DNA from: an uncultured Clostridium sp.
GTDB taxonomy: Bacteria > Bacillota > Clostridia > Oscillospirales > Oscillospiraceae
Length of the DNA: 40,153 nucleotides
NCBI GenBank assembly: GCA_904420465.1
Contig: CAJFVL010000010.1
Location: forward strand, 1-40,153
Direction of reading: 5' to 3'
Shown piece by piece: positions 1 to 40,153 of this stretch (its first letter is position 1; every line of letters starts with the position of its first letter). Position numbers and translations under genes: made by a program. The notes beneath the pieces were generated by a model, which had not been told where the DNA came from, did no database searches, and worked only from the letters and a program-made list of their open reading frames with translations.

Positions 1-168
1 AGTTGGCAGACCGTATTACGCGTTGTACGCGTCCGCGAGGAACAAAGGGCTGTGCCCGCACAGTGACAACCACCAGCTTCGCTGGTGGATGTGTTCATTG
101 TGGACTCTGCGGGCCGAAGGCCCACTCCTCCCATCCGCCGAGATTTCCGCCTGCGGACCGACAGCACC
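1..168. other. Hairpin-rich non-coding stretch at window edge
   Basis: No gene is supported here. It holds a row of short perfect stem-loops: an 8-bp stem at 70-77/81-88 with a TTC loop, a 5-bp stem GGGCC/GGCCC at 111-115/119-123 with a GAA loop, and TCCGC/GCGGA at 146-150/153-157. The style (short stems, 3-nt loops) resembles the hairpins downstream of ftsY and in the rdgB-yhbY gap. It may be the edge of a dispersed repeat, but the left side is cut off by the window. Confidence 0.45.
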
Positions 169-196
169 TTGAAGAACTCCGTGCGGCTGGTATAAT
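169..196 (+). promoter_or_regulatory. Sigma-A promoter for the 219-1328 gene
   Basis: TTGAAG (169-174), 16-bp spacer, TATAAT (191-196). The -10 box is a perfect consensus, and the AGGAGGTGA ribosome binding site follows at 201-209, so the leader would be only about 15 nt. Confidence 0.6.
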
Positions 197-218
197 GGGG
201 AGGAGGTGAAGAGGAGCG

Positions 219-1328
219 ATGATCTATACCTTTGACGCGAAGGGATTTCTTTTATATCCTGTGATGAAGTCCTGCTTTGGACTGAGTGATGAGAATGTCT
301 ATCAGGCGATTCAGGACGGCTTTGAGATTTTGCAGAGACAGCTGGCCCTGAAAGGCATCTCCTATGACGAATTAAAGGGGGCGCTGATCCCCAATCAGGA
401 TAAGGACAAGTTTGAGACCTGCTTTGTGATTGACGCGAGCAAAATAAATTCCTCTGATTATGGCTGCCATGTGTTTCAAAAGCTGATTCCGCTTTTGGAC
501 AAGGAGAGCACCTGCAGTATCCTGTGCGGGGATTACATTGACATTCTGGATCAGAGCTGCCGCGGCGCTCAGCAGCTGCTGTATTCCGCAATGAATGAGG
601 TTCTGAAGAGGTGCCATGAATCCAGGTATATGCACAGCAGCCAATATTTCCTGATTTATGTGAACCGCTTGAGCAGGGGGCAGCGGCAGAAAATTGCGGA
701 TGGGCTTGCTTCGTACGCATGGTTCACCGGATTTGCGGATTTGACGTATCGTTCCCGGTTTAAAAGCTATATTTCCAACATCCTAACGGCAGTTTGCATA
801 AAAAATAAGAATAAGGTTGTGGTGGCGCACCCGTCGGACTATGCGGATGAGGAGAACGTCAACATGCGTGGGTTTCCCTTTGAATCCAATGGGTTTCGGC
901 TTCTCAGCATCAACGATGACAGCTATGGAGCGTTCCTGAGCTATAAAATAGAAAGCGAGGTGCCGGACAAGGAGGATGTCAGCTTCTCCTTCAACGCGCT
1001 GTTTCCCAAGTTTGACTCCTTTGAAAAAATTGTCCTGCGTGTTTCAGATGATAAATGGAATCAGTACCTGACAGACAAGGAAAAGGGAAAGGGCCGGATT
1101 ATGGAATCGCTGGGGTTTGCCCCCGGGGAGAAGGACCGCTTCATCAAAGAGGCTTTTAGGCAGATATGTGCGAATTATATCTACAACCTGAGAGAAAATC
1201 AGTATGGCGATCTGATGTTTAATGTGTGCATTGAGCTCCCGACCGTTCACGGCGGCATCAGAAAAACCACGGTAGCCCTGAAATACCACCCGGATACCGG
1301 CCTTGTTGAAGTTGTCACCATTACCTGA
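219..1328 (+). CDS. Unrecognised 369-aa protein of lower GC
   Basis: I do not recognise the family. The ATG at 219 follows a strong AGGAGGTGA site, and the frame is open for 369 codons. The product looks soluble: no signal peptide, no membrane segment, mixed alpha/beta composition, with a Cys-containing N-terminal part and a charged C-terminal third (around residues 240-330). No catalytic motif stands out. Base composition is visibly less GC-rich than the flanking genes and codon choice is more mixed, which suggests acquisition by transfer or a different history. It is monocistronic: own promoter at 169-196 and a strong terminator right after the stop (1338-1370). It could be an accessory or stress gene; function cannot be inferred from sequence alone. 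Confidence 0.8.
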   Translation: MIYTFDAKGFLLYPVMKSCFGLSDENVYQAIQDGFEILQRQLALKGISYDELKGALIPNQDKDKFETCFVIDASKINSSDYGCHVFQKLIPLLDKESTCSILCGDYIDILDQSCRGAQQLLYSAMNEVLKRCHESRYMHSSQYFLIYVNRLSRGQRQKIADGLASYAWFTGFADLTYRSRFKSYISNILTAVCIKNKNKVVVAHPSDYADEENVNMRGFPFESNGFRLLSINDDSYGAFLSYKIESEVPDKEDVSFSFNALFPKFDSFEKIVLRVSDDKWNQYLTDKEKGKGRIMESLGFAPGEKDRFIKEAFRQICANYIYNLRENQYGDLMFNVCIELPTVHGGIRKTTVALKYHPDTGLVEVVTIT

Positions 1329-1337
1329 TGCATGCTG

Positions 1338-1370
1338 AAAGGCGCGGCGGGACGGTTCCGCCGCGCCTTT
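1338..1370 (+). terminator. Rho-independent terminator
   Basis: 13-bp perfect stem (1338-1350 with 1358-1370), 7-nt loop; the right arm ends in TTT and the left arm begins with AAA. It sits 10 nt after the stop of the preceding gene. The U-tract is short. Confidence 0.7.
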
Positions 1371-1487
1371 CGTGCCGGAGCAGAGCTGGTTTTGCTCCAG
1401 CGTTTTTGCTCTGCCTTGCCCGCCGGACAGAGCGGCGCGCGCCGGCCGGAAGCTGCCGCTCCGCGCCGGACTTGTTCCGAGATACGC

Positions 1488-1515
1488 TTGACAACATGTC
1501 GGGCAACAGTATAAT
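1488..1515 (+). promoter_or_regulatory. Consensus sigma-A promoter for the GGDEF gene
   Basis: TTGACA (1488-1493), 16-bp spacer, TATAAT (1510-1515): both hexamers match consensus exactly. The start codon is at 1551 with GAGAGGAG just before it. Confidence 0.85.
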
Positions 1516-1550
1516 GAGTTATAAAAATACGATGGGGAGAGAGGAGCGCA

Positions 1551-3443
1551 ATGCAGAGACGGTTCCCGCATTGGGGAAGCCCGCTGGCCGCTACAATGCT
1601 TCTGGTCCTGCTGATCACCGCCGCGAGCTTTGCTGTGACGGGGCGGATCAATACGGCGGAAGAAGAGGTAAGTTTTGAACGCCTGGCGGAGGAGGCGGAG
1701 GAGCTGGTTCACAGCCTGGAGCTGAATGTAAGCTCTGACCGGGATAAGCTCCGGCTGATTGCGGAGATTATGTCCTCCGATCTGCGCGACCCGGAGGAGC
1801 TTTTGGGAATGTACCGAAATACCGGGATCTTTTTCTCCCGGCTGGAGCTTCTGCTGCCCGGCGGCCGGGTTGTTACAGCGGACGGCGGCTGTGTGGATGT
1901 GACGGGTCAGATCTCCTTCGAGGAGGAGGCCGCGCGGGGGGAGCACATCTCAGACCGCGTGCTGGACTGGAACGGAGAGGACTATGTGGTGCGCCATTTT
2001 GTTCCAGTGGAACAGGACGGCGGAGTAGCCGCCATGCTCTGCGGCGTCATTGAGCTTGGGGGGTTGAGGGAGGAACTGCCCTATACCCCCTACGGGGGGG
2101 AGGCTGCGGTCTATGTGATCGACGGTGCCACGGGGGACTTCCTGCTGGATACCTGGCACACAGAGCTGGGCAATATCTGGGCGCTGGGCACCCGTCCCAT
2201 GGCCGAGGGCTATGATCACAGCCAGCTTCAGCAGGGACTGATTGACGGGGAGAGCAACTATGTGGTGTTTGTGTCCAACACCACAAAGGAGCACCTGTAC
2301 TTTTATTATACGCCCCTGGCTATCAACCAGTGGCGGGTGGCCCTCTCGGTGCCGGAGGATTTGGTCTTTGCCGGTGCCCGGAACATACGCGGCCTGCTGA
2401 ACCTGATCCTGATTCTGGAGGGGGCCGCTTTTCTCATCTACATCGCCTGGATGGTGTACTATATCCGCCGGGAGACAGGGGAAAAGCAGCGCCAGCTGGA
2501 CGCCCTCAGTTACATCTACGACGTGGAGAAGCTGCTGTTCAACGCCCATGAGCACCGGGAGAACGTCACGCAGTCCCTGTCGGTGATTGCCCGCATGCTC
2601 CCTGCCCGCCGGGTGGCTTTTACCATGCTGTCGGGGGAGAGGGCGGAGCTGGGCTGCCTCTGGGAGGAAGGAGGGGAGTCTGTCCTCGGATCGGCCCTTC
2701 TGGAGAACGCCCCGGCCATGGCGGCGCAGTTTGCCGGGGGGAAGCGGGAGCTCTCCGCCGATACCGCCCAGGAGGTCCGGGCCATTCTGCCGGGTGCGCC
2801 GGAGGGGATGGGAGATCTGGCGGCTGTTCCGGTGGAGGACGCCGACGGTGTGCTCCAGGGGGTGCTGTCGGCCAGCGGCCTGTCCCGCCGGGCGGGATGT
2901 GCTGCGATGCTGAAAAGCGTGGGGTTCAGCTTTGCCATGCTCTGCGGAAACACGCGCACCTATCGGGAAATGCAGCGTCAGGGGGAGCAGGATGCCCTCA
3001 CGGGGCTGTATAACCGCAACCGGTATGAGCAGGATCTGCCCCGTGTCGCCTCGGCGTGCAGGAAGGGGCTGTGCTGCGTCTATATTGACGCCAACGGCCT
3101 GCACGAGCTGAACAACACCCAGGGGCATGAGGCTGGCGATGACATGCTGCGGTCCATTGCCCGGGAGATCGGCAGCCGCTTTGGCCTGCGGCATGCTTAC
3201 CGGGTGGGAGGAGATGAATTTATCATCTTTGCGGTGGATGAGGCCGAGGCCCAGGTGATCCACCACTGCCGGGCCATGACCGCCGCCCTGGAGCGGGAGG
3301 GCTGTCATATCTCCGCCGGGGTGGCCTGGCGGGCCGCCCCCGTGGAGGACCTGGAGCCGCTGGTCAAGGAGGCGGAGGGGCGGATGTACGCCGCCAAGAA
3401 TGAGTACTACCAGGCGCCGGAGCATGACCGCCGGGCGCGCTGA
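1551..3443 (+). CDS. Membrane-anchored GGDEF protein (diguanylate cyclase)
   Basis: 630 aa. An N-terminal membrane segment (about 12-30) and a second one (about 279-302) enclose a ~245-residue extracytoplasmic sensor region of Cache/PAS-like layout. After the second helix come a GAF-like region (about 325-470) and a GGDEF domain beginning near D481 (DALTGLYNRNR). The active-site motif GGDEF is intact at 553-557, so c-di-GMP synthesis from two GTP is expected at the inner membrane face in response to an external signal. The product-inhibition I-site (RxxD, five residues before GGDEF) is not present: the position reads FGLR. There is no EAL or HD-GYP domain. ATG 1551 is supported by a GAGAGGAG site and the consensus promoter upstream; a terminator follows. 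Confidence 0.9.
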   Translation: MQRRFPHWGSPLAATMLLVLLITAASFAVTGRINTAEEEVSFERLAEEAEELVHSLELNVSSDRDKLRLIAEIMSSDLRDPEELLGMYRNTGIFFSRLELLLPGGRVVTADGGCVDVTGQISFEEEAARGEHISDRVLDWNGEDYVVRHFVPVEQDGGVAAMLCGVIELGGLREELPYTPYGGEAAVYVIDGATGDFLLDTWHTELGNIWALGTRPMAEGYDHSQLQQGLIDGESNYVVFVSNTTKEHLYFYYTPLAINQWRVALSVPEDLVFAGARNIRGLLNLILILEGAAFLIYIAWMVYYIRRETGEKQRQLDALSYIYDVEKLLFNAHEHRENVTQSLSVIARMLPARRVAFTMLSGERAELGCLWEEGGESVLGSALLENAPAMAAQFAGGKRELSADTAQEVRAILPGAPEGMGDLAAVPVEDADGVLQGVLSASGLSRRAGCAAMLKSVGFSFAMLCGNTRTYREMQRQGEQDALTGLYNRNRYEQDLPRVASACRKGLCCVYIDANGLHELNNTQGHEAGDDMLRSIAREIGSRFGLRHAYRVGGDEFIIFAVDEAEAQVIHHCRAMTAALEREGCHISAGVAWRAAPVEDLEPLVKEAEGRMYAAKNEYYQAPEHDRRAR

Positions 3444-3464
3444 GGGAACAGGATCCAGAGCTGC

Positions 3465-3503
3465 CAGCCGCCCGCTTCCCTTTGGAAGCGGGCGGCTGGT
3501 TTT
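3465..3503. terminator. Strong terminator between convergent genes
   Basis: 15-bp perfect stem (3465-3479 with 3484-3498), 4-nt loop, followed by a T-rich tail on the plus strand. It lies between the GGDEF gene and the convergent cca gene and may serve both. Confidence 0.85.
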
Positions 3504-3534
3504 CTGTGCAGAACGCGCTGTGCCGGGAGCGGGA

Positions 3535-4881
3535 TCAGGGGGAAAAGGGGGGCGCCTCCCCGGCGCGCTGGGCCAGCGCCTTCAGCAGGGCGGCCCGGTC
3601 GTTGGGGAGGGTCCCATCTGCCGCCTGCTCCAGCAGGGCCCGGAGGGCGCGGCCGATCTCCGGGCCGGACAGGCCGGCGGCCAGGGCGTCGTGCCCGTCC
3701 ACGGCCAGATCCCTTAAGGTGAGGCAGGGGCGGCGCGCCAGCAGCTGACGGGCCAGCTCCTCCGCCCGGTCCAGGCTGTCCAGACCGCCTTCCTGCCCGG
3801 GGGCGCAGGCCAGGGCGTCCGCCCGCTTCAGGGCCAGCAGGTGGAAGAACAGCTCGGACCCGAGGCGGGACAGCCATCGCCCCGCCCAGGCCTCGGTGGG
3901 CTCCACGGGCAGGTGGTGACGCTCCACAAGAGCCACAGTGTGGGTCCGCAGTGCATGGGGAAGCCGCAGGCGGACAAGGGCTGCATCCGCCAGGGCGGCG
4001 CTCACCTTGGGATGGCCGTAGAAATGACCCCTCCCAGCCTCATCCAGGGAGAAGCAGGGGGGCTTGCCCGCGTCGTGGAGCAGGGCGGCCAGCCGCAGGG
4101 CGGGGACCGGGGGGACCCCCTCCAGGGTTTTGACGCTGTGGGTGTACACGTCCCAGCGGTGGTGGGGATTGCGCTGGTCAAAGCCCACGCAGGGCCCCAG
4201 CTCGGGGACGGCCTGGACGGCCGCCTCCGGGAAGTCCAGCAGGATACCCCCTGCGCCGGGGGAGCAGAGCAGCCGCAGCCACTCGGCGGAGATGCGCTCC
4301 CAGGCCACCAGGGAGAGCTGGGGGATGTGCCGCCGCAGGGCGGCGGCGGTGTCCGGGTGGAGGGAAAAACCCAGCTGGGCGGCCAGCCGCAGCCCCCGGA
4401 GGACACGCAGGGCGTCCTCCTCAAAGCGGCGGCCGGGCTCCCCCACACAGCGCACCAGCTTCTGCTCCAGGTCGGCCCGGCCGCCGAAGGGGTCGGTGAA
4501 CTGCCCGTCCAGCCCCCAGGCCATGGCGTTGACGGTGAAGTCCCGGCGGGCCAGGTCCTCCTCCAGGGAGGGAGTGAACTCCACCCGGTCGGGGCGGCGG
4601 TGGTCGGAGTAGCCCCCCTCCCGGCGGAAGGTGGTCACCTCGATGGGCAGGCCGCCGGACAGGACCGTGACAGTGCCGTGGCGCAGCCCCGTCTCCACAC
4701 AGCGCAGGCCGGAGCAGGCTGCCTCCACCTGCTCCGGCAGGGCGGAGGTGGCCGCGTCGTAGTCGTGGGGGGCCAGCCCCAGCAGGCTGTCCCGCACGCA
4801 GCCCCCCACCAGTACGGCCCGGAAGCCGGCCCCCTCCAGCCGCTCCAGAACCGCCAGTGCCCTGGGGTCCCAGTCCGTCAT
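3535..4881 (-). CDS. cca: CCA tRNA nucleotidyltransferase
   Basis: 448 aa, normal length for the bacterial class II CCA-adding enzyme, which builds or repairs the 3' CCA of tRNAs using CTP and ATP. The N-terminal head shows the polymerase-beta fold signature LVGGCVRD, the metal-binding D-x-D (HDYDAATSA) and RRDFTVNAMAW; the middle contains the RNA-binding fold, and a C-terminal HD-type segment LLHDAGKP follows. That HD domain is typical of Firmicute and proteobacterial CCA enzymes with added phosphohydrolase activity. Start ATG at 4881 has AAAGGAGG at a good distance. It stands alone between a convergent GGDEF gene and the O-acylation genes upstream, from which it is separated by a terminator. 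Confidence 0.96.
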   Translation of the reverse strand: MTDWDPRALAVLERLEGAGFRAVLVGGCVRDSLLGLAPHDYDAATSALPEQVEAACSGLRCVETGLRHGTVTVLSGGLPIEVTTFRREGGYSDHRRPDRVEFTPSLEEDLARRDFTVNAMAWGLDGQFTDPFGGRADLEQKLVRCVGEPGRRFEEDALRVLRGLRLAAQLGFSLHPDTAAALRRHIPQLSLVAWERISAEWLRLLCSPGAGGILLDFPEAAVQAVPELGPCVGFDQRNPHHRWDVYTHSVKTLEGVPPVPALRLAALLHDAGKPPCFSLDEAGRGHFYGHPKVSAALADAALVRLRLPHALRTHTVALVERHHLPVEPTEAWAGRWLSRLGSELFFHLLALKRADALACAPGQEGGLDSLDRAEELARQLLARRPCLTLRDLAVDGHDALAAGLSGPEIGRALRALLEQAADGTLPNDRAALLKALAQRAGEAPPFSP

Positions 4882-4927
4882 GGTATCGCCTCCTTTTCTC
4901 CATCATAGCAAACCGCCCTGGAAAAGA

Positions 4928-4958
4928 CAAGGCCCGGACGGGGGACGTCCGGGCCTTG
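4928..4958 (-). terminator. Terminator of the MBOAT-DHHW operon
   Basis: 12-bp perfect stem (4928-4939 with 4947-4958). Read on the minus strand the stem is followed by TCTTTTCC. It lies 10 bp past the stop of the DHHW gene. Confidence 0.75.
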
Positions 4959-4968
4959 GGGCAAACGC

Positions 4969-6087
4969 TTACCGCGCCAGATACATCAGATTCTGGTCGG
5001 TGACAAAGTTGGAGAAGTTGTAGAGCACCAGCACGGAGTCAATGTCGTTTTGAGCGATATAGTCCTTCAGGCTGGTCTTGTTGTACCGCAGGTCAAAGAG
5101 GTGGATCTCCGAGAAGCGCTCGGTGAGGAAGGGGGTCAGGGAGTCGGAATAGGAGTCCCGGACGATGAGGATTTTGGGCGCGTCGGTCTGCTGGGTGCGG
5201 ATGATCCGCAGGCCCTGGACCCCGCCCAGGAAGTAGGAGTACTTGTCCTTCACGTCCAGGTAGCTGTCCACATAGAGGGGCCCGTCGGTGAGCTGGCCGT
5301 TGTCGTAGTAGGTGTTGGTGACGCCCTCGCCGGAGACATAGGTGTCGATGGAGTCGGGGGGCAGCCACCGCACCCCGGAGGTGGAGAACAGGGTGCCGTA
5401 GAAGTCCTCGGTCACCGTGGTCTTTTCATAGTCGTTCAGATCCAGGGGCTCCATCCCCAGGGCCTCCAGAATGGCGTTGGCCCCATAGTAGGCCCCCAGG
5501 CTGGTCCAGTGGTGGTCGGTGCGGTAGTAGATGTCCTCATCCTTGTGCTGGAGCAGGGGGGAGGCCATGTCGATGGTGCTGGCCCCGGTGGAGAAGTAGA
5601 GCTGGTCGATGATGGACAGCTCGTCGGCGGTGGGGGCGCCCTGGGGCAGCTTGTCCGCCCAGACGGCGGCCGCCGTGGGGATCAGGCCGAAGTAGACGGG
5701 CACCCCGGCGGTGCCGGCCAGCTGGTCCAGATAGCCCATGTCGGTCCACACCTTGTCCATGTCCGGGTCGTCCACCCGGCTGATGAGGGCCTGGTCCTTG
5801 GCAAAGTAGATGCCGTTGTTCTCCTGCTTGCCGCTGACCCGCTCGCCCCAGGCCTTCAGGGCCACCCAGAAGTCCCGGCCCACAATGTGGTCGGAGACGT
5901 AGTCCTCCGCGTCCTCCATGAAGGTGCCGTTTTGCAGGGCCTCCAGGCTGAGCTTAGGGGGCGACTGGAGGTAGCGGTTCTCCAGCGGGGAGAAGCTGAC
6001 GTCGGGCAGCAGCAGGCTGACCAGGGAGATGCCGCCGATGAACAGGCAGAACAGAACGGTAATCACGATGCTGTATTTCTTTGTCAT
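4969..6087 (-). CDS. DHHW-motif protein (AlgJ/AlgX-like, polymer O-acetylation)
   Basis: 372 aa. One N-terminal membrane anchor (about 6-29) and then an extracytoplasmic domain. The diagnostic D191-H192-H193-W194 motif lies in a YYRTDHHWTSLG context, as in the DHHW family related to the SGNH-like AlgJ/AlgX proteins. These take acyl groups handed over by an MBOAT membrane protein and place them on an exported polysaccharide. It begins 15 bp after the MBOAT gene, so the two are co-transcribed, and a terminator follows. The polymer acted on cannot be told from the window: no glycosyltransferases are nearby. Assignment to the family is firm; the acetyl substrate is inferred from better-known relatives. 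Confidence 0.88.
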   Translation of the reverse strand: MTKKYSIVITVLFCLFIGGISLVSLLLPDVSFSPLENRYLQSPPKLSLEALQNGTFMEDAEDYVSDHIVGRDFWVALKAWGERVSGKQENNGIYFAKDQALISRVDDPDMDKVWTDMGYLDQLAGTAGVPVYFGLIPTAAAVWADKLPQGAPTADELSIIDQLYFSTGASTIDMASPLLQHKDEDIYYRTDHHWTSLGAYYGANAILEALGMEPLDLNDYEKTTVTEDFYGTLFSTSGVRWLPPDSIDTYVSGEGVTNTYYDNGQLTDGPLYVDSYLDVKDKYSYFLGGVQGLRIIRTQQTDAPKILIVRDSYSDSLTPFLTERFSEIHLFDLRYNKTSLKDYIAQNDIDSVLVLYNFSNFVTDQNLMYLAR

Positions 6088-6102
6088 GGCGCATACCTCC
6101 TG

Positions 6103-7506
6103 TCAGAAGCGGAAATAGAGGAAGGGGTTGTAGGTGCCGTCCACCAGGTAGGCGGTGCACACCACCAGTCCGGCCAGGATGAGCACCACGCCGGAGACTT
6201 GTGCCGCCCGCTGGGGCAGCTTTTGAAACAGCCTGACCCCCAGAGGGACGCTGGCCAGAGCGGCCACGCACAAAATGGGCAGATAGCTGCGCAGGTAGTA
6301 GACGAAGTCTCCGTTTGTCAGGGGAGCGCCGGCCAGGCCGAACATGACGGACAGATAGCCCTGGAGCTGGGTGAAGTCCTCGATGGCGAAGATGGCCCAG
6401 CTGACCAGGATGAAAAACAGGGCGTACAGGTGCTGGAGGAGGGCGGGCAGCTTCTGGAGCAGCCTGCCCAGCCACAGCTTCTCGGCCACCAGCAGCACAA
6501 AGAAGTACAGTCCCCAGATCACATAGTTCCAGCTGGCCCCGTGCCAGAAGCCGGTGGCCGCCCACACCACCAGCAGGTTGAAAACCCACCGGGGCTTGGA
6601 GCAGCGGTTGCCCCCCAGGGGGATATACAGGTACTCCCGGAACCAGGTGGACAGGGAGATGTGCCACCGCCGCCAGAACTCGGTGATGCTTTTGGAGATA
6701 TAGGGGTAGTTGAAGTTCTCCATGAACTCGAAGCCCAGCATCCGCCCCAGGCCGATGGCCATGTCGGAGTAGCCCGAGAAGTCAAAGTAGATCTGGAAGG
6801 TGAAGGCCAGCACCCCCAGCCAGGCTCCGGCCACCGTCAGGTCGGTGACCGCCATGGCCTTGTAGCTCTCCCACAGCATCCCCACGTTGTTGGCGATGAG
6901 CAGCTTTTTGCCCAGGCCCACCATGAAGCGCTGCACGCCGGAGGCGAACTGCTCGGTGGAGTTGGTGCGGCTGTCCAGCTGGTCGGCCAGATCCTTGTAC
7001 TTGATGATGGGCCCGGCGATGAGCTGGGGAAACAGGGTGACGAAGGTGCCGAAGCTGATGATATTGCGCTGGACCTGGGCGTCCCCCCGGTAGACGTCGA
7101 TGGTGTAGCTCATGGTCTGGAAGGTGTAGAAGGAGATGCCGATGGGCAGGTGAATACCCAGCACCGGCACAAAGGTCAGACCCAGGGCCTGGAGGGAGGA
7201 GGCCAGGAAGTCCCAGTACTTGAAAAAGAGCAGAAGCAGCAGGTTGAAGAACATGGACGAGGCCACTGCCAGCTTGGCCCCCCGGATGTTCCCCTTGCTT
7301 TTGCACTTCTCCACCAGCATGCCGTGGGTGAAGTCGATGGCGGTGGACAGCAGCATGATGACCACATAATCCCGCTCGCCCCAGTAGTAGAAGAACAGGG
7401 AGGAGAGCAGCAGCACCAGGTTGCGGAAGCGCAGGGGGACGAGGTAGTAGACCAGCAGGGTCACAACCAGAAAGTAGAACAGAAAGACAGGTGTGGAAAA
7501 TACCAT
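6103..7506 (-). CDS. MBOAT-family O-acyltransferase (AlgI/DltB-like)
   Basis: 467 aa polytopic membrane protein, typical for bacterial AlgI-type MBOATs. Key motifs are present: LPIGISFYTFQTMSY in the N-terminal half, EFWRRWHISLSTW with H282, and GFWHGASWNYVIWG with the predicted catalytic H322. It moves an acyl group, usually acetyl from acetyl-CoA, across the membrane for transfer onto a cell-surface polymer. The partner DHHW protein is encoded 15 bp downstream. Start ATG at 7506 has AGGAGCC upstream. A hairpin at 7560-7588 lies between this gene and the DUF4358 lipoprotein gene before it, so expression relative to that gene may be tuned. The AlgI reading is favoured over DltB because dltA, dltC and dltD are absent. 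Confidence 0.93.
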   Translation of the reverse strand: MVFSTPVFLFYFLVVTLLVYYLVPLRFRNLVLLLSSLFFYYWGERDYVVIMLLSTAIDFTHGMLVEKCKSKGNIRGAKLAVASSMFFNLLLLLFFKYWDFLASSLQALGLTFVPVLGIHLPIGISFYTFQTMSYTIDVYRGDAQVQRNIISFGTFVTLFPQLIAGPIIKYKDLADQLDSRTNSTEQFASGVQRFMVGLGKKLLIANNVGMLWESYKAMAVTDLTVAGAWLGVLAFTFQIYFDFSGYSDMAIGLGRMLGFEFMENFNYPYISKSITEFWRRWHISLSTWFREYLYIPLGGNRCSKPRWVFNLLVVWAATGFWHGASWNYVIWGLYFFVLLVAEKLWLGRLLQKLPALLQHLYALFFILVSWAIFAIEDFTQLQGYLSVMFGLAGAPLTNGDFVYYLRSYLPILCVAALASVPLGVRLFQKLPQRAAQVSGVVLILAGLVVCTAYLVDGTYNPFLYFRF

Positions 7507-7559
7507 AGCGGCTCCTCCTAGGGGGTTTGTAGGATGGGAAAAGTGCGCATCTCATAAGA

Positions 7560-7593
7560 TCCGGCGGACGAGAGACTCGTCCGCCGGATTTTT
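7560..7593. terminator. Perfect hairpin between lipoprotein and MBOAT genes
   Basis: 13-bp perfect stem (7560-7572 with 7576-7588), AGA loop. The T-run (TTTTT, 7589-7593) is on the plus-strand side, although all genes nearby lie on the minus strand; on the minus strand an A-run precedes the stem and the tail is only mildly T-rich (ATCTTAT). It may be a leaky terminator or an mRNA-stabilising stem within the operon. Confidence 0.6.
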
Positions 7594-7625
7594 CCGTTGG
7601 CTCGTCAGGGCCGGGTTAGTATGCC

Positions 7626-8672
7626 TCAGAACAGGGCATTGAAGTCGTTGACGATGGCGTCGCAGCTCTCGTTGACCACCAGCATGACATAGTTGCCGTT
7701 GGACACGATGCGGGAGCTGTTCAGCCACATCTCGGTGGGGCCGGGATACCAGGCGCCGGGCATACCGCCGTCTGCCCCGGTCATGTAGTCGATGCGGGCC
7801 TGGAAGATGGCCTTGACGGCCTCCACGTCGGCGCTGTCAGACACCTGAACCAGGGCCACGTCGCCGGCAGAGGCGGGACTCATGCCGCACTGGTAGACCA
7901 CCAGCTGCTGGGTGGAGATGCCGGTGAGGCCGGCATAGAAGCTGTCCAGTCCGGTGCTGTCCACGGCCATCATAAAGGGCATCTCGTAGGCGGTATTGAT
8001 GGTGTCGAAAAAGGACTGCAGGTCCACATTTTCCGCGGCGGGCGTCTCAGGCTCACTGGGGGTTTCGGCGCCGCCCTGAGAGCTGTCCCCCGTCCCTCCG
8101 GCAGAGCTGTCGCCGGCGTCGGCGGGGGCGTCCTCCCAGCGGCAGCGGACGGTGCAGGAGGCGGTCAGGTCGCCGTAGGTCAGGGTGACGGTGGCCTGGC
8201 CGGGGGCGACGGCGGTGATGGTGCCGTCCTGGGCCACGGTGGCCACGGCCTCGTCGCTGGAGGCGAAGGCGGCCTCCCCCTGGGCGCCGGCGGGGGCCTG
8301 GTACTTCAACTGGAAGGTGGAGCCGGCGGAGAAGAGGGTAAAATCAGTGCGGTTCAGGGTCAGCTGGGCAGTCTGGCTGTTTCCGCCCCCGGCAGTGCCG
8401 GAGGAGGAGCCGCCCTGGGAGGCGGAGCCGGAGGAGGTGCCGCCGCCCTCCGGGGTGGAGGCGCTGCCCGACTCGTCAGGCAGGCTGGCGGAGCCGCCCG
8501 CAGACTGGTCGGAGCCGCTTCCGGAGGCGCTGGAACTATCTCCCACGCTGGAAGAGCCGCCGGCAGAGCTGCCTCCCTGGCTGGAGGAACTGCCGCCGCC
8601 TCCGCCGCAGGCGGAGAGCAGGGACAGGGAGAGGGCACAGGCAAGAATCAGGGCAAAGGCGCGTCGCTTCAT
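7626..8672 (-). CDS. Lipoprotein with Ig-like (BIG2) and DUF4358 domains
   Basis: 348 aa. Signal peptide with lipobox L19-S-A-C22, so it is predicted to be diacylglyceryl-anchored outside the membrane. Then an 80-residue Gly/Ser-rich linker, a BIG2-type Ig-like domain (about 103-177, ending in the usual ...VATVAQDGTITAVAPG pattern), a second short Ser/Gly/Pro linker, and a C-terminal DUF4358 domain (about 220-348). DUF4358 proteins are often found beside MBOAT/DHHW gene pairs in Clostridia, and this gene sits just upstream of such a pair on the same strand. A role in the same surface-modification process is inferred from context; no catalytic residues are evident. Confidence 0.85.
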   Translation of the reverse strand: MKRRAFALILACALSLSLLSACGGGGGSSSSQGGSSAGGSSSVGDSSSASGSGSDQSAGGSASLPDESGSASTPEGGGTSSGSASQGGSSSGTAGGGNSQTAQLTLNRTDFTLFSAGSTFQLKYQAPAGAQGEAAFASSDEAVATVAQDGTITAVAPGQATVTLTYGDLTASCTVRCRWEDAPADAGDSSAGGTGDSSQGGAETPSEPETPAAENVDLQSFFDTINTAYEMPFMMAVDSTGLDSFYAGLTGISTQQLVVYQCGMSPASAGDVALVQVSDSADVEAVKAIFQARIDYMTGADGGMPGAWYPGPTEMWLNSSRIVSNGNYVMLVVNESCDAIVNDFNALF

Positions 8673-8783
8673 AGATCAATTCTCCTTCTGTTCGGACCTT
8701 GAGTCCGGTGTTTTTTGTCTTGACATGAAGGTTTGACGCAGAGGGGGGAAAAAGGTTCCCTGATTCGCCAAAAAATTTTATTG

Positions 8784-9329
8784 TCAGACCGGCTCGGCCC
8801 AGATCACCTGATTTCCGGCGTGCTCCTTGCGGCCAGGGAAGAGGGGACCGTCAGGCAGGCCCAGAGCCAGGGAGCAGCAGACCTGCTCCTCCTCCGCCAG
8901 ACCCAGAGGGGAGAGCAGAGCCCGGAAATCGGGGTCGCCGTCCAGATAGAAGGGCTGGTTGATCCAGCAGGACCCCACCCCCATGGCACAGGCGGCCAGC
9001 ATCATGTTCTCCATGGCGCAGGCCGCGTCCTGGAAAGCACAGTTGTTGCTCCTGCGGTTGGTCACCAGAATCAGGACAGGGGCGCCGTAGGTGCAGTCCT
9101 TGCCGGCAAAGCGCTCCAGCTTGGCGCTCACCATCCGGGAGATGTTCTGAAGCAGATCCCGGTCCGTAAGGACATAGAAGCGGTTGGCCTGCTGGTTCAT
9201 GGAGCTGGGGGCGTACCGCCCCGCCTCCAGAATGGCGGCCAGGGTGGGGCGGTCGGGAGCCTGGGGCAGAAACTTCCGGCAGCTGCGCCGGTCCAGAATC
9301 AGGTTGAGCAGTTCCTTGTTGTGTTCCAT
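8784..9329 (-). CDS. Nitroreductase-family flavoprotein
   Basis: 181 aa, short for the family but complete. The N-terminal RRSCRKF stretch (FMN phosphate-binding arginines), the GRYAPSSMNQQ segment and the C-terminal GxxLGLPDG-like end are those of the FMN-dependent nitroreductase superfamily, which reduces quinones, nitro compounds or related electrophiles with NAD(P)H. Substrate cannot be predicted. Start ATG at 9329 has AAAGGAG upstream, and an extended -10 promoter (9465-9473) lies about 135 bp further. Probably monocistronic. Confidence 0.9.
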   Translation of the reverse strand: MEHNKELLNLILDRRSCRKFLPQAPDRPTLAAILEAGRYAPSSMNQQANRFYVLTDRDLLQNISRMVSAKLERFAGKDCTYGAPVLILVTNRRSNNCAFQDAACAMENMMLAACAMGVGSCWINQPFYLDGDPDFRALLSPLGLAEEEQVCCSLALGLPDGPLFPGRKEHAGNQVIWAEPV

Positions 9330-9464
9330 GACAGAAAGCTCCTTTCAAAACATGTCAAAATCGCAGTTCAGGACAGAGAAAATGTGCTCCGAATCGCGTT
9401 TCGTTGAAGGACAGCGCGGCTGGACGGCCCCAATTTCTCCGCTGCAGCCGGCTGAGCAGACCTT

Positions 9465-9473
9465 ATTATAGCA
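9465..9473 (-). promoter_or_regulatory. Extended -10 promoter for the nitroreductase gene
   Basis: On the minus strand the sequence reads TGCTATAAT: a perfect -10 with the TGn extension. No good -35 is seen at 16-18 bp. It lies just downstream of the terminator of the preceding minus-strand gene. Confidence 0.6.
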
Positions 9474-9482
9474 CGGACAGCC

Positions 9483-9548
9483 AGAAAAGAACAGGGCCTT
9501 TTCCGCCTGTCCGGGCCGCGGGAGCGGGGACAGAGGGGAAAAGGTCCT
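9483..9548 (-). terminator. Terminator of the YiiX-like gene
   Basis: Two nested stems: AGGGCCTTTTCC (9493-9504) pairs with 9537-9548 with one mismatch, and CTGTCC (9507-9512) pairs with GGACAG (9528-9533). On the minus strand a TTCTTTTC tail follows. Confidence 0.65.
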
Positions 9549-9592
9549 GCTGGCTGGATCTGAACGAAATCAGGGAGGCGGAAGGTGCCGCC

Positions 9593-10138
9593 TCATGCCG
9601 CCGAGCCGGCGGAGATGGCGCCCACCGGCCCGCGGTGGACGGGGCGCAGGCCGTCCACACCGCACAGGTCGGCGGGACGAAGCAGCGCCGGCTCCTTGGG
9701 AAGCGCGGCCGCGCCGCTGCCCTGAAGCAGCTCGGCCACAAACTGGGAGCAGAAGTAGTGGCGGCTGCGGCGGAGGGGGAGGTTGAAAAAGCAGGCCAGG
9801 GTGCCCAGCACGCTGTAATGGTATTCCTCCCGCTGGGCATACATCAGGGAGAGGCGGCGGCGCAGCCGGCGGTAGGTCTCCTGAGAGACGGTCAGCTCAT
9901 ACAGGCAGCAGGGGACCTCCCGCCGTTTTTCCCGGACCTCCGGCCCCACCCGCTCCTCCACCAGTCCGGCGGGGAGGGCGAAGTGCTCATACTTCCGGGC
10001 GAAGCTGTAAAAGGGCCCCTGCGGGCCGTCCAGGCCGATGGAGGCATGGGTGTAGCTGTCCTGGGTGGCCAGGTGGATCAGCCGGGAAAACCAAGTGTCG
10101 GAGCGGGTGAGCAGAATATAGACGGTTGGTTGGTCCAT
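9593..10138 (-). CDS. YiiX/YebB-like papain-fold (NlpC/P60-related) hydrolase
   Basis: 181 aa from ATG 10138. An in-frame TTG at 10156 would add six residues, but that stretch is the ribosome binding site itself (AGGGAGG, 8 nt before the ATG), so the later start is chosen. The family has a circularly permuted papain fold: the His of DSYTHASIGLDG (H31) precedes the Cys of SRHYFCSQFVAELL (C130), and both are present. Members are amidases or peptidases of lipids or peptides; the substrate is unknown here. No signal peptide is seen. It ends 264 bp before the nitroreductase gene, with its own terminator. Confidence 0.82.
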   Translation of the reverse strand: MDQPTVYILLTRSDTWFSRLIHLATQDSYTHASIGLDGPQGPFYSFARKYEHFALPAGLVEERVGPEVREKRREVPCCLYELTVSQETYRRLRRRLSLMYAQREEYHYSVLGTLACFFNLPLRRSRHYFCSQFVAELLQGSGAAALPKEPALLRPADLCGVDGLRPVHRGPVGAISAGSAA

Positions 10139-10301
10139 CTTTCGCGCCTCCCTCAATCAGGATGGACTCATGATACCAGAGGTCCTCTAAATCCTGCTGA
10201 AGAGAAGATTAAGATTTTCCTAAAATTTATGAAAAAACGCGGAGGAGATTGCTCCGGGCGGAATTGCGGGTGGCAAAAATCTGAGGCTTGTGCTATTCTA
10301 A

Positions 10302-10375
10302 CCTATTTATGGTATGCTCCCTTTGCTTTTTGGATGGCGCGGCAGTTGTTGAAATCCTATCATACCATAAATAGG
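10302..10375. repeat. 15-bp perfect inverted repeat, 44-bp spacer
   Basis: Arms CCTATTTATGGTATG (10302-10316) and CATACCATAAATAGG (10361-10375). The right arm ends 7 bp before the -35 of the smc promoter. It could be a paired operator for the divergent genes or the terminal repeats of a 74-bp MITE-like element; no target-site duplication is obvious. Confidence 0.75.
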
Positions 10376-10382
10376 CTGAATC

Positions 10383-10411
10383 TTGAAAAACAGCATCTGA
10401 TATGTTACAAT
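10383..10411 (+). promoter_or_regulatory. Sigma-A promoter upstream of smc
   Basis: TTGAAA (10383-10388), 17-bp spacer, TACAAT (10406-10411). It would give a transcript starting near 10418 with a ~200-nt untranslated leader. Confidence 0.7.
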
Positions 10412-10621
10412 AAAATGCTATATTAGGTTCTGCGGTTTGAAAGGAAAGATCGAACTCGCACAGGTTACACCGTTTGACGCAGCTGGCGCCGGTTTGAACC
10501 GCGGTATACACCGATGCATTGGTAAGGCATAGAGCATGATGAGGGGTTATGTAAGCACAAAAAGCCTGGAACCCCTTGAAATAAAGGGGATAAAAGGTTA
10601 TGGAAAGAAAGAAGGGTGCTT

Positions 10622-13600
10622 ATGTACCTTAAAGCATTGGAGATTCAGGGCTTCAAGTCCTTTCCCGACAAGACGGTGCTCACCTTCGGCGAGGATATCA
10701 CCGCCATCGTGGGCCCCAACGGGTCGGGCAAATCCAATATCTCCGACGCCATCCGCTGGGTGATGGGGGAGCAGTCCACCCGGGCCCTGCGGGGGGGCAA
10801 GATGGAGGACGTTATCTTCGGCGGCACCGCCAAGCGCCGCCAGACGGGGTATGCCGAGGTCTCCCTGGTGCTGGACAACACCTCTCACATCTTCGACATG
10901 GAGGAGTCGGAGGTGATGGTCACCCGGCGGTACTACCGCTCGGGGGAGAGCGAATACTATATCAACCGCCGCTCGGTGCGCCTCAAGGACGTCAACGAGC
11001 TGTTCATGGACACCGGCCTGGGCCGGGAGGGCTACTCCATCATCGGCCAGGGCAGGATTGACGAGATCTTGTCCGTCAAGTCGGCCGACCGCCGGGAGGT
11101 CTTTGAGGAGGCCGCCGGCATCTCCCGCTACCGCCACCGGAAGGAGGAGGCGGAGCGCCGCCTGGAGCGCACCGACGAGAACCTGCTGCGGGTCAACGAC
11201 AAGATTGCCGAGCTGGAGCTGCAGGTGGAACCCCTGCGGGAGCAGAGCGAGAAGGCCAAAAAGTACCTGGTCCTCCGGGACGAGCTGCGGGGGCTGGAGA
11301 TCTCGGTCTGGCTGGACACCCTGGAGCGGCTGCGGGCCAACAGCATCAAGCTGGAGGCCGACTATCAGGAGGCCGCCCGCCAACGGGAGGAGGTCAAAGA
11401 CGCCCAGGAGCGCGCCTATGCCGCGGCCGAGGCCTATTCCGCCCAGATGCGGGAGAAGGACGTGGAGGCCGACCGCCTGCGCTTTGAGATGCAGGGAAAG
11501 CAGGCCCGGGCCAACGAGCTGGAATCGGCCATCGCTGTGCTGAAAACCAGCATCCAGCACAACCTGGAGTCGGCCCGGCGAATCCAGGCCGACCTGGAGC
11601 AGCAGGAGGGGCGGGAGGGCTCCCTCGCCGCCCAGATCGTCCAGCGCCGCACCCGCCTGGAGGAGATTGAGGGCCAGCTGGCCCAGGCCCGGACAGACCT
11701 GGAGGTCAGGCAGCGTGAGGCAGAGCAGGCCGCCCGCTCGGCGGGCACCCTGGCCAGGGAGCTGGAGGAGCTGCGGGATCAGGAGGCGCTGAAAACCGCC
11801 GACGCCGCCGAGGCCAAGGCCCTGCTCTCCGCCCTGGCCGCCGCCGCCCAGGAGGTGCTGGACCGGGACGAGGGGGTGCGCCGGGAGCTGTCCCAGCTGG
11901 AGGAGCGGCTGGAGGAGGCTGTCAAGGAGTCCAAAGCCGCCCGGAAGGAGCTGGAGGAGGCCCGGGAGGAGCGGGACGCCGCCCAGAACGTCATCAGCGG
12001 CTATACCCTGCGCGCGGAGTCCCGCAGGAAGAAGGCCGAGCAGTTGAAGGACCGCCGGATGAAGCTGCAGATGGAGGAGAAGGCCCTCGCCGACCGCATC
12101 CACATGCTCGCCGAGATGGAGAAGCTCCACGAGGGCTACTCCAAGGCGGTGAAGCTGGTGATGGGGGAGGCCCAGCGGGGGAGCCTCCAGCACATCCACG
12201 GCCCGGTGGCCGACCTGCTGAAGGTGCCCGACCAGTACACCGTGGCCATCGAGACCGCCCTGGGGGGCGCCATGCAGAACCTGGTGGTGGACCGGGAGGA
12301 GGACGGCAAGGCGGTCATCCAGTACCTGAAGCGCCGGGACGGGGGCCGGGCCACCATTCTGCCCCTCAGTTCCATCCGCCCCGCCTCCCTGCGGGAGGGG
12401 GACCGGCTGTCCCGGGAGCCCGGCTTTGTGGGCATCGGGGACCAGCTCATCTCCTTTGACCCAAAATATCAAGATATTTTTTCCAACCTGCTGGGCCGGG
12501 TGGCCGTCATGGAGGACCTGGACGCGGCCATCGCCGCCGCCCGGAAGTACGGCTATTCCTTCCGTATCGTCACCCTGGACGGGCAGGTCCTGAACCCCGG
12601 CGGCTCCATGACTGGCGGCTCCGCCAGCCGCAGCGCCGGCATCCTCAGCCGGGCCAACGAGCTGGAGCGGCTGCGGGAGCAGGTGAAGGGAGTACAGGAC
12701 CAGTCCCGGCAGGCGGCCGCGGAGCTGGCCGAGGCGGAGCGGGAGGCCACTGCCGCCGCCTACCAGCTGGAGACCGCCCAGAGCCAGCTGCGGGAGTGGG
12801 AGAACGCCATCCTGAAGGCGGAGGCCCAGTCGGACCACTGCCGCAGCGTGGTGGAGTCCCTGGAGGGCCAGCGGGAGGCCCAGCAGGAGGAGCTGGAGCA
12901 GCTGAAGGCCCGCTCCGCCCAGATTGAGACAGACACCCAGAGCGCCCGGGCCCGCATCCAGGAGCTGGAGGGCTCTGCCGCCGCCCTGAAGAGCGAGGCG
13001 GAGGGGAAGGCCCGGGGCCAGACCGACCTGCAGGAGCGCTCCGCCCGCATCGCGGGGGAGGCGGCCGAGCTCACCGCCTCTCTGGCCGCCCTGGAGGCGG
13101 AGCGGGACGCCACCCGCTCCGGCCTGGCCGAGCTGGAGGACCTGAAGGCCAGCATGGCCGGGGACCGGGACCAGAGCCTGGCCCTGATGGCGGGCTACCA
13201 GGAAAAGAACCAGGGCTTCACCCGGGAGATCGGGGAGAAGGAGAACGCCCTGGCCGCCCTCCGGGGCCAGCAGCAGGAGCAGGAGCAGAGCATTGCCCGG
13301 CTGAACCAGGAGAAGCTGGAGCTGGAGGGAGAGCGGGTCAAGGCCACCCGGGAGAGCCAGAGCCGCAACGAGGAGCTGCTGCGCATCGAGGGGGAGGTCT
13401 CCCGCCTGGAGCAGCGGAAGGTGTCCGCCTCCATGGAGGAGAAGCAGCTGCTGGACAAGCTGTGGGAGACCTACGAGCTGTCCCACGAGGCCGCCAGGCA
13501 GCAGCGGGTGGAGATCGAGTCGGTGCCCAAGGCCAGCCGCCGCATCGCAGAGCTGAAAAAGAACATCTCCGCCCTGGGAAATGTAAACGTGGGGGCCATT

Positions 13601-14194
13601 GAGGAGTTCCAGCGGGTCAACGAGCGGTACACCTACCTCACCGACCAGCGGGACGACGTGGAGAAGGCCAAAAAGGAGCTGGAGGAGGTCATCGCCCAAA
13701 TCACCGGGGAGATGAAAACCATCTTCGCCCGGGAGTTCCAGAATATCAACGAGTCCTTTCAGCAGACCTTCCAGGAGCTGTTCGGCGGGGGCAAGGCCGC
13801 CCTGGAGCTGGAGGACCCGGAGGACATCCTCAACTGCGGCATCGAGATCCGCGTCCAGCCCCCGGGCAAGGCGCTGAAGGTGCTCTCCCTCCTCTCCGGC
13901 GGGGAGAAGGCCTTTGTGGCAATCGCCCTGTACTTCGCTATTTTAAAGGTGCGGCCCACCCCATTCGTGGTTATGGACGAGATCGAGGCCGCCCTGGATG
14001 ACAACAACGTGGTCCGCTTCGCCCGCTATATGCGCTCCATGGCCGACAAGACCCAGTTTATCGTCATCACCCACCGCCGGGGCACCATGGAGGAGGCTGA
14101 CGTTCTCTACGGCGTCACCATGCAGGAACAAGGCGTGTCCAGGATGCTCACCATCAACCTGAACGATGTGGAGAAAGAGCTGAATATCCGGTAA
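10622..14194 (+). CDS. smc: Chromosome segregation ATPase SMC
   Basis: 1190 aa, full length for bacterial SMC, the condensin-like ATPase that organises and segregates the chromosome with ScpA and ScpB (not in this window). Walker A GPNGSGKS at 31-38; Gln-loop region; long coiled coil (about 170-500); hinge (about 515-675, beginning HIHGPVADLL and including TLDGQVLNPGGSMTGG); returning coiled coil (about 680-1010); ABC signature LLSGGEKA near 1090; Walker B PFVVMDEIEAALDD near 1115. Start: ATG 10622 sits 5-6 nt after AGAAGGG; a GTG six bases earlier overlaps that site and is less likely. It heads the run of housekeeping genes reaching ftsY, a classic Firmicute pairing (usually rnc-smc-ftsY; rnc is not here). 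Confidence 0.97.
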   Translation: MYLKALEIQGFKSFPDKTVLTFGEDITAIVGPNGSGKSNISDAIRWVMGEQSTRALRGGKMEDVIFGGTAKRRQTGYAEVSLVLDNTSHIFDMEESEVMVTRRYYRSGESEYYINRRSVRLKDVNELFMDTGLGREGYSIIGQGRIDEILSVKSADRREVFEEAAGISRYRHRKEEAERRLERTDENLLRVNDKIAELELQVEPLREQSEKAKKYLVLRDELRGLEISVWLDTLERLRANSIKLEADYQEAARQREEVKDAQERAYAAAEAYSAQMREKDVEADRLRFEMQGKQARANELESAIAVLKTSIQHNLESARRIQADLEQQEGREGSLAAQIVQRRTRLEEIEGQLAQARTDLEVRQREAEQAARSAGTLARELEELRDQEALKTADAAEAKALLSALAAAAQEVLDRDEGVRRELSQLEERLEEAVKESKAARKELEEAREERDAAQNVISGYTLRAESRRKKAEQLKDRRMKLQMEEKALADRIHMLAEMEKLHEGYSKAVKLVMGEAQRGSLQHIHGPVADLLKVPDQYTVAIETALGGAMQNLVVDREEDGKAVIQYLKRRDGGRATILPLSSIRPASLREGDRLSREPGFVGIGDQLISFDPKYQDIFSNLLGRVAVMEDLDAAIAAARKYGYSFRIVTLDGQVLNPGGSMTGGSASRSAGILSRANELERLREQVKGVQDQSRQAAAELAEAEREATAAAYQLETAQSQLREWENAILKAEAQSDHCRSVVESLEGQREAQQEELEQLKARSAQIETDTQSARARIQELEGSAAALKSEAEGKARGQTDLQERSARIAGEAAELTASLAALEAERDATRSGLAELEDLKASMAGDRDQSLALMAGYQEKNQGFTREIGEKENALAALRGQQQEQEQSIARLNQEKLELEGERVKATRESQSRNEELLRIEGEVSRLEQRKVSASMEEKQLLDKLWETYELSHEAARQQRVEIESVPKASRRIAELKKNISALGNVNVGAIEEFQRVNERYTYLTDQRDDVEKAKKELEEVIAQITGEMKTIFAREFQNINESFQQTFQELFGGGKAALELEDPEDILNCGIEIRVQPPGKALKVLSLLSGGEKAFVAIALYFAILKVRPTPFVVMDEIEAALDDNNVVRFARYMRSMADKTQFIVITHRRGTMEEADVLYGVTMQEQGVSRMLTINLNDVEKELNIR

Positions 14195-14212
14195 GGCGGG
14201 CGGATGAAGAAT

Positions 14213-14583
14213 TGAAGGGAAGCTCCAAGGAGGAAACACATTCGCCTGAAAAATTACGATTACAGCCAGCCGGGAGCTTATTTTGTCACCGTCTGCACCG
14301 AAGGACGGCGAGAGTTGTTCCCTTTTACCGTAGGGACGGCCACATGGGGCCGCCCCTACAGGAAGCCGTTGGCTGGTACAAGGCCATGATGACAAATCAA
14401 TATATACAGAGCGTAAAAGCGGGGGAATTGCCCCCATTTGAAAAACGACTTTGGCAGCGGGGCTACTACGACCACATCATCCGGGATGACAACGACTTTC
14501 TGGCCTGCTGGACCTGCATTGACCAAAACTCCGCCCGGTGGGCGGAGGACGAATATGCTCCGGCGGGCCGGGCGGAGGGATGA
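14213..14583 (+). pseudogene. Broken REP-associated tyrosine transposase (RAYT, Y1_Tnp)
   Basis: Two pieces of a RAYT are recognisable in different frames. The N-terminal piece (from about 14228, frame starting 14222) reads RRKHIRLKNYDYSQPGAYFV..., the family's N-terminus. The C-terminal piece (about 14370-14583, frame +1 of 14212) reads WQRGYYDHIIRDDNDF and ARWAEDEYAP, the family's C-terminus. The middle with the His-x-His metal motif is missing, and a REP palindrome (14330-14359) sits at the break. The gene cannot make an active Y1 HUH transposase. It lies 20 bp after smc, and the end touches the next small gene. Intact RAYTs mobilise REP elements, several of which occur in the next 5 kb. 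Confidence 0.85.
14330..14359. repeat. REP palindrome inside the RAYT relic
   Basis: GTAGGGACGGCC (14330-14341), 6-nt loop, GGCCGCCCCTAC (14348-14359): 11 of 12 pairs. The core matches, in reverse complement, the REP-like palindrome at 18938-18960 (about 19 of 22 bases). Confidence 0.75.
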
Positions 14584-14586
14584 GGC

Positions 14587-14871
14587 ATGAACGAGAAAAA
14601 GAAACGAAACTGGCTGACCATTGCGGGACTGATCGCTTTGATTATTGTCCTGTGCGCCTGTGTGGAGCTGCTTTTCACGGGGCTGGGAATGGTCATTCCG
14701 AACAGCGGACAGGCGGCTCAGGGAAGTCAGCCCCCCGCCCAGAGCCAGCAGGTCCAGCCCTCCGCCGGGACGGAGGCCCCCGCCTTCTGTCCCTTCTGCG
14801 GGGAGAGGCTGCCCTCCTTCTTCCAGTGGGGCCAGTACTGCCCCTGGTGCGGGGAGCAGGTAGACCCGTAA
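14587..14871 (+). CDS. Small membrane protein with C-terminal zinc ribbon
   Basis: 94 aa. One membrane segment (about 9-33), a Gln/Pro/Ser-rich linker (about 40-62), then a zinc ribbon with two knuckles, CPFCG and CPWCG (about residues 68-92). The ribbon would face the cytoplasm or exterior depending on orientation; the short basic N-terminus (MNEKKKRN) favours an inside N-terminus and an outside ribbon. It starts 3 bp after the end of the RAYT relic and is followed 15 bp later by a second zinc-ribbon gene. Function unknown. No paralogy to ftsY or smc is evident. Confidence 0.8.
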   Translation: MNEKKKRNWLTIAGLIALIIVLCACVELLFTGLGMVIPNSGQAAQGSQPPAQSQQVQPSAGTEAPAFCPFCGERLPSFFQWGQYCPWCGEQVDP

Positions 14872-14886
14872 ATTGAGAGGAATATC

Positions 14887-15192
14887 ATGGAAAAGACAAT
14901 GAAGTGCCTGCGCTGCGGCCAGCCGATGGAATTCGTCATGCGGGAAAACATACAGCTAGGAAAGACCGGGTGGGTCACCGGGGATTGGGGCAATCTGCTG
15001 GCGGGCGGGCTGGATGTGGCCGTCCTCCAGTGTCCCGGCTGTGGAAAGCTGGAGTTTTTCAGAGGGGACTTTGCGCTGGAGGGGCGCTCTGAGGAGACGC
15101 TGGCGCAGGTGACCTGCTCCCAGTGCGGCGTCCGCTACGATTTCGACTATCCCAAGTGTCCGGTGTGCGGCACGAAAAATCCCATTTTTTAA
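14887..15192 (+). CDS. Small double zinc-ribbon protein
   Basis: 101 aa with four Cys pairs: CLRCG near residue 8, CPGCG near 49, CSQCG near 77 and CPVCG near 92, i.e. two probable zinc ribbons joined by a middle segment rich in Gly, Leu and Asp. No membrane segment. Such proteins may bind nucleic acids or protein partners, but the exact role is unknown. RBS GAGAGGAA precedes ATG 14887. It ends 16 bp before ftsY and is probably translated from the same message. Confidence 0.82.
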   Translation: MEKTMKCLRCGQPMEFVMRENIQLGKTGWVTGDWGNLLAGGLDVAVLQCPGCGKLEFFRGDFALEGRSEETLAQVTCSQCGVRYDFDYPKCPVCGTKNPIF

Positions 15193-15208
15193 GGAAGGAA
15201 TAACACCC

Positions 15209-16078
15209 ATGGGTTTCTTTGACAAGCTGAAAAAGATCAACATTTTCGCCTCCTTCGGCTCAGAGCTGAACGATGACTTCTACGACGAGCTGGAGGAGTC
15301 CCTGATCCTGGCGGATACGGGGATGGACGTGACGCTGGAGCTGGTGGCCGAGCTGCGCCGCCGGGTAAAGGCGGAGGGGATCAAAACCCTGGAGGACGCC
15401 CGCTCCTGCATGTGCCGCGTCATCGCCGACGCCATGAGCGTGGGGGAGCCGGGGCTGGACCTGTCCACCCGCCCCTCGGTGGTGCTGTTCATCGGGGTGA
15501 ACGGGGTGGGAAAGACCACCACCATCGGCAAGATCGGCGCCCAGCTGCGCCACGAGGGGAAAAAGGTCCTGTTCTGCGCGGCAGATACCTTCCGGGCCGC
15601 CGCCGCCGAGCAGCTCACCATCTGGTCCGACCGGGCGGGTGTGGACATCGTCAAGCAGCACGAGGGGGCCGACCCCGCCGCCGTGGTCTTTGACGCCATG
15701 AGCGCCGCCAGGGCCCGGGGCACCGACGCGGTGCTGGTGGACACCGCCGGACGGCTGCACAACAAGCAGAACCTGATGAACGAGCTGAACAAGATCTCCC
15801 GGGTCATCGACCGGGAGGGCCCGGGCTGCGCCCGGGAGACCCTGCTGGTGCTGGACGCCACCACCGGACAGAACGGCCTGGTCCAGGCCCGGCAGTTCCG
15901 GGAGGCCGCCGGCATCACCGGCATCGTCCTGACCAAGCTGGACGGCACCGCCAAGGGGGGCATCGCCATCGCCATCGCCCGGGAGCTGGGGGTGCCTGTC
16001 AAGTACGCCGGCGTGGGCGAGGGCGTGGACGACCTGAAGCTCTTCGACCCCATGGAGTTTGCCCAGGCGCTGATCTGA
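15209..16078 (+). CDS. ftsY: Signal recognition particle receptor FtsY
   Basis: 289 aa: the NG GTPase core with a very short N-terminal extension, lacking the acidic A domain of E. coli. G1 loop GVNGVGKTTT at about 96-105, DTFRAAAAEQL (G2/G3 region), DTAGRLH (G3), TKLDGTAKGG (G4) and the C-terminal GVGEGVDDLKLFDP closing motif. It receives SRP-bound ribosomes at the membrane for co-translational targeting. ATG 15209 is preceded by AAGGAAGG. Its last 58 bases are repeated 225 bp downstream (16246-16303), and part of the tail is also present inverted (16101-16116); the coding sequence itself is intact. Confidence 0.97.
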   Translation: MGFFDKLKKINIFASFGSELNDDFYDELEESLILADTGMDVTLELVAELRRRVKAEGIKTLEDARSCMCRVIADAMSVGEPGLDLSTRPSVVLFIGVNGVGKTTTIGKIGAQLRHEGKKVLFCAADTFRAAAAEQLTIWSDRAGVDIVKQHEGADPAAVVFDAMSAARARGTDAVLVDTAGRLHNKQNLMNELNKISRVIDREGPGCARETLLVLDATTGQNGLVQARQFREAAGITGIVLTKLDGTAKGGIAIAIARELGVPVKYAGVGEGVDDLKLFDPMEFAQALI

Positions 16079-16100
16079 CGGACGATACAGAGAAGGTGTG

Positions 16101-16259
16101 GGCCGTCCACGCCCTCAGCCGCCGGAGACGGCCCGGCGCTTGCGCCGTCCAAGCGTTTTGCCGGAGGCAAAACCTTGCCGCAGGGCGGATTTACTCCGCC
16201 CGAGGATTTGAATGAAATGGGTCCCCAAACAAACGAAGTTTGTTTGGGTGTGGATGACC
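16101..16259. repeat. Hairpin cassette with ftsY-derived ends (copy A, ~159 bp)
   Basis: Left end GGCCGTCCACGCCCTC (16101-16116) is the inverse of ftsY 16019-16034 (15 of 16). Right end 16246-16259 is a direct copy of the same ftsY region, so the two ends can pair (13 of 14 including 2 wobbles). Inside are tight hairpins: CGGCGC/GCGCCG near 16134-16147, GTTTTGCC/GGCAAAAC (16155-16173), GGGCGGA/TCCGCCC (16183-16201) and CAAACAAAC/GTTTGTTTG (16226-16247). The core shares GCCGGAGGC, GCAGGGCG-ATT-CGCCCGAG-AT and GGG.CCCC with the cassette after yhbY. Confidence 0.8.
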
Positions 16260-16303
16260 TGAAGCCCTTCGACCCCATGGAGTTTGCCCAGGCGCTGATC
16301 TGA
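16246..16303 (+). repeat. Direct duplicate of the ftsY 3' end
   Basis: 58 bases matching 16021-16078 with 3 mismatches, ending exactly at the TGA stop. It has no start codon or ribosome binding site of its own and codes for only a fragment of the FtsY C-terminus. Confidence 0.92.
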
Positions 16304-16309
16304 GAGCGA

Positions 16310-16337
16310 AATGCAGAATGCAGAAGGCAGAATGCAG
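16310..16337. repeat. Tandem heptamer AATGCAG
   Basis: Four units: AATGCAG, AATGCAG, AAGGCAG, AATGCAG, then decaying copies (AATAAGG, AATGAG). It directly precedes the REP pair. Confidence 0.75.
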
Positions 16338-16363
16338 AATAAGGAATGAGAAATTGCCGTTCC

Positions 16364-16454
16364 GTAGGGGCGGGTGTCCTCACCCGCCCGCCTGTCCCCT
16401 GCCGTTTGTAGAGGCGGCCCTTGACCGCCTGCGGGCGCGCACAGCGCGCCCCTA
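16364..16454. repeat. Pair of REP-type palindromes
   Basis: First: GTAGGG then stem GGGCGGGTG (16368-16376), TCCT loop, CACCCGCCC (16381-16389). Second: 16407-16454, starting GTAGAGGCGG, with inner stems GGCGG/CCGCC and GGGCGCGC/GCGCGCCC and ending CCCCTAC. The GTAGGGGCGG head is that of the palindrome inside the RAYT relic. The rest of the ftsY-rph gap up to 16590 shows nothing further. Confidence 0.75.
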
Positions 16455-16592
16455 CACACAGAAGGCGCGTCCTGCAGGACCGGGCCAGGGCCGATGGGGA
16501 CACCGGCCCCTGTATCATCTCCTGGGGCACCCCGCTGCGCCAGAAAAATTTCCTCGTTTTTACACACTATACACACATCCCGCACATTCCTG

Positions 16593-16601
16593 TGATACAA
16601 T
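16593..16601 (+). promoter_or_regulatory. Extended -10 promoter for rph
   Basis: TGATACAAT (TG at 16593-16594, -10 TACAAT at 16596-16601). No strong -35. Transcription would start near 16608, which is on the upstream in-frame ATG and so supports the later start for rph. Confidence 0.5.
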
Positions 16602-16628
16602 AACGCCATGAGAGAGGAAGGATATTCC

Positions 16629-17345
16629 ATGTCCCGTATTGACGGAAGAAGCAGCGATCAGCTCCGGCCGGTGGAGATCATCCCAAACGTCAACAAATTT
16701 GCCGAGGGCTCCTGCCTGATCCGCTGCGGCAATACCCATGTGCTGTGCACCGCCAGCGTGGAGGACAAACCGCCCCGCCACGTCCCCGAGGGGGAGGGCT
16801 GGGTCACCGCCGAGTACTCCATGCTCCCCCGGGCCAACCGGGAGCGGTCCCGCCGGGACATTTCCAAGCTGAAGCTGTCCCCCCGGTCCGCCGAGATTCA
16901 GCGGCTCATCGGCCGCTCCCTGCGGGCGGTGGTGGACATGAAGAAGCTGGGTCCCTGGAACATCACGGTGGACTGCGACGTCCTCCAGGGGGACGGGGGC
17001 ACCCGCACCGCCTCCATCACCGGGGGCTATGTGGCCCTGGTGCTGGCCCTGCGGAAGATGGAGGAGGCCGGACAGCTGAATGTGTGGCCGGTCACCGGCC
17101 AGGTGGCCGCCGTCTCCGCCGGCATTGTGGGCGACGTGCCCATGCTGGACCTGTGCTATGAGGAGGACTCCTCCGCCCAGGTGGACCTGAACTGCGTCAT
17201 GGATGACCAGGGCCGCCTCATCGAGATCCAGGGCACCGGCGAAGGACGCCCCTTCACCCTGGACGAGCAGCGCAAGCTGGTGGAGCTGTGCGCCGGGGGC
17301 ATCCGGGAGCTTCAGACCATCCAAAAGAAAATTCTGGGCCTGTAA
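16629..17345 (+). CDS. rph: Ribonuclease PH
   Basis: 238 aa, the family's usual length. RNase PH trims tRNA 3' ends phosphorolytically and helps rRNA decay. Recognisable blocks: RSSDQLRPVEI near the start, GNTHVLCTASVE, MLPRANRERSRRD, EIQRLIGRSLRAVVD, DCDVLQGDGGTRTASITG and the phosphate-binding C-terminal half, ending VELCAGGI. Start: ATG 16629 has AGGAAGGA at 6 nt; an in-frame ATG at 16608 would add seven residues but overlaps the expected transcription start. Ends 15 bp before rdgB, a pairing commonly seen. Confidence 0.96.
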   Translation: MSRIDGRSSDQLRPVEIIPNVNKFAEGSCLIRCGNTHVLCTASVEDKPPRHVPEGEGWVTAEYSMLPRANRERSRRDISKLKLSPRSAEIQRLIGRSLRAVVDMKKLGPWNITVDCDVLQGDGGTRTASITGGYVALVLALRKMEEAGQLNVWPVTGQVAAVSAGIVGDVPMLDLCYEEDSSAQVDLNCVMDDQGRLIEIQGTGEGRPFTLDEQRKLVELCAGGIRELQTIQKKILGL

Positions 17346-17360
17346 AGGGGAGAAAGAGAC

Positions 17361-17954
17361 ATGAAACTGGTGCTGGCCAGCAAAAATAAAAAGAAGCTGG
17401 TGGAGATGAACGACATTCTCTCCCACCTGGGAATTGAGGTCTGCTCCGAGGCCGAGGCCGGGGTGGACGTGGAGGTGGAGGAGACCGGGACCACCTTCGA
17501 GGAGAACTCCCGGCTGAAGGCCGAGGCCGTCATGAGGGAGAGCGGCATGCCCGCCATCGCCGACGACTCCGGGCTGTGCGTGGATGCCCTGGGGGGCGCT
17601 CCCGGGGTGTACTCCGCCCGCTACGGGGGCGAGGGGCTGGACGATGTGGGCCGCTACCGCCTGCTGCTGGAGAACATGAGGGGCCAGATGCCCCGCACCG
17701 CCAAATTTGTGTCGGTCATCACCTGCTGCTTCCCCAACGGGGACGTGATCTCCGCCCGGGGGGAGTGCCCCGGTACCATCGCCTTCGCCCCCATGGGGGA
17801 GGGCGGCTTCGGCTATGACCCGGTGTTCTTTATCCCCGGCCTGAAAAAGACCTTCGCCCAGCTGACTCCGGAGGAGAAAAACGCCATTTCCCACCGGGGG
17901 AAGGCGCTGGAGCTGTTCAAGGCCAAGCTGGAGGAATACCTAAAGAAGGGTTAG
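17361..17954 (+). CDS. rdgB: dITP/XTP pyrophosphatase (RdgB/HAM1 family)
   Basis: 197 aa, full length. It hydrolyses non-canonical purine nucleotides (dITP, XTP) to monophosphates, keeping them out of DNA and RNA. Substrate-pocket motif SKNKKKL at 7-13, the TFEENSRLKA segment, the metal-site ADDSGLCVDAL, the PGVYSARYGG loop and the FGYDPVF segment are all present, with the terminal SHRGKAL motif. It follows rph by 15 bp with GGGGAG as RBS and is probably translated from the same message. Confidence 0.96.
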   Translation: MKLVLASKNKKKLVEMNDILSHLGIEVCSEAEAGVDVEVEETGTTFEENSRLKAEAVMRESGMPAIADDSGLCVDALGGAPGVYSARYGGEGLDDVGRYRLLLENMRGQMPRTAKFVSVITCCFPNGDVISARGECPGTIAFAPMGEGGFGYDPVFFIPGLKKTFAQLTPEEKNAISHRGKALELFKAKLEEYLKKG

Positions 17955-18315
17955 GATTTGCATTTAGGTGATGGAGAAGAGGTGGCCTGCGGCCAAGCGT
18001 TCACCGCCTACAGTGTATGCTGCACCACCTAGGCACAGGTTATCTTGTAGAAGCACCTGTTTCGATTACCGAGGAGAACGGCAGTGATAAAGTTTAGACA
18101 CCGTTCAAGAGGTTGCCGCGCCGGCCGGGAATGCCAGCGAAACAGTGCAGCTCTCCTGGGTCCGGGCCCGCAGGCCCGGAGAACTTTGGCTACTTTCCTT
18201 CTCTGGAAAGTAGCCCGCCCGCAGGCGGAATACTTTTTAAAAGGAAATAGAGGCCTATCTGGAGCATCAGAGCTGGGAGGTCCTCATGCAAAAATAATCA
18301 AAACGAGGGATATAT
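17955..18315. other. rdgB-yhbY spacer full of tandem hairpins
   Basis: No gene supported. Three perfect stem-loops stand in a row: TCCGGGCC/GGCCCGGA (18161-18180), GGCTACTTTCC/GGAAAGTAGCC (18188-18215) and CCGCC/GGCGG (18215-18228), the first and third with CGCA loops. Further left, GGCC-TGC-GGCC near 17985 and a loose AGGTG...CACCT pairing. The segment GCCAAGCGTT...CGCC near 17991 recalls CCAAGCGTT..GCC in the cassette after ftsY. Likely a decayed repeat. Confidence 0.5.
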
Positions 18316-18636
18316 GTGGATCTGACAAGCAAACAGCGGGCCCAGTTGAGGGGCCTGGCCAACGGCATTGACACCATCCTGATCGTGGGGAAGGACGGCA
18401 TTGGGGACAATCTGGTCAAACAGGCCGACGATGCCCTGGAGGCCCGGGAGCTGATCAAGGGGCGGGTGCTGGAAAATTCCATGCTCTCCCCCCGGGAGGC
18501 GGCGGAGGCCCTGGCCCCCCTTACCCGCAGCGAGGTGGTCCAGGTCATCGGAACAAAATTTGTCTTATATCGTCCAAGCCATAAGAAGGATAAGAAGGAC
18601 AAGATTGTGCTGGTGCAGGATAAGAAAAAGAAGTGA
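18316..18636 (+). CDS. yhbY: RNA-binding protein YhbY (CRM domain)
   Basis: 106 aa. Single CRS1-YhbY (CRM) domain: LTSKQRAQLRGLA at the start, the conserved GKDGIGDN loop and LIKGRVLEN. YhbY binds pre-50S ribosomal particles. Start is GTG 18316 (MDLTSKQR) with GAGGG six bases before; the overlapping ATG at 18314 stops at once. The C-terminus is an unusual Lys-rich tail (KKDKKDK...KKKK). The coding bases for most of that tail are duplicated 230 bp downstream (18783-18850), and the stop codon overlaps an 18-bp inverted copy of an upstream piece of the gene. The tail may therefore have been shaped by the repeat event. Confidence 0.93.
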   Translation: MDLTSKQRAQLRGLANGIDTILIVGKDGIGDNLVKQADDALEARELIKGRVLENSMLSPREAAEALAPLTRSEVVQVIGTKFVLYRPSHKKDKKDKIVLVQDKKKK

Positions 18637-18794
18637 CAAATTTTGTTCCGATTGCCGCCACGGGCGGCCGCGCCGGGCGGCGCGTAAAATCGGAGCCGGA
18701 GGCGGAGATTTGCGCAGGGCGAATTGAGTTCGCCCGAGCATAAAAATAAGAGGGGCCCCGCGGCGGCTCTCCGCCGTGGGAGACAAAATTTGTC
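18635..18794. repeat. Hairpin cassette with yhbY-derived ends (copy B, 160 bp)
   Basis: Left end GACAAATTTTGTTCCGAT (18635-18652) is a perfect 18-bp inverse of yhbY 18547-18564. Right end ACAAAATTTGTC (18783-18794) is a direct copy of the same bases, so the two ends form a perfect 12-bp terminal inverted repeat. The core is GC-rich, with GGGCGAATT/AATTCGCCC-type pairing around 18718-18734 and GCGGCGG/CCGCCG near 18760-18777. It aligns with the cassette after ftsY in the GCCGGAGGC and GCAGGGCG..CGCCCGAG.AT segments. Confidence 0.85.
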
Positions 18795-18850
18795 TTATAT
18801 CGTCCAAGCCATAAGAAGGATAGGAAGGACAAGATTGTGCTGGTGCAGGA
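18783..18850 (+). repeat. Direct duplicate of the yhbY 3' end
   Basis: 68 bases matching 18553-18620 with a single mismatch, then about 13 diverged bases. It has no start signal of its own. The sequence in between is the 160-bp cassette. Confidence 0.93.
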
Positions 18851-18937
18851 CAAAAGGAAGGGGCCAGCGGACAAATGATGTGTCTGCCCCCGCCCGCCTC
18901 TGCGCAGGATCTCCGCGGAATGGTCCGTATCCTGTGG

Positions 18938-18960
18938 CGGCGGCCCCATGCGGCCGCCCG
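18938..18960. repeat. REP-like palindrome upstream of nadD
   Basis: GGCGGCCCCATGCGGCCGCCCG: GGCC/GGCC arms around CCATGC, and close to the reverse complement of the palindrome at 14330-14359. The remaining bases 18860-19032 hold only the leader of nadD, with CAGACA/TGTCTG (stem about 19012-19031) framing its ribosome binding site. Confidence 0.6.
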
Positions 18961-19032
18961 CCGCCGGGTGGTGGACAGGCGGAAAACGTTCCCCGCATCC
19001 CAATCCCAAAACAGACAAGGTGGTGCTGTCTG

Positions 19033-20244
19033 GTGAAAATCGGAATTTATGGCGGGACCTATAACCCGCCCCACCTGGGGCATTTTGCGGCGGCAAAGGC
19101 GGCGGTGGACGCCCTTGGACTGGACAGGCTGCTGCTGGTTCCGGCGGCCCTTCCCCCCCATAAGGAGCTGCCCCCGGACACCCCGCCGGCAGAGCACCGG
19201 CTGGCCATGACACAGCGGATGGCCGACGCCCTGCTGATGCCGGAGGTGGTGTCGGTCTCCAGCCTGGAGCTGGAGCGGCAGGGAAAAAGCTACACCTCCG
19301 ACACCCTGGAGGAGCTCCGCCGGCAGTATCCCGGGGCGGAGCTGTGGCTGCTGATGGGGACGGACATGTTCCTGACCCTCCATCTGTGGCATGACCCGGA
19401 GGACATTTTAAGGCTGGCGGGGGTGTGCGCCTTTGGCCGGACGGAACAGGACGGCGAGTCCCTCTTCGCCCCCCAGCGGGACTATCTGGTCAAAACCTTC
19501 GGGGCACGGGTCACCACCATCACCCTGCCAGGGCTGGTGGACATCTCCTCCACCCGGCTGCGGGAGCTGCTTGCAGCCGGAGGGGGGAGGGAATACCTTC
19601 TGCCCTCGGTCTACGGGTATATTCTGATGCACAAGCTGTACGGCACAAACGCCGACCTGAAGAGGCTGGATCTGCCCGAGCTGCGGGCCTGCTCCTATTC
19701 CGTGATGAACGGAGCCAAGCGCATCCCCCACGTCTCCGGCGTGGAGGAGGAGGCCGCAAGCCTGGCCCGCCGCTGGGGAGGAGACGAAAATCTGGCCCGC
19801 CGGGCGGGCATCCTCCACGACTGCACCAAATATTTGAATCTGGAGGAGCAGCTGGCTCTGTGCCGCAGGTACGGGCTGGAGCTGGACGAGCTGGAGCGGC
19901 AGGCGGTCAAGCTGCTCCACTCCAAAACGGGGGCCTGTATTGCCCGGAATATTTTTGGGGAACCTGACGAGGTATACTGGGCCATCTACTGGCACACCAC
20001 CGCCAAGGCGGATATGACGCTGCTGGAAAAAATCATCTATGTGGCCGACTATATGGAGCCCAACCGGGACTTCGACGGGGTGGAGCGCCTGCGGGAGCTG
20101 GCCTACCGGGACCTGGACCAGGCCCTGCTCCTGGGGGTGGAGACCACCATCCAGGAAATGAAAGAGAGAGGCATGCCCATTCATTTCAATACGCTCCAGG
20201 CCCAGGCCTGGCTGCGGAAGCACGGAGTAACCATCGAGGAATAG
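19033..20244 (+). CDS. nadD-yqeK: NadD-YqeK fusion (NaMN adenylyltransferase + HD Ap4A hydrolase)
   Basis: 403 aa joining two enzymes usually separate. Residues 1-205: nicotinate mononucleotide adenylyltransferase with GGTYNPPHLGH (H14 and H17, nucleotide-binding), the MGTDMF segment and the ISSTRLREL signature; it makes deamido-NAD. Residues about 215-403: YqeK-type HD hydrolase with H262-D263 in GILHDCTKY, HSKTG, and a late YVADYMEPNR; YqeK proteins cleave Ap4A symmetrically. Start is GTG 19033 (VKIGIYGG), with AAGGTGG about 10 bases before; the open frame continues upstream through repeat sequence but nothing there resembles NadD. The order nadD-yqeK-LCP-rsfS is the standard Firmicute one, so fusion arose from neighbours. 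LCP begins 4 bp later. Confidence 0.94.
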   Translation: MKIGIYGGTYNPPHLGHFAAAKAAVDALGLDRLLLVPAALPPHKELPPDTPPAEHRLAMTQRMADALLMPEVVSVSSLELERQGKSYTSDTLEELRRQYPGAELWLLMGTDMFLTLHLWHDPEDILRLAGVCAFGRTEQDGESLFAPQRDYLVKTFGARVTTITLPGLVDISSTRLRELLAAGGGREYLLPSVYGYILMHKLYGTNADLKRLDLPELRACSYSVMNGAKRIPHVSGVEEEAASLARRWGGDENLARRAGILHDCTKYLNLEEQLALCRRYGLELDELERQAVKLLHSKTGACIARNIFGEPDEVYWAIYWHTTAKADMTLLEKIIYVADYMEPNRDFDGVERLRELAYRDLDQALLLGVETTIQEMKERGMPIHFNTLQAQAWLRKHGVTIEE

Positions 20245-20248
20245 AGAC

Positions 20249-21916
20249 ATGAGCACAAAAAATACACAGCACGGCAGACGGGAGGCGCCCAAGGGACCGT
20301 CTGTCTGGTCCAGATACAAGGTCTGGCTGGCGGGGCTGAACCGGGGCCAGCGCATCCGCTTCCGGCTGCTTCAGGCGGCCGCCGTATTGGGAGTCATTGT
20401 CATCGCGGTGATTTTATGGCTGCGCGCCTGGATTCAGCTGCCCGAGGTTCCGGACCTCCCTGCGGCCAACCCGGACAGCAGCCAGGCGGGAGACGATATT
20501 TTTGACGGGGCGGAGCTGCCCGAGGTGGCCAGAAGCGGGCGAAAGCCGGGCTACTACACCTTTCTGGTGGCGGGCCAGGACGTGGTCAGCGGAGGGACGG
20601 ACACCATTCTGCTCTTTACCTTTGACACGCAGAACAAGACCCTCAATGCCGTCAGTATTCTGCGGGACACCATGATCAACACCTCGGCCAGCAGCAAGCG
20701 CATCAACACGGTGTATGCCCGCAACCGGGGTTCCTCCAGCCTGCCCGAGGGGGAGCGGGTGGAAAATGGGATGACCGCCCTCAAGCAGGAGGTGAGCAAG
20801 CTCACCGGGATTTACCCCGACTTCTATGTACTGATTCAGTGGGAGGCGGTCGGCGAGCTGGTGGACGCTCTGGGCGGCGTCTACTTCGACGTTCCCTTCG
20901 ACATGAACTATGACGACCCGGCCCAGGACCTGCATATCCACCAGGAGGCGGGCTACCGCAAGCTGTATGGCGAGGACGCCATGGAGGTGGTCCGCTGGCG
21001 GAAGAACAACACCGGCTCCTCCGGGGGAGACGTGGCCCGCACCGAGGTGCAGCAGGAGTTTCTGGCTGCCGTGCTGGACACCTGCCTTCAGCCCTCCACC
21101 CTGCTGAAGCTGCCCTCTCTGGCCCAGGTGTTTCTGGACAATGTGACCACCGACCTGTCCGTTGGGAACCTGCTGGCCTTTGCCCAGCTGGCGGTGGGAA
21201 TGGACACCGAGAACGACGTCGCCTTCTCCACCATGCCCTATACCGGGGTGTATTACAACGGGGCCTCCATGGTGGTGGCCAACCAGAGCGCGATGCTGGA
21301 GCTGCTCAACGACGGCTTGAACCCCTATCAGGACGAGATCCGCGCCAGCGATTTGCAGCTGATGTACCGGAACAGCGACGGCAGCTTCGGCGTGACCAAC
21401 GGGACCCTGGCCGATGAGCGAATGGGCCGGCCCGCTGTGGTGGCCGAGCCTGATCCGGAGCCGGAGGAGGGAGAGACCGATCCCGGCGGGACGGATCAGC
21501 CTGAGGAGCAGAATCCGGATGAGGGCGGCTCCCAGGGGGATTCCTCTTCGGAGCTGGGAAGCGGCGGCACTCAGGAAGAAAGTACGGGACAGGAGGGAGA
21601 GACGCCCCAGGATGGAACGGAGGATCAGGGGAGCGGAGAGTCCCAGGGGGGAGAAGCGGACAGCCCCAGTGAGAGCGGGACCGCTCCGGAGGGCGGCTCC
21701 GGCAGCGAAGCGCCGGGGCAGGGCGGCCAGACCCAGGAGACGCCGGGAGAGAGCGTTGTGACAGATCCCGGCAGCCTTCTGCCCGACCCGGACGATGTGC
21801 TCCCTGATCCGGGGGAGAGTGTAATTCAGGATTCTCAGACAACGCAGGGGGAGACAGAACAGAACCCCGTTGTGGTGCTGCCCGCCCGGCCGGAGCCGGC
21901 GGGACAGGCGGCATAA
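20249..21916 (+). CDS. LytR-CpsA-Psr (LCP) family cell-wall ligase
   Basis: 555 aa. Cytoplasmic basic N-terminus (1-44), one membrane segment (about 45-62), then an LCP domain (about 105-345) with the lead motif FLVAGQDVVSGGTDTILLF, the arginine-bearing SILRDTMI, and later VVRWRKNN and GDVARTEVQQEF. LCP proteins move glycopolymers such as teichoic acid or capsule from a lipid carrier to peptidoglycan, outside the membrane. From about 400 on there is a long low-complexity tail rich in Glu, Gly, Ser, Asp and Pro, probably a flexible wall-spanning region. It is 4 bp after nadD-yqeK and 22 bp before rsfS, so one operon. Confidence 0.93.
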   Translation: MSTKNTQHGRREAPKGPSVWSRYKVWLAGLNRGQRIRFRLLQAAAVLGVIVIAVILWLRAWIQLPEVPDLPAANPDSSQAGDDIFDGAELPEVARSGRKPGYYTFLVAGQDVVSGGTDTILLFTFDTQNKTLNAVSILRDTMINTSASSKRINTVYARNRGSSSLPEGERVENGMTALKQEVSKLTGIYPDFYVLIQWEAVGELVDALGGVYFDVPFDMNYDDPAQDLHIHQEAGYRKLYGEDAMEVVRWRKNNTGSSGGDVARTEVQQEFLAAVLDTCLQPSTLLKLPSLAQVFLDNVTTDLSVGNLLAFAQLAVGMDTENDVAFSTMPYTGVYYNGASMVVANQSAMLELLNDGLNPYQDEIRASDLQLMYRNSDGSFGVTNGTLADERMGRPAVVAEPDPEPEEGETDPGGTDQPEEQNPDEGGSQGDSSSELGSGGTQEESTGQEGETPQDGTEDQGSGESQGGEADSPSESGTAPEGGSGSEAPGQGGQTQETPGESVVTDPGSLLPDPDDVLPDPGESVIQDSQTTQGETEQNPVVVLPARPEPAGQAA

Positions 21917-21938
21917 AATATAGAAAGGAGCGGCTTGC

Positions 21939-22298
21939 TTGACTTCTTATGAAATGGCGGTGCTGCTGGCCAGGGCGCTGGACAGCAAAAAGGGACAGGA
22001 TGTAAAGGTGCTGAAAACGGAGGAACTGACCACGCTGTGCGACTACTTCGTACTGTGCACCGCCACATCCAACACCCAGATCAAGGCCATGTCGGATGCC
22101 TGCGAGGAGGAGATGGAGAAGCGCGGGGAGCGGGTGCACCACATCGAGGGGCACCGGGACGGCACCTGGCTGCTGATGGACTTCTCCAGCGTGGTGGTTC
22201 ACGTCTTTACCGACGAGGCGCGGAAGTTTTATGACCTGGAGCGGCTGTGGGGGGACGCCCAGCCGGTTGACATCAGCCAGGCCCTGGAAATTCAATAA
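21939..22298 (+). CDS. rsfS: Ribosome silencing factor RsfS
   Basis: 119 aa, typical length. RsfS binds L14 of the 50S subunit and prevents joining with 30S under starvation. Motifs: SKKGQDVKVL near the N-terminus, CDYFVLCTATSNTQIKA, and WLLMDFSSVVVHVF followed by REFYDLERLW-like FYDLERLWGDA. The start is TTG 21939 (MTSYEMA) with AAAGGAG eight bases before; the first ATG (21951) lacks a site. A strong terminator follows, closing the smc-to-rsfS run. Confidence 0.95.
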   Translation: MTSYEMAVLLARALDSKKGQDVKVLKTEELTTLCDYFVLCTATSNTQIKAMSDACEEEMEKRGERVHHIEGHRDGTWLLMDFSSVVVHVFTDEARKFYDLERLWGDAQPVDISQALEIQ

Positions 22299-22308
22299 AA
22301 AAGAGAAG

Positions 22309-22343
22309 GGACCCGTGCGGCGTTTTGCCGCGCGGGTCCTTTT
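22309..22343. terminator. Terminator after rsfS
   Basis: 13-bp stem with one G-U (22309-22321 with 22327-22339), GTTTT loop, then TTTT. A-rich before and T-rich after, so it can also serve the convergent lipid kinase gene. Confidence 0.88.
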
Positions 22344-22350
22344 GTATGAC

Positions 22351-23250
22351 TTATTTTTCGATGCCCCGCACAATGGTCAGAGCCCTGCGGCAGTTTTCCA
22401 CCACGCTTACCTCCTGGTTGCCGCCGAATTCTCCGTCCAGCGTCCAGGGGATGGGGGTGCCGCAGGTGAAGGTCACCCGGGAGGTCTGAAAGTGGACCAG
22501 CGCCCCGCTGCCTCCCGCTGACTGGGAGAGGAGCGCCTGAAAGCCGTTGGCAATGTCGGTCAGGCTTACCGGCTTTTTCACCAGAGTGACCTCAAAAAGT
22601 CCGTCATCCAGCACCACCTTGTCGCTTTGAGGCAGCTTGAAGCTGCCCACCGTCACCGCGTTGCTCACCATGCCGAAGAAGAAGTCGTCCTCCAGCACCT
22701 CCCCATCATGCTCCACTTTCAGGCGGTAGGGCGCAATGGTGGGCAGGGATGCGATTCCCTCCAGCACATAGGCGATGTGTCCGAAGGTGTTCTTCAGATC
22801 CTGGGGCGTGTCGTAAGCAACCTTGGTAAAGGCGCCGAAGGCTGCCACATAGACGAAGGTGTGTCCATTCAGCCGGCCGATATCGCTGGGGACGGGCGTT
22901 CCGTCGCCGGCGGCCACGGCGGCAGCCAGCCGGGGCTTGCGGGGGAGCTCCAACGTGGCGGCGCAGTCGTTGGTGGAGCCGAAGGGGATATAGCCCAGCA
23001 CCGGCGGATGCTCCAGCTCCATCAGACCGGACACTGTTTCGCTCAAGGTTCCGTCTCCGCCGGCGCAGATGACCCGCTGAAAACCGGGAGACAGGATGCG
23101 GGCGGCCTGGACCGCGTCTCCCTTGCATTGGGTGGGATAGGCGGTGACCAGCCACCCGTACTTGGTGAAGATATCCAAAACGGGGGACAGCTCTGAGACA
23201 ATCTGGCCTTTTCCGGCCGTGGGATTATAGATAAACAAAAGGGGTTCCAA
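22351..23250 (-). CDS. Diacylglycerol/lipid kinase (DagK/YegS family)
   Basis: 299 aa, usual length. N-terminal NPTAGKG (9-15) and the nucleotide-binding GGDGT at 64-68 define the DAGK catalytic fold; the PFGSTNDCA segment and the C-terminal VLDDGLFEV loop are also as in the family. It phosphorylates diacylglycerol or a related lipid, feeding phosphatidate recycling after lipoteichoic-acid or similar synthesis. Exact lipid is not certain. It is transcribed alone from a good minus-strand promoter (23319-23346). Confidence 0.93.
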   Translation of the reverse strand: MEPLLFIYNPTAGKGQIVSELSPVLDIFTKYGWLVTAYPTQCKGDAVQAARILSPGFQRVICAGGDGTLSETVSGLMELEHPPVLGYIPFGSTNDCAATLELPRKPRLAAAVAAGDGTPVPSDIGRLNGHTFVYVAAFGAFTKVAYDTPQDLKNTFGHIAYVLEGIASLPTIAPYRLKVEHDGEVLEDDFFFGMVSNAVTVGSFKLPQSDKVVLDDGLFEVTLVKKPVSLTDIANGFQALLSQSAGGSGALVHFQTSRVTFTCGTPIPWTLDGEFGGNQEVSVVENCRRALTIVRGIEK

Positions 23251-23318
23251 GAGAGCACCTCCAGTGCACAGGGGCGGGGCGGGACCGCGGAGGAGCGCCC
23301 CAAACGGTATTGTTATAG

Positions 23319-23346
23319 ATTATAGAAGGTGCGGAGAAAAAATCAA
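23319..23346 (-). promoter_or_regulatory. Sigma-A promoter for the lipid kinase gene
   Basis: Minus strand: TTGATT (23346-23341), 16-bp spacer, TATAAT (23324-23319). About 70 bp before the start codon. Confidence 0.7.
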
Positions 23347-23413
23347 GCTCCATTTCAGAAATTCACAAATTCTTCACGTTTGCGGCCGAATCTGTATATA
23401 GAAAAGCTGGGGC

Positions 23414-23442
23414 TTGCGCTGGAGGGAAAAAACAGATAAAAT
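23414..23442 (+). promoter_or_regulatory. Sigma-A promoter for azlCD
   Basis: TTGCGC (23414-23419), 17-bp spacer, TAAAAT (23437-23442). The 5' UTR holds a 7-bp perfect hairpin GGCCGCC/GGCGGCC (23458-23477) before azlC. Confidence 0.5.
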
Positions 23443-23499
23443 ATAGACCGAAAACGGGGCCGCCAATGGAGGCGGCCGTCAATGGAGTGAATTTTCCCA

Positions 23500-24225
23500 A
23501 TGAACCGCAAAACCCTGTCCGCCGCATTTCCGGCAACGGTGCCGGTGCTGATGGGCTATCTGGCCATAGGAATGGCCTTCGGTCTGATGCTTCAGGCCGA
23601 GGGCTACGGCGTGGGATGGGCCCTGGCCATGAGCCTGACCATCTATGCCGGCTCCGGCCAGTACCTGGGCGTCTCCCTGCTGGCCGCGGGAGCTCCCCTG
23701 ACCCAGGTGGCGTTTCTGACGCTGATGATCAACTTCCGCCACCTGGTCTACGGTCTGTCCATGCTGGAGAAGTTCCGGGGCATGGGGCCGCGGAAGCTGT
23801 ATATGATCTTTTCCCTTACCGACGAAACCTATGCGCTGCTCAGCAGCGTCAGGGCGCCGGAGGGCGTGCGGGACCACGACTTCTGCTTTGCCGTGGCCCT
23901 GCTGGACCACAGCTACTGGATTGTGGGCTCGGTGCTGGGCTCTCTGGCCGGCTCCGCCCTGGGCTTTGACACCACGGGGGTGGACTTTGCCATGACGGCG
24001 CTGTTTCTGGTCATCGCCGTGGGGCAGTGGAAGGCGGCGGGCAGCCATTTGCCCGCCCTGCTGGGGGCCTGTGCCACCTTGGGAAGCCTGCTGCTGGTGG
24101 GACAGGAGGAGATGCTGCTCCCCGCGCTGGGAATCATTGTCTTTGCGCTGGTGCTGCTGCGGACCCGGCTGGAAGGGAAACGGGGCGGGGCGGTACAGCC
24201 CCGGGACGAGGAGGCTGCGTCATGA
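23500..24225 (+). CDS. azlC: AzlC-type branched-chain amino acid exporter, large subunit
   Basis: 241 aa, about seven hydrophobic helices. The LAIGMAFGLMLQ start, YAGSGQYLGVSLL and NFRHLVYGLSML are hallmark AzlC blocks. With AzlD it forms a proton-driven exporter of branched-chain amino acids or analogues. RBS GGAGTG is 11 bases before ATG 23500. Its TGA overlaps the ATG of azlD (ATGA), the usual arrangement of translational coupling. Confidence 0.93.
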   Translation: MNRKTLSAAFPATVPVLMGYLAIGMAFGLMLQAEGYGVGWALAMSLTIYAGSGQYLGVSLLAAGAPLTQVAFLTLMINFRHLVYGLSMLEKFRGMGPRKLYMIFSLTDETYALLSSVRAPEGVRDHDFCFAVALLDHSYWIVGSVLGSLAGSALGFDTTGVDFAMTALFLVIAVGQWKAAGSHLPALLGACATLGSLLLVGQEEMLLPALGIIVFALVLLRTRLEGKRGGAVQPRDEEAAS

Positions 24226-24560
24226 CCACACTGACTGCCGGGCAGGCGGCGGCGTCCATTGCCGTCATGGCCCTGGTGACCTTTTTCACCCGGGCGCTGC
24301 CCTTTCTGCTCTTTGACCGGGGGGAGAGGCCCCCGGAGCTGGTGCTCTATCTGGGGCGGGTGCTGCCTCCCGCCATCATCACCATGCTGATCGTCTATTG
24401 CCTGCGGGGGGTCAGCTTCGGCCAGCCCGCCGGCTGGGCGCCCTCCCTGCTGGCCTGCGGGGCGGCGGTGCTCCTTCACCTGTGGAAGGGGAACGACCTT
24501 CTGTCCATCTTTGGCGCCACAGGACTGTATATGCTGCTGGTCCAGGGCGTGTTCGTCTGA
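24222..24560 (+). CDS. azlD: AzlD-type exporter small subunit
   Basis: 112 aa, about four membrane helices. The TRALPFLLF block near the first helix and LGRVLPPAIITMLIVYCL in the second are characteristic of AzlD. It overlaps azlC by 4 bp. The SDR gene begins 11 bp after its stop. Confidence 0.92.
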   Translation: MTTLTAGQAAASIAVMALVTFFTRALPFLLFDRGERPPELVLYLGRVLPPAIITMLIVYCLRGVSFGQPAGWAPSLLACGAAVLLHLWKGNDLLSIFGATGLYMLLVQGVFV

Positions 24561-24571
24561 GGTGAGGCTGG

Positions 24572-25306
24572 ATGAAACCAAACGTGCTGATTACCGGGGC
24601 GTCCCGGGGCATTGGGGCGGCTGCGGCCCGGGAGTTTGCCGCCGCGGGCTGGAGCGTGGCACTGAACTACTGCCGCCACCGGGCTGAGGCTTTGGCCCTG
24701 GCCGCCGAGCTGTCCGCGGCGGGCGGGGAGGCGGTGGCCCTGGAGGGCGATGTGTCTGATCCGCTCCAGGCCCAGGCTCTGGTGCGTGCGGCGGAAGCGA
24801 TGGGTCCGCTGGAGGCCCTGGTGTGCTGCGCCGGGGTGGCCCTGCCCCAGACCCTGCTGTGCGATGTCACCGACCAGCAGTGGCGCCAGGTGATGGGGGT
24901 GGATCTGGACGGGGTGTTTTATCCCATCCGGGCGGCCTATCCCGGCTTTGTCCGCCGGCAGCGGGGGGCCATTGTCACCGTCTCCTCCATGTGGGGGGAG
25001 ACGGGGGGCTCCTGTGAGGCCCCCTACTCCGCCGCCAAGGCGGGGGTGGAGGGCTTGACCCGGGCCCTGGCCAAGGAGCTGGGCCCCTCCCATGTGCGGG
25101 TGAACTGTGTGGCGCCGGGCGTGATCGACACGGATATGAACGCCGGCTTGAGCGGCGAGACTCTGGCCGCCCTGGGGCAGGAGGCCCCTCTGGGGCGCAT
25201 CGGCACCCCGGAGGAGGCGGCGCGGGCAATTTTGTTCCTGGCTTCCGACCGGGCTTCCTTTATCACCGGGCAGGTGCTGCGGGTGGACGGCGGCATGGTG
25301 ATCTGA
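24572..25306 (+). CDS. Short-chain dehydrogenase/reductase (FabG-like)
   Basis: 244 aa. Classical SDR: dinucleotide-binding GASRGIG at 8-14, the CAGVA stretch, catalytic Ser in VTVSSMW and the Tyr-x3-Lys in YSAAKAG, and a C-terminal FITGQVLRVDGG as in FabG. It reduces an unknown ketone or oxidises an alcohol with NAD(P). It is coupled to azlCD and not to other fatty acid genes, so a housekeeping FabG role is unlikely. RBS GAGGTGAGG is 5 bp before ATG. Confidence 0.92.
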   Translation: MKPNVLITGASRGIGAAAAREFAAAGWSVALNYCRHRAEALALAAELSAAGGEAVALEGDVSDPLQAQALVRAAEAMGPLEALVCCAGVALPQTLLCDVTDQQWRQVMGVDLDGVFYPIRAAYPGFVRRQRGAIVTVSSMWGETGGSCEAPYSAAKAGVEGLTRALAKELGPSHVRVNCVAPGVIDTDMNAGLSGETLAALGQEAPLGRIGTPEEAARAILFLASDRASFITGQVLRVDGGMVI

Positions 25307-25373
25307 CGGGCATTTTCCGGATAAGAGGCCGGCCGGAGGGAAATACTGAGCTGGAAAACTAAAGGAGGAAGCT

Positions 25374-26477
25374 ATGCGCCGTTCTCGCAATGGTTATGGC
25401 GGCTATCGGGGCCGCAGGACACTCCACGACATTTTAAAAGGAATTGCGGTGGTGCTGGCGGTTCTGGTGGTGCTGACGCTGGCCCTGCTGCTGTGGGGAC
25501 AGCGGTTCCTTGTCTTTACCGACCGGGGGCCGCGCCTGAACCTGCCCGGTTTCTCCGGAGGAGGAGAGACGCCTCCCGCCGCTTCGGGCAGCATCAGTGT
25601 GGTCATTGACGAGTCGGGGGGCGGGGAGCCTGCCGGCGGGGAGGATGCCGGCGAAAGCGCAGAGCCGGATGCCATGCTGGCTCTGGAGCTGCCTCTCCAG
25701 GCCGTTCTGGACGGGACGGCCGCCGGCCTTTTGTCAGAGGCGGGGGCCAACGCCCTGGTGCTGGAGATGAAAAGCCAGGACGGCACGCTGGCCTGGGCCA
25801 GCTCGCAGGAGCTGGCCGCGGCGCTGGGGGTGAGCACCGGGACGGAGGAGGTCAACGAGGCCATCCGCCAGTGGAACCAGGGTGAGGTCTATACCGTGGC
25901 CCGGGTCTGCTGCTTCCGGGACAACACGGTTCCCTATTACCGGAACAGCATGGCCCTGCGGGCGGGAAACGGAAACTGGAAGGACGAGCTGGGGCTGCGA
26001 TGGCTGCACCCCGGAAATGAGCAGTCTCAGATCTATCTGGCCCAGCTGTGCGGCGAGCTGGCCGCACTGGGATTTGACGAAATTTTGTTGGAATGTGCCG
26101 CGTTCCCCACCCAGGGGAACCTGGACCGGATCAACTGGGGGGATTATGCCGACCCCTCCCGGAGGGCGGCGGCGGCGCGGGACGTTCTGACGGCCTGTGC
26201 CCAGGCGGTGAAGTCCTACGGAACCCTCTTGTCCCTGCGCCTGGACGGCCAGGCGCTGGACGGTGCGGCCAGCGGGCTGACCCCCGCCCTGCTGGAGGAG
26301 CAGGCCGGGCGGCTGTGGACACAGGCCGGCCAGGGAGAGGAGCAGCTGCTTTCCCAGCTGGGGGAGGCGGGGCTCTCCATCCAGGCGGAGCGGGTGGTGA
26401 TGCTGACCGGAGCGTTGGACAGCAATGTGAAGCTGAGCCAGGCGGTGCTGGAGCTGCCGCCGGAGGAAGAGACATAA
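25374..26477 (+). CDS. Membrane-anchored putative glycosidase-like (DUF4015) protein
   Basis: 367 aa. Basic cytoplasmic start, one membrane segment (about 23-45), acidic Gly-rich linker (about 60-100), then a TIM-barrel-like domain. GANALVLEMKSQDG near 122, VCCFRDNTVPYYRNS, and FDEILLECAAFPTQGNL near 235 follow the pattern of the DUF4015 putative glycosyl hydrolases (YngK-like). The usual D-Y-x-R-F-P segment is replaced by ECAAFP, so catalytic status is doubtful. Strong AAAGGAGG before ATG 25374. A terminator follows (26495-26534). Confidence 0.7.
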   Translation: MRRSRNGYGGYRGRRTLHDILKGIAVVLAVLVVLTLALLLWGQRFLVFTDRGPRLNLPGFSGGGETPPAASGSISVVIDESGGGEPAGGEDAGESAEPDAMLALELPLQAVLDGTAAGLLSEAGANALVLEMKSQDGTLAWASSQELAAALGVSTGTEEVNEAIRQWNQGEVYTVARVCCFRDNTVPYYRNSMALRAGNGNWKDELGLRWLHPGNEQSQIYLAQLCGELAALGFDEILLECAAFPTQGNLDRINWGDYADPSRRAAAARDVLTACAQAVKSYGTLLSLRLDGQALDGAASGLTPALLEEQAGRLWTQAGQGEEQLLSQLGEAGLSIQAERVVMLTGALDSNVKLSQAVLELPPEEET

Positions 26478-26494
26478 AAGACGATATTTTGACG

Positions 26495-26534
26495 GGCCTG
26501 TCTGCACATATCGGCGGACGGGCCTGCATTTTTT
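26495..26534 (+). terminator. Terminator before the V-ATPase operon
   Basis: 11-bp stem with two G-U pairs (26495-26505 with 26514-26524), 8-nt loop, tail TGCATTTTTT. Confidence 0.82.
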
Positions 26535-26691
26535 GTATTCAAAAAATAACGGAATCTTAACAAAGAAGGTTAAAAAGCCAATAAAGCTAATAAAAGGCAA
26601 CAAAAAAGCAAATATGGCCTATTGAAAAAAGGCAAAATGACGAACTTAAAGAAACGAGGAAAAAGCAAAAAGAAAGTTAATAAAATAACAC

Positions 26692-26720
26692 TTGCATTTT
26701 TGGGGCAAATTTCGTAGAAT
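26692..26720 (+). promoter_or_regulatory. Sigma-A promoter for the V-ATPase operon
   Basis: TTGCAT (26692-26697), 17-bp spacer, TAGAAT (26715-26720). The leader is about 55 nt. Confidence 0.65.
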
Positions 26721-26781
26721 TAAACTAGTTAAAATTTCCTGGCGCCATCCTGAAAAGCAGTGCATCGAGGTGATAAGAGGT

Positions 26782-27095
26782 ATGTCGATGGAAGCGATCC
26801 AAAAAGTGACCCAAGCGGAGGAGGAGGCAAAGCGCCGTCTGGAGGCCGCCGAAGCGGAGAGCAGACAGACGCTGGCTGCCGCCCGGAAGGAGGCCCAGCG
26901 CACCGTGGAGGAGGCCAGAGAGGCCGCCGAGGCACAGGTCAGACAGATGATGCTCCAGGCGGAGGAGGAGGCCGCCGGGGAGACTGAGCGGATGACAGAG
27001 CAGGCCCGTGCGGCCGCTGAGGAGAAGAAGCAGGCGGCCCGCCAAAAGCTGGATCAGGCGGCCGAAATGATCATAGAAAAGGTTGTGAGTCGCTG

Positions 27096-27096
<1 letters not shown>
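26782..27096 (+). CDS. ntpF: V-type ATPase subunit G/H (NtpF)
   Basis: 104 aa, nearly all coiled coil with heptads of Ala, Glu, Arg and Gln. In the E. hirae-type enzyme, NtpF pairs with NtpE in the peripheral stalk joining the soluble ring to subunit I. ATG 26782 with GAGGTGAT; a second ATG at 26788 is possible. Its stop overlaps the ATG of ntpI by one base. First gene of the operon. Confidence 0.85.
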
Positions 27097-29619
<2,523 letters not shown>

Positions 29620-29631
29620 TGGAGGGCGCCT

Positions 29632-30321
29632 ATGGACGGAATTGAAAAAATTACCGGGCGCATTACCGCCGACATGGACCGGGAGATTGCCTCCATCCAG
29701 GCGGAGGCCCGGCGCCAGGCCGATGAAATCACCGCCTCCGCCGCCGCCCAGGCGAAGCGGGAGAGCGAGGAGATTCTGGCCCGGGGCCGCAGGGCTGCCT
29801 CTGAGCGGCTGGAGCGGCTGAAGTCGGCCGCCCGGATGGAGGGCGGCAAGCTGGAGCTGGCCGCCAAGCAGGAGGTGCTCAATGAGGCCTTCGGCCTGGC
29901 CCTGGAGAAGCTGTGCACCCTGCCTGAGGAGGCATACATTGCCCTGCTGACCCGGCTGGTGCTGGAGGCCTCCTCCACCGGGAAGGAGCAGCTGATTTTC
30001 TCCGCCAGGGACCGGGCGCGGGTGGGCAAGCAGGTAGTGGTGGCCGCCAACGAGGCCCTGGTCAGCCAGGTGGTCCCTGAGCTGCCCGAGGCCATCACCG
30101 GCAGCTGGATGGGCGCCCTGCTGGGGAAAGTGGTCCACTCCACCGCCGCTCTGGTCACCGGGACGGGGATGCTCACCCTCAGCGAGGAGACCCGCCCCAT
30201 CCGGGGGGGCTTCATCCTGGTCGACGGCGACGTGGAGGTCAACTGTGCCTTTGACGTGATGATCCAGCTGCAGCGGGAGTCGCTGGAGCGGGAGGCGGCC
30301 GAAATTTTGTTTGGAGCGTGA
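29632..30321 (+). CDS. ntpE: V-type ATPase subunit E (NtpE)
   Basis: 229 aa: N-terminal coiled coil (about 1-105, rich in Ala, Glu, Arg) and a compact C-terminal domain (about 110-229, ending in the typical FDVMIQLQRESLEREAAEILF). It forms the peripheral stalk with NtpF. Spacing to ntpK is 12 bp. It is followed by a 60-bp gap with a 7-bp hairpin (CGGAGCG/CGCTCCG, 30332-30357). Confidence 0.93.
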   Translation: MDGIEKITGRITADMDREIASIQAEARRQADEITASAAAQAKRESEEILARGRRAASERLERLKSAARMEGGKLELAAKQEVLNEAFGLALEKLCTLPEEAYIALLTRLVLEASSTGKEQLIFSARDRARVGKQVVVAANEALVSQVVPELPEAITGSWMGALLGKVVHSTAALVTGTGMLTLSEETRPIRGGFILVDGDVEVNCAFDVMIQLQRESLEREAAEILFGA

Positions 30322-30381
30322 AGGGCAGGGGCGGAGCGTGAGGCGCGCACCGCTCCGGCCTGACACGAAAGGGGTGGTATT

Positions 30382-31365
30382 TTGTCCCATAAGAAGGATA
30401 CGGATTATTTGATGATCTCCGCCCGTATTCGGGCCATGGAGGGCCGTCTGCTCACCCGGGAGCGCATGGACCGGATGATCGAGGCCAAGGATGCGGGAGA
30501 GGCCATGAAGGTGCTCACCGAGTGCGGATATCCCGAGGGCTCCACCCTGGAGGCTGTGCTGGCCCAGGCCCGGGCGGATACCCTCCGGGACATGGAGCAG
30601 TCTGTCCCGGATCAGCGGCTGGTGGAGCTCTTCCGGCTGAAGTACGACTACCACAACGCCAAGGTGATCCTGAAGGCGCAGGCCATGGGGGTGGAGGCGG
30701 ACCGCCTGCTGCTGCCCGGCGGGCGCTATCAGCCCAAGGAGCTGCTGGACGGCTGGCGCCGGGAAGAGCTGCAGGGTTGCTCCCCGGTGTTCCAGAAGGC
30801 CATGTCAAAGGCATGGAATGTCCTTTCCCAGCAGCAGAACCCCCAGCAGGCCGACCTGATCCTGGACGCGGCCTGCTTTGAGGAGATGAGCGCTCTGGCC
30901 CGGGAGTTGGGCAGCGCATTTCTTCAGGGCTATGTCCGCCTGTCCATTGACGCGGCCAACCTGCGCTCCGCCGTCCGGGTGTACCGGATGGGAAAGGAGG
31001 GCGACTTCCTGGCCCAGGTGCTGCTGCCTGGGGGGAACGTCTCTCCGCGGTCCATTGCGTCCGCCCGGGGAGACGCCCTGGGAGAGGCGTTCCGCACCGG
31101 TCCGCTGGCCCGGGCCGCTGAGCTGGGGTCCCGCCTGACCCGGCGGGAGGGAGGTTCTCTCACTGCCTTTGAGCGGGAGTGTGACAACGCCCTGAACACC
31201 TACCTCACCGGAGCCCGGCGCATCCCCTTTGGGGAGGAGCCGGTGCTGGGCTACCTGTATGCCAAAGAGGCGGAGCTTACCGCCGTGCGCACCATCTTCG
31301 CCGGCCGGGCGGCCGGTCTGGACGGGGACACGGTGCGCCAACGCCTGCGGGACACCTATGTGTAA
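30382..31365 (+). CDS. ntpC: V-type ATPase subunit C (NtpC, subunit d)
   Basis: 327 aa, all-helical family. It is the funnel that fixes the central stalk (D, F) to the K ring. Start is TTG 30382 (MSHKKDTDYLM) with AGGGGTGG upstream; no better start lies near. The typical N-terminal DYLMISARIRAMEG and the C-terminal GYLYAKEAELTAVRTI stretch are present. Confidence 0.92.
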   Translation: MSHKKDTDYLMISARIRAMEGRLLTRERMDRMIEAKDAGEAMKVLTECGYPEGSTLEAVLAQARADTLRDMEQSVPDQRLVELFRLKYDYHNAKVILKAQAMGVEADRLLLPGGRYQPKELLDGWRREELQGCSPVFQKAMSKAWNVLSQQQNPQQADLILDAACFEEMSALARELGSAFLQGYVRLSIDAANLRSAVRVYRMGKEGDFLAQVLLPGGNVSPRSIASARGDALGEAFRTGPLARAAELGSRLTRREGGSLTAFERECDNALNTYLTGARRIPFGEEPVLGYLYAKEAELTAVRTIFAGRAAGLDGDTVRQRLRDTYV

Positions 31366-31377
31366 GGGGGCGGCAGC

Positions 31378-31689
31378 ATGAGATACAAAATCGCCGTTCT
31401 GGGGGACCAGGACAGTGTGCTGGGGTTCAAGGCCCTGGGGCTGGAGACGTGTCCCGTGTCCGGACCGGAGGAGGGCCGGGACGCCCTCCACCGTATGGCC
31501 CGGGAGAACTATGCCATTGTCTATGTCACCGAACAGCTGGCCGCCCAGATCCCCGCGGAGATTGCCCGGTACAAGGATGCGCTGACTCCGGCGGTCATCC
31601 TGATCCCCGGCAAAGAGGGGGCCCTGGGCATCGGAATGGCCAATGTCAAAACCGCCGTGGAGCGTGCGGTGGGCGCGGATATTCTCTAA
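31378..31689 (+). CDS. ntpG: V-type ATPase subunit F (NtpG)
   Basis: 103 aa, normal length. Rossmann-like fold; starts with the usual IAVLGDQDSVLGFKALGL. In the E. hirae nomenclature this is NtpG; it joins NtpD in the rotor. It follows ntpC by 12 bp. It is separated from ntpA by 153 bp of GC-rich hairpins, the longest gap in the operon. Confidence 0.94.
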   Translation: MRYKIAVLGDQDSVLGFKALGLETCPVSGPEEGRDALHRMARENYAIVYVTEQLAAQIPAEIARYKDALTPAVILIPGKEGALGIGMANVKTAVERAVGADIL

Positions 31690-31842
31690 GGGAAACTGTG
31701 CTGAGCTCCGGAGCCCCGCTGGAACGCGGCTCCAGTCAGTCAGATCGAGCCGGGGCGGCCGAACGCCGCCGCCTCGGGGGAGAAGGAACGGCGGAGCGAG
31801 GGATGCGCGGTTTGTCCCGACGAAGAAAGAAGGTAACAGCCT
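31690..31842. other. Hairpin-rich insert between ntpG and ntpA
   Basis: No gene supported. It contains GGAGCC/GGCTCC (about 31710-31733) and GGCGGC-CGAAC-GCCGCC (about 31755-31771) within a larger CGAG...CTCG stem, then the leader and AAGAAGG site of ntpA. It may be a processing or attenuation site that sets the dose of A, B and D subunits apart from the membrane part, or a decayed mobile palindrome. Confidence 0.55.
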
Positions 31843-33618
31843 ATGGGTAAAATTGTAAAAGTCTCCGGTCCGCTGGTGGTGGCCGCCGGGATGGAGGAGG
31901 CCAACATGGCCGACGTGGTCCGGGTGGGCGAACAGCGGCTGATCGGAGAGATTCTGAATATGAGCGGCGGTTCGGCCTCCATTCAGGTCTATGAGGAGAC
32001 CTCCGGCCTGGGCCCCGGCGCCGAGGTGGTCACCACGGGGGCGCCCCTGTCGGTGGAGCTGGGCCCCGGCCTGATCGAGAATATCTATGACGGAATTCAG
32101 CGTCCCCTGGAGGTCATCCGGGAGAGAACGGGGAGCAACAACCTGCCCCGCGGCGTGGAGGTGCCCGCCCTGGACCGGGAGAAGAAGTGGGACTTTGTCC
32201 CGGCGGCCAAAGCGGGGGACCAGCTGGTGGGGGGCGATGTGCTGGGCACCGTCCAGGAGACCGATTCCATTCTCCATAAGATCATGGTCCCGCCCCTTAT
32301 GAAGGGCAGGCTGGTCTCCATTCAGGAGGGCTCCTTCACTGTCACGGAGACGGTGGCCGTGCTGGAGCAGGAGGACGGCTCCCGGGTGGAGCTGCCCATG
32401 ATGCAGAAGTGGCCCGTCCGCGTGGGCCGGCCTTACAAGCGCAAGTATCCCCCTGTGGTCCCCCTCCAGTCGGGCCAGCGCATTGTGGACACCTTTTTCC
32501 CGGTGGCCAAGGGAGGCACCGCCGCCATCCCTGGCCCCTTCGGGTCCGGAAAGACGGTGATGCAGCACGCCCTGGCCAAGTGGTCCGACGTGGACCTGGT
32601 GGTCTATATCGGCTGCGGCGAGCGCGGCAACGAGATGACAGACGTGCTCCGGGAATTTCCCGAGCTGGTGGACCCCCGGACGGGCCAGTCCCTGATGAAG
32701 CGGACAGTGCTTATCGCCAACACCTCTGACATGCCGGTGGCCGCCCGCGAGGCTTCCATCTACACCGGCATCACCATCGCCGAATATTTTCGGGATATGG
32801 GCTACGCCGTGGCCGTCATCGCCGACTCCACCTCCCGCTGGGCCGAGGCTCTGCGCGAGATGTCGGGCCGTCTGGAGGAGATGCCCGGCGAGGAGGGCTA
32901 CCCCGCCTATCTGTCCTCCCGTCTGGCCCAGTTCTACGAGCGGGCGGGCAGCGTGTCCTGCCTGGGCTCCGACGAGGACCGCCGGGGCAGCCTGACCGCC
33001 GTGGGCGCGGTTTCCCCGCCGGGCGGCGACCTGTCCGAGCCGGTCTCCCAGGCCACCATGCGCATCGTCAAGGTGTTCTGGGCCCTGGACTCCTCCCTGG
33101 CCTACCGCCGCCACTTCCCCGCCATCAACTGGCTCACCTCCCATTCCCTGTACCTGGACAGCTTGAAGCCCTGGTACGACGAGCACCTGGGCAAGGACTT
33201 CCTCCTCAACCGGGAGTGGGCCATGGCCGTCCTCCAGGAGGAGGCCAGCCTGAACGAGATTGTCCAGCTGGTGGGCAAGGACTCCCTGTCCGCCAAAGAT
33301 CAAATCACTCTGGAGACGGCCAAGATGATCCGGGAGGACTTCCTCCAGCAGAACTCCTTTGTGGATGTGGACTCCTATTCCGAGTATGACCGGCAGGCCC
33401 GTCTGCTGGCCATGATCCGCCGGTACGACCAGGAGTGCCGCGCTGCCCAGCAGAAGGGCGGCGATCTGGCCCAGCTGTTCGCCGTTCCCGTGCGGGAGAA
33501 GATCGGCCGGGCCAAGTCGGTGCCCGCCGCAGAGTACCGGGAGGTCTATGACGGCCTGCTGGCTGAGATGGAGCAGGAGCTGACGGCCGTCGCCGAGAAG
33601 GGAGAGGATGCACTGTGA
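31843..33618 (+). CDS. ntpA: V-type ATPase catalytic subunit A (NtpA)
   Basis: 591 aa. Walker A GPFGSGKT at 231-238 (a V-type signature), the non-homologous insert (about 110-185), [13 protein letters not shown] with the catalytic-face residues, and the C-terminal helical domain. It hydrolyses ATP (or makes it) at the A-B interfaces. Start ATG 31843 with AGAAGG about 9 bp upstream. The GTG of ntpB overlaps its stop by 4 bp, giving tight coupling for a 1:1 ratio. Confidence 0.97.
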
Positions 33619-34991
33619 TCCGGGAATACAAGACGATCCAGGAGATCTCCGGCCCCCTGATGGTGGTGGACCGGGTCCAGGGCGTCACCTATGACGAGCT
33701 GGGCGAGATCCGCCTTGCCGACGGCACCGTCCGCCGCTGTCAGGTGCTGGAGGTCAACGGAGACAAGGCGGTGGTCCAGCTGTTCGAGTCCTCCGCCGGC
33801 ATCAACCTGGCCCAGTCCAAAATCCGTTTCCTGGGCCATCCCCTCCAGCTGGGTGTGTCCGGAGATATGCTGGGCCGGGTGTTCAACGGCATGGGCCAGC
33901 CCATCGACGGAGGCCCCCCCATCCTGGCTGATGAGTACCGGGACATCAACGGGCTGGCCATGAACCCGGCCGCCCGGGACTACCCCAACGAGTTTATCCA
34001 GACGGGCATCTCCACCATTGACGGGCTGAATACCCTGGTCCGCGGACAGAAGCTGCCCATCTTCTCCGGCTCCGGCCTGCCTCACGCCGCCCTGGCCGCC
34101 CAGATCGCCCGCCAGGCGAAGGTGCTGGATGACGACTCCAAATTCGCCGTGGTCTTTGCCGCCATCGGCATCACCTTTGAGGAGTCGGAGTTCTTCGTCC
34201 AGGAGTTCAAGCGCACCGGGGCCATCGACCGCACCGTGCTGTTCACCAACCTGGCCAACGACCCGGCGGTGGAGCGCATCGCCACCCCCCGCATGGCTCT
34301 GACGGCGGCGGAGTATCTGGCTTTTGAGAAAAACATGCATGTTCTGGTCATTATGACCGACATCACCAACTATGCCGAGGCCCTGCGGGAGATCTCCGCC
34401 GCCAAGAAGGAGGTCCCCGGCCGCCGCGGCTACCCCGGCTACCTGTACACCAACCTGGCCACCATCTACGAGCGGGCGGGCCGCCAGCTGGGCAAGGAGG
34501 GGTCCATCACTTTGATCCCCATCCTCACCATGCCCGAGGATGACAAGACCCACCCCATCCCCGACCTGACGGGGTATATCACCGAGGGGCAGATTATCCT
34601 GTCCCGGGAGCTGTACCGGAAGGGGGTCAACCCGCCTGTGGATGTGCTGCCCTCCCTGTCCCGCCTGAAGGACAAGGGGACCGGCGCGGGCAAGACCCGG
34701 GAGGACCACTCGGGCACCATGAATCAGCTCTTTGCCGCCTACGCCACAGGCAAGGAGAACAAGGAGCTGATGTCCATCCTGGGCGAGGCCGCCCTGAGCC
34801 CCACCGACCTGCTCTACGCCAAGTTCGCCGACGAGTTTGAAAAGCGCTATGTCTCCCAGGGGACGGAGGAGAACCGCACCGTGTTTGAGACGCTGGATCT
34901 GGGCTGGGAGCTGCTCTCCATCCTGCCCCGCAGCGAGCTCAAGCGTATCAAGCCGGAGCTGATCGACAAGTATCTGCCCAAGAAGGATTAA
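33615..34991 (+). CDS. ntpB: V-type ATPase subunit B (NtpB)
   Basis: 458 aa, non-catalytic nucleotide-face subunit. No Walker A, as expected; [20 protein letters not shown] sits where it would be. [24 protein letters not shown]-type block and [19 protein letters not shown] near the C-terminus are present. Start GTG 33615 overlaps the ntpA stop. Followed 12 bp later by ntpD. Confidence 0.97.
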
Positions 34992-35003
34992 GGGGGGATT
35001 TGA

Positions 35004-35717
35004 ATGCCTTCCACAACCATAAACCCCACCCGTATGGAGCTGACCCGGCTGAAGGGCCGGCTCAAGACTGCCCAGCGGGGCCACAAGCTGCTGAAAGACA
35101 AGCGGGACGAGCTGATGAAGCAGTTTATGGACGTGGTGCGGGAGAACCGGGCCCTCCGGAAGCGGGTGGAGGAGGAGCTGATGCGGGCCCACGGGGCCTT
35201 CACGGTGGCTGCCGCCCTCATGTCCCCTGAGATGCTGGAGCAGTCCCTGCTCTACCCGAAGCAGAGCGTGGAGCTGGACATGACCTTTGAAAACGTGATG
35301 TCGGTCAATGTGCCCCGGTACCGTTTCCATACCCGCAGCCAGGACCCGGGGGAGATCTACCCCTACGGCTTTGCCCAGACCAGCGGCGAGCTGGATGACG
35401 CGGTGGACGCCCTGTCCCGGGTGTTTCAGGATATGCTGCGTCTGGCCGAGATTGAAAAGACCAGCCAGCTGCTGGCCGAGGAGATCGAGAAAACCCGCCG
35501 CCGGGTCAATGCCCTGGAGTATGTGAAGATCCCGGAGATGCAGGAAAATATCAAGTATATCTCCATGAAGCTGGACGAAAACGAGCGGGCCAACACCATC
35601 CGGCTGATGAAGGTGAAGGATATGCTCCTGAAGGAGGCGATCGAGGACCGGAGGGCCGAGGACGCCAGGGCCGTAAATGTGTTTAAAGCCTCGGGCGAAG
35701 CTCCCCGGGAGGCGTAA
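35004..35717 (+). CDS. ntpD: V-type ATPase subunit D (NtpD, rotor axle)
   Basis: 237 aa, long antiparallel coiled coil: N-terminal PTRMELTRLKGRLKTAQRGHKLLKDK and C-terminal RVNALEYVKIPEMQ are hallmark ends. It forms the central axle inside the A3B3 ring. AAGGGGGG before ATG 35004. Last gene of the operon; a terminator lies 95 bp later (35812-35850). Confidence 0.95.
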   Translation: MPSTTINPTRMELTRLKGRLKTAQRGHKLLKDKRDELMKQFMDVVRENRALRKRVEEELMRAHGAFTVAAALMSPEMLEQSLLYPKQSVELDMTFENVMSVNVPRYRFHTRSQDPGEIYPYGFAQTSGELDDAVDALSRVFQDMLRLAEIEKTSQLLAEEIEKTRRRVNALEYVKIPEMQENIKYISMKLDENERANTIRLMKVKDMLLKEAIEDRRAEDARAVNVFKASGEAPREA

Positions 35718-35811
35718 GGCGGCGGGAGAAGCCCCTGACCGGCGTTTTTGCGAAGGGGGGCCGTTTCCACGCCGCTGTGTGAACTGCTTTTGTGCGTAAA
35801 TTTTGCTTGGA

Positions 35812-35850
35812 ACCGCCGTTTGGATTTGCTCCAAACGGCGGTCTCTTTTA
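35812..35850 (+). terminator. Terminator of the V-ATPase operon
   Basis: 12-bp perfect stem (35812-35823 with 35831-35842), 7-nt loop, tail CTCTTTTA. Confidence 0.85.
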
Positions 35851-36141
35851 TCTGGCCGGGCGCAGGGGTGTGGGAGAAGCGTGCTTCTGGAATTAAATTT
35901 GGATGTCAAAAAATTAACAAATTTTGCTCCGTGCATCAAATCCGTCATAATGCTTTTTCCGCCGCTTCCCGGCAGAATGTCGGAAGGGAAGAGGGAGAAT
36001 GGTTGGCGGAGGGGGAGCCGTACCTGCTTCCTCGTGAAACAGGGGGTGAGAGGGATTGAGCAGGGGCTGTTTTTTGTACCGTCTCTGAATCGTCAAAATG
36101 ATAAATAGAAATTAGGCTGAAAATATGCAGGATAAAAATCG

Positions 36142-36169
36142 TTGACATTGCAAATTGACGTATTATATA
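36142..36169 (+). promoter_or_regulatory. Sigma-A promoter for the gdh pair
   Basis: TTGACA (36142-36147), 16-bp spacer, TATATA (36164-36169). Transcription would start near 36176. Confidence 0.75.
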
Positions 36170-36175
36170 CTTTGA

Positions 36176-37603
<1,428 letters not shown>

Positions 37604-37616
37604 AGGGGGCGGGAAC

Positions 37617-38960
37617 ATGAATGTGTATGCTGCCCGTGTATCGGAGCATCTGAAGCAGCGGTATGCCGCCCAGCCGGAGTACCTTCAGTCCGTTCTGACC
37701 TGGCTGGAGATGATCGAGCCCGCGCTGGACGACCCCCGCTATGAGCAGCAGGATCTGCTCACCCGCATGGTGGAGCCGGAGCGGATGGTGACCTTCCTGG
37801 TCCCCTGGACGGATGACCAGGGGAAGGTGCACACCAACCGGGGCTACCGGGTGCAGTTCAACAGCGCCATCGGCCCCTACAAGGGCGGTCTGCGCTTTCA
37901 CCCCTCGGTGAATGAAGGGGTGGTCAAATTCCTGGGCTTTGAGCAGACCTATAAAAACGCCCTCACCGGGCTGCCCATCGGAGGGGCGGCCGGCGGCTCT
38001 GACTTTGATCCCCAGGGCAGAAGCAACCGGGAGATCATGCGGTTCTGCCAGAGCTTCATGACCGCTCTGTACCGGTATATCGGCTCGGACACCGATGTTC
38101 CCGCCGGCGACGTCGGCGTGGGCGCCCGGGAGATCGGATATCTGTATGGACAGTATAAGCGAATCGCCGGCCAGGCGGAGAGCAGCGCCCTCACGGGAAA
38201 GGGGCTGACCTACGGCGGCAGCCGGGTGAGGCAGGAGGCGGCCGGCTTCGGTATCGTGTACTTCCTGGCCCGCATGCTGGAGCGTCAGGGGGAGTCTATG
38301 GAGGGAATCCGCATCGCGGTCTCCGGCTTCGGCAATACCTCCTGGGGCGTGTGCCGCAAGGCGGCGGAGCTGGGGGCCAGGGTGGTTACCCTCTCCGGTC
38401 CGGACGGCTACGTCTATGACCCTGACGGAGTGTGCGGCCAGGAGAAGCTGGACTTTGTGCTGGCCATGCGGGCCAGCCGGGAAAACCGGGTGGCGCCCTA
38501 TGCCCAGAAGTTCGGCGTGGAGTTTTTCCCGGGGCAGAAGCCCTGGCGTGTGCCGGTGGATGTGGTCATCCCCTGCGCCATTCAGAATGAGCTGGATGTG
38601 GAGGACGCGGTGTGCATCCTGGCCAACGGTGTGCGGTACTATGTGGAGGGCTCCAATATGCCCGCCACCACCGACGCGCTGAAGCTGCTCCGGCTCAGTC
38701 CCAAAATCCTGACGGCGGGCTCCAAGGCGGCCGGTACCGGCGGCGTGGCGGTGTCCGCACTGGAGATGGCCCAGAACAGCGTCCGCTACAGCTGGTCCCG
38801 TCAGGAGGTGGAGGAGAAGCTTCGGGGGATCATGAGTTCGATCTATGACGCCTCGGCCGCCGCCGCGGAGGAGTACGGGCTGGGCTATGACCTGATTGCC
38901 GGCAACGACATCGCCGCCTTCAAACGCATCTCGGAGGCCATGCTGGCCCAGGGGATGTAA
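37617..38960 (+). CDS. Second glutamate dehydrogenase paralogue lacking the catalytic lysine
   Basis: 447 aa from ATG 37617 (AAAGGGGGCGGG before it; the open frame begins 24 bases earlier, inside the gdhA stop region). Numbering is collinear with C. symbiosum GDH: K89 (PYKGG), K113 (TYKNAL), D165 (PAGDVG) and S380 (AVSALEM) are kept. But position 125 is Ala (GGA-A-GGSDFDP, codon GCC) instead of the catalytic Lys, and position 373 is Gly instead of Asn (AAGTGGV against ANAGGV). The coenzyme loop reads GFGNTS...SGPDGY, like the NAD-dependent C. symbiosum enzyme rather than the NADP-type neighbour. There is no frameshift, so the gene is maintained; it may be a pseudoenzyme partner or have a new reaction. 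Terminator follows. Confidence 0.92.
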   Translation: MNVYAARVSEHLKQRYAAQPEYLQSVLTWLEMIEPALDDPRYEQQDLLTRMVEPERMVTFLVPWTDDQGKVHTNRGYRVQFNSAIGPYKGGLRFHPSVNEGVVKFLGFEQTYKNALTGLPIGGAAGGSDFDPQGRSNREIMRFCQSFMTALYRYIGSDTDVPAGDVGVGAREIGYLYGQYKRIAGQAESSALTGKGLTYGGSRVRQEAAGFGIVYFLARMLERQGESMEGIRIAVSGFGNTSWGVCRKAAELGARVVTLSGPDGYVYDPDGVCGQEKLDFVLAMRASRENRVAPYAQKFGVEFFPGQKPWRVPVDVVIPCAIQNELDVEDAVCILANGVRYYVEGSNMPATTDALKLLRLSPKILTAGSKAAGTGGVAVSALEMAQNSVRYSWSRQEVEEKLRGIMSSIYDASAAAAEEYGLGYDLIAGNDIAAFKRISEAMLAQGM

Positions 38961-38971
38961 ACAGACTGCAA

Positions 38972-39011
38972 AAAAACATGAGAGTTGCCTTGAAGCAGCT
39001 CTCATGTTTTT
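38972..39011. terminator. Bidirectional terminator between gdh and glnS
   Basis: 13-bp perfect stem (38972-38984 with 38999-39011), arms begin with AAAAA and end with TTTTT, so either strand gets a U-run. Confidence 0.88.
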
Positions 39012-39030
39012 CTTGTCATGAATTGGAAGC

Positions 39031-40153
39031 CTATTTGCCGGGCTTGAAGCTGTCCTTCAGGCTGACCGCCCGGTTAAAGACCAGGGCACCGGGCCTGGAG
39101 TCCCTGCTGTCGGCGCAGAAGTAGCCCAGACGCAGGAACTGGAAACGGTCGGCAGGCTGGGCGGAGGCCAGGGAGGCCTCCAGCTTGCAGCCGGTGAGCA
39201 CCTCCAGGGAGCCGGGATTCAGACAGTCCAGGAAATTCTTGTCCCCCGCGTCCGGGTCGGGGTCGGAGAACAGGTTGTCGTACAGCCGCACCTCGGCCTC
39301 CACGGCGGTGGCTTCATCCACCCAGTGGATGGTGGCTCCCTTCACCTTGCGGCCGTCGGCGGGGTTGCCGCCGGAGCTCTCCGGGTCGTACTCGGCCAAA
39401 ATCTCGGTGACGTTGCCGGCCTCGTCCCTGACGCAGCCGGTGCAGCGGATGAGGTAGGCCCCCTTCAGGCGGCACTCGGGGCCGTTGGGATAGAGCCGCT
39501 TGTACTTGGGGATGGGGACCTCCAGGAAATCGTCGGCCTCCACATACAGGTGGCGGGAGAAGGTGACCTCCCGGGTGCCGGCCTCCGGGTCGTTGGGGTT
39601 GTTCTCCACGGGGAAGGTCTCGCTTTTCCCCTCCGGGTAGTTGGTGATGGTCAGCTTCACTGGACGGAGGACCGCCATGGCCCGCCGGGCGTGATCGTTC
39701 AGATCCTCCCGCAGGCAGTGCTCCAGAAAGCCGTATTCCACCACCGAGGGGTTCTTGGCCACCCCGATGCGGTCGCAGAAGTTCCGGATGGAGGCGGGGG
39801 TGTAGCCCCGGCGGCGCAGGCCGCACAGGGTGGGCATCCGGGGGTCGTCCCAGCCGGAGACGTAGCCCTCCTCCACCAGCTTGCGCAGCTTCCGCTTGGA
39901 CATGACGGTGTGGTCGATGTTCAGCCGGGCAAACTCGATCTGCCGGGGATGGGAGGGCACGTCGGTGTGCTCGATGACCCAGTTATACAGGGGGCGGTGG
40001 TCCTCATACTCCAGGGAGCAGAGGGAGTGGGTGATGCCCTCCAGGGCGTCCTGAATGGGGTGGGCGAAGTCGTACATGGGGAAGATGCACCACTTGGTGC
40101 CCTGGCGGTGGTGCTCGATATACCGGATGCGGTAGAGCACCGGGTCCCGCATG
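39031..40153 (-). CDS. glnS: Glutaminyl-tRNA synthetase (C-terminal part, cut by window edge)
   Basis: About 374 codons present; the N-terminus is beyond 40153. The KMSKS-like loop HTVMSKRKLRKL, followed by SGWDDPRMPTLCGLRRRG, and the MRDPVLYRIRYIEHH lead-in are diagnostic of GlnRS rather than GluRS. The ATG at 40152 is an internal Met. The C-terminal half contains the two beta-barrels of the anticodon-binding domain and ends SLKDSFKPGK. Presence of GlnRS means charging of tRNA-Gln can be direct; whether gatCAB is also present cannot be seen. Confidence 0.95.
   Translation of the reverse strand, partial: MRDPVLYRIRYIEHHRQGTKWCIFPMYDFAHPIQDALEGITHSLCSLEYEDHRPLYNWVIEHTDVPSHPRQIEFARLNIDHTVMSKRKLRKLVEEGYVSGWDDPRMPTLCGLRRRGYTPASIRNFCDRIGVAKNPSVVEYGFLEHCLREDLNDHARRAMAVLRPVKLTITNYPEGKSETFPVENNPNDPEAGTREVTFSRHLYVEADDFLEVPIPKYKRLYPNGPECRLKGAYLIRCTGCVRDEAGNVTEILAEYDPESSGGNPADGRKVKGATIHWVDEATAVEAEVRLYDNLFSDPDPDAGDKNFLDCLNPGSLEVLTGCKLEASLASAQPADRFQFLRLGYFCADSRDSRPGALVFNRAVSLKDSFKPGK

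Follow-up and report, generated by a model that had tools for sequence, protein, structure and literature searches.

Hairpin elements flanked by copies of their target gene's end in a Clostridium genome, with a RAYT transposase as likely partner

In a contig of an uncultured Clostridium sp. (CAJFVL010000010.1), ftsY and yhbY are each followed by a hairpin that is bounded by pieces of the gene's own end. This raises the question of how a short element can have target-specific ends at two different genes. Both insertions lie in the window, the whole stretch of 40,153 nucleotides analysed here. A sequence-only reading had proposed either an undescribed element family, with ends specific to the host gene and the reading frame left intact, or a repair product triggered by the core, and had suggested a mobilisation or template-switching process that captures the target's tail. 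Our analysis supports the first proposal: the two insertions are among 24 model matches of an undescribed hairpin element in this genome. With moderate confidence, we regard them as members of a family of small single-strand elements that are non-autonomous and for which a RAYT transposase would be the mover.

Anatomy of the ftsY and yhbY insertions

The layout of the element is gene|T1–rcX–H1–H2–H3–H4–H5|T2, in which the gene end occurs twice, as T1 and as T2; all features given for the window are on the forward strand. The ftsY gene (15209–16078; NCBIfam TIGR00064, 337 bits; open reading frame) runs into T1 (16021–16078), the copy that is fused to it and provides the functional tail, and stops at 16076–16078. 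The target X (16019–16034) spans the insertion point, with the putative cut between 16020 and 16021. A spacer (16079–16100), which on visual inspection does not resemble what follows T2, leads to rcX (16101–16116), a guide-like inverted copy of X (15/16). The hairpins H1 (16118–16132), H2 (16135–16146), H3 (16151–16176) and H4 (16180–16207) follow, and then the terminal hairpin H5 (16224–16248), whose last three bases overlap T2 (16246–16303). The end of this second ftsY tail is still intact (EGVDDLKPFDPMEFAQALI, followed by the stop). T1 and T2 are 95% identical over 58 nt with a start-to-start spacing of 225, and none of 200 shuffles folded as well as the element as single-stranded DNA (z −8.2).

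At yhbY (18316–18636; NCBIfam TIGR00253, 78.9 bits for a cut-off of 78.5), X occupies 18547–18564 and the cut would lie between 18552 and 18553. T1 (18553–18636) aligns with T2 over 18553–18630, and the gene continues to its stop at 18634–18636. rcX (18635–18652) overlaps the stop codon by its final two bases and is complementary to X at 18/18 positions. It is followed by H1 (18654–18668), H2 (18670–18683), H3 (18686–18711), H4 (18714–18741), H5 (18757–18780) and T2 (18783–18860). The direct copies are 94% identical over 78 nt, spaced by 230 start to start, and the single-stranded fold (z −6.2) was again matched by 0 of 200 shuffles.

The hairpin with gene-derived inverted and direct copies, as first described for both genes, is therefore borne out, with some corrections. 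At 58–78 nt of gene end, the direct copy is more than a short end repeat. The inverted copy is not one of the tail in general; it copies the sequence around the junction between the element and the second tail. At its 3′ side, the element ends in a conserved hairpin of its own, and gene-derived sequence begins only there.

Occurrence and layout of the family

The element is carried by some gut bacteria, and its distribution is patchy. It is present in 26 of 60 genomes, its own included; of 295 genomes drawn from the order, 30 have a model match. A direct repeat of the gene tail (40–128 nt) accompanies 67 of the 92 model matches examined and, in a second sample of four further genomes (three recorded as Flavonifractor), 15 of 20 distinct matches. 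Tandem copies exist. Counting against our explanation, 18 of the 20 matches examined in genome G042 show no repeat.

The 3′ junction is precise, the second tail copy beginning 0–2 nt past the model end in 50 of 67 copies. The 5′ side is more variable. The insertion point lies a median of 107 nt from the start of the element-model (R1) match (quartiles 102–118, 5–95% range 81–163; 37 cases). In 37 of 39 unambiguous gene-sense cases, a stop codon stands between the insertion point and the core. Each copy has outer ends of its own that correspond to the host gene, and fixed terminal inverted repeats are absent.

Rfam gave no match in the window, and its matches at four loci all had E-values of 0.5 or worse, far below gathering scores, which led us to reject a known RNA family. 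Autonomous copies with an internal open reading frame were also discarded, since the long leaders of L096 and L148 (151–257 nt) are too short for a transposase gene. We found no description of tail-carrying or long-guide REP elements in the titles and abstract openings of the CC-licensed PMC papers searched or in passages of PMC6006769 and PMC8266576, and no text match for them in PMC3733652.

The inverted copy follows its target

The rcX stretch of about 10–24 nt adjoins the first hairpin on its 5′ side. It can pair with target sequence on both sides of the insertion point, from about −6 to +12. This complementarity was target-specific in 48 of 67 repeat-bearing copies in a first test and in 45 of 67 in a fixed-window test, for which 1% is expected; in the second sample, it beat all nulls in 9 of 15. 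However, 22 of the 67 copies failed the test. The mismatch between rcX and X (13–22% over +1 to +10, 11–27% over −5 to −1), which is also seen where T1 and T2 are almost identical, likewise counts against our explanation. A search for fixed ends unrelated to the upstream gene did not find them in general, as the counts for the tail repeat (67/92) and the inverted copy (45/67) indicate.

Species differ in X at 15 pair-sites; rcX had changed to match at 11 of these and was unchanged at 2, although the pairs are not independent. The same inverted copy is found again at the same gene in other species. Moreover, the cores group by target gene and not by host, forming site-specific lineages: the nearest neighbour is at the same gene for 26 of 32 cores (two of them a tandem pair) and at another gene of the same genome for 2, with a mean identity of 0.85 at the same gene versus 0.67.

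Hairpin stems

In H2–H4, 10 of 2136 pairs are G.T and 6 are A.C, in helices picked for Watson-Crick pairs, a choice that hides both kinds of mismatch. Because G.T is hardly commoner than A.C, these stems look selected as DNA, and RNA-guide models in general were rejected. H5, with 29 G.T pairs and 1 A.C in 1024, counts against a DNA-level structure; we tentatively read its G.T pairs as one fixed pair. In most of 13 aligned copies, H4 has the conserved foot GCAG, and the target-specific rcX lies 5′ of H1. A TnpB guide was rejected as well: PF07282 was not found in G000, G018, G019, G022, G028 and G042, though it was in some other genomes. The weak PF07282 matches in the two loci read presumably represent AccD.

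RAYT genes adjoin the elements

In three genomes, a RAYT gene stands directly after uvrB–T1–element–T2. A second hairpin family (family B, ending in ...CTTTGCG-CGACGA) precedes another RAYT at smc, and smc–T1–element–T2–RAYT recurs at the same place in three relatives; in the window, smc is directly followed by a broken RAYT gene (14222–14562), whose pieces (14222–14323 and 14344–14562) are separated by a loss of frame. Two RAYT groups adjoin two hairpin families. Among 30 loci from the RAYT search, gene–T1–element–T2 lies directly before RAYT in six and about 600 nt away in one more. The HUH (H-x-H) and Y..NP motifs align with TnpA_REP (PDB 4ER8, E 1.4e-12). NF047646 is the best NCBIfam match for both RAYT proteins scored, but both miss the NCBIfam REP_Tyr_transpos cut-off (68.7 and 73.2 versus 80 bits).

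RAYT is present in 11 of 16 genomes with at least five element matches, in 2 of 10 with one to four and in 10 of 34 with none. When RAYT groups were compared with copy number by a Fisher test (p 2e-5), the outcome was only indicative: phylogeny is not taken into account, and group III falls with group II into one open group. The RAYT genes in the 10 genomes without R1 matches count against a partnership, as does the position of the gene after T2, outside the putative mobile unit. RAYT was also not found in the copy-rich genomes G001, G011 (IS200-type matches only), G030, G036 and G042, some of these assemblies being incomplete, nor in G062 with 11 element matches; G060, with 29, has one weak match (21.9 bits). 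Judged from the adjacent genes, a RAYT (HUH/Y1) transposase is the likely partner, and a transposase lineage fits better than the repair accident proposed earlier.

Family B shows a repeat in only 4 of 26 BLAST matches, two being the smc home loci and two having another geometry, so we do not extend our claim to its dispersed copies. At RAYT loci in genomes with 0–1 R1 matches, direct repeats of another geometry occur at L280, L292, L294 and L303, and no direct repeat at L278, L282, L284–L287, L301 and L302.

A possible homing mechanism

Our best reading, to which we give slightly better than even credence, is IS200/IS605-like single-strand homing in which rcX acts as a long DNA guide and a replacement gene tail is carried. 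The mobile unit would be T1–rcX–H1–H5, about 225 nt. H1–H5 would form the landing structure for RAYT, presumably the catalyst, and rcX would base-pair with X in the target. This pairing would set one cut inside X, in the host gene, about 107 nt upstream of the R1 match start, and the other cut would fall right after H5. Because the first cut lies inside the host gene, the excised single strand would carry the gene's last codons and stop as T1. Next, on insertion at X of an empty allele, T1 would complete the gene and the recipient tail would remain as T2. For the first acquisition of a target and its tail, it would be enough if the stretch 5′ of H1 happened to match sequence lying about 100 nt upstream. 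Against this scheme, the element should re-target its own site because the target stays intact at gene|T1; tandem copies do exist. More tentatively, and at rather less than even weight, we suggest a DNA-guided form of homing: within an element of 225 nt, a strand of about 10–24 nt would direct RAYT to a single gene and its cutting, and the element would bring a replacement for the severed part, so that it would enter essential genes without cost and could leave them without trace.

Origin of the two tails

When the gene is read into T2, its end is still intact in 32 of 38 cases, which is no more than compatible with a single-stranded intermediate and seamless excision. In 36 clear cases, the differences between T1 and T2 fall 32/24/129 on the three codon positions, a third-position excess (p 9e-12 versus an assumed 45%) that is not significant under the strictest null of equal changes on both tails and none tolerated in T1 (p 0.21). 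Because T2 is mostly intact and the differences favour third positions, T1 was probably imported with the element; the two tails look like gene ends whose divergence took place while each was still coding. However, T1 and T2 within a genome are usually more alike than T1s of different species, which as a rule requires a conspecific donor and counts against our explanation. Some copies have identical tails. In L018, the tails are identical for 51 nt and then diverge abruptly while still homologous as protein, which points to exchange with another lineage.

The alternative that survives best, though we consider it unlikely, is a local target duplication. Nicks about 80–110 nt apart, or one nick with repair synthesis, would copy the tail as in target-primed retrotransposition, and rcX would be either a guide belonging to the inserted nucleic acid or the product of snap-back copying. 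The likeness of tails within a genome, the identical tails and the precise 3′ but variable 5′ junctions agree with it, whereas the third-codon bias, the mostly intact T2 and the G.T pairs that barely exceed A.C in H2–H4 (10 versus 6) do not. Moreover, PF00078 reverse transcriptase was not found in G000, G001, G009, G018, G019, G022 and G042, all with at least nine matches, although G010, G011, G014 and G016 have some. A reverse-transcription model, suggested by the same junctions, was dropped because PF00078 is missing in several copy-rich genomes.

Two relatives (L016, L017) have empty sites, with single-tailed ftsY and yhbY, no inverted copy and repeat scores of 6–10 compared with 50.5 and 66 in the window; the L016 genome has no R1 match. 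Tail copies predating the core were not found. These empty sites, the patchy presence, the L018 exchange and H2–H4 stems that are not RNA-like make it improbable that the elements are old, vertically inherited 3′ hairpins acting in mRNA termination or decay, with tail repeats as by-products of unequal recombination and gene conversion, even though the same genes are occupied in several species, tandem copies occur and a stop codon nearly always precedes the core. Least probable is a template switch, in which synthesis at a repair or replication fork would run through the tail, turn back over X, switch to a core already present and then return: it would yield inverted and direct target-derived pieces at both core ends and suits the strong folding, but 37 gene-end copies share a similar geometry, the lineages are target-specific, the same inverted copy recurs across species, RAYT is associated, and rcX matches T1 no better where the tails are nearly identical (mismatch 18.5% with T1/T2 at least 96% identical, 13–14% in diverged copies), which leaves the proposed copying of ends at each insertion unsupported.

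Relation to known systems

Homing elements such as introns and guided Tn7-like transposons also comprise lineages dedicated to conserved positions within conserved genes, and they keep the host gene working. Here, in contrast, no nuclease or RNA guide was found, and the gene would be preserved by the carried tail. MITEs and target-primed retroelements are also short, non-autonomous and flanked by direct repeats; however, our elements lack the fixed terminal inverted repeats of MITEs and have repeats of 40–128 nt, and RVT_1 reverse transcriptase was not found in several copy-rich genomes. IS200/IS605 elements to our knowledge carry no host-gene tail. They carry their own Y1 transposase, which the element of about 225 nt does not. 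In the accessible text of PMC6006769 and PMC8266576, members such as IS608 and ISDra2 resemble our elements in having single-strand hairpin ends and a guide 5′ of the hairpin foot that pairs with the cleavage site, this guide being a tetranucleotide that pairs with a conserved target tetranucleotide. The corresponding complementarity to the predicted left cleavage site is seen here in 45 of 67 copies.

With REP, BIME and REPIN repeats and their RAYT (TnpA_REP), or REPtrons, the elements share dispersed short intergenic hairpins and, in some genomes, an HUH/Y1 gene beside a copy. However, the present unit is longer and multi-hairpin, has gene-tail copies on both sides, forms lineages tied to a single target gene and bears a target-specific stretch of about 10–24 nt 5′ of H1 and not a fixed GTAG; no GTAG or similar tag was found 5′ of the hairpin foot. 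The mechanism of REP dissemination "remains to be elucidated", in the accessible text of PMC8266576. The element may reveal how a widespread class of repeats in bacteria spreads. The target, both tails and the pairing stretch are preserved in tens of insertions, so that the rules of recognition and cutting are directly testable. If rcX guides an HUH transposase by long DNA–DNA pairing, this would be a programmable system of natural origin for targeting single strands, and inhabiting essential genes by means of a replacement tail would be unusual for a mobile element.

Finally, the element is not limited to gene tails, contrary to the sequence-only reading: a copy in the same genome (L097, at the same place as L014) duplicates the apparent 5′ end of a gene that we take to be lepA.

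Hairpin insertions with duplicated gene ends

The window carries hairpin insertions after ftsY and after yhbY, as the sequence-only reading had described, and their edges can now be drawn more sharply. At ftsY, 16021-16078 recurs at 16246-16303 (95% identity) and 16101-16116 is complementary to 16019-16034 (15/16). At yhbY, 18553-18630 recurs at 18783-18860 (94% identity), and 18635-18652 is complementary to 18547-18564 with no mismatch. The two cores are 74% identical across 47 aligned nt. In the predicted single-stranded DNA fold of both insertions, the target sequence (X) forms a stem with its inverted copy (rcX), the gene tail and stop codon occupy the loop, and hairpins follow (z-scores of -6.2 for yhbY and -8.2 for ftsY).

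Seven places in the genome to which the window belongs are matched by the ftsY element (itself included) and 12 by the yhbY element. A covariance model built from 13 copies, R1, gave 24 matches in this genome, the kinship of the weakest being doubtful, and matched 26 of the 60 genomes surveyed, with a maximum of at least 60 matches per genome. In a sample of the order, 30 of 295 genomes had matches at E 1e-5, and the window's own family accounts for 15 of the 26 listed among the positive genomes. No match to the element was obtained in Rfam. Oriented on H4, a conserved hairpin, the parts usually come in the order gene, T1 (the first copy of the gene end), a spacer, rcX, hairpins H1 to H4, an A-rich stretch, H5 and T2 (the second copy). 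Single pieces can be missing: L005 lacks H3, and L012 lacks both H1 and rcX. At L096 (own genome, 1340-1500, ACACGACC target), the leader 5' of the core holds an end of a second hairpin family, family B (GGACTTTGCGACGACGA), a composite that we liken to a BIME mosaic.

Among 95 R1 matches in the fetched loci, 92 could be examined, and 67 of these had direct repeats that exceeded the null and were 40-128 nt long, the second copy beginning 0-2 nt past the end of the model in 50. Eighteen of the 25 repeat-free copies come from G042. This genome belongs to another family and has at least 60 R1 matches, of which 20 were examined and 2 had a repeat; most of the remaining seven repeat-free copies are low-scoring. 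The G042 copies (L188-L203) have flanks that look similar to one another, as though they lay within a larger repeat, and at least three more genomes of that family are also R1-rich among the matches listed in the order-wide sample. A second set of four further genomes, including Flavonifractor sp. An112 (G060), had the repeat in 15 of 20 distinct matches. Tandem copies at one target, 187-238 nt apart, were seen at L176, L157, L171, L347, L350 and L351.

The inverted copy usually matches its own target

X straddles the T2 junction, starting at about -6 and ending between +6 and +20 (+1 being the first base of T2), and the 3' end of rcX directly adjoins H1. With the targets of other elements as the null, the inverted copy was target-specific in 48 of 67 elements, and a fixed-window test placed rcX at or above the 99th percentile in 45. 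In the second set, rcX was better than every null in 9 of 15 cases; L349 and L352, which seemingly share a target, were each beaten by one null. Where X differs between species, rcX covaries at 11 of 15 pair-sites and is unchanged at 2, and in 18 comparisons, between which sequences were shared, rcX paired with its own X better than with another in 10, equally in 7 and worse in 1. Over +1 to +10, rcX and X mismatch by 13-22% regardless of T1/T2 identity; rcX is not a fresh copy, as it mismatches X even where T1 and T2 are alike.

Measured from the insertion point, the stop codon is 40-114 nt away, while the start of the R1 match is at quartile distances of 102, 107 and 118 nt (5-95% range 81-163; 37 cases). 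Of 39 unambiguous cases, 37 have their stop codon downstream of the insertion point and upstream of the core, and T1 therefore completes the gene.

Element lineages and the origin of T1

The 67 elements occupy 48 targets, 13 of which carry elements from at least two genomes. Among the 32 elements with a same-gene partner in another genome, 26 (including both members of a tandem pair) had their nearest core at that gene, and 2 had it at another place in their own genome (for one of them a tandem neighbour). Cores at the same target shared a mean identity of 0.85, compared with 0.67 for those at different targets within one genome and 0.66 for those sharing neither target nor genome. Core similarity thus indicates that element lineages follow their targets.

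T1 and T2 differ at 32, 24 and 129 sites in codon positions 1, 2 and 3, respectively (36 clear cases). This third-position share of 70% exceeds the ∼45% that we estimate for a T2 dead since insertion and a normally constrained T1 (p 9e-12), but does not differ significantly from the most extreme null of two thirds (p 0.21). When the gene was read into T2, an end of similar length was found in 34 of 38 cases; L110 and L161 are frameshifted on reading, so a homologous intact C-terminus is present in 32, and of the four T2 lacking a similar-length end, L099 is truncated by the contig end. One such pair is GKRNKNAEISRRALEKLGELELS vs GKRNKNAEISKRALEKLGELDLD, with 81% DNA identity. L018 comes from a more distant relative, with ftsY at 72% identity and the yhbY insertion point shifted ∼13 nt upstream; there, the tails agree at every base for 51 nt, after which they diverge abruptly with protein homology kept. 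T1 looks imported. However, T1-T2 identity within a genome is usually higher than T1-T1 identity between species, which counts against simple import from far away; donors would be mostly conspecific.

Empty ftsY and yhbY sites exist: at L016 and L017, the tails are not repeated within 500 nt (scores 6-10, compared with 50.5 and 66 in the window) and no inverted copy of X was found downstream (5-6, compared with 13 and 18). The genome of L016 has 0 R1 matches.

A candidate transposase partner

Searches for reverse transcriptase (PF00078) and TnpB (PF07282) found neither in several copy-rich genomes. The PF01797 search yielded divergent Y1 proteins with open frames of 160-282 aa, whose profile aligns with TnpA_REP (PDB 4ER8) across the H-x-H and Y..NP motifs; two of them scored 68.7 and 73.2 bits against the NCBIfam model of RAYT, the REP-associated transposase, below its cut-off of 80. 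A profile of seven RAYT-like proteins (A3) matched 24 of 60 genomes, the matches in G011 being IS200-type transposases only and those in G021 and G056 fragments only. A3-positive genomes were 11 of 16 with at least five R1 matches (G011 excluded), 2 of 10 with one to four and 10 of 34 with none; in G042, a search for RAYT detected none.

A RAYT gene directly follows uvrB-T1-element-T2 in G010, G014 and G022 (the last failed the motif test and was left out of the tree), and lies at some distance in G031. Another follows smc-T1-element-T2 in G010, G025 and G026. The smc element belongs to family B, which is invisible to R1 and has the same plan, with an rcX of 17 nt in G025 (-5 to +12) and 15 nt in G026 (-5 to +10); the best inverted match in G010 has another position and was not counted as rcX. 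A broken RAYT is located immediately 3' of smc in the window (14222-14323 and 14344-14562). In a tree of 26 RAYTs, whose groups are only partly supported, genomes with at least five R1 matches contribute 13 of the 15 members of the first two groups and 0 of the 11 others.

Proposed mechanism of insertion

In IS200/IS605, the transposase selects its cuts through the pairing of a tetranucleotide guide, located just 5' of a hairpin, with the cleavage site, and RAYT hairpins bear such a tetranucleotide tag (PMC6006769, PMC8266576). The element follows the IS200/IS605 order, with X in the place of the cleavage site, T1 in that of the spacer and rcX in that of the guide ahead of the hairpin, and from this common order we infer that RAYT makes one cut within X and another past H5. 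By this analogy, RAYT would catalyse the movement of the strand from T1 to H5, with rcX as a putative guide pairing with X; insertion at X would join T1 to the gene and leave the old tail as T2. X would be rebuilt at the gene-T1 junction, so the site would stay open to further insertion, which fits the tandem copies, although unequal recombination could also have made these. Stems H2-H4 contain hardly any G.T pairs, and those in H5 look like one fixed pair, a pattern that favours DNA over RNA.

Further insertions

The names ftsY, yhbY, smc, rdgB, uvrB, tpiA, gpmI and eno were checked at one locus each and assigned elsewhere by likeness; all others are presumed from the sequence. A copy in the opposite orientation at L097, on contig C61 of the own genome, duplicates the apparent 5' end of a gene that we take to be lepA, so a spare gene start can also take the place of the spare tail; an apparent degraded older copy follows T2. 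Between rdgB and yhbY, the window has ∼300 nt of repeat-like sequence (17955-18310). The reading frame at its end (KEIEAYLEHQSWEVLMQK, stop) is similar to the way rdgB ends (KLEEYLKKG), and the stretch may be a further insertion carrying a tail copy; part of it is similar by eye to the flank of a family B copy (L277, own-genome contig C9). At L148, the consecutive genes tpiA, gpmI and eno each have one 3'-end element (8340, 10238 and 12262), and the eno target, judged by the inverted copy, is seemingly also used in G060 and G061 (L349, L352).
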